Of a stretch of DNA of 48,533 bases, positions 1-48,533 are shown piece by piece. This DNA comes from Amycolatopsis thermalba (GTDB lineage: Bacteria; Actinomycetota; Actinomycetes; Mycobacteriales; Pseudonocardiaceae), in the NCBI RefSeq assembly GCF_003385215.1, contig NZ_PQHW01000049.1, forward strand, positions 1 through 48,533. The letters are read 5' to 3'. Within the stretch, counting starts at the first letter, position 1, and the number at the start of each line of letters is the position of its first letter. The position numbers were made by a program, and so were the translations under genes. Below the pieces are notes generated by a model. That model ran no database searches. It was not told the origin of the DNA and was given only the letters and a program-made list of their open reading frames with translations.

Positions 1-492
1 GAACGTGCACGTGTTGTTGCAGCCCACCGAGATCGACACCCAGCCCGAGTAGGCCGACTCGCGCCGCGCCGGCAGCGTCGAGGGGAACGTCTCGAGCGAT
101 TCGAGGATCTCCACCTCGGCCTCGGCGTTGTGCCGGGCGCGCTCCAGCAGCACCGGCAGGGCGCCGATGTTGTGGGTGCCGAACACGACGTCCACCCACG
201 GCGCGCGCTTGACGATCTCGCCGCGGTCCTTCTGGGCCAGGCAGCCGCCGACGGCGATCTGCATGTCCGGGTTGGCGTCCTTGGCCGGGCGCAGGTGCCC
301 GAGGGTGCCGTAGAGCTTGTTGTCCGCGTTCTCGCGCACCGCGCACGTGTTGAACACGACGAGGTCGGGCGCGTCGCCGGCGCCCGCCGGAACGTAGCCC
401 GCCTCCTCCAGCTGGCCCGCGAGCCGCTCGGAGTCGTGCACGTTCATCTGGCAGCCGAACGTGCGGATCTGGTAGGTTTTGCCACCGTTCAT
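1..492 (-). CDS. miaB: tRNA-2-methylthio-N6-dimethylallyladenosine synthase MiaB (partial)
   Basis: Radical-SAM methylthiotransferase that adds the 2-methylthio group to i6A37 of tRNAs. Only the first 164 codons are inside the window; the 3' part lies beyond base 1. The protein starts [17 protein letters not shown], the typical start of the N-terminal UPF0004 domain. Its three cluster cysteines are visible in [14 protein letters not shown] and VGGCLAQK, and the fragment ends in CNNTC, the beginning of the radical-SAM CxxxCxxC motif. An upstream ATG on the same strand runs into a stop in another frame, so 492 is the best start. In related genomes miaB lies near gluABCD and recA-recX, as here. 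Confidence 0.95.
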
Positions 493-570
493 CGGGCACC
501 GTGTTCGCTGGTAAGACAAGCCATGACGGCTACCAGCGTAACTCTTCGGGGTTGCCCGCCTTCGCGCGCG

Positions 571-807
571 TCAGGTTCGCAGCGCGACGTACCAGCCTTC
601 CGGGATCGGCCCGGGCAGCAGGTCCGGGATGAACGTGCAGATGTGGCCCGGCCAGGACGGCAGCTGCGACTGGCAGTCCGCCTGGGTGCGGTAGGGGCCG
701 GCTTTGAGGCTCACCCCGTCGGCGTGGGCGGGGGGGGCGGCGAGCGTGCACAGCCCCGCGCCCAGCACGAGCGCGGCGGCCGTCGTGCGGAGGTTGCGTG
801 CGGTCAC
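571..807 (-). CDS. small secreted protein of unknown function
   Basis: Encodes 78 residues if the GTG at 807 is used. The N-terminus has a basic start (TARNLRT) followed by a hydrophobic stretch and a signal-peptidase-like AHA-D site near residue 30. The mature part is about 48 residues, has two cysteines (DCQSQ and HICTF) that could form one disulfide, and ends near GWYVALRT. It resembles small actinomycete exported proteins but I do not recognise a family. A GATACT hexamer ends 6 nt before this GTG, which would fit a leaderless mRNA and supports the start. The frame stays open upstream to an ATG at 912, but that longer version would bury the signal peptide. Confidence 0.6.
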
Positions 808-1038
808 GAATCGAGTATCGAACGTGACGACACCGAGCGCAGCGCGATGCCCCGTTCGAGCGAAGCGACCCCCTCCGAGCTGGGCCGCTCGCCTGACTAC
901 AGTAACCGGCACCCGGGGTCACCGTGCGTCCGGAACCGGCCAAAACGGATGACACCTAGGTTGCGTTTGATTCGATTTACGGGCGCGGGGCCGCGTCACG
1001 GTGTTAGATCGCCGAGTGAGCCGGGCTATGGAGGGCAG

Positions 1039-1794
1039 ATGAGCACAGCTACGTCAGCACCAGCGATGATCAGGGCTGCGGGCGTGAACAAGTTCTTCGG
1101 TGACCTGCACGTGCTCAAGGACATCAACCTCGAGGTGCCCAAGGGGCAGGTCGTCGTGGTGCTCGGGCCGTCCGGCTCCGGCAAGTCGACCCTGTGCCGC
1201 GCGATCAACCGGCTGGAGCCGATCAACTCCGGCGAGATCGAGGTGGACGGTCAGCCGCTGCCCGCGGAGGGCAAGGCGCTGGCCGCGCTGCGCGCCGAGG
1301 TCGGCATGGTCTTCCAGTCGTTCAACCTCTTCGCGCACAAGACCATCGTCGAGAACGTGATGCTCGCGCCGGTCAAGGTCCGCAAGATCGGGCAGGAGGA
1401 GGCGCGCAAGACCGCGATGCAGCTGCTGGACCGGGTGGGCATCGCGAACCAGGCGGAGAAGTACCCGGCTCAGCTGTCGGGCGGTCAGCAGCAGCGCGCG
1501 GCGATCGCGCGGGCGCTGGCGATGAAGCCGAAGGTGATGCTGTTCGACGAGCCCACCTCGGCCCTGGACCCGGAGATGGTCCAGGAGGTTCTGGACACCA
1601 TGACCGGGCTGGCCAGGGAGGGCATGACGATGCTCGTGGTCACGCACGAGATGGGCTTCGCCCGTCGCGCCGCGAACCGCGTGGTGTTCATGTCCGACGG
1701 GGAGATCGTCGAGGACGCGTCGCCGGACGAGTTCTTCACGAAGCCGAAGTCGGACCGCGCCAAGGACTTCCTCGGCAAGATCCTGACGCACTAA
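1039..1794 (+). CDS. gluA: glutamate-type amino-acid ABC transporter, ATP-binding protein
   Basis: ATPase subunit of a polar amino-acid importer, 251 aa, the usual length for the GlnQ/GluA family. Walker [10 protein letters not shown] lies at residues 43-51, the Q-loop glutamine at 93, the signature LSGGQQQR at about 146, and Walker B VMLFDEP at 166-172, followed by the D-loop SALD and the switch histidine in VVTHEMG. The start ATG is preceded by GGAGGGC. The open frame extends far upstream, but that part overlaps the secreted-protein and miaB genes and has no family resemblance. It is the first gene of a four-gene plus-strand operon. The gene order ATPase, binding protein, permease, permease equals that of gluABCD in Corynebacterium. 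Substrate (glutamate) is inferred from this order and similarity. Confidence 0.85.
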
Positions 1795-1850
1795 GTGAGT
1801 TCCGCGGCGCCCGATCGGCGCCGCCCGATCCCGGGAGAACAGGAATCCAG

Positions 1851-2762
1851 ATGAAGATCCGCACCCTGGCAGCGGGCCTGCTGGTCGGCGCACTGACGCT
1901 GACCGCTTGCGGTAAGGAGGGCGCCCCCTCCGGCGGCACCGGGGACACCGGAACCGACGCCGCCGCGCTGCCGACCTACACGGTGGCCCAGAACGTGGAC
2001 GTGGCCGGCTCGCCGACCTTCGCCAAGATCAAGGGCGCGGGCAAGCTGACCATCGGCGTGAAGGACGACCAGCCGGGCCTGGGCCAGAAGAACGCGACCA
2101 CCGGCAAGTTCGAGGGCTTCGACATCGAGATCGCCAAGCTGGTCGCCGCCGGCCTCGGCTTCGACGAAAGCAAGATCACCTTCACCACGGTCGACTCGGC
2201 CGCGCGTGAGGCCGCGATCACCAACGGCAACGTCGACTACTACGTCGGCACCTACACCATCACCGACAAGCGCAAGCAGCAGGTCTCCTTCGCCGGCCCG
2301 TACTTCATGGCCGGTCAGGACCTGCTGGTCCGCAAGGACGACACCTCGATCACCGGACCGGAGACCCTGAAGGGCAAGAAGGTCTGCTCGGTGACCGGGT
2401 CGACCCCGATCCAGCGCGTGCGCGACCAGCAGCTGACCGAGGCGGCGAACATCGTCGAGTTCCAGAAGTACTCGCAGTGCGTCGAGAAGCTCATCACCAA
2501 GGAGGTCGACGCCGTCACCACCGACGACGCGATCCTCAAGGGCTTCGCCGCGCAGGACCCGGACAACCTGAAGGTCGTCGGCAAGACGTTCTCGCAGGAG
2601 CCCTACGGCATCGGCCTGCCCCGTGACGACGCCGCGCTGCGCGGCAAGGTGGACGACCTGCTGCAGGCCGCCATCGACGACGGCACCTGGCAGAAGATCT
2701 ACGACGCCACGCTCGGCAAGTCGGGTTCGGCCGCCACGCCGCCGGCGATCCAGCGCTACTGA
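1851..2762 (+). CDS. gluB: glutamate-binding lipoprotein of the ABC transporter
   Basis: Solute-binding protein, 303 aa, family 3 (amino-acid binding). It begins with a lipoprotein signal peptide ending in the lipobox LTAC, so Cys20 would be lipidated and anchor it outside the membrane. Further along are the family-3 hallmarks GFDIEIAKLVAAGLG, a ligand-contact region around DYYVGTYTITDKR, and GKKVCSVTGSTP. Two extra cysteines (KKVCSV and YSQCVE) might form a disulfide, as in other actinobacterial GluB proteins. The start follows the RBS-like GAACAGGA. A perfect 15-bp hairpin follows the stop codon, suggesting that this gene is transcribed or retained at a higher level than gluC and gluD. Confidence 0.85.
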   Translation: MKIRTLAAGLLVGALTLTACGKEGAPSGGTGDTGTDAAALPTYTVAQNVDVAGSPTFAKIKGAGKLTIGVKDDQPGLGQKNATTGKFEGFDIEIAKLVAAGLGFDESKITFTTVDSAAREAAITNGNVDYYVGTYTITDKRKQQVSFAGPYFMAGQDLLVRKDDTSITGPETLKGKKVCSVTGSTPIQRVRDQQLTEAANIVEFQKYSQCVEKLITKEVDAVTTDDAILKGFAAQDPDNLKVVGKTFSQEPYGIGLPRDDAALRGKVDDLLQAAIDDGTWQKIYDATLGKSGSAATPPAIQRY

Positions 2763-2771
2763 CACTCCCTT

Positions 2772-2805
2772 GTGGCCGGTGAGCGCGGGTGCGCTCACCG
2801 GCCAC
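2772..2805 (+). terminator. perfect 15-bp intercistronic hairpin after gluB
   Basis: Bases 2772-2786 are perfectly complementary to 2791-2805 around a GGGT loop. There is no U-tract, and the operon continues 45 bp later, so it is more likely an mRNA-stabilising or partial-termination element that raises binding-protein levels over the permeases than a full terminator. Confidence 0.75.
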
Positions 2806-2849
2806 TCCCTTTCCACTAGTTCCACACCAACCGCGGCGGGGAAGGCCCG

Positions 2850-3497
2850 ATGGACGTCCTGCTCGACAACATGGACCTCTACGGTCCGTTCTTCTGGACC
2901 ACGATCAAGCTGTTCCTGATCTCGGGAGTGGCGAGCCTGATCTTCGGCACGTTCCTGGCCGGCCTGCGGGTCAGCCCGGTCCCGGTGTTCCGCGCGGTCG
3001 GCGCCACGTACGTGACGCTGGTGCGCAACACACCGCTGACGCTGGTGTTCGTGTTCCTGGTGTTCGCCTACCCACTGCTCGACATCATCGACCTGTCGTA
3101 CTTCACCGCCGCGGTGGTGTCGCTGACCCTCTACACCTCGGCGTTCATCTGCGAGGTCGTGCGGTCGGGCATCAACACCGTCCCGGTCGGGCAGGCCGAA
3201 GCCGCCCGCGCGCTGGGGCTGACCTTCACCCAGATCCTCGGCCAGATCGTGCTGCCGCAGGCCATCCGCTCGGTGGTGCCGCCGCTGATGAGCATGCTCA
3301 TCGCGCTGCTGAAGAACACCACCATCGCCGCCGGGTTCTCCGTCGCCGAGGCCGGCGCGATCCGGCAGTACCTGTCCGAGCGCGGTGACAACCAGCTGAT
3401 CGGCCTGCTGTGGGTCGCGCTCGGGTTCATCATCCTGGTCGCGGTCCTGTCCTTCATCCAGCGGGCCCTCGAGAAGCGCTGGAGCGTGGCGCGATGA
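2850..3497 (+). CDS. gluC: glutamate ABC transporter permease GluC
   Basis: Membrane subunit of the amino-acid importer, 215 aa. It has about five hydrophobic segments (roughly residues 14-36, 50-75, 80-105, 145-165 and 185-207) and the family EAA loop, visible as GQAEAARALGLTFTQ, which contacts the ATPase. TLVRNTPLTL near residue 57 is typical of the polar amino-acid (HAAT) permease family. The start follows a GGCGGGGAAGG stretch. Its 3' end overlaps gluD in an ATGA, so the two permeases are likely translationally coupled and form a heterodimer. Confidence 0.85.
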   Translation: MDVLLDNMDLYGPFFWTTIKLFLISGVASLIFGTFLAGLRVSPVPVFRAVGATYVTLVRNTPLTLVFVFLVFAYPLLDIIDLSYFTAAVVSLTLYTSAFICEVVRSGINTVPVGQAEAARALGLTFTQILGQIVLPQAIRSVVPPLMSMLIALLKNTTIAAGFSVAEAGAIRQYLSERGDNQLIGLLWVALGFIILVAVLSFIQRALEKRWSVAR

Positions 3498-4354
3498 GCA
3501 ACGTCCTGTTCGACATCCCCGGCCCGAAGGCCCGCGCCCGCTACCGGGCGCTGGCCGTGCTGGGCACCCTGATCGTCGCCGCGGTGATCGCCTACATCAT
3601 CTGGCGCTTCATCGACAGCGGCCAGTTCTCCGCCCGCCGCTGGGAGTGGCTGCAGTACGCCCAGGTCCAGCGCGACCTGGTGGACGCGCTGCTGGCGACC
3701 CTGCAGGCCTTCGCGCTCGGCGCCGTGCTGGCGCTGGTCTTCGGCGCGATCTTCGCCGCCGGGCGGCTGTCGGATCACGCGTGGGTGCGCGGTGTCTCGA
3801 CCGCGGTCGTCGAGTTCTTCCGCGCCATCCCGCTGCTGATCCTGATGTTCCTCTTCTACTACGGCGCTCCGGTGCTGGGCGTGGCCCTGCCGCCGTTCGC
3901 CGCGGTGGTGCTGGGCCTGACCCTGTACAACGGCTCGGTGCTGGCGGAGGTGTTCCGCGCCGGCATCCTGGCGCTGCCCAAGGGGCAGAGCGAGGCGGCC
4001 TACGCGCTGGGCATGCGCAAGACCCAGGTGATGACGCTCGTCCTGATCCCGCAGGCGGTCCGGTCGATGCTGCCGACGATCATCAGCCAGCTGGTGGTGC
4101 TGCTCAAGGACACCGCGCTCGGGTTCCTGGTCACCTACCCGGAGCTGCTGTACTACGCCCGCTACATCGGCTCGCAGGGCTCGTTCGGCCGGCCGATCGT
4201 CCCGTCGACCCTCGTGGTGGCGGCGATGTACATCGCGTTGTGCCTGCTGCTCACCGCGCTGGCCACCTACATCGAACGCCGCCAGCGGCGCAGCAAGAAG
4301 CACGTGGAAACCCAGCGCCCGCCGACGACGGAGGAGGTCGTGGGCGTGGCCTGA
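3494..4354 (+). CDS. gluD: glutamate ABC transporter permease GluD
   Basis: Second permease of the importer, 286 aa, longer than GluC because of a cytoplasmic N-terminal segment and a basic, polar C-terminal tail (RRQRRSKKH). The EAA loop is GQSEAAYALGMRKTQV, and VEFFRAIPLLILMF is the family's conserved membrane-entry motif. The ATG overlaps the gluC stop by four bases. The gene ends the operon and is followed by a strong bidirectional hairpin. As in Corynebacterium GluD it is the larger of the two permeases. Confidence 0.85.
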   Translation: MSNVLFDIPGPKARARYRALAVLGTLIVAAVIAYIIWRFIDSGQFSARRWEWLQYAQVQRDLVDALLATLQAFALGAVLALVFGAIFAAGRLSDHAWVRGVSTAVVEFFRAIPLLILMFLFYYGAPVLGVALPPFAAVVLGLTLYNGSVLAEVFRAGILALPKGQSEAAYALGMRKTQVMTLVLIPQAVRSMLPTIISQLVVLLKDTALGFLVTYPELLYYARYIGSQGSFGRPIVPSTLVVAAMYIALCLLLTALATYIERRQRRSKKHVETQRPPTTEEVVGVA

Positions 4355-4368
4355 TCCGCGCGACGGCG

Positions 4369-4404
4369 AAGAGGGGCGTGGCGAGCGATCGCCACGCCCC
4401 TCTT
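4369..4404. terminator. bidirectional terminator between gluD and the hydrolase gene
   Basis: A perfect 16-bp inverted repeat (4369-4384 with 4389-4404, loop GCGA) lies between the convergent ends of gluD and the glucosylglycerate-hydrolase-like gene. The stem ends in AAGAGG on the left and CCTCTT on the right, so either transcript gets a short U-rich flank. Likely an intrinsic terminator for both strands. Confidence 0.85.
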
Positions 4405-4415
4405 GTTCGTCCGGG

Positions 4416-5807
4416 TCAGTCCGCGTCGGCGCAGAGCCAGTCGAGCACCACGGCCGCCGTCCAGCTCTGGTCGGTGCTGCCGAGCGGCTCGCCGGTGAAC
4501 GGTTCGTAGTACTCACCGAACGCGCCGTCGTCGGTCAGGCGCAGGCCGGCTTCGCGCAGCTTGCGGGCCCGCTCGTGCCAGCCGCGGCGTTCGAACGCCC
4601 ATCCGAACAGCCAGTTCACGACCGGCCACTGTGGACCGCGCCAGTACTGGCGCGGGTTGAAGCCGGGCCGCATGGGCGACACCGACGGCGGCACCGGCGC
4701 CAGCAGGCCGGGGTGCCCGCACCAGCGGTCGCTGTCCAGCAGCGACAGCAGCCGCAGCTGCACCTCGTCCGGCGCGCCCCCGCACAACAGCGGCGAGAAC
4801 CCGGCGATCGTCTGGGTGTCCAGCCACCGGTTGGCACGCAGGTCGCGATCCCGCGCCATGCCGGACACCGAGTGGCAGCTGGCCGCGACCGCCTCGCGCG
4901 CCCGCGCCGCCCAGTCCGCCAGGTCCGCGAGCTGCGACGCGGGCTGGCCGAACTCGGTGCCCAGCTCGATCAGCACGTCGCAGGACACCGCGAACAGCGC
5001 GGTGATGAACACGTCCCCGACCAGGAAGCTGGAGCTGCGCACGATCTCCTTCTGGTCGTAGCCCGCGCGGCGCATCTCCTCGATGAGCCACAGGTAGCGG
5101 TCGTACTCCTTGTCGGTGGGCCGCTCGCTCGGGTCGCCGATGATGCGCACGTCCTTGCGCACGTACGGCGGCAGCTCCTCCCCCGGGTTGACCGCCGCGT
5201 AGGGCACGTCCCAGCGCGGCGAGTTGTCCATTCCGGACTCCCAGCCGTGCACGATCGCGACCAGCCCGCTCGACCCCGGCGTGCGGTACTCGACCAGCCA
5301 GCGGTGCCAGGAGTACAGCGCGGGCCAGATCGAGCGGGCGAACCGCTCGGCGTCGGCGCGGTCCTGCGGCGAGGAGGCGCGGGCGATCTCCAGCATCCGC
5401 TGCACGGCGATCGCGTGCACCGGCGGCTGGCAGATCCCGGACGTGCGCACGTTCCGCGGCCCGTCGACCGCGGTGTCGGTGCCCCACCGGTCCGGGCCGG
5501 GGAAGTAGGCGTCGTCGTCGGTGAAGACGATGTGCGGCACCATGCCGTTGCGCCACTGCGCCTTGAACAGGGTCTCCAGCTCGGCGACCGCGCGCGGCAG
5601 GTCCAGCCGCGCCAGGCCGATCGAGATGAACGCGGCGTCCCAGCTCCACATGTGCGGGTAGAGCCGCGGCGCCGCGGTGACCACGGCGCCGGTGTCGTTG
5701 TCCCTCAGCACCCGGGCGGCCCGCGCCGCCAGGGTGGGCCTGGCGTAGCGGACCGGTCTACTGCCGCCGGCGGCTCCTTCCGGGGGTCGGCTGACGTCGA
5801 CGGTCAT
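4416..5807 (-). CDS. ggH: glucosylglycerate hydrolase-like GH63 glycosidase
   Basis: Probable (alpha/alpha)6-barrel glycosidase, 463 aa, similar to mycobacterial glucosylglycerate hydrolase (GgH, 446 aa), which splits glucosylglycerate to glucose and glycerate. The motif YPHMWSWDAAF (50-60) is typical of the MGH1/GH63 fold. ESGMDNSPRWD puts the likely catalytic acid at D194, and GEYYEPFTGE puts the likely base at E432. As I recall, the catalytic residues of the M. hassiacum enzyme are D182 and E419, so both align at a near-constant offset of 12-13. There is no signal peptide, so it acts in the cytosol. The ATG directly follows the stop of the ABC ATPase gene, with GGAGGCG as RBS, so it closes the transporter operon. 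Mannosylglycerate or a related glycoside are alternative substrates. Confidence 0.8.
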   Translation of the reverse strand: MTVDVSRPPEGAAGGSRPVRYARPTLAARAARVLRDNDTGAVVTAAPRLYPHMWSWDAAFISIGLARLDLPRAVAELETLFKAQWRNGMVPHIVFTDDDAYFPGPDRWGTDTAVDGPRNVRTSGICQPPVHAIAVQRMLEIARASSPQDRADAERFARSIWPALYSWHRWLVEYRTPGSSGLVAIVHGWESGMDNSPRWDVPYAAVNPGEELPPYVRKDVRIIGDPSERPTDKEYDRYLWLIEEMRRAGYDQKEIVRSSSFLVGDVFITALFAVSCDVLIELGTEFGQPASQLADLADWAARAREAVAASCHSVSGMARDRDLRANRWLDTQTIAGFSPLLCGGAPDEVQLRLLSLLDSDRWCGHPGLLAPVPPSVSPMRPGFNPRQYWRGPQWPVVNWLFGWAFERRGWHERARKLREAGLRLTDDGAFGEYYEPFTGEPLGSTDQSWTAAVVLDWLCADAD

Positions 5808-6884
5808 CTACTTCGCCTCCAACAGGAGCTGGGTTTCCGGGTCGTACCACCGGCACTGCTCCGGCGGCAGGCCCAGCTTCAGGGTCTGGCCGGGTTCGGC
5901 GCGGAAACTCGCCGGTGCCTGGACTTTCAGTACCTGCCCGCACAGCTCCGTGGTGAGCAGCGTCGAGGACCCCAGCGGCTCGAACACCTGCACCTCGCCG
6001 CGCAGGCCGTCCGATGCGGGTTCGACGGAGATCGACTCGGGCCGGATGCCGAGCCGCAACCGCTTGCCCTGGAACGACTTCAGGGCGCGCGGGACCGGCA
6101 GCGTCTGGCCGCCGAAGTCGATCCGCGTGCCGTCCTCGCTGACGGCACCGGTGAGGAAGTTCATCGGCGGGCTGCCCAGGAACCCGCCGACGAACTCGTC
6201 CGCCGGTTCGGTGTAGACGGCGACCGGGTCGCCGCACTGGGCGATGCGCCCCTCGCGCATGACGGCGACCCGGTCGCCCAGCGACAGCGCCTCGACCTGG
6301 TCGTGCGTCACGTACAGCGTGGTCACGCCGATCTCGTTGACCAGCTTCTTCAGCTCGGCGCGGAAGGACAGCCGCAGCAGCGCGTCCAGATTGGACAGCG
6401 GCTCGTCCATCAGCAGCACGTCGGCGTCCATCACGATCGCCCGCGCCACCGCCACGCGCTGCCGCTGACCGCCGGACAGCTTCGCCGGGTACCGGTCCAG
6501 GTAGGGCGTGAGCTGCAGCAGCTCCGCGGCCCACTCGACCTTCTTGCGCACCTCGTCCGCGGGCACTCCGTGCACGCGCAGGCCGAAGCCGATGTTGTCG
6601 GCGACCTTCTTGTTCGGGAACACCGCGTACGACTGGAACACCATGGACAGGTTGCGCCGCCGCGGTTCCAGGTAGGTGACGTCGCGGCCGCCGATGACGA
6701 TCTGGCCCGAGTCCGGCGTCTCCAGCCCGGCCACCATCCGCAGCAGCGTGGTCTTGCCGCAGCCGGACGGGCCGAGCAGGACCATGAACTCACCGTCGGC
6801 CACCTCGAGCGACACCTCGTCGGTGGCGCGCGCGGTGCCGCCCGGGTAGGTCTTCACGAGCTCGTGCAAGACGACCTCAGCCAT
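5808..6884 (-). CDS. sugar-type ABC transporter ATP-binding protein (MalK/UgpC/MsmX-like)
   Basis: Energy-coupling subunit of a CUT1-type importer, 358 aa. Walker A GPSGCGKT is at 38-45, the Q-loop glutamine at 84, the signature LSGGQ at 136-140, and Walker B DVLLMDE at 155-161. A C-terminal TOBE/OB region follows, from about residue 230, including LRLGIRPESI. It starts 9 bp after the upstream permease gene and is followed without a gap by the hydrolase gene. ATPases of this family can serve several importers; the tight operon suggests this one is dedicated to the local system. Confidence 0.9.
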   Translation of the reverse strand: MAEVVLHELVKTYPGGTARATDEVSLEVADGEFMVLLGPSGCGKTTLLRMVAGLETPDSGQIVIGGRDVTYLEPRRRNLSMVFQSYAVFPNKKVADNIGFGLRVHGVPADEVRKKVEWAAELLQLTPYLDRYPAKLSGGQRQRVAVARAIVMDADVLLMDEPLSNLDALLRLSFRAELKKLVNEIGVTTLYVTHDQVEALSLGDRVAVMREGRIAQCGDPVAVYTEPADEFVGGFLGSPPMNFLTGAVSEDGTRIDFGGQTLPVPRALKSFQGKRLRLGIRPESISVEPASDGLRGEVQVFEPLGSSTLLTTELCGQVLKVQAPASFRAEPGQTLKLGLPPEQCRWYDPETQLLLEAK

Positions 6885-6893
6885 GGCGCTCCC

Positions 6894-7742
6894 TCATCGC
6901 AGCGTGGTCCCCCACATGTTCACCAGGTACCGGCGCATCACGAAGATGAACACCAGCGCGGGCAGGATCAGCGCGAAGCCGCCGGCGAACCGGTAGGCCT
7001 GCGGCGCCTCCCCGAGCGAGGCCAGCACCTGGGCGGGCAGTGTCCGGTGCCCGAGCGTGATCACGGCGGCGCCGAGGATCTCGTTCCAGGACAACACGAA
7101 CGTGAAGATCGAAGACGCCGCCAGTCCGGGCAGCGCGAGCGGGAACACGACCCGGCGCGCCGCCTCGAACCGGCTGCAGCCGAACACGCGGGCGGCCTCT
7201 TCGACGTCGGTGGGCACCGAGACGAAGATGCTCGCGCTGATCAGCACGGTGGTCGGCATGGCGAGCGTGGTGTGCAGCAGCGTCACCGAGAACACCGTGT
7301 CGTAGACGCCGAAGTTCAGGAACATCGTCGCCAGCGGCACGGACAGCACCACGATCGGCAGCGCGCGGGCCAGCAGCATGAACACCTGGTAGGCGTCCTT
7401 GCCGCGGAACACCTGGCGCGCCAGCGCGTACCCGGCGGGCGCGCCGACCAGCAGCGACAGCACGACCGTGTAGACGCCGACGAGCAGCGAGTTGCCCAGC
7501 GCCGGGACGGTGCCGGTGGCCTGGATGAACGCCAGCAGCGTGTCGGCGGAGAAGGCGCTCGGGATCAGCGGCTTCGGGAACTCCAGCAGCGCCTGCGGCG
7601 AGGACACCGCGGCCAGCCCGATCAGGATCATCGGCACGACCATGAACAGGCTGATCAGCACGCACGCGACCTGGACGGCGATCGCGCGGCGGCGACGACG
7701 GCGCAGCGGCGCCCGGTCGATCGGCGGCAGGGTCGTGGTCAC
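6894..7742 (-). CDS. carbohydrate ABC transporter permease (MalG-like)
   Basis: Inner-membrane permease, 282 aa, with six predicted membrane segments and the EAA loop EEAARVFGCSRFEAARRVVFP at roughly residues 188-208. A cytoplasmic N-terminus rich in arginine (RRRRRR near residue 15) precedes the first segment. The GTG start at 7742 overlaps the stop of the upstream permease as GTGA, which indicates coupled translation. The frame is open further upstream, but only as a shadow of the neighbouring gene. It pairs with the next gene to form the channel. Confidence 0.85.
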   Translation of the reverse strand: MTTTLPPIDRAPLRRRRRRAIAVQVACVLISLFMVVPMILIGLAAVSSPQALLEFPKPLIPSAFSADTLLAFIQATGTVPALGNSLLVGVYTVVLSLLVGAPAGYALARQVFRGKDAYQVFMLLARALPIVVLSVPLATMFLNFGVYDTVFSVTLLHTTLAMPTTVLISASIFVSVPTDVEEAARVFGCSRFEAARRVVFPLALPGLAASSIFTFVLSWNEILGAAVITLGHRTLPAQVLASLGEAPQAYRFAGGFALILPALVFIFVMRRYLVNMWGTTLR

Positions 7743-8614
7743 CTGGCCGCCTCCCGCTGCCGCATGGTGCGCAGGTAGAACAGCGCCGTGGCGAGGGACA
7801 GCGCCAGCACGACCAGCGCGGCCGCGCTGGCGACGGCCGGGTTCTGCAGGTTGACGTACCACTGGTAGGTCTCCCCGACCAGCAGCGGGAAGTCCCGCCC
7901 GGTCAGCGCCTGCGCGACCGCGAACGCCTGCAGCGCCAGGATCGTGCGCAGGATCAGCGCGACCTGCAGGCTCGGCTTGAGCTGCGGCAGCGTCACGTGC
8001 CACAACCGCTGCCACGCGGTCGCGCCGAACACCTGCGCGGCCTCGTCGAAGTCCTTCGGCACCATCTGGATGCCGGCCACCACGATGACGAACACCAGCG
8101 ACGTGGCGCGCCAGATCTCGGCGATCACCACGGCCAGCAGCATGGTGGACGTGTTGGTGTAGGTCAGCCACTGCACGCCGGTGCCGGAGATCCCCCACGA
8201 CACCAGCAGCGAGTTGAGGTAGCCGCGGCTGTCGAACACCGACAGCCACACCAGGCCGGCGGCCAGCTCGGACACCGCGAGCGGGATGGTCCACAGGTAG
8301 AAGTGGCCGGACAGGAACCTCGGCCGGGCCTGCACGAGCAGCGCCATCGCCACGGCCAGCACGAGCTGGACCGGCACCACGATGACGATCAGCAGCAGGG
8401 TGTTGCGCAGCGCTTTCAGGAAGTACGGGTCGCCGAAGAGCCGGTCCCACGCCGCGAGCGTGAACCCGGAGCCGTCGGTGAACGCCGAGATCAGCGCCTG
8501 GATCACCGGCCAGCCGAACAGGGCCAGCATGAACACGATCGACGGCGCGAGCAGCAGCCACGGCGAACCCGCCAGGCGACGCCTCTTCGGTGCTTCCAGG
8601 ACGGCCACGGCCAT
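7739..8614 (-). CDS. carbohydrate ABC transporter permease (MalF/UgpA-like)
   Basis: First permease of the importer, 291 aa, with about six membrane segments. The N-terminal segment SPWLLLAPSIVFMLALFGWPV is characteristic of MalF/UgpA-type proteins, and the EAA loop reads DEAAQVFGATAWQRLWHVTLP. The ATG at 8614 overlaps the stop of the binding-protein gene by one base (TGATG). Substrate is unknown from sequence alone; the hydrolase at the end of the operon suggests a glycosylated glycerate. Confidence 0.85.
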   Translation of the reverse strand: MAVAVLEAPKRRRLAGSPWLLLAPSIVFMLALFGWPVIQALISAFTDGSGFTLAAWDRLFGDPYFLKALRNTLLLIVIVVPVQLVLAVAMALLVQARPRFLSGHFYLWTIPLAVSELAAGLVWLSVFDSRGYLNSLLVSWGISGTGVQWLTYTNTSTMLLAVVIAEIWRATSLVFVIVVAGIQMVPKDFDEAAQVFGATAWQRLWHVTLPQLKPSLQVALILRTILALQAFAVAQALTGRDFPLLVGETYQWYVNLQNPAVASAAALVVLALSLATALFYLRTMRQREAAR

Positions 8615-9933
8615 CAGGCCACCTCGCAACGCTCGGCGGGCGGATCGGGCGCCCAGCACGGCACCTTCAGATCGTCGAACACCTTCTGCAGCACCCGCGC
8701 CTGACTGTCCAAAGTCGACCGGATGTCCGCTCCGTCGAGGACGATCGCCTGGAAGGAGTCCTTGAACGCCTTGGTGACCTCGCCCTCGCGGGTGCCCAGG
8801 CCGACCGGCAGCAGGGACAGGATCGAGCCGGGCGCGTCCCGCTGGCGCTGCACCGCGCCGGCCTCCATCTGCAGGGCGGGCGGCAGGTCGGCGGGGATCG
8901 GCGCGTCCACCACCGGGAAGAACCCGTTCGACCGCAGCAGCCCGGTCTGCGCCTGCGGCGCGGACAGCGCCTGGATCACCTGCTCGGCCTGGCGGCGGTC
9001 GGTGCTGCCCTTGGGGATCGCGAGCCCGAGCACGACGGCCATGTAGCCCAGGCCGCGGGGGCCGCGCGGCGCGGGCAGCATGCGCCACCGCTGCGGCTGG
9101 CCGCCGGGTGCGGACACCAGGCGCGCGACGTGGTCCCAGCCGATCTTCGCCGCGCCCGCCTGCAGCGGCTCCTGCATGAAGTCGTAGGTGGTGCTGGACG
9201 GGCTGGTGTTGGCCCACAGCTCCTTGAGGTACTGCCACGCGGTGACGGCCTCCGGCGAGCGGAACGTGGTGATCTGGCCGCCGGTGAACGAGGGCAGCAG
9301 GTAGCCCTGCAGGAAGCGGTGGATCAGGCCCTTCGGCCCGCACGGCAGGCCCAGCATCGGCTGGTTGCCGTTGGCGCGGCGGGCGGCGATCGCCCAGTCC
9401 AGGAACTGGTCGTAGGTGAGGGTGTCCGGGTCCGCGCCCGGTGGCAGGTGGGCCAGGGCGTCCTCGTGCGCGGCGAGCACGAAGCTGGCCTGCGCCCACG
9501 GGACGTACCAGGACTGCTGGGTGCCGGCCTTGGCCAGCGCCAGGAACTCGTCCGGGATCCCGTGGCCGGCCGGCACGCCGGAGACGTCCTCCAGGTACTC
9601 GCCGGCGAGCGGGGCGAGGTCGCTGTGCGAGCCGCCGAGCAGGCCGACCTGGGTGCGCCCGGCGCCGACCTGGCTCTGCACCTGGCTGGCGAACGGGCCC
9701 TCCTCGATGGTGACGTAGCTCACCGATCCGGGGAAGGTCCCGGCCAGGAACGTCCGGAAGCGTTCGGCCTCGGCTACCGGCCGGAACTGCGTGGACAGGA
9801 AGACCACGCCGCCGCCGCCCGTGGTCGCGAATCCGACGCACCCGGCGGCCATGGAGGCGGCGCCGGCCAGGAAGACCCCCCGGAGGACGGTACGACGGGT
9901 GGGGCCGCTGCCGGTCAGGCTGGCCGCGCGCAT
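8614..9933 (-). CDS. extracellular solute-binding lipoprotein, family 1
   Basis: Binding protein of the importer, 439 aa, the usual length for family-1 sugar-binding proteins. The N-terminus carries a twin-arginine-like motif RRTVLRG (13-19), a hydrophobic stretch and a lipobox AAGC with Cys32, so it is a likely Tat-exported lipoprotein. Family features include LVSAPGGQPQRWRMLPAPRG and a C-terminal region with KAFKDSFQAI. A GGTGG-type RBS precedes the ATG. It opens the minus-strand operon and is divergent from the ROK regulator, with 77 bp between the two starts. Confidence 0.85.
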   Translation of the reverse strand: MRAASLTGSGPTRRTVLRGVFLAGAASMAAGCVGFATTGGGGVVFLSTQFRPVAEAERFRTFLAGTFPGSVSYVTIEEGPFASQVQSQVGAGRTQVGLLGGSHSDLAPLAGEYLEDVSGVPAGHGIPDEFLALAKAGTQQSWYVPWAQASFVLAAHEDALAHLPPGADPDTLTYDQFLDWAIAARRANGNQPMLGLPCGPKGLIHRFLQGYLLPSFTGGQITTFRSPEAVTAWQYLKELWANTSPSSTTYDFMQEPLQAGAAKIGWDHVARLVSAPGGQPQRWRMLPAPRGPRGLGYMAVVLGLAIPKGSTDRRQAEQVIQALSAPQAQTGLLRSNGFFPVVDAPIPADLPPALQMEAGAVQRQRDAPGSILSLLPVGLGTREGEVTKAFKDSFQAIVLDGADIRSTLDSQARVLQKVFDDLKVPCWAPDPPAERCEVA

Positions 9934-9961
9934 TCAGTTCCACCCCGATGTCGCCGTCTAC

Positions 9962-9988
9962 ACTTCTGTCTGGTCATTGAACATAAGT
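9962..9988. promoter_or_regulatory. candidate operator between the transporter operon and the ROK gene
   Basis: ACTTCTGT (9962-9969) and ACATAAGT (9981-9988) form an inverted repeat with 7 of 8 matching positions and an 11-bp spacer, in the 77-bp gap between the divergent starts. The position suits a ROK-family repressor controlling both directions. This is a weak single-copy motif and its role is inferred. Confidence 0.35.
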
Positions 9989-10010
9989 CCTCGCGGGAGA
10001 TCCTGTCAAC

Positions 10011-11174
10011 ATGCCCCCGGCACGCACCGGCTCGCCCACCTCGGCCGGCCACATCCTCGCGATCCTGCGCGACGAGGGACCGCTGACGCGGCAGCAGCTG
10101 CAGGACCGGACCGGCCTGTCCCGCGCGACCCTGGTCGAACGGCTCGACGTGCTGCAGCGGCTGAAGCTGCTGCGCCAGGTCGGGCACCGCGCGTCCAGCG
10201 GCGGGCGGCCCGCCGAGATGCTCGCCGCCGACGACGTGGGCCGGACCGCGCTGGTCGGCGACATCGGCCAGCGGCACGCGACGATCGCCGCGGTGGACCT
10301 GCGCGGCACCGTGTTCGGGCAGGTGCGTCGCCCGCTGCCGGCCGGGCACCGGCCGGCGGAGACGCTGTCCTTCCTGCTGGACGCCGGGCGCAGGCTGCTG
10401 GCCGAGGCCGGGCGCGCGGACAGCCTGTGCGCGTTCGGGCTGAGCGTGCCGGGGCAGATCGACCACGACACCGGCACGACGATCGCGCCGCCGTCGATGT
10501 CGGAGTGGCGGGGGGTCCGGCTGCGCGACCCCTTCACCGACGCGCTGTCGGTGCCGGTGTTCCTGGAGAACGACGCGAACGCGCTGGCGTTCGGCGCGTA
10601 CTGCGAGATGAACCGGCCGCGCGCGGCGCTGGTCGGGGTGAAGGTCGGCACCGGGATCGGCGCGGGGATGGTGATCTCCGGGCGGGTGCACCGCGGCGAG
10701 ACCGGGTGCGCCGGCGAGGTGGGGCACATCCGCATCGAGGGTTCCGACCTGCGCTGCGACTGCGGGCGGCGGGGCTGCGTGTCGGCGATCGCCAGCGGCC
10801 AGGCGGTGATCCGCACGCTGCGGCCGACGGGGGTGCGCAGCGCGGAGGATGTGCTGCGCCGGGTGCGCGCCGGTCACCCCGAGGCGGTCCGCGTGACGCG
10901 CGAGGCGGGCCGGCTGGTGGGCACGGTGCTGGCGACCGTGGTGACGATCGTGAACCCGCGGTACGTGCGGGTCGGCGGGGCGATCGGGGTGCTGCCGCCG
11001 TTCCTGGAGGGACTGCGCGAGGTGGTGCTGGCCGGCGCGCACACCAGTTCACTGGACAGCCTCGACATCGGGCCCTGCACGCTCGGCGTCGACACCACGC
11101 TGACCGGCGTGGCGGGCCTCGTCGCGGACGAGGTCCTGGCCCCGGAGACGGTCGATGCGATGGCGGCGCTGTAG
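10011..11174 (+). CDS. ROK-family transcriptional regulator
   Basis: Sugar-responsive repressor-type protein, 387 aa. A winged helix-turn-helix occupies about residues 12-70 (ILRDEGPLTRQQLQDRTGLS), followed by a ROK actin-like domain. The domain shows the VGTGIGAG glycine-rich motif (212-219) and FLENDANALAFG with D188. The zinc motif is GEVGHI with H239 plus C249, C251 and C256 in CDCGRRGC. The residue after the last cysteine region, normally glutamate in CLEA, is altered (CVSA), which may affect ligand binding. It is divergent from the importer-hydrolase operon, so it most likely represses that operon and is induced by a sugar derivative. Confidence 0.85.
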   Translation: MPPARTGSPTSAGHILAILRDEGPLTRQQLQDRTGLSRATLVERLDVLQRLKLLRQVGHRASSGGRPAEMLAADDVGRTALVGDIGQRHATIAAVDLRGTVFGQVRRPLPAGHRPAETLSFLLDAGRRLLAEAGRADSLCAFGLSVPGQIDHDTGTTIAPPSMSEWRGVRLRDPFTDALSVPVFLENDANALAFGAYCEMNRPRAALVGVKVGTGIGAGMVISGRVHRGETGCAGEVGHIRIEGSDLRCDCGRRGCVSAIASGQAVIRTLRPTGVRSAEDVLRRVRAGHPEAVRVTREAGRLVGTVLATVVTIVNPRYVRVGGAIGVLPPFLEGLREVVLAGAHTSSLDSLDIGPCTLGVDTTLTGVAGLVADEVLAPETVDAMAAL

Positions 11175-11208
11175 CCACCACCGCATCCTCGCCGGGGAAG
11201 TGCGGCTC

Positions 11209-11964
11209 CTAATCCGCCTTCCGCCGGAAGATCTTGCTGCCCAGCCAGACCACCGGGTCGTACCGGTGGTCCACCACGCGTTCCTTCATCGGGATCAGCG
11301 CGTTGTCGGTGATGTGGATGTTCTCCGGGCAGACCTCCGTGCAGCACTTCGTGATGTTGCAGTACCCGAGGCCGTGCTCGTCCTGGGCGGCGTGCCTGCG
11401 GTCGGCCACGTCGAGCGGGTGCATCTCCAGCTCGGCGATCCGCATCAGGAACCGCGGCCCGGCGAAGTTCTCCTTGTTCTCCTCGTGGTCGCGGATCACG
11501 TGGCAGGTGTTCTGGCACAGGAAGCACTCGATGCACTTGCGGAACTCCTGCGAGCGCTCCACGTCGACCTGCTTCATCCGGTACTCGCCCGGTTTCAGGT
11601 TCGCCGGCGGGGTGAACGCGGGGATCTCGCGCGCCTTCGTGTAGTTGTACGAGACATCGGTGACGAGGTCGCGGATCACCGGGAACGTCCGCATCGGCGT
11701 GACGGTGACGACCTCGTCCTCGGCGAAGACCGACATGCGCGTCATGCACAGCAGCCGCGGGCGGCCGTTGATCTCCGCCGAGCACGAGCCGCACTTGCCC
11801 GCCTTGCAGTTCCACCGCACCGCCAGGTCCGAGCACTGCGTGGCCTGCAGCCGGTGGATGATGTCGAGCACGACCTCACCCTCGTTGACCTCGACCGTGA
11901 AGTCCTGCAGCCCGCCGCTGTTCGCGTCGCCGCGCCACACCCGGAACGAAGCCTTGTAGCTCAC
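11209..11964 (-). CDS. sdhB: succinate dehydrogenase iron-sulfur subunit (Sdh1 type)
   Basis: Iron-sulfur subunit, 251 aa, passing electrons from the flavoprotein to the membrane anchor. The [2Fe-2S] cysteines are C53, C58, C61 and C73. The ferredoxin-like half has CIECFLCQNTC (144-154), and further cysteines at 202, 207-208 and 212 complete the [4Fe-4S] and [3Fe-4S] sites. The GTG start at 11964 overlaps the sdhA stop as GTGA and has GGGGAGG as RBS. It is the last gene of the minus-strand operon. It resembles mycobacterial Rv0247c-type Sdh1 more than the SdhB of the four-subunit Sdh2. Confidence 0.93.
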   Translation of the reverse strand: MSYKASFRVWRGDANSGGLQDFTVEVNEGEVVLDIIHRLQATQCSDLAVRWNCKAGKCGSCSAEINGRPRLLCMTRMSVFAEDEVVTVTPMRTFPVIRDLVTDVSYNYTKAREIPAFTPPANLKPGEYRMKQVDVERSQEFRKCIECFLCQNTCHVIRDHEENKENFAGPRFLMRIAELEMHPLDVADRRHAAQDEHGLGYCNITKCCTEVCPENIHITDNALIPMKERVVDHRYDPVVWLGSKIFRRKAD

Positions 11965-13874
11965 GACTGCCTCCCCGGGTGGCCGGCCAGCTCTTCGTCG
12001 GTGTAGTACTTCTCCAGCTCGCTCAGCTCGAACAGCTCCAGCAGCTCGGGCCGCATCGGCTCCTGGTCCTTCGGCGTGACCGTGACCTCCAGCGCCAGTG
12101 GATCGTCCCCGGAGGCGCTGCACACCAGCAGCTTGTTGCGCCACCGGGAATCCATCTGCGGGTAGTCGTCCCGCGTGTGCCCGCCCCGGCTCTCGGTGCG
12201 CATCAGCGCGGCCCGCGCGACGCACTCGCTGACCAGCAGCATGTTGCGCAGGTCCACGGCCAGGTGCCAGCCCGGGTTGAACTGCCGGTGCCCCTCGACG
12301 GTGACGTTGCGGATGCGCTTCTTGATCTCGTCCAGCTTGGCCAGCGCCTGCTCGATCTCCTCGGCCTTGCGGATGATCCCGACCAGGTCGTTCATCGCCT
12401 GCTGCAGCTCGTTGTGCAGGGTGTACGGGTTCTCCTCGACACCCTCGGCGGGCGGGTCGAACGGCACCAGCGCGGTGCGGGCCGCCTTGTCGACATCGGA
12501 CTGCGCGACCGCGGGACGGGTCTCCAGACCCTCCACATAGGACGCGGCGCCGAGACCCGCGCGACGGCCGAACACCAGCAGGTCCGACAGCGAGTTGCCA
12601 CCCAGCCGGTTGGACCCGTGCATCCCGCCGGAGCACTCCCCCGCCGCGAACAACCCGCGCACGCCGGAGGCCGCGGTGTCCGGGTCGACCTCGATGCCGC
12701 CCATCACGTAGTGACAGGTCGGGCCGACCTCCATCGGCTCGGCGGTGATGTCCACATCGGCCAGTTCCTTGAACTGGTGGTACATCGACGGCAGCCGCCT
12801 GCGGATCTCCTCCGGCGTCAGGCGGCTGGCGATGTCCAGGAACACGCCACCGTGCGGCGACCCGCGCCCCGCCTTGACCTCGGAGTTGATCGCCCGCGCC
12901 ACCTCGTCGCGCGGCAGCAGGTCCGGCGTGCGGCGGTTGTTCTCCTGGTCGGTGTACCAGCGGTCGGCCTCCTCCTCGGAGTCGGCGTACTGGCCCTTGA
13001 ACACGTCCGGCACGTAGTCGAACATGAACCGCTTGTCCTCGGAGTTCTTCAGCACCCCGCCGTCACCGCGCACGCCCTCGGTGACCAGGATGCCCTTCAC
13101 GCTGGGCGGCCAGACCATGCCCGTCGGGTGGAACTGGACGAACTCCATGTTGATCAGGTCCGCCCCGGCGCGCAGCGCGAGCGCGTGCCCGTCGCCGGTG
13201 TACTCCCACGAGTTCGACGTGACCTTGAACGACTTGCCGATGCCGCCCGTCGCGAGCACCACGGCCGGCGTCTCGAACAGGATGAACCGGCCGCTCTCCC
13301 GCCAGTACCCGAACGCCCCGGCGATCCGGTCACCGTCCTTGAGCAGCTCGGTGATCGTGCACTCGGCGAAGACCTTCAGCTTGGCCTCGTAGTCGCCGAA
13401 CTCGCGGAGGTCCTCCTGCTGCAGCGAGACGATCTTCTGCTGCATCGTGCGGATCAGCTCCAGCCCGGTGCGGTCGCCGACGTGCGCCAGCCGCGGGTAG
13501 GTGTGCCCGCCGAAGTTGCGCTGGCTGATCCGCCCGTCCGGGGTGCGGTCGAACAGGGCGCCGTAGGTCTCCAGCTCCCACACCCGGTCCGGCGCCTCCT
13601 TGGCGTGCAGCTCCGCCATGCGCCAGTTGTTGAGGAACTTGCCGCCGCGCATGGTGTCCCGGAAGTGCACCTGCCAGCTGTCCCGCTCGTTCGCGTTGCC
13701 CATCGCGGCGGCGCACCCGCCCTCGGCCATGACCGTGTGCGCCTTGCCGAACAGCGACTTGCACACCACCGCCACCGACAGCCCGCGCTGCCGCGCCTCG
13801 ATCACCGCTCGCAGACCGGCGCCACCGGCGCCGATCACCACCACGTCATAACTGTGCCGCTCGACTTCCGCCAT
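11961..13874 (-). CDS. sdhA: succinate dehydrogenase flavoprotein subunit (Sdh1 type)
   Basis: Catalytic flavoprotein, 637 aa, oxidising succinate to fumarate. The FAD-binding GAGGAG motif lies at residues 15-20. H46 in KAHTVMAEGG is the probable covalent FAD attachment site. QFHPTGM and LVTEGVRGDGG mark the substrate region, and NRLGGNSLSDLLVFG is the second conserved FAD contact. It is in one operon with the anchor gene upstream (30 bp gap) and sdhB downstream. Similar proteins are often annotated as fumarate reductase/succinate dehydrogenase; direction cannot be read from the sequence. Confidence 0.94.
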   Translation of the reverse strand: MAEVERHSYDVVVIGAGGAGLRAVIEARQRGLSVAVVCKSLFGKAHTVMAEGGCAAAMGNANERDSWQVHFRDTMRGGKFLNNWRMAELHAKEAPDRVWELETYGALFDRTPDGRISQRNFGGHTYPRLAHVGDRTGLELIRTMQQKIVSLQQEDLREFGDYEAKLKVFAECTITELLKDGDRIAGAFGYWRESGRFILFETPAVVLATGGIGKSFKVTSNSWEYTGDGHALALRAGADLINMEFVQFHPTGMVWPPSVKGILVTEGVRGDGGVLKNSEDKRFMFDYVPDVFKGQYADSEEEADRWYTDQENNRRTPDLLPRDEVARAINSEVKAGRGSPHGGVFLDIASRLTPEEIRRRLPSMYHQFKELADVDITAEPMEVGPTCHYVMGGIEVDPDTAASGVRGLFAAGECSGGMHGSNRLGGNSLSDLLVFGRRAGLGAASYVEGLETRPAVAQSDVDKAARTALVPFDPPAEGVEENPYTLHNELQQAMNDLVGIIRKAEEIEQALAKLDEIKKRIRNVTVEGHRQFNPGWHLAVDLRNMLLVSECVARAALMRTESRGGHTRDDYPQMDSRWRNKLLVCSASGDDPLALEVTVTPKDQEPMRPELLELFELSELEKYYTDEELAGHPGRQS

Positions 13875-13904
13875 TGCCTGCCCACCTAGTCCTTGAAGTC
13901 CTTG

Positions 13905-14711
13905 TCAGTCCACGAAACGCAGATCGGGGATGGCGCCGCTGGCCACGAGCATCACGTAGAGGTCGGTGACCACGAGCGTCCCCAGGGTGATCCAGGCCAG
14001 CAGCATGTGCCGGTTGTTGAGCTTGGTGACCTGGGTCCAGAGCCAGTACCGCACCGGGTGGCGGGAGAAGTGCTTCAACCGCCCGCCGACCACGTGCCGG
14101 CACGAGTGGCAGGACAGGGTGTAGGCCCAGAGCATGATCACGTTGCCGAGCAGGACCAGGTTGCCCAGCCCGAAGCCGAACCCGCCGGTCTCGCCGTGGA
14201 ACGCGACGATCGCGTCGTAGGTGTTGATCACCGAGATCAGCACCGCCACGTAGAAGAAGTAACGGTGGGCGTTCTGCAGGATCAGCGGCAGCCGGGTCTC
14301 CCCCGTGTAGCGGCCGTGCGGTTCGGCGACCGCGCACGCCGGCGGCGAGAACCACACCGACCGGTAGTAGGCCTTGCGGTAGTAGTAGCAGGTCAGGCGG
14401 AAGCCGAGCAGGAACGGCAGCGACAGGAACGCCAGCGGGATCCAGCCCGGCAGCTCGCCGAACGGCGTGCCGAAGTGGGCCGACCCCGGCACGCACGAGT
14501 CGCTCAGGCACGGCGAGTAGAACGGCGTCAGGTAGCCGTACTCCGGCACGTAGTAGGCGGTGCGGACGAACGAGCGGATGCCGGCGTAGATGACGAAGGC
14601 GGCCAGTCCGAGCGTGGTGAACAGCGGCGGGACCCACCACCGGTCGGTGCGCAGGGTCCGTGCGGTGATCCGGGCGCGCCCGCTAGCGGCGTCGGTAGCG
14701 GGAGCGCTCAC
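13905..14711 (-). CDS. sdhC: succinate dehydrogenase membrane anchor (Sdh1 type, SdhC)
   Basis: Membrane anchor, 268 aa, with about five hydrophobic segments (roughly 31-49, 91-108, 153-170, 184-202, 237-256). It corresponds to Rv0249c-type anchors rather than the classic cytochrome-b556 SdhC. A CHSCRH cluster (C201, H202, C204, H206) lies at the end of a membrane segment. From memory, a structure of mycobacterial Sdh1 reported a Rieske-type cluster in the membrane, and this motif is a good candidate for it. The GTG start overlaps the stop of the preceding small gene as GTGA. Two further cysteine pairs sit in loops (C68/C73 and C108/C126). Confidence 0.85.
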   Translation of the reverse strand: MSAPATDAASGRARITARTLRTDRWWVPPLFTTLGLAAFVIYAGIRSFVRTAYYVPEYGYLTPFYSPCLSDSCVPGSAHFGTPFGELPGWIPLAFLSLPFLLGFRLTCYYYRKAYYRSVWFSPPACAVAEPHGRYTGETRLPLILQNAHRYFFYVAVLISVINTYDAIVAFHGETGGFGFGLGNLVLLGNVIMLWAYTLSCHSCRHVVGGRLKHFSRHPVRYWLWTQVTKLNNRHMLLAWITLGTLVVTDLYVMLVASGAIPDLRFVD

Positions 14712-14998
14712 CGCTGGTCACGGTGGTATCCGCCGACCCCTTCGTCGTCGGCCCCCTGCCAGAGGGCCGGGTCGTACGGGCCGTCGGGGATCTTCACGAC
14801 GGCCGAGGGGTCCAGCGGCTTGGGCTGGACCGGGACGCTGGGCTGCTCCAGGTCGCTCGCGTCGATGTCCAGGCGGTCGACGTCGTTGGCCAGGCGGCGG
14901 ACCGCGGAGGCGTCACCGTAGCGCGATCGCAGGGCACCGACGCACTGCTTGAGCTGGCCGATCGTGCGGCGGAGTTCGGCGAGTTCGGTGGTGGTCAT
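14708..14998 (-). CDS. small conserved protein of the sdh1 operon (Rv0250c-like)
   Basis: First gene of the sdh1 operon, 96 aa. The N-terminal half is predicted helical (TTTELAELRRTIGQLKQCVGALRSRYG), possibly a coiled coil, and the C-terminal half is proline-rich and ends in an acidic, glycine-containing tail. The ATG is preceded by CGGAGGTAG, a strong RBS; the longer open frame upstream lacks one. Size and position match the roughly 97-residue gene that precedes sdhCAB in mycobacteria, Rv0250c as I recall. Its function is unknown; it may be an assembly factor or accessory subunit of Sdh1. Confidence 0.75.
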   Translation of the reverse strand: MTTTELAELRRTIGQLKQCVGALRSRYGDASAVRRLANDVDRLDIDASDLEQPSVPVQPKPLDPSAVVKIPDGPYDPALWQGADDEGVGGYHRDQR

Positions 14999-15063
14999 GA
15001 CTACCTCCGGGTCAGTTCGGCGGCGAGCCGGGGCTGGTACCGACTCTGCCGCTCCGCGTGCAA

Positions 15064-15079
15064 TGTGACAAGTAGCACA
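15064..15079. promoter_or_regulatory. CRP-like binding site, sdh1-proximal
   Basis: TGTGACAAGTAGCACA agrees with the TGTGA-N6-TCACA consensus of actinobacterial CRP/GlxR proteins except for one base in the right half. It lies 66 bp upstream of the first sdh1 operon start and 30 bp centre-to-centre from a second site. Binding is inferred. Confidence 0.55.
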
Positions 15080-15093
15080 CCCTAGGTTGATGT

Positions 15094-15109
15094 TGTGATC
15101 GGGGTCACC
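15094..15109. promoter_or_regulatory. CRP-like binding site, edd-proximal
   Basis: TGTGATCGGGGTCACC matches TGTGA-N6-TCACA except for the last base. It sits in the 236-bp divergent gap between sdh1 and edd, so it could serve either direction. In Corynebacterium, GlxR controls sdhCAB, which makes this reading reasonable but unproven here. Confidence 0.6.
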
Positions 15110-15234
15110 TGAAACGATCTTCTTAATCGATTTTGACCCGGCCGATCCGCCAGCTACTGTGTCCACTGTCACGACCGTGCGACGCCAGCGAAGTCGTCAG
15201 CCGGACCAGCCGACGAGTTCCAGGTGGTTCTCCC

Positions 15235-17103
15235 GTGCACACACCCCGAACACCCGTCCACCCCGTCGTCGAGGAAGTCACCGAGCGCATCGCCGCGCGC
15301 AGTGCCGCCACCCGCAGCGCCTACCTGGCGCGCATGGCCGCCGCCCGCGCCGAGGGGCCCGCGCGCGCCGGACTCGCGTGCAGCAACCTCGCCCACGGCT
15401 TCGCCGCGTGCGGCGGTGAAGACCGCATCGCGCTGCGCGGGCTGCGCAAGCCCGGTATCGCGATCGTGTCCGCCTACAACGACCTGCTCTCCGCGCACCA
15501 GCCGCTGGACGAGTTCCCCGCGTGGATCAAGGACGCCGCCCGTGAAGCGGGCGGGGTCGCCCAGTTCGCCGGCGGCGTGCCCGCCATGTGCGACGGCATC
15601 ACGCAGGGCCGCGCCGGGATGGAGCTGTCCCTGTTCAGCCGCGAGGTCATCGCGATGGCCACCGCGATCGCGCTGTCGCACGAGATGTTCGACGGTGCGC
15701 TGCTGCTCGGCGTGTGCGACAAGATCGTGCCCGGCCTGCTGATCGGCGCGCTGTCCTTCGGGCACCTGCCCGCCCTGCTGGTGCCCGCCGGGCCGATGAC
15801 GTCGGGCCTGCCGAACAAGGAGAAGGCCCGCGTGCGGCAGCTCTACGCCGAGGGCCGGGCCACCCGCGAGGACCTGCTGGAGGCCGAGTCGGCGTCCTAC
15901 CACTCGGCGGGCACCTGCACCTTCTACGGCACCGCGAACTCCAACCAGCTGGTCGTCGAGGTCATGGGCCTGCACCTGCCGGGCGCGAGCTTCGTGCACC
16001 CGGGCACGCCGCTGCGCCGCGCGCTCACCGAAGAGGCGGCGCGGCGGGTGGTCGCGTTGTCGCGGGCGGACGAGTACACGCCGCTGGCCGAGGTGATCAG
16101 CGAGCGTTCGGTCGTCAACGGCGTGGTGTCGCTGCTGGCCACCGGCGGGTCGACCAACCACACGATGCACCTGGTCGCCATCGCCGCGGCCGCCGGCATC
16201 GAGCTGACCTGGGACGACTTTTCCGACCTGTCGGCGGTGGTGCCGCTGCTGGCCAGCGTCTACCCGAACGGCAGCGCGGACATCAACCACTTCCACGCCG
16301 CGGGCGGGGTGCAGGTGCTCATCGGCTCGCTGCTCGACGCCGGGCTGCTGCACGAGGACGTCCGCACGGTGGCCGGGGACGGGCTGTCGCGGTACCGGTC
16401 GGAGCCGGTGCTGGACGGTGGCTCGCTGACCTGGCGGGAGGTGCCGGCGCGCAGCCTGGACGAGGACGTGCTGCGGCCGGTGAGCAACCCGTTCGCGGCC
16501 GACGGCGGGTTGCGGATGCTGTCCGGGAGCCTCGGGCGCGCGGTGATGAAGGTGTCGGCGGTCGCGCCCGAGCACCGGGTGGTGCGGGCGCCGGCGCGGG
16601 TCTTCACGTCGCAGGAGGCGTTCACCGCGGCGTTCCGGGCGGGTGAGCTGGACCGGGACGTCGTGGTGGTGATCCGCAACCAGGGGCCGCAGGCCAACGG
16701 GATGCCGGAGCTGCACGGCCTGACGCCCGCGCTCGGGGTGCTGATGGACCGCGGGCACCGGGTCGCGCTGGTCACCGACGGCCGGATGTCCGGCGCGTCG
16801 GGCAAGATCCCGGCCGCGATCCAGGTGACGCCGGAGGCTGCCGCCGGTGGCCCGCTGGCGCGGGTCGCCGATGGAGACGAGGTGGTGGTCGACGCGGTCG
16901 CCGGGCGGCTGGACGTGCTGGTCGACGAGGAGTCGCTGGCCGCGCGGCCGTTGCGGGACGCGCCGCCGGATGAGGCATCCTGGGTCGGGACCGGCCGGGA
17001 GCTGTTCACCGCGCTGCGCCGCGCGGTCGGGCCGGCGGACCAGGGGGCCGGCGTGTTCGGGCCGATGACGCCGGGCCATTTCGGGGCCCCGGCGCGAGTG
17101 TGA
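15235..17103 (+). CDS. edd: phosphogluconate dehydratase
   Basis: Entner-Doudoroff enzyme converting 6-phosphogluconate to 2-keto-3-deoxy-6-phosphogluconate, 622 aa, slightly longer than the E. coli protein. It belongs to the IlvD/Edd family. GVCDKIVPG (C161) and [14 protein letters not shown] (C228) supply likely [4Fe-4S] ligands, with AMCDG (C119) close by. [14 protein letters not shown] and [10 protein letters not shown] are typical family motifs, and [15 protein letters not shown] marks the C-terminal domain. The GTG start at 15235 is preceded by AGGTGG at 7 nt spacing; the frame is open upstream without a better start. The edd stop is followed by eda 8 bp later, so they form one operon. 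Confidence 0.93.
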
Positions 17104-17111
17104 GGAGAGAC

Positions 17112-17735
17112 GTGAAGACAGGGCATGACGTGCTCGAGCTGTCGCCGGTGCTGCCGGTGGTCGTGGTGGACGACGCCGCGGACGCGGCGCCGCTGGCGAA
17201 GGCGCTGGTCGCGGGCGGGATCCGGGCGATCGAGCTGACGCTGCGCACGCCGGCCGGGCTGGCGGCGATCGAGCGCGTGGCGGCGGAGGTGCCGGACATC
17301 GTGGTCGGGGCGGGCACGGTGGTGACGCCGGAGCAGGCTCGCCAGGCGGCGGACGCGGGTTCGGCGTTCCTGGTGACGCCGGGCTGCACGGAGCGCCTGC
17401 TGGAGGCCGTGTCGGCGACGGGGTTGCCGTTCCTGCCCGGCGTGAGCACGGTCTCGGAGGCGATGCGCGTGGCCGAGCACGGGATCACGGCGCTGAAGTT
17501 CTTCCCGGCGGAGGCCAGCGGCGGGGTCGCGTACCTGAAGGCGCTGGCCGGGCCGCTGCCGCAGCTGCGGTTCTGCCCCACGGGCGGCATTTCCACGTCG
17601 AACGCGGGGTCCTACCTGGCACTGTCCACAGTGGGCTGCGTGGGCGGTTCCTGGCTGACACCCGCGGACGCCATCACGGCGGGCGACTTCGGGCGGGTCG
17701 AGCAGCTGGCCCGGGAGGCGGCCGCACTGCGCTGA
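17112..17735 (+). CDS. eda: 2-dehydro-3-deoxy-phosphogluconate aldolase (KDPG aldolase)
   Basis: Cleaves KDPG to pyruvate and glyceraldehyde 3-phosphate, 207 aa, a TIM-barrel class I aldolase. The Schiff-base lysine is K129 in ALKFFPAE. The other active-site residues are visible in IELTLRTP (E41, R45), and the phosphate-binding loop in CPTGGIS. The GTG at 17112 has GAGGAGAG as RBS; a GTG at 17100 overlapping the edd stop is possible but lacks one. With edd it completes the Entner-Doudoroff branch. Confidence 0.93.
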
Positions 17736-17774
17736 CCCGCGCCTGTCCCCGGGGTCCCGCCACCCGCGCTCGCA

Positions 17775-17853
17775 AAGCCGGGCAGCGGGGCCCCGGCACC
17801 GTGGCCCGGCCACCGCGCGCCGCAAGCCGGGCAGCGGGGCTCCGGCACCGCGC
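17775..17853. repeat. imperfect direct repeat after eda (49-bp offset)
   Basis: AAGCCGGGCAGCGGGG followed by CCCCGGCACC begins at 17775 and recurs from 17824 with one to two changes. This starts a 676-bp gene-free stretch (17736-18411) that also holds the 65-bp array and, near 18353, a TACTAG hexamer that may be the promoter of the next gene. No coding potential is convincing here. Confidence 0.65.
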
Positions 17854-18083
17854 GGCGAGACCGCCACCCGGCGTCGGCAACCGCTGGCTGCCCCGTCCGG
17901 CGCACCGCGAGCCGTCACGCGCCGCCTCTCGCCGGCACGGTGCAATCGCCGCCGGCCCTCGGGCCGCACAGCCCAACCGTCGCCGCCGACGGAAACCGCA
18001 CGGCCGCCACCAGCGGCATCGCGCCGCCACCCAAATCGGCACCGCACCGGCGCCTCCGGCGGCAGCCCACCGCCGCCACCGGC

Positions 18084-18278
18084 GGCAACCCACCGGCCCC
18101 ACCAGCAGCCCACCGCAGCCAAGGCGACACCACACCGCCGCCGCCAGCGGCAACCCACCGGCCCCACCGGCAGCCCACCGCAGCCAAGGCGACACCACAC
18201 CGCCGCCGCCAGCGGCAACCCACCGGCCCCACCGGCAGCCCACCGCGGCCAAGGCGGCACCACACCGCCGCCACCGGC
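18084..18278. repeat. three tandem 65-bp GC-rich repeats
   Basis: Units begin at 18084, 18149 and 18214, each opening GGCAACCCACCGGCCCCACC and containing GCCAAGGCGACACCACACCG. Copies are nearly identical, and partial units flank the array (about 18020-18083 and 18279-18305). The 65-bp period is not a multiple of three, so the array is probably non-coding. It lies between eda and the lipase-maturation-factor-like gene. Confidence 0.9.
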
Positions 18279-18411
18279 GGCATCGCGCCGCCGCCACCGG
18301 CGCGACCTCCCCGGCCACGCCGCCCGGCTCCGGTTGGGGGTCCGGCCCTCCGGGTACTAGCCTCACGGCACTCGTCTCCGAAACCTCCGAAATCCCCCGA
18401 AGGAGATCGCC

Positions 18412-19848
18412 GTGGGATGGGAGTGGGCCGCCGATCCGGGATACTGGGCGGCGCGGCTGCTGTTTCAACGGGGGCTCGCCGCGATCTACCTCGTCGCCTT
18501 CCTCGCCGCGGCTCTGCAGTTCAAACCCCTGATCGGCGAGCGCGGCCTGCTGCCCGTGCCCCGGTTCACCCGGCGGGTGCCGTTCCGCCGCGCGCCCAGC
18601 CTCTTCCACTGGCGCTACTCGGACCGTCTGTTCGCGACCGTCGCCTGGGCCGGGGTCGTCATCTCGGCCGCGCTCCTGCTCGGGCTGTTCGACCACACCC
18701 CCGTGTGGGTGACCATGCTGGCGTGGCTGGTGCCGTGGCTGCTGTACCAGTCGATCGTCAACGTCGGCCAGATCTGGTACTCGTTCGGCTGGGAATCGCT
18801 GCTGCTCGAGGTCGGGTTCCTGGCGATCTTCCTCGGCCCGGCCGACACCGCGCCACCCGTGCTCGTGCTGTGGCTGCTGCGCTGGGTGCTCTTCCGGCTC
18901 GAATTCGGCGCCGGGCTGATCAAGATGCGCGGCGACGCGTGCTGGCGCGACCTGACCTGCCTGTACCACCACCACGAGACCCAGCCGATGCCCGGCCCGC
19001 TCAGCTGGTACTTCCACCACCTGCCCCAACCGCTGCACAAGGTCGAGGCCGCGGCCAGCCACTTCACCCAGCTCGTGGTGCCGTTCGCGCTGTTCGCGCC
19101 GCAACCGGCCGCGAGCGCGGCCGCGCTGCTGATGATCCTCACCCAGCTGTGGCTGGTCGCCAGCGGGAACTTCTCCTGGCTGAACTTCCTCGCGATCACC
19201 ATCGCGGTGTCCGTTGTGGACAACATCCCGGTTCCGGTCCCGGAACTCGCCCGGCCGCCGGTGTGGCACCACGCGCTCGTGCTCGGCCTGACCGTGCTGG
19301 TCGTCGTGCTCAGCTACCGTCCCGCGCGGAACCTGGTGTCCCGCCGGCAGGTGATGAACACCAGCTTCGACCGGCTGCACCTGGTCAACACCTACGGCGC
19401 GTTCGGCAGCGTCACCAAGGTCCGGCACGAGATCGTCATCGAGGCGACGGACGATCCCGCGCCCGGCGCGGACACGGTGTGGCGCGAGTACGAGTTCAAG
19501 GGCAAGCCGGGCGACCCGCGACGGCGGCCACCGCAGTTCGCGCCCTACCACCTGCGGCTGGACTGGCTGATGTGGTTCGCCGCGCTGTCCACCCGCTTCG
19601 CCGAATCGTGGCTGCCCGGCCTGGCGGAGAAGCTGCTCACGGCCGACCCGGACACGCTCAAGCTGTTGCGGCGCGACCCGTTCGACGGCAAGCGGCCGGC
19701 CTGCCTGCGGGCGCGGCTCTACCGGTACCGCTTCACGACACCGCGCGAGCGCGGGGAGACTGGGGCGTGGTGGGTGCGCGAACCGCGGGGCCGGGTGCTG
19801 CCGACCACGAAGATCGGGCCGCACGGCGCGGTGGTCGCCGTCGACTGA
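18412..19848 (+). CDS. lipase maturation factor family membrane protein
   Basis: 478 aa, similar in layout to eukaryotic LMF1/LMF2 and their bacterial relatives. Several membrane segments fall in the first 310 residues, with conserved patches WRYSD, VNVGQIWYSFGWESLLLE, RLEFGAGLIKMRGD, CWRDLTCLYHHHETQPMPGPLSWY and GNFSWLNFLAI. The C-terminal third is a soluble domain with the typical WREYEFKGKPGDP and LDWLMWFAALS patches. The GTG start has AGGAG at 6 nt. The stop lies 9 bp before the MocR gene, so the two are probably co-transcribed. The function of bacterial members is unknown; a role in folding or export of membrane-associated enzymes is only inferred from the eukaryotic name. Confidence 0.85.
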   Translation: MGWEWAADPGYWAARLLFQRGLAAIYLVAFLAAALQFKPLIGERGLLPVPRFTRRVPFRRAPSLFHWRYSDRLFATVAWAGVVISAALLLGLFDHTPVWVTMLAWLVPWLLYQSIVNVGQIWYSFGWESLLLEVGFLAIFLGPADTAPPVLVLWLLRWVLFRLEFGAGLIKMRGDACWRDLTCLYHHHETQPMPGPLSWYFHHLPQPLHKVEAAASHFTQLVVPFALFAPQPAASAAALLMILTQLWLVASGNFSWLNFLAITIAVSVVDNIPVPVPELARPPVWHHALVLGLTVLVVVLSYRPARNLVSRRQVMNTSFDRLHLVNTYGAFGSVTKVRHEIVIEATDDPAPGADTVWREYEFKGKPGDPRRRPPQFAPYHLRLDWLMWFAALSTRFAESWLPGLAEKLLTADPDTLKLLRRDPFDGKRPACLRARLYRYRFTTPRERGETGAWWVREPRGRVLPTTKIGPHGAVVAVD

Positions 19849-19857
19849 GGAGGACGG

Positions 19858-21375
19858 ATGCACGCCGGCAGGCTCGCGGAGCTGCTCGGACGGTGGTCGA
19901 GCGGGAGCGAAGCGCTCTACCTGAAGCTGGCCGCGCGGCTGGAGGCCCTGATCGAGCGCGGTGAGATCCCCGCGGACGGGCGGCTGCCGACCGAGCGGGC
20001 GCTGGCGGCGGAACTCGCGGTCAGCCGCAACACCGCGGTCGCCGCCTACGACGTGCTGCGCGACCACGGGGTGGTCGAGCGGCGGCGCGGCAGCGGCACG
20101 TTCGTGCGGCGGCCGCCGCGGCCCGGGCGCGGGGTGATCGCCGAGTTCAACCCGATGTTCCTGCACCTGCTCGATCCCGTGCCGGACCTGATCGACCTCA
20201 CCTGCGCCGCGCCGCCCCAGCCCGCGTGCCTGCCGGAGGTCGTCGCCGAGGCCGCGCTCGGCGACTTCGGGATCGGCTACCACCCGTCCGGCCTTCCCGC
20301 GTTGCGGCAGGCGATCGCCGGCTTCTACGCGGCGCAGGGTCTGCCGACGGACCCCGGGCAGATCGTGGTGACCTCCGGCGCGCAGCAGGCGATTTCGCTG
20401 CTGACGCAGCTGTTCCTGCGCCCCGGCGACGCGGTGGTGGTCGAGGAGCTGACGTACCCGGGGGCGCTGGACGCGTTCCGCGGGAGCGGGGCACGCGTCC
20501 TCGGGGTGCCGCTGACCGCCGAGGGCGTGTCGGTGCCGGGACTGGCCGAGGTCGTCGCCGGGGCGAAGCTCGTGTACCTGGTGCCGGCGTTCCAGAACCC
20601 GACGGGCTCGGTGCTGCCGTCGCACGCGGCGCGGCGGGTGGTGGCGCTGTGCGAATCGCACGGGGTGCCGCTGGTCGACGACCAGGTCCTCGCCGACCTC
20701 ACGCTGGACGGCCCGCGTCCCGCGCCGCTGGCCCGTCACGGCGGCGGGGTGATCAGCGTGGGCTCGCTGAGCAAGCTGATCTGGGGCGGGGTGCGGATCG
20801 GCTGGGTCCGGGCCGATCCACGGACGGCGGCCGACCTGGCGCGGCTGAAGGCGGTCGCCGACCTCGGGACGGACGTCGTCGCGCAGGCGGTCGGAGTCGC
20901 GCTGTTCGCGCGGCTCGACCGGTTGCGCACGGAACGGCAGTGCGAGCTGCGGGAGCGGCGGGACCAGGTGGTGCGGGACCTGCGTTCGGCGTTGCCGTCG
21001 TGGGAGTTCCGGACCCCGCCGGGCGGGCAGACGCTGTGGATCCGGCTGCCGGGGGTGGACTCGCGGCGGTTCGCGCAGTTCGCGTTGCGGTACGGCGTCG
21101 CGTTGCTGGAGGGCACCTCGCTGGCCGCGCACGAGTCCAGCAGCGAGCACATCAGGGTGCCGTTCACGCTGCCGCGAGAGGCGCTGTCCGAGGCGGTGCG
21201 GCGGTTGCGGCGGGCGTGGGAGAACTATCCGGGAGCCAATGGGGGCGAATTGGCTCTGTCGGGCGCGGCCGCGGCGGGCGATGGTGATGGGCATGCGACG
21301 TTTCCCGCCGAGCGCGATGACGAGCCTGCTGGACGAGACTCCCCGGTACCACCTGGGCGAGAGCACCTGCGGTGA
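19858..21375 (+). CDS. MocR-type PLP-binding GntR-family regulator
   Basis: 505 aa. An N-terminal GntR winged helix (about 18-80: LPTERALAAELAVSRNTAVAAYDVLRDHGVVERRRGSGTF) is fused to a class-I aminotransferase-like domain. SVGSLSKLIWGGVRIGW holds the probable PLP lysine, and PAFQNPTGS is another cofactor contact. Family members usually end near the residues RRAWENY found at about 456-462. Here the frame continues another 43 or so low-complexity residues, overlapping the next gene by 83 bp. That extension may result from loss of the original stop. MocR proteins often control the neighbouring aminotransferase or transporter genes, so the downstream aminotransferase is a likely target or partner. 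Confidence 0.88.
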   Translation: MHAGRLAELLGRWSSGSEALYLKLAARLEALIERGEIPADGRLPTERALAAELAVSRNTAVAAYDVLRDHGVVERRRGSGTFVRRPPRPGRGVIAEFNPMFLHLLDPVPDLIDLTCAAPPQPACLPEVVAEAALGDFGIGYHPSGLPALRQAIAGFYAAQGLPTDPGQIVVTSGAQQAISLLTQLFLRPGDAVVVEELTYPGALDAFRGSGARVLGVPLTAEGVSVPGLAEVVAGAKLVYLVPAFQNPTGSVLPSHAARRVVALCESHGVPLVDDQVLADLTLDGPRPAPLARHGGGVISVGSLSKLIWGGVRIGWVRADPRTAADLARLKAVADLGTDVVAQAVGVALFARLDRLRTERQCELRERRDQVVRDLRSALPSWEFRTPPGGQTLWIRLPGVDSRRFAQFALRYGVALLEGTSLAAHESSSEHIRVPFTLPREALSEAVRRLRRAWENYPGANGGELALSGAAAAGDGDGHATFPAERDDEPAGRDSPVPPGREHLR

Positions 21376-22378
21376 CCTGACGGTCGCCGACGTGGTCGAC
21401 GTGGGCCGGCTGGCGAAGTTCCCGCTCGGCTACGGCACGTCCGCCGGCGACGAGGAACTGCGGACGCTGCTCGCCGCGCGGCTCGGGGTGGCCGCGGACG
21501 AGGTGCTGATCACGACGGGTGCGGGGACGGCGTTGTTCCTCGTCGGGCTGCTGACCGAGGGCGAGGTCGTGGTGGTGCAGCCGGGGTACCCGCCGATGGC
21601 CGGGCTGGCGCAGGGGCTCGCGGAGCGGGTGCGGACGGTGCGGCTGCGGTTCGAGGACGGGTACCGGCTGGATGTGGCGGCGCTGCGGGCGGCGCTGACG
21701 CCGCGGACGCGGCTGGTGATGCTGGCGACGCCGCAGAACCCGGCCGGCGTGGCGCTCACGCGGGACGAGATCGACGCGGTGCTGTCGGCGACGGCCGAGG
21801 TGTGCCCGGAAGCGATGGTGCTGGTCGACGAGACGTACCGGGAGGCGGCGTACGCGGAGATCGAGTCGTTCGCGACGGTGTCCCCGCGGGTGATCACGTC
21901 CGGGTCGTTCTCGAAGGCCCACGGGGCGCCCGGGTTGCGGATCGGATGGCTGACCGTGCGGGACGCCGCCTGGTACGAGGAGCTGCGCCGGGCGAAGTTC
22001 ACGAGTGCCGTGGCGTGCGGCACGCTGGACGAGTTCCTGGCGCTGGAGTTGTTGCGGCGCGCGGACGAGGTGCTGGCCGGGAAGCGGGACCGGATGCGGG
22101 CCGGGCTCGCCGCGGTGTCGGACTGGGTCGCGGAGCAGGGCAGCCGGGTGTCCTGGATCCGCCCGGACGCGGGAGCTTTCTGTTGCGTGCGCGTGAATTC
22201 CGGCGCCGGAGAGTTCTACGAGCGGCTGGCGGCGGCCGGGGTGGCCATCGCCCCGGGAGACTGGTTCGGCGACGACCCGGCCATCTTCCGGCTCGGCTTC
22301 GCCCACGAACCGATCGAACGACTGCACGAGGCACTCGACCTGATGAGCGAGGCGCTACAGGCTTCAGGCGTTTCGTAG
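21293..22378 (+). CDS. class I/II pyridoxal-phosphate aminotransferase
   Basis: About 361 aa, a fold-type I aminotransferase. It shows the cofactor lysine in SGSFSKAHGAPGLRIGW, the PLP aspartate region VLVDETYREAAY, and TPQNPAGVAL. The chosen start is the ATG at 21293 (MRRFPPSAMTSLL), because the sequence before it does not resemble the family; ATG at 21281 is an alternative. It overlaps the 3' end of the MocR gene in another frame. Substrate is not evident; the enzyme could be a kynurenine-, aspartate- or amino-acid-specific transaminase. Confidence 0.85.
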   Translation: MRRFPPSAMTSLLDETPRYHLGESTCGDLTVADVVDVGRLAKFPLGYGTSAGDEELRTLLAARLGVAADEVLITTGAGTALFLVGLLTEGEVVVVQPGYPPMAGLAQGLAERVRTVRLRFEDGYRLDVAALRAALTPRTRLVMLATPQNPAGVALTRDEIDAVLSATAEVCPEAMVLVDETYREAAYAEIESFATVSPRVITSGSFSKAHGAPGLRIGWLTVRDAAWYEELRRAKFTSAVACGTLDEFLALELLRRADEVLAGKRDRMRAGLAAVSDWVAEQGSRVSWIRPDAGAFCCVRVNSGAGEFYERLAAAGVAIAPGDWFGDDPAIFRLGFAHEPIERLHEALDLMSEALQASGVS

Positions 22379-22673
22379 GAACCACGTGGTCGCCCTCGCG
22401 GAGCGGTCTAGGCCATGTCGCCCGTGGGTGAGGGGACCAGCGGTGCGTGCGTGAGGTCGTCGGTTCGTGCGGCCACGAGATGCGCTTCTCGCAGGCTGGA
22501 GTGGCCGCGCGGGGGAGGTAGGAGACGGAACTTTCTGGGGCCGAGGCCGGCGCGGGCGTGCACCGCGCCGGGCCGCCTTCCGGCGGGGAGAGGAAAACGC
22601 AGGCCGGGCGACGCCGTCATGGCGCGGGGCGCTCGCCTGGAGGCGCTGAGGCTCCCGGCGCAGTCCCACGAAA

Positions 22674-22891
22674 AGCCCATCGCAGGAAACCAGCGATGGG
22701 CTCAGCCGCACCAGGCCAGCTCGGCACCGCACCCACGGCCGACCGGCGCCAGAAGACACGAAGCTCATCCGATCTTGCCCATCCCCACAAAAACGGATCG
22801 GACGCCCAGCCCGCACGCGACTGAGCCCACCGCAAGAAACCTGCGATGGGCTCAGGCACGCCAGGCCGGCTCGGCGCCGCACCCACGGCCG
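22674..22891. repeat. duplicated 68-bp stem-loop element
   Basis: Copies at 22674-22741 and 22824-22891, offset 150 bp, match at 60 of 68 positions. Each begins with a hairpin built on AGCCCATCGC/GCGATGGGCT-type arms and continues with a common tail containing GCACCCACGGCCG. The surrounding 532 bp (22379-22910), between the aminotransferase and recX, hold no convincing gene. A short inverted repeat CCGATC...GATCGG lies between the copies. Confidence 0.85.
22822..22854 (-). terminator. 13-bp hairpin downstream of recX
   Basis: TGAGCCCACCGCA (22822-22834) pairs with TGCGATGGGCTCA (22842-22854). The only mismatch, C against A on the plus strand, becomes a G-U pair in the minus-strand RNA, so the full stem forms in the recA-recX transcript. 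It lies 57 bp after the recX stop. There is no U-tract, so it is a terminator or 3'-end stabiliser. Confidence 0.6.
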
Positions 22892-22910
22892 GGCGCGACG
22901 ACGCGAAAGC

Positions 22911-23447
22911 TCAGTCCAGGGTCGCGTCGTCCAGGGGGGTTGTTTCGGCGCCGGCTTTGTGGAGTTCGTCGCGCACCACGGTGTACGCCAGGCCCTGCGG
23001 GTAGCCCTTGCGGGCGAGCGTGCCGAGCAGGCGGCGCGTCGCGGTTTGTTCGTCCAGCGTCGTCATCGAGCGGAGGCGTTTGCGCACCAGCTCGCGTGCC
23101 CGCTGCTCCTCCGACTCGCGGTCGATCTCGCCCGCCGCCTGGGCGGCCACCTCAGCGTCGACGCCCTTGCGCTTCAGCTCGGCGACCAGCGCGGTGCGCG
23201 CCAGGCCCTGGTAGGCGTGGCGCGACCGCACCCACTGCTCGGCGAACGCGGCGTCGTCGATCAGGCCGGCGTCGTCCAGCTTGCCGAGCAGCTGCTCGCG
23301 GATCTCGTCGTCGAAACCCTTGCGCCGCAACGCCTGCCGCAGCTCGTCCTTGGTGCGGGCGCGGACGGCCAGGAGGTCGAAGCAGACCTCCTTGGCCTTC
23401 TTCCACGCCTCGTCCCGGGACAGCTCCTTCGGGTCGAACCTGGGCAT
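22911..23447 (-). CDS. recX: regulatory protein RecX
   Basis: Modulator that inhibits RecA filament activity, 178 aa, of the usual length. It is made of predicted three-helix repeats, with DEAWKKAKEVCFDLLAVRARTKDELRQALRRKGF at the N-terminal end and the later FAEQWVRSRHAYQGLA and ARKGYP patches typical of RecX. It starts 3 bp after the recA stop, so both are made from one message, as in most actinobacteria. Confidence 0.93.
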   Translation of the reverse strand: MPRFDPKELSRDEAWKKAKEVCFDLLAVRARTKDELRQALRRKGFDDEIREQLLGKLDDAGLIDDAAFAEQWVRSRHAYQGLARTALVAELKRKGVDAEVAAQAAGEIDRESEEQRARELVRKRLRSMTTLDEQTATRRLLGTLARKGYPQGLAYTVVRDELHKAGAETTPLDDATLD

Positions 23448-23450
23448 CGA

Positions 23451-24491
23451 TCAGAAGTCGACCGGAGCGGGCTCGGCCGCCTCGGCGTCGACCTGCGGCC
23501 CGATGCCCAGCTTCTCCTTGATGCGCTTCTCGATCTCGTTGGCGATGTCCGGGTTGTCACGCAGGAACTTCCGCGCGTTCTCCTTGCCCTGGCCGAGCTG
23601 GTCGCCCTCGTAGGTGTACCAGGCGCCGGACTTGCGCAGGATGCCCTGGTCGACACCCATGTCGATCAGCGAGCCCTCGCGGGACACGCCGACGCCGTAC
23701 AGGATGTCGAACTCGGCCTGCTTGAACGGCGGCGCGACCTTGTTCTTCACGACCTTGACGCGCGTGCGGTTACCGACCGCCTCGCCGCTGTCCTTGAGCG
23801 TCTCGATGCGGCGCACGTCGAGCCGGACGGAGGCGTAGAACTTCAGCGCCTTGCCACCGGTGGTGGTCTCCGGCGAGCCGAACATGACGCCGACCTTCTC
23901 GCGCAGCTGGTTGATGAAGATCGCGGTGGTGCCGGAGTTGGACAGCGCACCGGTGATCTTCCGCAGCGCCTGGCTCATCAGCCGGGCCTGCAGACCGACG
24001 TGCGAGTCACCCATCTCGCCCTCGATCTCGGCGCGCGGCACCAGCGCGGCCACCGAGTCGATGACCAGGATGTCCAGCGCGCCGGAGCGGATCAGCATGT
24101 CCGCGATCTCCAGCGCCTGCTCACCGGTGTCCGGCTGGGACACCAGCAGCGCGTCGGTGTCCACGCCGAGCGCCTTGGCGTACTCCGGGTCGAGCGCGTG
24201 CTCGGCGTCGATGAACGCCGCGATCCCGCCCGCCTTCTGGGCGTTGGCCACCGCGTGCAGGGCGACGGTCGTCTTACCGGAGGACTCCGGGCCGTAGATC
24301 TCGATGACGCGGCCGCGCGGGAGCCCGCCGATGCCCAGTGCGATGTCGAGGGCGATGGCGCCGGTCGGGATCACGCCGATGGGCGGGCGGGTCTCCTCGC
24401 CCAGCCGCATGACGGAACCCTTGCCGTACTGCTTGTCGATCTGGGCCAGGGCGAGCTCGAGCGCCTTGTCCTTGTCGGGTGCTGCTGGCAT
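23451..24491 (-). CDS. recA: recombinase RecA
   Basis: Strand-exchange ATPase and LexA coprotease, 346 aa. Walker [10 protein letters not shown] is at 67-75. Further RecA-specific signatures include [46 protein letters not shown], and the DNA-binding-loop region [19 protein letters not shown]. No intein interrupts it. The ATG at 24491 has AGGTGG upstream; the frame is open further upstream without support. Two promoter elements precede it (see the separate entries). The C-terminal tail is acidic ([10 protein letters not shown]). Confidence 0.98.
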
Positions 24492-24556
24492 GGAAATCCA
24501 CCTCGTCGTCAGAGCCTGTGGGGCTGGTATTCGGGTTTGTGTTCGCTGTGGGCCCG

Positions 24557-24579
24557 AGACTACGGGCGGGGTCCGACAA
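24557..24579 (-). promoter_or_regulatory. PafBC-type (RecA-NDp) promoter of recA
   Basis: On the minus strand TTGTCGGAC (24579-24571) is followed by 8 bp and TAGTCT (24562-24557). This fits the motif TTGTCRGTG-N8-TANNNT described for LexA-independent, PafBC-controlled damage promoters in mycobacteria. The start of transcription would fall near 24550, giving an untranslated leader of about 59 nt. Confidence 0.75.
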
Positions 24580-24637
24580 TTCCGGGCGCCGAGACGAGGC
24601 TGTGGATCGTTGACCCCGATGTGGACAACACAATAGC

Positions 24638-24651
24638 CGAACACGTGTTCG
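24638..24651. promoter_or_regulatory. LexA (SOS) box upstream of recA
   Basis: CGAACACGTGTTCG is a perfect palindrome matching the actinobacterial LexA box CGAAC-N4-GTTCG. It lies 147 bp upstream of the recA start and beyond the PafBC-type promoter, the same arrangement I recall for the two recA promoters of Mycobacterium tuberculosis. Confidence 0.85.
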
Positions 24652-24696
24652 AGGCAAGAGCGACACACCCGGCCGCGTGGATTTTCCGGGAAGAGG

Positions 24697-24891
24697 TCAG
24701 CGGCGCTCCGGCGGCACGTCGAACTCGGCGCACACCGCCCGCCAGATCTCCTTCGCCGGGGTCCCCTCGGCCAGCGCCTGCTCGACGGTGCGGCCGCCCA
24801 GGCCGCTGAAGACGTGGTCCTTCGCCAGGATCTCCGCCCGGCCGGACCCGAACTCGTCGGCCATCAGCTGGCGGAACACGGTGATGCGCAT
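24697..24891 (-). CDS. DUF3046 family protein
   Basis: A 64-residue protein with the family pattern [15 protein letters not shown]...[21 protein letters not shown]...[13 protein letters not shown]. Genes of this family commonly sit directly upstream of recA in actinobacteria, as here. The ATG is preceded by TACCCT ending 7 nt away and no RBS, so its mRNA is probably leaderless. Function unknown. Confidence 0.9.
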
Positions 24892-24933
24892 CGAACCCAG
24901 GGTAGCGACCGGCGGGCCGGGTACCGTGACGGC

Positions 24934-25059
24934 ATGACCTCCGCGCAGGAGATGCCGTCCTGGGGTCCGACCGTGATGGCGGTGGCCTCGGCCGCCGTGC
25001 TGATCGCCGCGCTCGTCGTGGCCCTGCGTGCGCTGTGGAACATGCGGAACCGGAGGTAG
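24934..25059 (+). CDS. 41-residue single-span membrane protein
   Basis: MTSAQEMPSWGPTVMAVASA, then a hydrophobic stretch through VLIAALVVAL, then a basic end (MRNRR). One predicted membrane helix covers about residues 12-33. TACCGT ends 6 nt before the ATG and there is no RBS, which suggests a leaderless message; this regular spacing supports the gene. It is divergent from the DUF3046 gene (42 bp between starts), and its stop abuts the stop of the Hsp70-like gene. Function unknown. Confidence 0.65.
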   Translation: MTSAQEMPSWGPTVMAVASAAVLIAALVVALRALWNMRNRR

Positions 25060-26910
25060 CTACTCCCCCGGCTGCACGTGCTGCTCGAAGTAGGTGGCCA
25101 GGTCACCGGCCGACAGCGGCGTCTGCCCGGTGCCCGCCTTCTGGTAGATCACGCCGGCCAGCGGGCGGTCGGCGACCGTGAACACCAGCACCGCCGCGGT
25201 CCGCGCGGAGGCCGCCGAGTAGCTGCCGTCCAGGCCGTTGCCCTTCCACGCGGCCCGCACCTGGTTGCCGCCGACCGCGCCGAGCAGCCGGTCGGTGTAC
25301 TCCTTCACCTTGGCCGCCGACACGCCGTGCAGGTAGGTGACCTGCGCCCCGGCCAGCGCGGGCGCCGAGCAGGTGGTCAGCACGCCGATGTCGGCGTTCT
25401 CCGGCGGCGCGATGTCCCCGGCGCCCGCGCCCGGGGCGCACTGGCCGTCGGCGACGGTCCCGGCCAGCTGGCGCAGGCAGCCGGTGAAGCCCTCCGGATC
25501 GGCGGGGCCGGGCTGCCGGCACTCGGCGGCGCTGAACGTGGTCGCCGACGAGCTGGACGAGGGCCAGAACAGGTAGGTGGCGCCGGCGGCCAGCAGCACC
25601 GCCACCGCGCCGGCGATGCCGGCGATGAGCTTCTTCCGGTCCTTCTTCGGCGGCGCGGCCGGGGGCAGGCTCGGGAAGTTCGACGGCGCCGGCTGGAACC
25701 CGGCCCGCGGGTACGGCGAAGCGCCCGGGTAACCGCCCGGCGGGGTGCCCGGCACGGTGGCGACCGGCGGCGGCGGGAACCCCGGCGGCGTCCCGGTGGC
25801 CGCGACCTGCCCCTCGACGTTCTGGGTGCGCATGCTGATGCCGTCGCGGGCCACGTGGTGCGCGCCCAGCGCGACCGCGGTCTCCGGCTGGTCCAGGCTG
25901 GTGGGCACGATGCCGAGCTTCTCCGCGATCATCGACCCGACCAGCGGCAGCCGGCTCGACCCGCCGACCAGGTAGATGCCGGCCAGCCGGTCCGGGGACA
26001 GCCCGGCCGCGGCGACCGTGCGGCCCAGCAGCTCGACGCTGCGCAGCAGCGCCGGGCGGACCAGCGCCTCCAGCTCGCCGCGCGTCACCAGGACGTCGCT
26101 GAACGGCTCGGGCATCGGCACCTCGGTCTGCGGCAGCCGGGACAGCGCCTCCTTCGCGGCCTTGACGTCCTCCTGCAGCGCGCGCCGGGTGCGCCGGTCG
26201 GCGGTGGACTCCGGGCGCAGCAGCCGCTGCCACCGCTGCGGGTCCGAGTGCGAGACCTCGCGGCCGACGTGCACCATCAGCGCCTGGTCGACGTCGAGGC
26301 CGCCGAGGTCGGGCAGGCCGTCCTCGGCCAGCACGGTGAACCCGTTCTGCGTGGCGCCGACGACGGCGACGTCGAAGGTGCCCGCGCCCAGGTCGTAGAC
26401 CGCGAGCGCCTGGCCGGGCGCGGCCGCGCGGCCGGGGAAGGACGCGAAGTGCGCGGCCGCGGCGACCGGCTCGGGCACGAGCAGCAGCGGGCCGGTCAGG
26501 CCGGCCAGCCGGGCCGCGGACAGCAGCACGTTGCGCCGGGTCGGGCCCCACTGCGCCGGGTGGGTGAGGCGGACCTCGTCGGGCAGGTCGCCGCCGAGCT
26601 GGCGGGTGGTCTCGTCGAGCACGCGGCGCAGCACCGCGGCCAGCGCCTCGTTGACCGGCACGACGTCCTGGCCGAGCAGCAGCGTCTGCTCGTCGACGCG
26701 GCGCTTGGGGTTGGGCTCGAAGCGGGTGGGGTCCAGGCGGGCCCGGCGCTCGGCGTCCCGGCCGACGACGAGGGTGCCGCCCTCCTCGGCGAACACGGCC
26801 GAGGGCATGGTGGCGGAGCCGTCCACCTCGACCACGCGCGGCGGCCGCCCGTGCGCGGACAGCACCGCCACGGTGTTGGACGTACCGAGATCCACCGACA
26901 GGATGCGCAC
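25060..26910 (-). CDS. membrane-anchored Hsp70-like protein with extracytoplasmic domain
   Basis: 616 aa in three parts. Residues 1 to about 350 form an Hsp70/actin-like ATPase: phosphate-1 loop VDLGTSNTVAVL, phosphate-2 YDLGAGTFDVAVV, adenosine motif IYLVGGSSRLPLV. The usual substrate-binding domain is absent. Next comes a proline- and glycine-rich linker (PPGFPPPPVATVPGTPPGG), then a single membrane helix near KKLIAGIAGAVAVLLAAGATYLFW, and a roughly 160-residue outer domain with four cysteines (ECRQ, GCLRQ, QCAPG, TTCSAP) that may form two disulfides. The GTG at 26910 has GGGGAAGAG upstream; GTG at 26925 is possible. It ends stop-to-stop with the small membrane gene. Such proteins are known in actinobacteria; the function is unclear, possibly envelope or stress sensing. 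Confidence 0.82.
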   Translation of the reverse strand: MRILSVDLGTSNTVAVLSAHGRPPRVVEVDGSATMPSAVFAEEGGTLVVGRDAERRARLDPTRFEPNPKRRVDEQTLLLGQDVVPVNEALAAVLRRVLDETTRQLGGDLPDEVRLTHPAQWGPTRRNVLLSAARLAGLTGPLLLVPEPVAAAAHFASFPGRAAAPGQALAVYDLGAGTFDVAVVGATQNGFTVLAEDGLPDLGGLDVDQALMVHVGREVSHSDPQRWQRLLRPESTADRRTRRALQEDVKAAKEALSRLPQTEVPMPEPFSDVLVTRGELEALVRPALLRSVELLGRTVAAAGLSPDRLAGIYLVGGSSRLPLVGSMIAEKLGIVPTSLDQPETAVALGAHHVARDGISMRTQNVEGQVAATGTPPGFPPPPVATVPGTPPGGYPGASPYPRAGFQPAPSNFPSLPPAAPPKKDRKKLIAGIAGAVAVLLAAGATYLFWPSSSSSATTFSAAECRQPGPADPEGFTGCLRQLAGTVADGQCAPGAGAGDIAPPENADIGVLTTCSAPALAGAQVTYLHGVSAAKVKEYTDRLLGAVGGNQVRAAWKGNGLDGSYSAASARTAAVLVFTVADRPLAGVIYQKAGTGQTPLSAGDLATYFEQHVQPGE

Positions 26911-26993
26911 AGCTCTTCCCCTCACGATCCACCCAGGCCAGGACGTGATGCTGCCACGCGGCCCGGGACCACGCGTGCGGCACCCGCGAGAAA

Positions 26994-27016
26994 TTGTCGT
27001 ACCCCCCGGTCATGAT
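26994..27016 (+). promoter_or_regulatory. PafBC-like promoter giving a leaderless lhr mRNA
   Basis: TTGTCGTAC (26994-27002), 8 bp, then CATGAT (27011-27016). The first part matches the core TTGTC(R) of the RecA-NDp motif; CATGAT differs from TANNNT at the first base. Transcription starting 7 nt after the hexamer would begin exactly at the GTG start of lhr at 27023. Confidence 0.6.
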
Positions 27017-27022
27017 GGATGC

Positions 27023-30000
27023 GTGACCGACGTGCTCGAGCTGTTCTCGCCCGCCACCCGCGACTGGTTCGCGGGTGCCTTCGCCGCGCCCACGCAGGCG
27101 CAGGAGGGCGCGTGGCGGGCGGCGCAGGCGGGCGAGCACGCGCTGGTCGTGGCGCCGACCGGCTCGGGCAAGACGCTGGCCGCGTTCCTGTGGGCGCTGG
27201 ACCGGCTGGCGGTCGAACCACCGGCCGCCGACGCCCAGCACCGCTGCCGGGTGCTCTACGTGTCGCCGCTGAAGGCGCTGGCGGTGGACGTGCAGCGCAA
27301 CCTGCGGGCGCCGCTGGCCGGCATCCGGCAGGCCAGTCACCGGCTCGGGCGCACGCCGCCGGACATCACGGTGGGCATGCGCACCGGCGACACCTCACCG
27401 GCCGAGCGGCGGGCGTTCCTGAAGACCCCGCCGGACATCCTGGTGACCACGCCGGAGTCGCTGTTCCTCATCCTCACCTCGTCGGCGCGCGAGTCGCTGC
27501 GGGGCGTGGAGACGGTGATCCTGGATGAAGTGCACGCGGTGGCCGGCGGCAAGCGCGGCGCGCACCTGGCGCTGTCGCTGGAGCGGCTGGACGCGTTGCT
27601 GCCGAAGCCGGCGCAGCGGATCGGCCTGTCCGCGACGGTGCGCCCGATCGACGAGGTCGGCTCGTTCCTCACCGGCGGCCGTCCGGTGCGGGTGGTGCAG
27701 CCGAAGACGGCGAAGACGATCGAGGTGCGGGTCGAGGTCCCGGTCGAGGACATGGCGAACCTGGACGCGCCGGCGCCGGGCCCGCCGGAGCGGCTGGACG
27801 CGATGCTGCCCGCCGACGACGGCCCGCCGGACGAGCCCGCGGCGGTGCGCAGGCCGTCGATCTGGCCGTCGGTCGAGCAGCGGGTGCTGGAGCTGATCCG
27901 GCAGCACCGGTCCACCATCGTGTTCGCCAACTCGCGGCGGCTGGCCGAGCGGATGACGGCGCGGCTCAACGAGCTGGCCGCGGAGCAGACGGAGCTGTCG
28001 GCCGAGCAGCGGTTCCCGGCCGAGGCCATCGGCGAGTCCGGGCTCACCACGGGCGCCGAGGCGACGGTGGCGAAGGCGCACCACGGTTCGATGTCGCGCG
28101 AGCAGCGGACGCGCGTCGAGGAGGAGCTGAAGTCCGGGCTGCTGCCGTGCGTGGTCGCCACGTCGTCGCTGGAGCTGGGCATCGACATGGGCGCGGTCGA
28201 CCTGGTCGTGCAGATCGAGGCGCCGCCGACGGTCGCGTCCGGGCTGCAGCGCGTCGGCCGGGCCGGGCACCACGTGGGCGCGGTGTCCACGGGGGTGATG
28301 TTCCCGAAGTTCCGGGGTGACCTGGTGTCGTGCGCGGTGGTGTCGGAGCGCATGACGGCGGGGGCGATCGAGGCGGTGCGCTACCCGCGCAACCCGCTCG
28401 ACGTGCTGGCGCAGCACATCGTGTCGATGGTGGCGCTGGAGCCGTGGTCGGTGGAGGACCTGGCCGCCACGGTCCGCCGGGCCGCGCCGTTCACCGCGCT
28501 GCCGGACGACGCGTTGCTGGCGGTGCTGGACATGCTGGCCGGCCGGTATCCGAGCGAGGAGTTCGGCGAGCTGCGCCCGCGCATCACGTGGGACCGGGTG
28601 ACGGGCGAGCTGCGCGGGCGGCCGGGGTCGCAGCGGCTCGCGGTCACCTCCGGCGGCACGATCCCCGACCGCGGGCTGTTCACGGTGATGACGCCGGGCG
28701 GCGACGGCAGCCCGGGCTCGCGGGTGGGCGAGCTCGACGAGGAGATGGTCTACGAGTCGCGGGTGGGCGACACGATCCTGCTGGGCACGTCGTCGTGGCG
28801 GATCACCGACATCACCCACGACCGGGTCATCGTGGTGCCGGCGCCGGGCGAGCCGGCGCGGATGCCGTTCTGGAAGGGCGACGCGCCGGGCCGGCCGCTC
28901 GAACTCGGCCGCGCGCTGGGCGCGTTCGTCCGCGAACTGTCCGGTTCGGACGACGAGAAGGCGCGCGAGCGGGCCCGTCAGGCGGGTCTGGACGAGCTGG
29001 CGTGCGACAACCTGCTGACGTACCTGGCCGAGCAGCGCTCGGCGACGCGGCACGTGCCCAACGACCGCACGATCCTGCTCGAACGCTTCCGCGACGAGCT
29101 GGGCGACTGGCGGGTGGTGCTGCACTCGCCGTTCGGCGCGCAGGTCAACGCGCCCTGGGCGCTGGCGATCGCGGCGCGGCTGCGGGAACAGCGCGGGGTG
29201 GACGCGCAGGTGATGCACTCCGACGACGGGATCGTGCTGCGCCTGCCGGAGGCGCTGGACAGCGAGGGCGCCGAGGTCACGATCGGCACCGACGACGTGC
29301 TGATCGAGCCGGAGGAGGTCGAGCAGATCATCGTCGCCGAGGTCGGCGGCTCGGCGCTGTTCGCCGCGCGGTTCCGGGAGTGCGCGGCGCGGTCGCTGCT
29401 GCTGCCGCGGCGCGATCCGCGGCGGCGCACGCCGCTGTGGCAGCAGCGCCAGCGGGCCTCGCAGCTGTTGTCGGTGGCCGCGAAGTACGAGCGGTTCCCG
29501 GTGGTGCTGGAGGCGATGCGCGAGTGCCTGCAGGACGTCTACGACGTGGGCGGGCTGCGCGAGCTGATGGCCGACGTGCGGGCGCGGCGGGTGAAGGTCG
29601 CGGAGGTGGAGACGCCGTCGCCGTCGCCGTTCGCGCGCAGCCTGATGTTCGGCTACGTCGGCATGTTCCTGTACGAGACGGACGCGCCGCTGGCCGAGCG
29701 CCGGGCGGCGGCGCTGTCGCTGGACTCCACGCTGCTCGCGGAACTGCTGGGCACCGAGGCGATCCGGGAGCTGCTCGACGCCGAGGTGGTCGACGAGGTC
29801 GAGCGGTCGTTGCAGCGGCTGGAGCCGGACCGGCACGCGCGCAACGCCGAGGAGACCGCGGACCTGCTGCGGTTCCTGGGTGATCTGTCCGACGCGGAGG
29901 CCGCCGCCCGGGGCGTGCGGCCGGAGTGGCTCGACGAACTGGTCGCGCAGCGGCGGGTGATCCGCGTGCGGATCGCGGGTGAGGACCGGAACCTGTCCAT

Positions 30001-31642
30001 CGAGGACGCCGGCCGGGTACGGGACGCGCTCGGGGTGGCGCTGCCGATCGGCGTGCCGGAGGCGTTCACCGAACCGGTCGCCGATCCGCTCGGGGATCTG
30101 CTGGCCCGGTACGCCCGCGTGCGCGGACCGTTCTCCGCGCACCAGGCCGCGGACCGGTTCGGGCTCGGGCCCGCCGTGGTGACGGGCGTGCTCGACCGGC
30201 TCACCGCCGAGGGCCGCCTGGTGCGCGGCGAGCTGCGGCCGGTGGGGCACCCGGAGACCTCCGGGGCGGGCACCGAGTACTGCGACGCGGCGGTGCTGCG
30301 GCGGTTGCGGCGGGCGTCGCTGGCGCGGCTGCGGGCCGAGGTCGAGCCCGTGGAGCCCGCGGCGCTGGGCCGGTTCCTGCCGTCCTGGCACGGCATCGGG
30401 GCGCGGATGCGGGCCGCGCCGAGCGTCGACGACGTGTTGTCGGTGGTCGAGCAGCTCGCGGGCGCGCCGCTGCCGGCGAGCGCGCTGGAGTCGCTGATCC
30501 TGCCGAGCCGCCTGCCCGGGTACTACCCGGCGCTGATGGACGAGCTGATGACCGCGGGCGAGGTCGTGTGGTGCGGTGCCGGGGCGCTGGCCGGTGGCGA
30601 CGGGTGGGTGTCGCTGGCGCCCGCGGACGTGGCCGACCTGCTGCTGCCCGAGGCCGACGAGGAGGCGCCGACCAGCCCGTTGCACGAGGCGATCCGCTCC
30701 GCGCTGGAGGGCGGCGCGTTGTTCTTCCGGCAGCTGGTCGACCGGGTGACGCCGCTGCTGGACAGCGCGCCGAACGACGCGGACGTGGTGGGCGCGCTGT
30801 GGGACCTGGTGTGGGCCGGCTCGGTCACCGGCGACACGCTGGCCCCGCTGCGGGCGCTGGTGTCGGGCAAGGGCGCGGCGCACAAACCGCGCCAGGCGGC
30901 GCCGCGCAGCCGGTACGGGCGCATGCGCGCGGGCCGTCCGGCGATGCCGTCGCGCACCGGGCCGCCGACGGTGGCGGGGCGGTGGGCGCTGGCGCCGCTG
31001 CGTGAGTCCGACCCGACGCGGCGCACGCACGCGCGGACGGAGGCGTTCCTGGAGCGGCACGGTGTGCTGACGCGGGGCGCGCTGGAGACCGAGCGGGTCA
31101 CCGGCGGGTTCTCCGGGATCTACAAGGTGCTGCGGGCGATGGAGGACTCGGGGCAGGTGATCCGCGGCTACGTCGTGGAGGGCCTGGGTGCCGCGCAGTT
31201 CGCGGCACGCGGTGCGGTGGACCGGCTGCGGGCGTTGTCCGATCCGGGCGGGTCCCGGCGGCCGGACGCCATGACCGACGCGGTGGTGCTCGCGGCGACG
31301 GACCCGGCCCAGCCGTACGGCGCGGCGCTGTCCTGGCCGGACGCGCTGGGTGACACCAAGCACCGTCCGGCGCGCAAGGCCGGGGCGCTGGTGGTGCTGG
31401 TCAACGGGGTGCCGGCGCTGTACGTCGAACGGGGCGGGCGGTCGCTGCTGTCGTTCACCGAGGACGAGCCGACGCTGAAGGCCGCCGCGCACGCCCTGTC
31501 CCGCGCGGTGCGGGAGGGCTGGCTGGGGCAGCTGGCCGTCCAGCGCGCCGACGGCGAGCAGGCGCTCACCTCGGCGCTGGCCGACGTGCTCCGGGACGCC
31601 GGGTTCCGCGCGACGCCGAAGGGACTGCGACTACGAGCCTGA
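27023..31642 (+). CDS. lhr: ATP-dependent DNA helicase Lhr
   Basis: Large superfamily-2 3'-5' DNA helicase, 1539 aa, near the size of mycobacterial Lhr (about 1500 aa). Walker A APTGSGKT is at 44-51, the DEVH box at 168-171, motif III SAT at 203-205, motif V SLELGIDMGAVD, and motif VI QRVGRAGH. The helicase core is followed by the Lhr-specific winged-helix and beta-barrel domains and a long C-terminal region. The GTG start at 27023 lacks an RBS but fits leaderless initiation. Mycobacterial lhr responds to mitomycin C, which agrees with the PafBC-like promoter. It is transcribed away from the Hsp70-like gene. Confidence 0.95.
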   Translation: MTDVLELFSPATRDWFAGAFAAPTQAQEGAWRAAQAGEHALVVAPTGSGKTLAAFLWALDRLAVEPPAADAQHRCRVLYVSPLKALAVDVQRNLRAPLAGIRQASHRLGRTPPDITVGMRTGDTSPAERRAFLKTPPDILVTTPESLFLILTSSARESLRGVETVILDEVHAVAGGKRGAHLALSLERLDALLPKPAQRIGLSATVRPIDEVGSFLTGGRPVRVVQPKTAKTIEVRVEVPVEDMANLDAPAPGPPERLDAMLPADDGPPDEPAAVRRPSIWPSVEQRVLELIRQHRSTIVFANSRRLAERMTARLNELAAEQTELSAEQRFPAEAIGESGLTTGAEATVAKAHHGSMSREQRTRVEEELKSGLLPCVVATSSLELGIDMGAVDLVVQIEAPPTVASGLQRVGRAGHHVGAVSTGVMFPKFRGDLVSCAVVSERMTAGAIEAVRYPRNPLDVLAQHIVSMVALEPWSVEDLAATVRRAAPFTALPDDALLAVLDMLAGRYPSEEFGELRPRITWDRVTGELRGRPGSQRLAVTSGGTIPDRGLFTVMTPGGDGSPGSRVGELDEEMVYESRVGDTILLGTSSWRITDITHDRVIVVPAPGEPARMPFWKGDAPGRPLELGRALGAFVRELSGSDDEKARERARQAGLDELACDNLLTYLAEQRSATRHVPNDRTILLERFRDELGDWRVVLHSPFGAQVNAPWALAIAARLREQRGVDAQVMHSDDGIVLRLPEALDSEGAEVTIGTDDVLIEPEEVEQIIVAEVGGSALFAARFRECAARSLLLPRRDPRRRTPLWQQRQRASQLLSVAAKYERFPVVLEAMRECLQDVYDVGGLRELMADVRARRVKVAEVETPSPSPFARSLMFGYVGMFLYETDAPLAERRAAALSLDSTLLAELLGTEAIRELLDAEVVDEVERSLQRLEPDRHARNAEETADLLRFLGDLSDAEAAARGVRPEWLDELVAQRRVIRVRIAGEDRNLSIEDAGRVRDALGVALPIGVPEAFTEPVADPLGDLLARYARVRGPFSAHQAADRFGLGPAVVTGVLDRLTAEGRLVRGELRPVGHPETSGAGTEYCDAAVLRRLRRASLARLRAEVEPVEPAALGRFLPSWHGIGARMRAAPSVDDVLSVVEQLAGAPLPASALESLILPSRLPGYYPALMDELMTAGEVVWCGAGALAGGDGWVSLAPADVADLLLPEADEEAPTSPLHEAIRSALEGGALFFRQLVDRVTPLLDSAPNDADVVGALWDLVWAGSVTGDTLAPLRALVSGKGAAHKPRQAAPRSRYGRMRAGRPAMPSRTGPPTVAGRWALAPLRESDPTRRTHARTEAFLERHGVLTRGALETERVTGGFSGIYKVLRAMEDSGQVIRGYVVEGLGAAQFAARGAVDRLRALSDPGGSRRPDAMTDAVVLAATDPAQPYGAALSWPDALGDTKHRPARKAGALVVLVNGVPALYVERGGRSLLSFTEDEPTLKAAAHALSRAVREGWLGQLAVQRADGEQALTSALADVLRDAGFRATPKGLRLRA

Positions 31643-31644
31643 GA

Positions 31645-31710
31645 TCACTCGACCCTCCGTTGGCTCACTCCGGGCGAACACGATTTACTTTTCGTGACCC
31701 GATCGAGTGA
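31645..31710. promoter_or_regulatory. inverted repeat upstream of def
   Basis: TCACTCGA (31645-31652) and TCGAGTGA (31703-31710) are perfect 8-bp arms 50 bp apart in the 80-bp lhr-def gap. They could base-pair in RNA or mark an operator; function unknown. Confidence 0.35.
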
Positions 31711-31722
31711 GAGGACGACCTG

Positions 31723-32223
31723 ATGGCGTTGCGGGAGCTGCGGTACTTCGGCGACCCGGTGCTCAAGACGGTCTGCGAGCCCGTGACCAAGTTCGACAAG
31801 GGGGTCGAGCAGCTGGTGACCGACCTGCTCGACACGGTGCGGCCGGCCGGGCGCGCCGGGCTGGCGGCGCCGCAGATCGGGGTGAGCCTGCGGGTGTTCA
31901 GCTACGAGGTGGACAACCTGTTCGGGTACGTGATCAACCCGGAGATCGTCGAGCTGTCCGAGGAGACGCACGAGATCAACGAGGGCTGCCTGTCCGTGCC
32001 GGAGCTGTGGTTCCCGACCCGCCGGGCGAAGCGCGCGGTCGTGAAGGGGGTCGACCTGCGCAACGAGCCGGTCACCGTGGAGGGCGAGGGCGTGCTGGCG
32101 CAGTGCCTCCAGCACGAAACCGACCACCTCGACGGAACGCTCTACCTGGACCGGCTGGAGAAGGACCGGAAGCGGGAGGCGCTGAAGCAGGCGCGGGACA
32201 AGGACTGGTTCTGGAGCCGCTGA
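31723..32223 (+). CDS. def: peptide deformylase
   Basis: Removes the formyl group from nascent N-terminal methionine, 166 aa. All three family motifs are intact: GLAAPQIG (46-53), EGCLS with metal ligand C89, and QHETDHLDG with H131, E132 and H135. RBS GAGAGGACG lies before the ATG. No formyltransferase gene is adjacent. Actinobacteria often carry several deformylase copies; this may be one of them rather than the only one. Confidence 0.95.
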   Translation: MALRELRYFGDPVLKTVCEPVTKFDKGVEQLVTDLLDTVRPAGRAGLAAPQIGVSLRVFSYEVDNLFGYVINPEIVELSEETHEINEGCLSVPELWFPTRRAKRAVVKGVDLRNEPVTVEGEGVLAQCLQHETDHLDGTLYLDRLEKDRKREALKQARDKDWFWSR

Positions 32224-32270
32224 CGCCACCCCGGCCCCGGCGGAGCCGAGCCGACGCAGCACCGCGGCCT

Positions 32271-32400
32271 GGCCACCACCCCGGCAAGGCCCGAACCGAC
32301 GCGGCATCAGCAGCCACGCTGCGGCCACCACCCCGGCAAGGCCCGCACCGACGGGGCATCAGCAGCCACGCCGGGGCCACCACCCCGGCGAAGCCGAGCG
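32271..32400. repeat. tandem 52-bp GC-rich repeats after def
   Basis: Units start at 32271, 32323 and 32375 (the last partial), each opening GGCCACCACCCCGGC and containing CGACGCGGCATCAGCAGCC or a near copy. They lie in the 534-bp stretch 32224-32757 between def and the convergent acetyltransferase gene. The rest of that stretch holds no convincing gene; open frames there show no family resemblance. Confidence 0.85.
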
Positions 32401-32757
32401 ACCCGGCACCACGGCCATGACCGGCGGGGCGGAGCCCAGCTGCGCCAGCAGCCATACCCCGGCGCCGACCCCGGCGAAGTCGCGCTGACACAGCACCAGC
32501 GACCCTGCCCCGGAGGGGCAGTGGCCACCCCGGCTCCCGTACGCAACGGTCGGCCGCCGCCGGTGGTGCGTCTCGGCGCCTTGTGCCGTGGAGCGCCGCA
32601 CAGCGTTTCCCGCCATGGGCGACGCTTGAGTGCCGCTTGTGCGGGCGCGGCAGGGCGGCCGAAGCGCCGTGCCCACCAGAGGAGCTGGGGCGACCACCAC
32701 ACCCGCTGCCCCGTAGCTCGGTCCACCACAGCGGCAACCGCACCACGCGCGAGTCCG

Positions 32758-33864
32758 CTACACCTCACCCAGCACGCGGGCCCCCGCCGCCGCCAGGCCG
32801 ATCCGCAGCAACCCCTCCTCCTCCGGGGGCTCCGGCGCCAGCCCCGCCCGCTGGGCGGTGCGGTAGATCCCGTCCCGGCCCGGCAGTGACACCGCCACCA
32901 GGCGCCGGCATCCCCGCGCCGTGGCGATTTCCGCCAGGCGCTTCATCAGCGCGGTGCCCACGCCGTTGCCTTGCCAGCCGTCCTCGACCAGCAGCGAGAC
33001 CTCGGCGATCTCGCCCGTCGCGCCCGGGATGAGCTGTCCCACGCCGACCACCTCGCGTCCGCACACCGCCAGCAGGCTCAGGCCCCGCGGCGGCACCAGC
33101 AGGCGGTGCAGCCATCGGCGCGGCATCGTGCGCATCCCGGTGTGGTAGCGCGCGAAGAGCGTCGTCATCGAGCACCGGGCGTGCATCGCGGACACCGCCT
33201 CCGCGTCGCCGGGCTTGCCTTCGCGCAGCACGATCGCCGCGCCATCCGCGCAGGTCAGCGCCAGCGGGCTGGTCACGTTGCGCCGGGCGCGGTCCAGCAG
33301 CCCCAGCAACGCCTCCGCGCGGGCCAGTTCCAGCTGCACGAACGGCGCCCACCGCCGCCGCGCCACCAGCGCCGTCTCCCCGTCCACCGCGAACACCACG
33401 CGATGACCGCCCTCGACGCGGGCCGGGTTCGCCTCGGCCAGCGGGACGACCGTGACCAGGTCCGCGGCCAGCACCTCGCGCAGCACCTCGGCCCGGCGGG
33501 ACGGATCGTCGACCGCCCGGCCGGCCGCGGTGAGCGTCGCGGCGGAGGCGTCCACCAGCTCACGCACGTCGGCGTCCGTGATGGACGCGCACTCGCAGCC
33601 CTCGGCCCCGATCGCCGTGACCAGCTGCTCCTTGGTCAGCCCCGTCGCGGGCCGGATCACCACCTCGTCGAGCACGCCGCCGGGCACCGGCAGCACGGTC
33701 AGGCCGAGGATGTTGCACTCCAGGTCGGCCATCCGGATGGCGATGCGCGCCAGCATGCCCGGGTGGTCGTCCATCCGGATGCGGACGCGCCAGATCACCG
33801 AGCCGTCCGCCTCGGCGATCACCGGCCGCGGCACCGTCTGCGCTCTTCGCGTGCGAATCTCCAT
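32758..33864 (-). CDS. ACT domain - GNAT acetyltransferase fusion
   Basis: 368 aa. Residues about 23-95 form an ACT-like regulatory domain (VIWRVRIRMDDHPGMLARIAIRMADLECNILGL). The C-terminal half (about 215-360) is a GNAT N-acetyltransferase with the acetyl-CoA loop EDGWQGNGVGTALMKRLAEIA. ACT-GNAT fusions of this kind are seen in actinobacteria; in some relatives the ACT part binds amino acids and controls protein lysine acetylation. The ATG at 33864 lacks a clear RBS. It is downstream of the tandem-glyoxalase gene on the same strand (94 bp gap) and convergent with def. Confidence 0.8.
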   Translation of the reverse strand: MEIRTRRAQTVPRPVIAEADGSVIWRVRIRMDDHPGMLARIAIRMADLECNILGLTVLPVPGGVLDEVVIRPATGLTKEQLVTAIGAEGCECASITDADVRELVDASAATLTAAGRAVDDPSRRAEVLREVLAADLVTVVPLAEANPARVEGGHRVVFAVDGETALVARRRWAPFVQLELARAEALLGLLDRARRNVTSPLALTCADGAAIVLREGKPGDAEAVSAMHARCSMTTLFARYHTGMRTMPRRWLHRLLVPPRGLSLLAVCGREVVGVGQLIPGATGEIAEVSLLVEDGWQGNGVGTALMKRLAEIATARGCRRLVAVSLPGRDGIYRTAQRAGLAPEPPEEEGLLRIGLAAAGARVLGEV

Positions 33865-33958
33865 CGGGTAACGATCGCGCGCGGTTGTTGCCGTCCGTGG
33901 GCGCGGGTGTTTCGCCCTTGTCAGGGTGCCGCGCCGGAAGGCAACGGCGCCGAAACAC

Positions 33959-34684
33959 TCAGCGCGGCGACAACACGCAGAACTCGTTGCCCTCGGGATC
34001 GGCCAGGACCTCCCAGGTGACCTCGCCCTGCCCGAGGTCGATCCGCCGCGCGCCGAGCCCGCACAACCGGTCCGCTTCGACGGCCGTGTCGCCGTCCGCG
34101 AACGGGGCCACGTCCAGGTGCAGCCGGTTCTTGTGGTCCTTGGGCTCGTCGCTGCGCAGGAACTCCAGCCACGGCCCGCGCCCGGTCGGCGCGCGCAGCC
34201 CGACGATCTCCGGCTCCTGGCTGGCGATCCGCCACCCGGTGGCCTCCGCCCAGAACCCCGCCAGCGCCAGCGGATCCCGGGCGTCCACGACGACCGCCGC
34301 GACGGCCTCCGTCGTGGTGTAGCCGGGCCGCGGTTCGAGCACACAGAACTCGTTGCCCTCCGGGTCGGCCAGCACCACCCAGGGCACCTCGCCCTGCCCG
34401 ATGTCGATCCGCCGCGCGCCCAGGGCCAGCGCCCGGTCCACCTTCGCCGCCTGGTCCTCCGGTGAGGCGCTGGGCAGGTCCAGGTGCACCCGGTTCTTCA
34501 CCGCCGGGTCCTTCGCCTCGGGGACCGTGACGAAGACGAGGTCGATGCCGTCCGCGGGCGCCTCGACGTCGACCTCCTCGTCGTCTTCGAAGGTGATCGG
34601 CCAGCCCAGCAGTTCCGACCAGAACTCCGCCAGCTGCCTGCGCCGGTTCGCGTCGATCACGAGACTGTCCAGTCGCGTCGCCAT
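33959..34684 (-). CDS. tandem glyoxalase-like (VOC) domain protein
   Basis: 241 aa with two glyoxalase-like domains, each ending in LADPEGNEFCVL (about residues 106-117 and 226-237). Repeated motifs RVHLDLP/RLHLDVA and RRIDIGQGEV/RRIDLGQGEV show internal duplication. Substrate unknown; the type resembles PF18029-like proteins. The ATG has TATCGT ending 7 nt upstream and no RBS, so it is likely leaderless. Confidence 0.85.
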   Translation of the reverse strand: MATRLDSLVIDANRRRQLAEFWSELLGWPITFEDDEEVDVEAPADGIDLVFVTVPEAKDPAVKNRVHLDLPSASPEDQAAKVDRALALGARRIDIGQGEVPWVVLADPEGNEFCVLEPRPGYTTTEAVAAVVVDARDPLALAGFWAEATGWRIASQEPEIVGLRAPTGRGPWLEFLRSDEPKDHKNRLHLDVAPFADGDTAVEADRLCGLGARRIDLGQGEVTWEVLADPEGNEFCVLSPR

Positions 34685-34724
34685 GACGGCGACGATATCC
34701 GGCAACGCTTCCCCACGCCCGGAT

Positions 34725-35489
34725 TTATTTCGTCGCCAGCCGCAGCAACGCCCAGAACTGGCCGATCGGATCGTCGCTGCGCTCCCAGGTCACCGATCCG
34801 TGCCCGAGCCGGCCCCACAGCCACTGGTAGACCGCCATCGGCGAGCCGGTGACGATCCCGTCGGCCCGTTCGGCGTCGGCGTCGGAACAGCGCCACGCGA
34901 CCGTCTCGCCGGGCCCGGCGCGGGCGATCCAGTTGTGGCCGCCGGTGCGGATGGCGACCGTCCCGGTGGACGTGCCGGACAGCCCGAGCATCGGCAGCCG
35001 CTGCCCGAACCACAGCGCCAGGACCTCGTCCACGCCGTCGATGGCCACGTCGTCGCCGACCTCGGCCACGATCACGTCCGCGGCGTTCTGGACGTCGATC
35101 CGGTGCACGGTGGTCTCGTGCGCCATGCGGCGGCACCAGAACCCGTATGTGCGGTCCGCCGGCCACCAGCTGGCCGCGTACTCGGCCGGATCGTGCGAGG
35201 TCAGCTCGCGGTGCAGCGCCGCGAGCCCCTCCCGCAGGTACTCCTCGCCGCTCTGGCCGTCCGCCGGGTTCTCCTGCCAGACCCGGGGGCGCCTGCCCTC
35301 GGTCATCCAGCCGGTGGCGACCCGGTAGACGCCGCCGACGTGCCGGACCACCTCGCCGATCGTGAGACCGGGCGTGGTGGGCACCGGCGTGTCCGGCGCC
35401 GCTTCCCGCGCCGTCGCGGTGAGCAGCTCGGCCTCGGCGCCCAGTACGTCCAGCAGGCGGTCGTGGCCGACGAGTGCTTGCCCGCTCAT
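34725..35489 (-). CDS. maleylpyruvate isomerase family (mycothiol-type DinB fold) protein
   Basis: 254 aa with the four-helix DinB-like N-terminal domain (GEVVRHVGGVYR and AHETTVHRIDVQNAAD supply metal-binding-like histidines) and the usual C-terminal domain. Family members use mycothiol as cofactor or simply have this fold; substrate cannot be told. The ATG overlaps the stop of the HEPN gene (ATGA), so both are translationally coupled. Confidence 0.85.
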   Translation of the reverse strand: MSGQALVGHDRLLDVLGAEAELLTATAREAAPDTPVPTTPGLTIGEVVRHVGGVYRVATGWMTEGRRPRVWQENPADGQSGEEYLREGLAALHRELTSHDPAEYAASWWPADRTYGFWCRRMAHETTVHRIDVQNAADVIVAEVGDDVAIDGVDEVLALWFGQRLPMLGLSGTSTGTVAIRTGGHNWIARAGPGETVAWRCSDADAERADGIVTGSPMAVYQWLWGRLGHGSVTWERSDDPIGQFWALLRLATK

Positions 35490-35998
35490 CGCCGCCGGGG
35501 TGCCTTCCCCAGGGCAGGCGGCGCGTCGCACTGCCGCGCCCGGCCCGGCCTGGTCACCGGCTCCCGCCCGTGCACGAGGTCGCGAGCCAGCTCGACGAAC
35601 GACGCGGCCTGGCGCAGCAACTCCTCCGCCCGTTCGGCGGTGACGCGACGGGTGTTGCCGGCCTGGGCTTCGGCGCGGGCGGCCGAGTGCGCGGCGAAGT
35701 ACGCCGTCCAGTCGGTCAGCTCGGGTGCCGCCGTCTCGAGCAGCACCCACACGCTGGCCGGGCGGGCCCGGCCGCGGTGCGGACGGCCGCGCGCGGCGAG
35801 CACCGCGGCGCCCGCGCGGAGCGCGGCCAGGTAGGCCGCGATGAACTTGGGTGCCGGCTGGGCGGCGTGCCGGGCTTCGGCGATGCCCCGCCGGGCGTCG
35901 GCGAGCAGGGCCGTGGCGGCGGGCGCCGCCGGCGGACGGACCGGTAGCGGCAGCGCCGGCTGCCTCTCCTCGGCGTGGGATGCGACGGCAATGGACAT
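35486..35998 (-). CDS. SAV_6107-type HEPN domain protein
   Basis: 170 aa, rich in alanine and arginine, with helical segments ATALLADARRGIAEARHAAQPAPKFIAAYLAALRAGAAVLAAR and a later WTAYFAAHSAARAEAQAGNTRRVTAERAEELLRQAASFVELAR typical of the SAV_6107 HEPN group. The canonical RxxxxH ribonuclease motif is not obvious. The ATG at 35998 follows GGGAGGGG; upstream extension is open but unsupported. Two LexA-type boxes lie 103-152 bp upstream, so it may be damage inducible. As I recall, this family is often found near translesion polymerase genes. Confidence 0.7.
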   Translation of the reverse strand: MSIAVASHAEERQPALPLPVRPPAAPAATALLADARRGIAEARHAAQPAPKFIAAYLAALRAGAAVLAARGRPHRGRARPASVWVLLETAAPELTDWTAYFAAHSAARAEAQAGNTRRVTAERAEELLRQAASFVELARDLVHGREPVTRPGRARQCDAPPALGKAPRRR

Positions 35999-36100
35999 TG
36001 CCCCTCCCTTGCGGACAACGTGCGGTGGCGGCCACCCGGTGCCGAAACGCTTCCCCCGTTCCGGCACCGGGTGGCCTGACCGGCGAGCGCTCACCGGATG

Positions 36101-36116
36101 TCGAACTCTTGTTCGA
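36101..36116. promoter_or_regulatory. LexA-type box (perfect)
   Basis: TCGAACTCTTGTTCGA matches TCGAAC-N4-GTTCGA at every fixed base. It is in the 396-bp divergent gap between the HEPN gene and copC, closer to the HEPN gene. Confidence 0.75.
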
Positions 36117-36134
36117 TCGACTTCCAGAGTAGCT

Positions 36135-36150
36135 TCGAACACCTGTTCGT
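36135..36150. promoter_or_regulatory. second LexA-type box
   Basis: TCGAACACCTGTTCGT differs from the palindrome only in the last base. Its centre is 34 bp from that of the first box. The remaining part of this gap (36151-36394) shows no gene. Confidence 0.7.
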
Positions 36151-36394
36151 TCAAGTCCTCGAATGACGTGGTGTGCCGCACTCGACCGCGTTCGATCACA
36201 CGATCGGGGAATGCCGAATCTCCGCCGGAACCGCACCGGGTGACGCGGCGACCTGCAGGACGTCACGCCGGGCCGGTCCGCCCCCAGCCCACCTGCCCGG
36301 TGTCACTCGCCCCGGCGGCAGAACTTTTCCGCGGCTCCGGACGACCTTGACCCGGGGGCCTCCCCACACCCGATTCCCCACGGAAGGTGCGTCC

Positions 36395-36955
36395 ATGCTG
36401 CTGCGGCGTCTGTCCGTCCTGGCCGGTGCGCTGATCACCGCTCTCCTGGTCGCCGCGCCGGCCGCGCTGGCCCACACCACGTTGCAGAGCAGCGACCCGG
36501 CCGAAGGCGCGGCGCTGTCCGCCGCGCCGAGCCAGGTGAGCCTCAAGTTCGGCGGCTCGTTCACCCTGCCCGCCGAGCCGATCCGGATCACCGGCCCCGA
36601 AGGTGCGCAGTGGACGGTCGGCCCGGCGACGGTGACCGACCGGACCCTCACCGCGCCGGTCCAGCCGTCCGGTCCGGCCGGGGCCTACGTGCTCACCTGG
36701 TCGATCGTCGCGGCCGACGGCGACCCGATCACCGGCCGGATCAACTTCTCGCTCACCGCGCCGGCCACCACACCGTCGCCCTCGGCGGCACCGTCGTCGG
36801 CGCCGGTTCCCCCGGCGACCCAGGCCCCGCAGGCCGCCGAGCCGTCCGGCGGCGGGTTCCCGGTGTGGGCCTGGGTCGTCATCGCGGTGGTCGTGGCCGC
36901 CGCCATAGCCGGCACCGTCGCGGTCATCGTCCGGGGGCGGCGCTCCGCGAGCTGA
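36395..36955 (+). CDS. copC: CopC-domain copper resistance protein with C-terminal anchor
   Basis: 186 aa. A signal peptide ends at ALA, which would leave H27 as the mature N-terminal residue, the usual copper ligand of CopC proteins (HTTLQSSDPAEGA). A CopC beta-sandwich follows to about residue 125, then a proline-, serine- and alanine-rich spacer and one membrane helix (WAWVVIAVVVAAAIAGTVAVI) with a basic tail. RBS GGAAGG precedes the ATG. No copD follows. Its 3' end overlaps the convergent DUF2268-like gene by 32 bp. Likely an extracytoplasmic copper carrier. Confidence 0.85.
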   Translation: MLLRRLSVLAGALITALLVAAPAALAHTTLQSSDPAEGAALSAAPSQVSLKFGGSFTLPAEPIRITGPEGAQWTVGPATVTDRTLTAPVQPSGPAGAYVLTWSIVAADGDPITGRINFSLTAPATTPSPSAAPSSAPVPPATQAPQAAEPSGGGFPVWAWVVIAVVVAAAIAGTVAVIVRGRRSAS

Positions 36956-37826
36956 GGGCGGTGTCGATGACCTCCCGGCTGTCCGCCAGCAGTGCCTGCG
37001 CCGCGGTGCGTCCCGTCGCGGCCAGGTACGCGTCGACCAGCCGGTTGCCGACGGCGTAACCGGCGCCGGTGGGCAGCCCGACCGGGGTGGCGCCGTACCG
37101 GATCGCGTGGGCGTCGCCGTGCACCCACGCGGTGAAGTTCTGCATCCCGGTCACCTCCAGGCCGGACACGACCTTGTCGAACACCGCGTCGTCGTGCAGG
37201 TGCGGCACGCCGACGCGGGCGTAGCCGAGCTCGTCGCCGTACAGCTGGCGCGCGAACGCGTCCGCCAGCCCCTCGGACACCACCTGCTCCCCCACCGTGA
37301 CCGTCGCCGGGTTCCACACGACACCGCCGCGGGAGTAACGGAGGTTGTGGTTCAGCTCGTGGACCGCCGTCGCCTCCAGCCGCGCCAGGTTCTCCGGGTA
37401 CGGCCAGAAGTTCAGGAAGATGTAGCCGGACACGCTGCCGTTGGCCGTCATGCCCAGGCTCGGGCCCAGGAAGTGCTCGTCCCCGGGATCGCCGAGAACG
37501 ATGAGCACGGTGAGGTCGGGCACCGTGATGTCCGGGGTCGCGTCCAGCTGCACGGCGACCGCGTCGTGCAGCGCCCGCTCGATCCGGCCCCACGCGTCGG
37601 CCTCGCGCAACGCCTCCAGCGCCTCCAGGCACCGGTCCTCGTCGCGGTCGATCGGGAAGCCCGAGCCCATGCGGTGCATGGCGACGAGGTCGACCTCGCC
37701 CGGGAAGTAGCGGTACATGCCCGCCGCGGGCCGCAGCATCGCGTCGAGCAGCGCGGGCCGCTCCACTCGCGGGGCGCGCAGGATCCGCCGCATGGCGGGG
37801 TAGGTGTCCAGAACCGTGATCGTCAT
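36924..37826 (-). CDS. DUF2268-like predicted zinc protease
   Basis: 300 aa with a gluzincin-like active site: HELNH (H156, E157, H160) and a following E185 in VVSEGLADAFA. The preceding segment SVSGYIFLNFWPYPENLARLEATAVHELNHN is typical of the family. No signal peptide. TAGCGT ends 7 nt before the ATG, suggesting a leaderless mRNA. Its end overlaps copC by 32 bp. Confidence 0.78.
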   Translation of the reverse strand: MTITVLDTYPAMRRILRAPRVERPALLDAMLRPAAGMYRYFPGEVDLVAMHRMGSGFPIDRDEDRCLEALEALREADAWGRIERALHDAVAVQLDATPDITVPDLTVLIVLGDPGDEHFLGPSLGMTANGSVSGYIFLNFWPYPENLARLEATAVHELNHNLRYSRGGVVWNPATVTVGEQVVSEGLADAFARQLYGDELGYARVGVPHLHDDAVFDKVVSGLEVTGMQNFTAWVHGDAHAIRYGATPVGLPTGAGYAVGNRLVDAYLAATGRTAAQALLADSREVIDTALSSRSAAPGR

Positions 37827-37840
37827 ACGCGGGACGCTAA

Positions 37841-37861
37841 AGTCTCCCGCCACCGGAGACT
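37841..37861 (-). terminator. hairpin between the DUF5134-like and protease genes
   Basis: AGTCTCC (37841-37847) pairs with GGAGACT (37855-37861). On the minus strand the stem is followed by TTTA, so it may terminate the gene ending at 37874. Confidence 0.5.
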
Positions 37862-37873
37862 CAAACCGATTTC

Positions 37874-38443
37874 CTACAGCATCGGCACGAGCATCGCCGC
37901 CATGCCGGCACCCATCACCGCCCGGGTGGCTCCGGCCCCGCCGCGGATCACGCGCCAGCCGGACACGGCGGTGTCGGCGGCGAAGTAGACCACCAGGCCG
38001 GCCATCACGGCGGGCGGCAGGAACCCGGCGGACGCGGCGGAGTGCCCGCCGTGGTCACCGCTCGTCGCGGGCGCGCCGTCCATGGCGCTGACCATCGCGA
38101 GCATCGCGACCGCGCCCAGCAGGTGGTGCGTCGCCGCCGAACGCCACCGGGGCACGCCGGGCGCGGCGCGGAACAACGTCGCCGCGAACCAGGCCGCCAT
38201 CGCCACGAACACGACCTGCCACGCGAGCGCCGGAACCGAATTGCCCCACGGCACGGACATCAGCGCCATCGCCACGGCCATCACCGCGTGCGCGAGCGCG
38301 GATTCCCGGTCACCGGTCACCCCGTCGCGGCAGGCCGCCCACGACCGGGCGCCGGGCGCGAGCACCTGGGCCAGTGCGCCGATCGCGAGCACCGTGAACA
38401 GGCCGGCCAGCGACCAGCCGAGCCACGCCGGGGAGGAGAACAT
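37874..38443 (-). CDS. DUF5134-like membrane protein
   Basis: 189 aa with about five hydrophobic segments and a histidine-rich loop (GDHGGHSAASAG). Typical family features are CRDGVTGDRESALAHAVMAVAMALMSVPWG and ATHHLLGAVAMLAMV. Function unknown; conserved histidines (AHAVM, HHLLG) hint at metal binding. TATCGT ends 6 nt before the ATG, with no RBS, so a leaderless message is likely. Confidence 0.8.
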   Translation of the reverse strand: MFSSPAWLGWSLAGLFTVLAIGALAQVLAPGARSWAACRDGVTGDRESALAHAVMAVAMALMSVPWGNSVPALAWQVVFVAMAAWFAATLFRAAPGVPRWRSAATHHLLGAVAMLAMVSAMDGAPATSGDHGGHSAASAGFLPPAVMAGLVVYFAADTAVSGWRVIRGGAGATRAVMGAGMAAMLVPML

Positions 38444-38579
38444 CGGCACACGATATCGTTGGCGGGCAAGGAAAAGCAGGTTCGCCGGGTGGGCGTGAAA
38501 AGACCCACGCCCGGGAACTCCGGGCCCGTCGCGGACGACTGACCGGGGATACGCGTCGCCGCCCGTCGCGGCGCGTGAT

Positions 38580-38595
38580 CTCATATCGGTATGAG
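38580..38595. promoter_or_regulatory. palindrome over the start codon of the YbaK-like gene
   Basis: CTCATATCGGTATGAG is a perfect 6-bp-arm palindrome with TCGG in the middle. The ATG start at 38591 lies inside its right arm. It could be an operator or an RNA hairpin hiding the start. Confidence 0.4.
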
Positions 38596-39091
38596 CAGCC
38601 TGGACCATCCGGCGGTCGCCAAGGTCGCTGCCGCGCTCGCCGAGGCGGGCAGGCACGACGCCGCTGCCGGCATCCGCATCCTGCCGGCCGAGGTGCGCAC
38701 GGCCGCGCAGGCCGCCGAGGCCCTCGGAGTCGAGGTGGGCGCGATCGCGAACAGCCTCGTCTTCCGCGCGGTGTTCGCCGACCGGACCGCCCCGCTGCTG
38801 TCGCTGACCTCGGGCGCCCACCGCGCCAACACCGCAACCCTGGCCGCGCTGATCGGCGCCGAGTCGGTCGAGAAGGCGGATCCGGCGTTCGTGCGGGAGC
38901 ACACCGGTCAGGCCATCGGCGGCGTCGCCCCGCTCGGGCACCCGGCGCCGGTGCTCACCCTCGTCGACACCGCGTTGCGGGCCTACGACACCGTGTGGGC
39001 GGCGGCCGGGCACGCGAAGTCGGTCTTCCCGACCACGTTCGCCGACCTCGTGGCCGTGACCGGCGGACAGCCCGCGGACGTGGCGTCATGA
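38591..39091 (+). CDS. YbaK/EbsC family aminoacyl-tRNA deacylase
   Basis: 166 aa, similar to proteins that hydrolyse mischarged Cys- or Ala-tRNA(Pro). Family features: QAAEALGVEVGAIANSLVF, SLTSGAHRAN, GQAIGGVAPLGHP and HAKSVFPTTFADLVAVTGG. It has no RBS of note, and the start lies in a palindrome. Its stop overlaps the next acetyltransferase gene as ATGA. Confidence 0.88.
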   Translation: MSSLDHPAVAKVAAALAEAGRHDAAAGIRILPAEVRTAAQAAEALGVEVGAIANSLVFRAVFADRTAPLLSLTSGAHRANTATLAALIGAESVEKADPAFVREHTGQAIGGVAPLGHPAPVLTLVDTALRAYDTVWAAAGHAKSVFPTTFADLVAVTGGQPADVAS

Positions 39092-39657
39092 CCACGTCCC
39101 TGCACTACGCGCGGCTGTCCGCCGACGACTTCCGCGCCCGGTTGCGGGAGGCGCTGGCGATCTACGTCGAGGCGATGCGCTACCCGCCGGGCACGGCCGA
39201 GCAGCGCGCCCCGATGTGGCTGACGCACGCGCTGCGCGAGGGCTGGCGCTGCATCGCCGCGCTCGACGCCGAGGGCACGATGCTCGGCATCGCCTACGGC
39301 TACCGGGGCGCGCCCGGCCAGTGGTGGCACGAGCAGGTGCGGCGCGGGCTGACCTCGGCCGGCGGCGAGCAGCTCGCGCAGCGTTGGCTGGCCGACTACT
39401 TCGAGCTGACCGAGATCCACGTCCGTCCCGCGAGCCAGGCCCGCGGGATCGGTGAGGACCTGCTGCGCCGCCTGCTCGACGGCGTGCCCAACCGGCACGT
39501 GCTGCTGTCGACGCCGGAGGGGCCGAGCCGGGCGTGGAAACTGTACCGGCGCATGGGGTTCGTCGACGCGCTGCGCGACTACCACTTCGCCGGTGATCCA
39601 CGCCCGTTCGCCATCCTCGGCCGCACCCTGCCCCTGGAGCCTCAGGACCGCAGGTAA
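39088..39657 (+). CDS. GNAT family N-acetyltransferase
   Basis: 189 aa. The acetyl-CoA-binding segment is EIHVRPASQARGIGEDLLRRLLDG (about residues 111-134), followed by the usual KLYRRMGFVDA. It is translated from the ATGA overlap with the YbaK-like gene, and its last 16 bases overlap the convergent EamA gene. Substrate unknown. Confidence 0.85.
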   Translation: MTTSLHYARLSADDFRARLREALAIYVEAMRYPPGTAEQRAPMWLTHALREGWRCIAALDAEGTMLGIAYGYRGAPGQWWHEQVRRGLTSAGGEQLAQRWLADYFELTEIHVRPASQARGIGEDLLRRLLDGVPNRHVLLSTPEGPSRAWKLYRRMGFVDALRDYHFAGDPRPFAILGRTLPLEPQDRR

Positions 39658-40535
39658 CCGACCAGCAGTCCGGCGGCCAGCAGCCCGGCGCCGCACCAGC
39701 CCTGGATGCCGAGGTCCTCGTGCAGGACGACGGCGGACAGGATCGCCGCGGTGAGCGGTTCCAGCAGCGTCGCCAGCGCGGCGATCACCGGCCGCGCGGC
39801 ACCGAGGACGCGGAAGTACAGCACGTAGCCGAGCCCGGTGGGCACGACGCCGAAGTACACCGCGACCGCCAGCACGTCGAGCCGCAGCGGCAGCGCCATC
39901 CCGAGGACCAGCCCGGCGGGCAGCAGCAGCAAGCCGCCGGTGAGCAGGCCGAACGCGGTGGTGCGCTGGTAGTCCAGGCCCGCGACGGGACGGCGCAGTG
40001 CCAGGGCCAGCACGCTGAACCCGGCGCCGGCGGCCAGCGCGAACGCCACGCCGCCGAGCAGCCGCCAGCCGCCCTGCCCGGGCGTGGCGGACAGCAGCGC
40101 CAGCCCGGCCAGCCCGAGGGCGACCGACACCAGGGTCAGCGGACCGGGCAGCTGCCGGGCCCGCACGGCCGTGGCGGCGGTGACGAACACCGGCACGCTG
40201 CCGATGGTCACCATGGTCGCGATGCCGACCGAGGTCAGCGTGACCGCCGCGAAGTAGGAGGCCTGGAACGAGCCGAGGAGCCCGCCGGCCAGGGCGATCC
40301 GGCGGACCACCGGCTTGGTCCAGACCATTCCGCGCAGGTTCCGGGTGACCCACAGGAACAGCACGAGCGCGGCGCCGCCGATCAGCAACCGGTACGTGGC
40401 AACGGAAATCGGGGACAGGCCACCGCGGGTGGCGAGCAGGGACCCGGACAGGCCACCGGTGCCCCACAGCACCCCGGCGACCAGCAAGGTGAACGACGAA
40501 CGAGCGCGCACGGGCGCGTCGACGGAAACGGACAT
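39642..40535 (-). CDS. EamA/DMT family transporter
   Basis: 297 aa with about ten membrane segments in two EamA repeats; WGTGGLSGSLLA near residue 25 and the second-repeat YFGVVPTGLGYVLYFRVLGAARP are typical. Likely exports a metabolite or drug. Upstream, on the same strand, a 13-codon leader-like frame and two hairpins suggest attenuation control. Confidence 0.88.
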   Translation of the reverse strand: MSVSVDAPVRARSSFTLLVAGVLWGTGGLSGSLLATRGGLSPISVATYRLLIGGAALVLFLWVTRNLRGMVWTKPVVRRIALAGGLLGSFQASYFAAVTLTSVGIATMVTIGSVPVFVTAATAVRARQLPGPLTLVSVALGLAGLALLSATPGQGGWRLLGGVAFALAAGAGFSVLALALRRPVAGLDYQRTTAFGLLTGGLLLLPAGLVLGMALPLRLDVLAVAVYFGVVPTGLGYVLYFRVLGAARPVIAALATLLEPLTAAILSAVVLHEDLGIQGWCGAGLLAAGLLVGYLRS

Positions 40536-40590
40536 GAAGGATTCGCTCCAGCGTCTGATGTGGACAGTGCCGCGGACGCGGGGCGATGCG

Positions 40591-40611
40591 GCACCACGGA
40601 ACCCGTGGTGC
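40591..40611 (-). promoter_or_regulatory. strong hairpin in the EamA leader
   Basis: GCACCACGG (40591-40599) pairs perfectly with CCGTGGTGC (40603-40611) around a 3-nt loop. It lies 56 bp upstream of the EamA start and downstream of the short leader frame, in the place expected for an attenuator stem. Confidence 0.5.
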
Positions 40612-40644
40612 TTGGTGAAGCCGCAAGTGTGCGGCGTGCAGCGA

Positions 40645-40667
40645 CCGCCCCGCTAGGCCGGGGGCGG
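40645..40667 (-). promoter_or_regulatory. hairpin overlapping the leader-frame proline codons
   Basis: CCGCCCC (40645-40651) pairs with GGGGCGG (40661-40667). The stem covers the Pro codons and stop of the leader frame in the minus-strand RNA, so ribosome position there could control folding. Confidence 0.45.
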
Positions 40668-40694
40668 CGGCGTGACCAGGAAGACCCGGTGCAT
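40653..40694 (-). CDS. possible leader peptide MHRVFLVTPPPPA upstream of the EamA gene
   Basis: Thirteen codons with an ATG start, an AAGGA-type RBS 7 nt before it, and four consecutive proline codons just before Ala-stop. It sits 117 bp upstream of the EamA start on the same strand, with one hairpin overlapping it and another after it. Poly-proline is known to slow ribosomes, so attenuation by stalling is plausible. No homology evidence was available. The rest of the 363-bp gap (40536-40898) also has a 7-bp-stem hairpin at 40721-40737. Confidence 0.45.
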   Translation of the reverse strand: MHRVFLVTPPPPA

Positions 40695-40898
40695 CAGCAC
40701 ATCCTTCAGTCGTTGTTCATAAGCGGCGGAGCCGCTTGCGGTGGGCTGTCAACCGGCACCGCCGCGGGTTCTGAGGTGGCTCCTCGCGAGGACAGCGCCG
40801 ACGTGGTGAATGGGCATTCATGAGGAGGCGATCCCACAGCGAGGTGCCGCCTCAGGTTCTGCTACCCGCACCGCCACGCAAGCCAAAGTAAAACTCCC

Positions 40899-42560
40899 CT
40901 AGTCGAGTTCGGCGAGTTGTTCGCGCAAGGTGTCCAGGCCCATGCCGCCCAGGCGGAGGGCCTTCGTGTGGAAGTCCTTGAGGTCGAAGGCGTCGCCCTG
41001 GCGCTTGCGCGCGTCCTCGCGCGCCTCGATCCACAGGCGCTCCCCCAGCTTGTACGCCGGGGCCTGGCCGGGCCACCCGAGGTAGCGGTCGATCTCGTCG
41101 CGCACCAGCGGCTCGTCGGTGATCGTGCGGGTCAGCATGAACTCCAGGCCGAGGGCGGGCGTCCACCGCTCGCCCTCGTGGAACCCGGTGCCGGACGGGA
41201 TCTCCAGCTCCAGGTGCATGCCGAAGTCGACGATCACGCGTGCGGCGCGGAACAGCTGCTCGGACAACATGCCCAGCAGGTCGCCGTCGTCGGCGAGGTA
41301 GCCCAGGTCCTGCATCAGCCGCTCGGCGTAGAGCGCCCAGCCCTCGCCGTGGCCGGAGGTGAACGCCAGCAGCCGCTGGAACCGGTTGAGCGACCGCTCG
41401 TGCACCGCGGTGGCGATCTGCAGGTGGTGGCCCGGCACGCCCTCGTGGTAGACGGTGCTGACCTCGCGCCAGGTGGTGAACTCGTCGCGGCCCGGGGGCA
41501 GCGACCACCACATGGTGCCGGGGCGGGTGAAGTCCTCGTTCGGGCCCGTGTAGTACGCGCCGGCGCCACCGCCGGGCGGCGCGATCCGGCAGTCGAGGGC
41601 CATCAGCGGGTCCGGGATGTCGAAGTGCTTGCCGCGCAGCTCGGCCAGCGCGTTGTCGGACAGCTGCTGCATCCACCGTTGGAAGGCGTCGCGGCCCTGA
41701 ACGCGGTAGCGCGGGTTCGCGTCCAGCGCGGCGGCGGCGTCGGCGAGGGTGCCGCCCGGCGCGATGCGCTCGGCGACGGCCTTCATCTCCGCCTCCAGGC
41801 GCAGGAACTCGGCCCAGCCCCACTCGTAGGACTCGCGCGGGTCGAGCTTGGCGCCGATGAAGTACCGCGACCAGAGCCGGTAGGCGTCCTCGCCGACGGC
41901 GTCCTTCGTGCGGGCCTTCGGCGCCAGCTCGGCGCGCAGGAACCCGGCGAGCTCGGCGTAGGCCTCCTGGGCGGCGCGGGCACCGCGGTCGAGGTCCTCG
42001 CGCACGGCACCCTCGGGCGCTCCGGCGACCAGGTTCTGGAAGAAACCGGTCTCCCCGGACAGCCCGGCCCACGTCTCGGCCTGCTCGGCGACCTTGGTGA
42101 CCTGGCGCAGCGCGGGCGCGTTGCCGGCCTCGACGGCGGCCAGCAGCGACGCGCGGATGCCGTCGACCGCGTCCGGGACCTTGGCCAGGCGCTGGGCGAT
42201 GGTGGCCCACTGCTCGGGCGTGTCGGTGGGCATGAGGTCGAACACCATGCGCAGGTCCTGCACCGGGCTCGCGATGACGTTGAGCGACGCGACGTCCAGG
42301 CCGGCGTCGTGGATCTCCAGGTCCAGCCCGATCCGCTCGGTGAACACGGCCTTGGCGGCGCGCTCCCCGGCGTCGGCCGGCTCGGCGGCGGTGACGGCCT
42401 CCAGCGCCCGGCGAGCGAGCGCGGCGCGGGCGGCGTGGCCCTCCGGCGAGTAGTCGGTCAGCTGGTCGTCGTAACCCGGGATGCCCATCTCGGTGGCCGC
42501 GACCGGGTGCGCGGCGGCGAAGTCCTCGACGAACTGGTCACAGATCTGGTGCACGCCCAT
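40899..42560 (-). CDS. DUF885 family predicted metallopeptidase
   Basis: 553 aa, the usual size of the family. The active-site-like motif HEGVPGHH (372-379) and a later EGWALYAE (third ligand E406) suggest a gluzincin-type zinc enzyme. No signal peptide. TAGGTT ends 6 nt before the ATG, so leaderless translation is likely. It follows metF on the same strand with a 31-bp gap. Function unknown; related proteins are called prokaryotic DUF885 peptidases. Confidence 0.85.
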   Translation of the reverse strand: MGVHQICDQFVEDFAAAHPVAATEMGIPGYDDQLTDYSPEGHAARAALARRALEAVTAAEPADAGERAAKAVFTERIGLDLEIHDAGLDVASLNVIASPVQDLRMVFDLMPTDTPEQWATIAQRLAKVPDAVDGIRASLLAAVEAGNAPALRQVTKVAEQAETWAGLSGETGFFQNLVAGAPEGAVREDLDRGARAAQEAYAELAGFLRAELAPKARTKDAVGEDAYRLWSRYFIGAKLDPRESYEWGWAEFLRLEAEMKAVAERIAPGGTLADAAAALDANPRYRVQGRDAFQRWMQQLSDNALAELRGKHFDIPDPLMALDCRIAPPGGGAGAYYTGPNEDFTRPGTMWWSLPPGRDEFTTWREVSTVYHEGVPGHHLQIATAVHERSLNRFQRLLAFTSGHGEGWALYAERLMQDLGYLADDGDLLGMLSEQLFRAARVIVDFGMHLELEIPSGTGFHEGERWTPALGLEFMLTRTITDEPLVRDEIDRYLGWPGQAPAYKLGERLWIEAREDARKRQGDAFDLKDFHTKALRLGGMGLDTLREQLAELD

Positions 42561-42591
42561 GGATGCAACCTACCGAACGCGGCAACCGGGT

Positions 42592-43476
42592 TTACGCACG
42601 CGCGGGCACCAGGCCGAGCCTGCGAACCACCTCACGCGTCGCCTTGGAGCGGTTGAAGGTGTAGAAGTGCAGGTCCGGCACGCCTTCGGCGATGAGCCGC
42701 TCACACAGCTCGGTGACCACGTCCAGCCCTTCGGCGCGGAACGCCTTGGGGTCGCCGGCCAGCGGTTCGAGCCGGTCGAGCAGGCGCCGCGGCGCGGGCG
42801 CGCCGGACAGGCGGATCGTGGTGTGCAACGTGCGCGGCGTGGTCAGCGGCATCACACCGGGGATGAGCAGCGCGTCACAGCCCGCGGCGGCGACCCGGTC
42901 GCGCAGCCGCAGGAAGTCCTCGGCCTCGAAGAACAGCTGGGCGATGCCGAAGTCGGCGCCGGCGCGGAACTTGCGCACCAGGTACTTGGTGTCGGTGTCC
43001 AGGTCCAGCGAGCGCGGGTGGCCGTAGGGGAACGCGGAGACGCCGACGCAGAAGTCGCCCAGCGAGCGGACCAGCGCGACCAGTTCCTCGGCGTAGCTCA
43101 GGCCCTGCGGGTGCGGCACCCACTCGCCGTACGGGTCGCCCGGCGGGTCGCCGCGCAGCGCGAGGATGTTCCGCACGCCGACGGCGGCGTACCAGCCGAT
43201 GACGTTGCGCAGCTCGGCGACGGAGTGGTCGACCGCGGTCAGATGCGCCATCGGCACCAGCGTGGTCTCGGTCGCCACCCGCGCGATGCTGCGGATGGTG
43301 CCGTCCCGGCTCGACCCGCCCGCGCCGTAGGTGATCGACATGTACGCGGGGTCCAGCGGCTCCAGCTCGCGGATCGACCGCCACAGCACGGCCTCGTCCG
43401 CCGCGTCGCGGGGCGGGAAGAACTCAATGGAGAACGCCGGGGACTCCCCTCGCAGGCGCTCGATCACCGACGTCAT
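42592..43476 (-). CDS. metF: methylenetetrahydrofolate reductase
   Basis: Reduces 5,10-methylene-THF to 5-methyl-THF for methionine synthesis, 294 aa, the bacterial length. IEFFPPRD at the N-terminus, YGAGGSSRDGT, RGDPPGDP, and FGIAQLFFEAEDF are typical of MetF. Like other bacterial forms it lacks the C-terminal SAM-binding domain of the human enzyme. TACCAT ends 7 nt before the ATG and no RBS is present. No S-box or cobalamin riboswitch is visible upstream. Confidence 0.94.
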   Translation of the reverse strand: MTSVIERLRGESPAFSIEFFPPRDAADEAVLWRSIRELEPLDPAYMSITYGAGGSSRDGTIRSIARVATETTLVPMAHLTAVDHSVAELRNVIGWYAAVGVRNILALRGDPPGDPYGEWVPHPQGLSYAEELVALVRSLGDFCVGVSAFPYGHPRSLDLDTDTKYLVRKFRAGADFGIAQLFFEAEDFLRLRDRVAAAGCDALLIPGVMPLTTPRTLHTTIRLSGAPAPRRLLDRLEPLAGDPKAFRAEGLDVVTELCERLIAEGVPDLHFYTFNRSKATREVVRRLGLVPARA

Positions 43477-43535
43477 GCGCGCAATGGTAACCGGTGTCCG
43501 AAAGGTGGGAAACGAGGTCCGCCACTTGGGAACGG

Positions 43536-44543
43536 CTAACGCACCCCGGCCGCGGCGGGTTGGCCGGCTTCGGCCTGGGCGCCCCACCGCCGCGCGAGCA
43601 CCGCGCAGATCATGAGCTGGGCCTGGTGGAACAGCATCAGCGGCAGCACGATCAGGCCGACCGTCTGCGCCGGGAACAGGACCGCGGCCATCGGCAGCCC
43701 GCTGGCGAGGCTCTTCTTCGACCCGGCGAAGATGATCGCGACGCGGTCCGCGCGGTCGAAGCCCAGCTTCGGCGTGACCAGCTTGAGGATCCAGAACACC
43801 GCGTAGAACAGCGCCAGGTTGACCACCACCAGCGCGCCGAGCGCGAGCGGGGTCAGCTGGTGCCAGATCCCGGCGACAACACCTTCGCTGAAGGCCGCGT
43901 AGACCACCAGCAGGATCACGGTGCGGTCGGCGCGGCCGAGGATCTTCTTGTGCCGCGTGAGGAAACCGCCGATCCAGCGCCGCGCGATCTGCCCGGCGAC
44001 GAACGGCACGAGCAGCTGCAGCACGATCGAGGTCACGGCGTCGAGCGAGAAGCCGTTGCCGGTGCTGTGCAGCAGCAGGGCGACCAGCAGCGGCGTGACG
44101 ACGACGCCCAGCAGGCTGGAGAACGACGCGGCGCAGATCGCGGCGGCCACGTTGCCCTTGGCGATCGAGGTGAACGCGATCGAGGAGTTCACCGTCGACG
44201 GCAGCGTGCACAGGAAGATGACGCCGGCCACCAGCGCGGGGGTCAGCACGCCGGGTTCGAGGAGTTTCGTGGCGAGGCCGAGCAGCGGGAACAGCACGAA
44301 GGTGGAGACGAGGATCACCAGGTGCAGCCGCCAGTGCTTGAACCCGGCCACGGCCTCGGCGGTGGACAGGCGCGCGCCGTAGAGGAAGAACAGGGCGCCG
44401 ACGCCGATCGAGGTGACCCAGGAGGCGACCTCCGCGCCCTGGCCGCGCGCCGGTACCAGGCAGGCGATCCCGACCGCGGCGAGGATGCCGAGGATGAACG
44501 GGTCGATGCGGAGCTTGGCGAGGAGCGCGGCTGGGCTTTTCAC
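43536..44543 (-). CDS. bile acid:sodium symporter family transporter
   Basis: 335 aa with about ten membrane segments. Conserved motifs include CTLPSTVNSSIAFTSIAKGNVAAA and FAGSKKSLASGLPM, which fit the YfeH/SBF-like (PF13593) branch. The start is GTG at 44543. It is divergent from a LysR regulator with an 84-bp gap that contains a LysR-type box. Substrate unknown. Confidence 0.85.
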   Translation of the reverse strand: MKSPAALLAKLRIDPFILGILAAVGIACLVPARGQGAEVASWVTSIGVGALFFLYGARLSTAEAVAGFKHWRLHLVILVSTFVLFPLLGLATKLLEPGVLTPALVAGVIFLCTLPSTVNSSIAFTSIAKGNVAAAICAASFSSLLGVVVTPLLVALLLHSTGNGFSLDAVTSIVLQLLVPFVAGQIARRWIGGFLTRHKKILGRADRTVILLVVYAAFSEGVVAGIWHQLTPLALGALVVVNLALFYAVFWILKLVTPKLGFDRADRVAIIFAGSKKSLASGLPMAAVLFPAQTVGLIVLPLMLFHQAQLMICAVLARRWGAQAEAGQPAAAGVR

Positions 44544-44602
44544 GTCTTCGATCGTCCGCTGAAGTGCGCCGATTGTGAAGTATGATGAAGGGCATAACTG
44601 CT

Positions 44603-44617
44603 ATCGCGATTCGCGAT
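44603..44617. promoter_or_regulatory. LysR-type T-N11-A palindrome
   Basis: ATCGCGATTCGCGAT is a perfect inverted repeat with the T-N11-A form bound by LysR regulators. It is in the gap between the divergent symporter and LysR genes. A start at 44616 would fall inside it, which favours the GTG at 44628. Confidence 0.6.
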
Positions 44618-44627
44618 GGAGGTCGCG

Positions 44628-45482
44628 GTGCTCGATCCGGTGTGGCTGCGGACGTTCCTGACGGTGGCCGAGACGCGTAGTTTCACGCGCGCCGGGCAGC
44701 GGCTCGGGCTGCGGCAGTCGACGGTGAGCCAGCACGTGCGCAAACTCGAGGAGGCCACGTCGCAGCAACTCCTGCTGCGCGACACGCACTCGGTTGCGCT
44801 GACGCCCGACGGCGAGGCGATGATCGGCTTCGCCGGGACGATCCTGGAGGACATCGAGCGGGCGCTGGCCTACTTCGCCGGGCCGGAGCTGCGCGGGCGG
44901 GTGCGGTTCGGCGCCTCGGAGGACTTCGTGGTCGGGCCGCTGCCGGAGATCCTGCGTGAGTTCCGGCGGCTGCACCCGCTGGTCGACCTGGAACTGACGG
45001 TGGACCTGTCCGGTGTGCTGCACGAGAAGCTGCGCGCGGGCGAGCTGGACCTGGTGCTGGGCAAGCGCCGCGCGGGCGACGAACCGGGTAGTCCGTTGTG
45101 GACGGACCCGCTGGTGTGGGTGGGGCGCGAGGGGTTCACGCTGGAGCCGGGCGCGCCGGTGCCGCTGATCGCCTACCCGCCGCCGAGCATCACCCGCGCC
45201 CGGGCACTGGAGTCGTTGCAGGACAACGGGAAGCCGTGGCGGATCGTGTGCACGAGCGGCAGCCTGAACGGCCTGCGCGCCGCGGCCCTGGCCGGGCTGG
45301 GGGTCGTGGTGTTCGCGCGGAGCCTGATCCCGGCCGGGCTGGTGGAACTGCCGCCCGGCCACGGCCTGCCCGACCCCGGCGAGGTGCAGTTCCTGCTGAC
45401 GACCCGGTCGGCCACACCACGCGGCCCCACGGCGGCCCTGTCGGAGGCGATCCGCGCGGAGGCCAGCAGGCTGCACGGTTAG
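44628..45482 (+). CDS. LysR-family transcriptional regulator
   Basis: 284 aa. The N-terminal helix-turn-helix reads LRTFLTVAETRSFTRAGQRLGLRQSTVSQHVRKLE, followed by the LysR ligand domain. The start is set at GTG 44628, which has GGAGG at 5 nt; an ATG at 44616 lies inside the presumed operator. It is divergent from the symporter gene and probably regulates it and itself. Confidence 0.9.
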   Translation: MLDPVWLRTFLTVAETRSFTRAGQRLGLRQSTVSQHVRKLEEATSQQLLLRDTHSVALTPDGEAMIGFAGTILEDIERALAYFAGPELRGRVRFGASEDFVVGPLPEILREFRRLHPLVDLELTVDLSGVLHEKLRAGELDLVLGKRRAGDEPGSPLWTDPLVWVGREGFTLEPGAPVPLIAYPPPSITRARALESLQDNGKPWRIVCTSGSLNGLRAAALAGLGVVVFARSLIPAGLVELPPGHGLPDPGEVQFLLTTRSATPRGPTAALSEAIRAEASRLHG

Positions 45483-45512
45483 GCCCGCGCTACGGATGCC
45501 CCAGCTCCAGAG

Positions 45513-45581
45513 GTCGCCAAGCAGCGGCACGCGGTGGAGTGCTGCATCAACCGGCTCAAACGCAACCGGGCAATGGCCACC
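45513..45581 (+). pseudogene. IS5-family transposase C-terminal remnant
   Basis: One frame reads VAKQRHAVECCINRLKRNRAMAT, very close to the IS5-type ending R-A-VE-INRLKRNRA-ATR. Only about 23 codons remain and nothing of the element is seen around them, so it is the scar of a lost or partial insertion between the LysR gene and azlD. Confidence 0.75.
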
Positions 45582-45588
45582 GGCTGGG

Positions 45589-45897
45589 TCAGGGCACGCC
45601 GGCCAGCCGCAGCAGCGCCGTGACCGCCGCGGCGGTCACGACCACCACCAGGAACGGCGCCTTCCGCCAGGCGAGGACGCCGCCGACCGCGACCCCGATC
45701 GGGCGGGCGAACCCGGCGAAACCGTGCCCCTCCGTCAGCGCGCTCGTCGCCACCACGGCGACCAGCAGCACCGTCGCCGAGATCGTCATCAGGTTCTGCA
45801 CCCTGGGCGGCATCCGGGTCTGCAGCAGCGGCCCGGCGAACCGGAACGCGAACGTGCCCACGGCCAGGACCGCGATCGCGATCAGCAGGGTCGTCAT
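45589..45897 (-). CDS. azlD: AzlD-family branched-chain amino-acid exporter subunit
   Basis: 102 aa with about four hydrophobic segments and the RFAGPLL and PPRVQNLM motifs of AzlD. It starts in an ATGA overlap with the azlC stop, the normal arrangement for the BrnFE-like two-component exporter. It ends 8 bp from the IS5-type scar. Confidence 0.85.
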   Translation of the reverse strand: MTTLLIAIAVLAVGTFAFRFAGPLLQTRMPPRVQNLMTISATVLLVAVVATSALTEGHGFAGFARPIGVAVGGVLAWRKAPFLVVVVTAAAVTALLRLAGVP

Positions 45898-46556
45898 CGC
45901 CGCCCCACCAGCACCAGCACGCCGGCCAGCGCGAGCAGCACCGGCAGGCCCGCGGGCAGGACCGGCGTCACGGCGAGCGCGATCACCGCGCCGGCCAGCG
46001 CCGCGTGACGGGTCGGCCGGTCCCGCAGCGACGGCAGCACCAGTGCGAGCAACACGGCCGGGAACGCGGCGTCCAGCCCGAACGCGTCGGTGTCGCCGAT
46101 GGCCGTGCCCGCGAACGCACCCGCGACCACCCCGACGTTCCAGCACACGAAGATGCTGATCCCGCACGCCCAGTACGCGGCGCGGCGGCGCCCGGCGTCC
46201 TCTTCCGCCATCGCGAACGCCACGTTCTCGTCGGTCATCAGGTGGCTGCCCAGGACGCGCCCGCGGCGGCCGAGCACGTCGCTGACCGCCATACCGAACG
46301 GCAAGTGCCTGCTGTTCACCAGCAGCCCGGCGACCGCCGCCGCGAACGGGCTGCCCCCGGCGGCCACCAGCCCGACGAACAGGAACTGGGACGCACCGGC
46401 GAACACCAGCAGCGACATCACCACCGGCAGCCAGGCGCCGAAGCCGGATCCGGTGCTGATGGCGCCGTAGGACACGCCGACGACCCCGTCGGCGAGCGCC
46501 ACCAGGGCGACGTCGCGCACCAGGCGACGGTCGAGTGTTCGGTAGATCGTACGCAT
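45894..46556 (-). CDS. azlC: AzlC-family branched-chain amino-acid exporter subunit
   Basis: 220 aa with several membrane segments; GISYGAI-like (GVSYGAISTGSGFG), FAGASQFLFVGLVAAGGSP and NSRHLPFGMAVS are family motifs. With AzlD it forms an exporter for branched-chain amino acids or similar compounds. It is divergent from the XRE-cupin gene, which probably regulates it. Confidence 0.88.
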   Translation of the reverse strand: MRTIYRTLDRRLVRDVALVALADGVVGVSYGAISTGSGFGAWLPVVMSLLVFAGASQFLFVGLVAAGGSPFAAAVAGLLVNSRHLPFGMAVSDVLGRRGRVLGSHLMTDENVAFAMAEEDAGRRRAAYWACGISIFVCWNVGVVAGAFAGTAIGDTDAFGLDAAFPAVLLALVLPSLRDRPTRHAALAGAVIALAVTPVLPAGLPVLLALAGVLVLVGRR

Positions 46557-46585
46557 CGCCTTCTATACTGAACAGACGCACGACC

Positions 46586-46601
46586 GTTCGTCAAGCCGAA
46601 C
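46586..46601. promoter_or_regulatory. inverted repeat in the azlC-XRE gap
   Basis: GTTCG-TCAAGC-CGAAC has perfect 5-bp arms and lies 26 bp before the XRE start. It is a reasonable operator for the divergent pair. CGAACAA also recurs just downstream near 46618. Confidence 0.45.
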
Positions 46602-46626
46602 AACCGGACTTCTGGAGCGAACAAGC

Positions 46627-47184
46627 ATGGCCGAGCGCGGCGCACCACTCGACGTCATCGCGGCTTCCCTGCGGCGCGAACGCGCCCGCACTGGGCTGTC
46701 CCTCACGGAGGTCGCCAAGCGGGCGGGTATCGCCAAGTCGACGTTGTCCCAGCTGGAGGCCGGCGGCGGCAACCCGAGCGTGGAGACGCTGTGGGCGCTG
46801 AGCGTGGTGCTCGACGTGCCGTTCGCGCGGCTCGTCGAACCGGTGCGGCCGCAGGTGCAGGTCATCCGCGCCGACGAGGGCCCGACGTTCTACTCCGAGC
46901 GCTCGGACTACGTCGCGACGCTGGTGGCGTCCTGCCCGCCGAACGCGCGCCGCGACCTCTTCCGGATCGCGGCCGAGCCGGGCCCGCCGCGCCGCTCGGA
47001 CCCGCACATGCCGGGCGTGGTGGAGCACGTGGTCCTCAGCGCGGGCCGCGCCCTGGTCGGCCTGGTCGACGAGCCGGTGGAACTCGCCCCCGGTGACTAC
47101 ATCGCCTACCCCGGCGACGTGGAGCACATCTTCCAGGCCCTGGAACCCGGCACGCGCGCGGTGCTCGTCTCCGAGCACAGCTAG
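46627..47184 (+). CDS. XRE-family regulator with cupin domain
   Basis: 185 aa. The N-terminal helix-turn-helix (IAASLRRERARTGLSLTEVAKRAGIAKSTLSQLEAGGGNPSVETLWALS) is followed by a cupin domain (PHMPGVVEHVVLSAGRA and GDYIAYPGDVEHIF). GGAG lies 9 nt before the ATG. It is divergent from azlCD, the common context for regulators of amino-acid exporters. Confidence 0.9.
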   Translation: MAERGAPLDVIAASLRRERARTGLSLTEVAKRAGIAKSTLSQLEAGGGNPSVETLWALSVVLDVPFARLVEPVRPQVQVIRADEGPTFYSERSDYVATLVASCPPNARRDLFRIAAEPGPPRRSDPHMPGVVEHVVLSAGRALVGLVDEPVELAPGDYIAYPGDVEHIFQALEPGTRAVLVSEHS

Positions 47185-47198
47185 ATGACAGGTCGAAG

Positions 47199-47631
47199 AG
47201 GTGGATTGTCCAGCGCCACTTCGACTCCACCGTGGGGCACTTCTGATCGGCCGACCGGACGCTGGCCCGGCTGGTCGCCGCCGGCCTCGGGGAGGTGGCC
47301 GGGGACCGGGCGCCGGACCGGCAGGAGCACCGCATCACCGCGGCCGGCCGGGCGGCTCTCGCCGAGTGGCTCGCCAGTGAGCCGGAGCGCCACGTCGAAC
47401 GGAACCCGTTCCTGGCGCGTGTGTTCTTCGGCGACGGTCTCGACGACGACGGCCTCCGGCCGCTGCTCGCCCGGCACGGGAGGAGGTCCGGGCGCGGCTG
47501 GCGCGTTTCGAAGACATGCGATCCGCAACCACCGCGGCGCCCGGCTCCGCCTGGCGACGCTGGACAACGGGATCGCGCACCTGCGCACCGAACTCGCCTG
47601 GCTCGACGCGGTCGAGGAGGAGATCGCGTGA
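47199..47631 (+). pseudogene. broken PadR-family regulator
   Basis: Three frames together give PadR-like sequence: WIVQRHFDSTVGHF, an in-frame TGA at 47244 where TGG is expected, then ADRTLARLVAAGLGEVAG...EHRITAAGRAALAEWLASEPER and VFFGDGLDDDGLRPLL. After a shift near 47480 the text continues EVRARLARFEDM, then after another shift RGARLRLATLDNGIAHLRTELAWLDAVEEEI. The first part of the DNA-binding domain is missing. At least one nonsense change and two frameshifts make it non-functional. Confidence 0.8.
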
Positions 47632-47685
47632 CCGGCTTCCCCGAGGTGCACCCCGCCCGCACGGACACCGCGCACCCCGCCGCTG

Positions 47686-48405
47686 GTGATGTTGCACGGC
47701 GGCAACGCGGCGAACTGGATGTGGGAGCCGCAGGTCGCCGCCCTGACGGATCGGACGGTGCTCACCCCGGACCTGCCCGGGTTCGGGGAGCGGGGCGGCG
47801 AGGACTGGCCGGGTCTGGACGCGGTGGCCGACGACGTGGTGGCCCGGGTGAGCGCGCGCCGCGTGGACGGCCCGTTCGATCTCGTCGGGCTCTCGCTGGG
47901 CGCGGTGACGGCGGTGCGGGTGCTGGCCCGGCATCCCGGCCGCGTGCGCTCGGCGTTCCTGACCGGGGCGCCGCTCGCGCGGCCCGGCGCGGCGGTGCGC
48001 CTGGTCGCCCGGCTGCAGCTGCTGTTCTGGCGGGCGCCGTGGTTCTGGCGGGCCCTGGCCGCGGGGTTCGGGCTGCCGGCCGGGGCCCGCGAACGCTATG
48101 TGGCGCACGGGTTGTCGGTGCGCCGCGAGACCGCGTCCGCGATGTTCGCCGACGTGTACGCGGGCGGCGTGCCCGCGGGCGTGGGCGACTACGCGGGCCC
48201 GCTGCTGGCGATCGCGGGCGAGAAGGAGGACGTGGTGGTGCGCCGCTCCCTGGCGACGCTGGCCCGCATCGCCCCGCAGGCCCAGGTGCGGCTCGCGCCG
48301 GGCATGCACCACATCTGGAACGTGGAGGACACCGCGCTGTTCAACGAGGTCCTGCGAGCCTGGCTGACCGGCACGACGGACCCGCGGCTCCTCCCGGTGC
48401 GCTAG
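47686..48405 (+). CDS. alpha/beta hydrolase with a damaged N-terminus
   Basis: 239 aa from the GTG at 47686. LHGGNAANW supplies the oxyanion-hole region, GLSLG holds the nucleophile serine, GEKEDV the acid and GMHHIWN the histidine. The first beta strand is absent: the natural start seems to be GTG at 47628, overlapping the padR stop, but the frame from there shifts in 47650-47680. The gene may be weakly functional or decaying. In intact relatives a PadR gene and a hydrolase overlap in this way. Confidence 0.7.
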   Translation: MMLHGGNAANWMWEPQVAALTDRTVLTPDLPGFGERGGEDWPGLDAVADDVVARVSARRVDGPFDLVGLSLGAVTAVRVLARHPGRVRSAFLTGAPLARPGAAVRLVARLQLLFWRAPWFWRALAAGFGLPAGARERYVAHGLSVRRETASAMFADVYAGGVPAGVGDYAGPLLAIAGEKEDVVVRRSLATLARIAPQAQVRLAPGMHHIWNVEDTALFNEVLRAWLTGTTDPRLLPVR

Positions 48406-48418
48406 ATGTATCCGGCCG

Positions 48419-48533
48419 TTAGGTTGGTAGCCGGCTGATGGGCGGTCGTCCTCCGAGTGCGCTGTGGCGGCGTTCAGTGTTGTAGTGCTCGATCCAGGCT
48501 GCAAGTGCTGCTGCTCGTGCCTCGTTGCTGGTG
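48419..48533 (-). mobile_element. C-terminus of IS481/IS3-like transposase (partial)
   Basis: The minus strand reads TSNEARAAALAAWIEHYNTERRHSALGGRPPISRL and stops at 48419, the typical end of an integrase-type transposase. The element enters from beyond the right edge. The bases after the stop (TGTATCCGGCCGTT seen on the plus strand at 48407) could be the inverted-repeat end, only 2 bp after the hydrolase stop. Confidence 0.8.

Follow-up and report, generated by a model that had tools for sequence, protein, structure and literature searches.

A putative ROK-controlled operon for glucosylglycerate uptake and hydrolysis in Amycolatopsis thermalba

Gene layout and the hydrolase

We analysed a 48,533-nt stretch of Amycolatopsis thermalba DNA (GCF_003385215.1, contig NZ_PQHW01000049.1), referred to here as the window, in which the locus of interest spans positions 4416-11174 (Table 1). 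A preliminary description of this DNA had placed here a lipoprotein, two permeases, an ATPase and a glucosylglycerate hydrolase (GgH), with a divergent ROK-family regulator, and all six genes lie where it put them. It had also called the operon overlapping, which holds for two of the four junctions: lipoprotein/permease (1 nt) and permease/permease (4 nt) overlap, while the ATPase and GgH genes abut and the permease and ATPase genes are 9 nt apart. The interval 4300-10100 contains a single promoter-like site (shuffled mean 0.1), and no terminator-like site was found in it.

Table 1. Positions of genes and candidate control sites at the locus, in window coordinates.
Feature	Position	Strand	Remarks
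GgH (glucosylglycerate hydrolase)	4416..5807	-	463 aa; NF047898 equivalog
MalK/UgpC-type ATPase, CUT1 sugar ABC importer	5808..6884	-	ABC_tran, OB_MalK, TOBE_2
Permease B, GTG start	6894..7742	-	BPD_transp_1, 72 bits
Permease A	7739..8614	-	BPD_transp_1, 57 bits
Solute-binding lipoprotein	8614..9933	-	SBP_bac_1; N-terminus by eye
Candidate ROK operator, 27-bp imperfect inverted repeat	9962..9988	-	
Sigma-70-like operon promoter, TTGACA-18-TATGTT	9980..10009	-	-10 within candidate operator
ROK-family regulator, divergent	10011..11174	+	ROK 166 bits; HTH plus ROK domain

The hydrolase scores 734 bits against the NCBIfam equivalog model for glucosylglycerate hydrolase (cut-off 550), and its domain-family match is MGH1-like_GH; glucosylglycerate hydrolases of this kind belong to GH63. 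Mycobacterial GgH from M. hassiacum (PDB 5ohc and others) belongs to the same equivalog family and is identical at 255 of 435 aligned positions (59%). Both catalytic positions, Asp182 and Glu419 in M. hassiacum, are conserved as previously described, and so are all 16 ligand-contact residues beyond them, giving 18 of 18 among the catalytic and ligand-contact residues named in the consulted parts of the M. hassiacum GgH literature (PMC6608630). At ten further template positions from those parts (access tunnel, loop and second-shell), 7 residues are kept and 3 are changed from M. hassiacum to the window, namely Gln215 to Glu, Met432 to Thr and Gln433 to Asp. No signal peptide was seen when the N-terminus was inspected by eye. 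We conclude that the enzyme is a member of the glucosylglycerate hydrolase family, predicted from its sequence to act on glucosylglycerate. According to the same parts of PMC6608630, M. hassiacum GgH hydrolyses glucosylglycerate better than mannosylglycerate, and it does not hydrolyse glucosylglycerol or glucosylglycolate. Glucosylglycerate is a natural protectant, and the host is a soil actinobacterium.

The ROK regulator and its candidate operator

The divergent gene encodes a protein in which N-terminal HTH models match under their cut-offs. Its sequence is related to those of ROK proteins with solved structures, Mlc among them, and it aligns with the ROK regulator structure 1z05 over residues 11-328. 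An HTH, a ROK domain and a conserved repeat resembling an operator beside its gene together mark it as a putative ROK-type repressor. The 27-bp repeat pairs at 8 of 13 positions in the window and at 6 to 11 of 13 in relatives (counts with base-centred dyads), and it overlaps the sole promoter-like site of the operon.

The core of this repeat accompanies the regulator gene. With at most 2 mismatches allowed, 52 of the 57 loci that have ROK adjacent to the unit contain it in the gap between ROK and the first gene, against 0 of 87 other loci, searched up to 400 bp before GgH; both totals include same-genome duplicates. Among the five exceptions, three carry 3 mismatches, one carries 5 and one carries 8. 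The group of 87 includes L049/L184 (one genome, with the operator before the lipoprotein gene instead), L188, and L162/L163, where ROK lies downstream. In a search of 27 whole genomes, 25 had the pattern at the ROK-GgH locus; a single extra match lay elsewhere (G008), and a reversed control pattern gave one match. Because the pattern was written after the ROK-side loci had been viewed, the group without ROK and the reversed pattern are the independent controls. The candidate operator is absent in G011 and in a diverged operon of G022; in Tamaricihabitans it stands before the lipoprotein gene (2 mismatches) and the ROK gene, 65% identical, is on a separate contig. Dyad scoring left 4 or fewer other centres equal to the operator in 6 of 30 versions; many centres equal it in the genus coded f32 g77, L047 and L057. 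Since equal-scoring centres are this numerous in several versions, the case for a conserved block is strong, whereas that for a palindrome is weaker.

The importer and its distribution

A lipoprotein SBP, two BPD permeases and a MalK-type ATPase with OB/TOBE domains place the importer in the CUT1 type, and it shares both domain set and lipoprotein fold with known CUT1 importers (MalEFGK type; GacH, MalE3). The best NCBIfam models for the ATPase, UgpC and MalK, both score under cut-off. By eye, the lipoprotein N-terminus is twin-arginine and lipobox-like (RR...AAGC). No close solved-structure relative of the lipoprotein was found by phmmer; it is 10-19% identical to the listed solved binders, and the ligands of its fold neighbours are maltose, cello- and sophoro-oligosaccharides, acarbose and glycerophosphocholine. 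It is from gene linkage that we infer specificity for glucosylglycerate. The importer might instead take another alpha-glucoside or a short oligosaccharide, to be degraded by GgH or other enzymes, so that the diet is broader. The variety of ligands among the fold neighbours speaks for this and against scavenging of one solute, as do the three tunnel and loop residues unlike those of the characterised enzyme. However, GgH keeps every catalytic and ligand-contact residue checked, its template refuses even glucosylglycerol and glucosylglycolate, and no other glycosidase is present among the operon genes, so that we regard a broader diet as quite improbable.

The link between importer and hydrolase extends to diverged copies. 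In G022/L188 the importer remains beside GgH at 43% identity for the SBP, 38% for PermA, 45% for PermB, 55% for the ATPase and 46% for GgH, while G144/L197 has the order GgH-SBP-PermA-PermB-ATPase at 39-57% identity. Two diverged copies, one of them in another gene order, support the link. A lipoprotein-family profile, scored on the four best candidates per genome, reached E <= 1e-40 in 2 of 393 sampled genomes, both times beside a GgH-family gene.

Among 19 Amycolatopsis genomes, the host's included, 11 have the importer, in the same gene order, and 7 have only ROK, operator and GgH; the ROK-importer-GgH neighbourhood also occurs in several other genera. A chance neighbourhood, in which a generic sugar importer merely sits between ROK and GgH, is hardly credible: relatives without the importer do keep the rest, but the shared order in 11 of 19 genomes, its presence in other genera and the two copies diverged to 38-57% identity, one reordered, argue against chance. 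In a class-wide sample, GgH scores over cut-off in 41 genomes, and only one of these, the window's own, has a window-type importer adjoining it. Sampled loci on the Nocardia, Rhodococcus and Mycobacterium side have GgH without this ROK or importer alongside, except for a second copy in Nocardia amamiensis, where a whole operon grouping with Prauserella accompanies the species' own lone GgH; some loci of this side do have genes for general ABC ATPases within a few kb of GgH.

Two of the seven importer-less Amycolatopsis genomes retain clear importer remnants (all remnant E-values were computed on a tiny sequence set). A. acididurans (L040/L180) keeps SBP residues 98-120 (E 1e-7) with weaker SBP-start and ATPase pieces, and A. 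bartoniae (L046/L176) keeps SBP 1-57 (E 1e-18). Matches at L099 are weak (E 0.005-0.007) and near noise, as a 13-residue match at the distant L166 (E 0.002) shows; the remaining ROK-only gaps gave no importer remnant below E 0.1. A GgH tree requires at fewest 10 changes of importer presence, with gains and losses not told apart. It was built by a quick method from 73 hand-picked rows, comprising all readable non-identical rows with ROK or importer and 24 lone GgH rows, and some of its deep rows are long-branched. Given that seven Amycolatopsis genomes keep ROK, operator and GgH in the importer's absence, the switch can do without uptake. The stable core is the ROK-GgH switch, and the importer is a dispensable module.

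A probable scavenging route

For the lipoprotein's ligand, the direction and inducer of regulation, and the physiological role, we infer the following route. The operon is probably a ROK-controlled path for scavenging glucosylglycerate, with mannosylglycerate possibly a second substrate. The lipoprotein would capture the solute outside the cell, the two permeases and the ATPase would carry it inward, and cytoplasmic GgH would cleave it by inversion to glucose and D-glycerate, which unlinked kinases would pass into central metabolism. ROK, bound to the 27-bp repeat over the operon -10, would block the operon until a ligand, either the solute or glucose, arrives. Consistent with this route, importer and GgH stay adjacent in diverged copies, and glycerate kinase genes are present elsewhere in the genome; no glucose or glycerate kinase was found inside the operon. 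Points against it are the rarity of the importer beside GgH in the class sample, its absence from seven Amycolatopsis genomes that keep the switch, the imperfect pairing of the window's repeat and the missing operator in G011 and the diverged G022 operon, and the three changed tunnel and loop residues.

An argument that the host lacks biosynthesis is ruled out by its two GpgS genes. On the strength of these genes, the host can probably make glucosylglycerate itself (the GpgS step was scored), and GgH may also serve internal turnover. It is possible, though unlikely, that the system is one of retention, in which some self-made glucosylglycerate leaks and the importer mainly recaptures it, while GgH draws on the pool inside the cell once stress has passed. 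The host's GpgS genes, at least one GpgS over cut-off in every one of the 19 Amycolatopsis genomes and the same switch running GgH without an importer in 7 of them would fit such recycling, as would mycobacterial GgH, which acts on the internal glucosylglycerate pool after nitrogen starvation (PMC6608630, parts consulted). However, placing the importer and the hydrolase in the same transcription unit would set up a futile loop for a retained osmolyte. Moreover, 12 of the 41 GgH genomes in the class sample (11 from the genus coded f32 g77, plus G389) have no GpgS over its cut-off, so GgH needs no GpgS of its own; the scoring covered GpgS, and these 12 may still make the solute through other synthases such as MpgS or Ggs. 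Uptake and hydrolysis of glucosylglycerate is the best reading, as the preliminary description proposed, but its term self-contained goes too far for an operon lacking a glucose or glycerate kinase, in a host with two GpgS genes and a genus in which 7 of 19 genomes have the same switch without the importer.

Comparable routes exist elsewhere. The mannosylglycerate system of E. coli, with MngB as hydrolase and MngR as local repressor, imports by a PTS rather than an ABC transporter, and its enzyme and regulator are not known to be related to the window's. The E. coli ycj operon includes ABC transporter genes, yet it has a LacI-type regulator and handles kojibiose too. External mannosylglycerate taken up through MngA supports growth (PMC8490865, in part). 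The ycj genes are described as an operon for carbohydrates that encodes an enzyme acting on glucosylglycerate, the phosphorylase YcjM, and is under a local repressor, YcjW (PMC6599011, in part); in contrast to the window's GgH, YcjM is a GH13_18 enzyme acting by phosphorolysis (PMC7178133, in part). Use of external glucosylglycerate has been proposed for Prochlorococcus, from an operon with a putative transporter that, unlike the window's, also concerns synthesis and a breakdown to glucose 1-phosphate (PMC11631117, in part).

Our literature search found no description of this importer-GgH gene set. The main text of the paper on mycobacterial GgH (PMC6608630) lacks the words transporter, operon and uptake. 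In the consulted portions, PMC5507952 names the solute and no such pathway, PMC11768025 and PMC12195061 have nothing on transport, and PMC11009771 mentions GgH only as mycobacterial. The earlier remark that the role is undescribed for this gene set agrees with that outcome. Uptake of glycosylglycerates by other sets of genes has already been established or suggested. Sugar uptake-catabolism operons are a known type of system, of which the glucosylglycerate variant is apparently new.

More tentatively, and with somewhat less than even confidence, we suggest that glucosylglycerate is a nutrient traded among soil actinobacteria, and that a stable ROK-operator-GgH core carries a dedicated ABC importer as a plug-in, which internal deletions remove or which passes from genus to genus, and which turns GgH from internal recycling to foraging. 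On this view, lineages that have GgH and lack GpgS would be pure consumers. If the scavenging route is right, GgH would be the central step in a regulated pathway of solute uptake, beyond its part in mycobacterial dormancy recovery, and glucosylglycerate would join the solutes that bacteria take from one another; a transporter and a regulator would also be named for a solute with no characterised ABC uptake system found in the literature. A. sacchari, with the importer, and A. bartoniae, with the remnant, are neighbours in the GgH tree and offer a natural experiment, in which the predicted difference is growth on external glucosylglycerate.

Gene layout and the GgH enzyme

The window is contig C167 of the host Amycolatopsis assembly G000 (7.24 Mb). 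Among the matches listed, the named genomes nearest to it by GgH (glucosylglycerate hydrolase) are A. deserti, at 98%, and A. tucumanensis, at 95%. The gene set of the preliminary description, a lipoprotein, two permeases, an ATPase and GgH with a divergent ROK regulator, was confirmed at its place. GgH closes the unit; the next gene is convergent, reads by translation as an ABC permease and ends at 4354, and no terminator-like site was found in 4300-10100 of the window. On either side, translations alone indicate an amino-acid type ABC system with a substrate-binding protein (SBP) and two permeases (1194-4354) and apparent succinate dehydrogenase/fumarate reductase subunits (11209-14711).

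Genes of the operon and GpgS-type genes of the host genome
Feature	Position	Strand	Remark
Lipoprotein	8614-9933	-	first gene of unit
Permease A	7739-8614	-	second gene of unit
Permease B	6894-7742	-	third gene of unit
ATPase	5808-6884	-	fourth gene of unit
GgH	4416-5807	-	last gene of unit
ROK regulator	10011-11174	+	divergent, 77 bp from lipoprotein gene
GpgS-type gene	L190 9100-10062		contig 190
GpgS-type gene	L191 9098-10153		contig 79

The window GgH scores 734 bits against the NCBIfam GgH equivalog (cut-off 550), of which it is the only match in the host genome, and is 59% identical (255/435 positions) to the M. hassiacum enzyme. Among residues named in the accessible text of the structure paper (PMC6608630), all 18 catalytic or ligand-contacting positions are identical, including the two catalytic positions noted earlier as conserved. 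That text also names ten more positions, in the access tunnel, loop E and the second shell; seven of them match, and the exceptions are Gln215 (Glu in the window), Met432 (Thr) and Gln433 (Asp). The last two lie in loop E, adjoining the substrate-binding Gln434, which is conserved. According to the same text, M. hassiacum GgH hydrolyses glucosylglycerate and, less well, mannosylglycerate, and leaves glucosylglycerol and glucosylglycolate intact. Taken together, the equivalog score, the 18 residues and this substrate range make glucosylglycerate a fairly safe prediction as substrate of the window GgH; its fine specificity is less settled. As a side observation, 68 of the 79 rows for lone GgH have the Met432-Gln433 pair and none of the 20 whole-operon rows do; this distribution tracks the GgH tree and could have some effect on specificity or none.

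A putative operator and the ROK regulator

The sole promoter-like site in the 5.8 kb scanned (shuffles, mean 0.1) is TTGACA-18-TATGTT at 10009-9980, with its -10 and most of the site inside the ROK/lipoprotein gap. A 27-bp imperfect inverted repeat (9962-9988) covers this -10. Across 30 distinct versions from related loci its half sites are nearly fixed and 6-11 of 13 positions pair, 8 of 13 in the window. In a comparison of 144 loci, some genomes being counted twice, 52 of the 57 loci with ROK beside the unit carry the operator core with no more than 2 mismatches; at all 87 loci without an adjacent ROK it is absent from the 400 bp preceding GgH (best, 5 mismatches). Two of these 87, from a single Tamaricihabitans genome, carry the operator before the lipoprotein gene; there (L049/G036) a 65% identical ROK gene lies on another contig, the operator being kept at the operon. 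Whole-genome searches of 27 genomes placed the operator at this locus in 25 and found none in G011 and G022; one match lay elsewhere (G008, 2 mismatches), and a reversed control pattern matched once. This co-occurrence of operator and ROK locus suggests that ROK would be a local, dedicated regulator acting at the putative operator.

Variation of the gene set among relatives

The window genome was compared with 18 congeners. Of these 19 genomes, 11 have the whole set (ROK, importer and GgH) and 7 have ROK, operator and GgH without the importer; in the remaining genome, G011, the ROK-GgH pair is a distant one. For 6 of the 7 importer-less congeners, the lipoprotein had no match anywhere in the genome; the seventh, G016, retains only a 45-residue remnant. 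Importer remnants are clear in the ROK/GgH gap of A. acididurans and A. bartoniae; matches at metagenome locus L099 were too weak to count. In the GgH tree, A. sacchari (whole set) pairs with A. bartoniae (support 90), and importer presence changes at least 10 times over 73 chosen rows. In our reading, ROK and GgH form the core, and the importer is a module gained or lost alongside it.

Among 80 named loci, the best 80 out of at least 578 relatives, the whole set stands at 15, the importer without a neighbouring ROK at 1, and ROK with GgH but no importer at 12; the other 52 show neither ROK nor importer, and in 4 of these GgH lies less than 1 kb from the contig's upstream end. In nine fetched genomes of the coded genus f32 g77, the locus consists of ROK, operator and GgH alone. 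In a class sample, GgH exceeds its cut-off in 41 of 393 genomes, and a window-type importer stands beside it in one, the window's own.

In Nocardia amamiensis (L059/L060 compared with L095), the whole set groups with two Prauserella (support 89), nested in a larger Prauserella/Saccharomonospora set (support 95), and a second, lone GgH of strain NBRC 102102 groups with Nocardia-side rows (support 98). From these placements, the whole set looks like a lateral gain, and the two GgH genes would differ in origin.

Separately, permease A at L174 (G002) and the SBP at L175 (G003) each appear in two pieces by tblastn, which may reflect a frameshift or small indel. At L162 and L163 (G183, G253), GgH adjoins a second GgH-like gene (27-28%), with ROK (34%) downstream and divergent permease homologues (27-38%) 2.4-3.6 kb upstream, in genomes without GpgS (glucosyl-3-phosphoglycerate synthase) over cut-off; possibly this is a separately assembled importer-GgH cluster.

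Proposed scavenging and the source of the solute

We read the operon as one for regulated glucosylglycerate scavenging, with a putative importer ligand. The earlier proposal, uptake of external glucosylglycerate or mannosylglycerate, stands in part: that the importer takes this ligand and that the solute comes from outside are still putative. No GgH-ABC-ROK operon was found in the literature searched, where most subscription papers lay outside reach. Other papers describe how the E. coli MngA PTS takes up mannosylglycerate (PMC8490865), an E. coli glucosylglycerate phosphorylase and its operon (PMC6599011; PMC7178133) and proposed glucosylglycerate uptake in Prochlorococcus (PMC11631117).

Since the host has two GpgS genes, at 434 and 432 bits against a cut-off of 262, its importer is not explained by want of GpgS. 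No genome among the 19 of the genus lacks such a gene; several congeners have two and others one. GpgS exceeds its cut-off in 29 of the 41 GgH-bearing class-sample genomes and in none of the other 12 (11 of f32 g77, and G389); such genomes may live on outside solute or have another synthesis route. Loci L153-L161 of f32 g77, with ROK, operator and GgH only, lie in genomes without GpgS over cut-off. Elsewhere in its genome the host carries two glycerate kinase genes.
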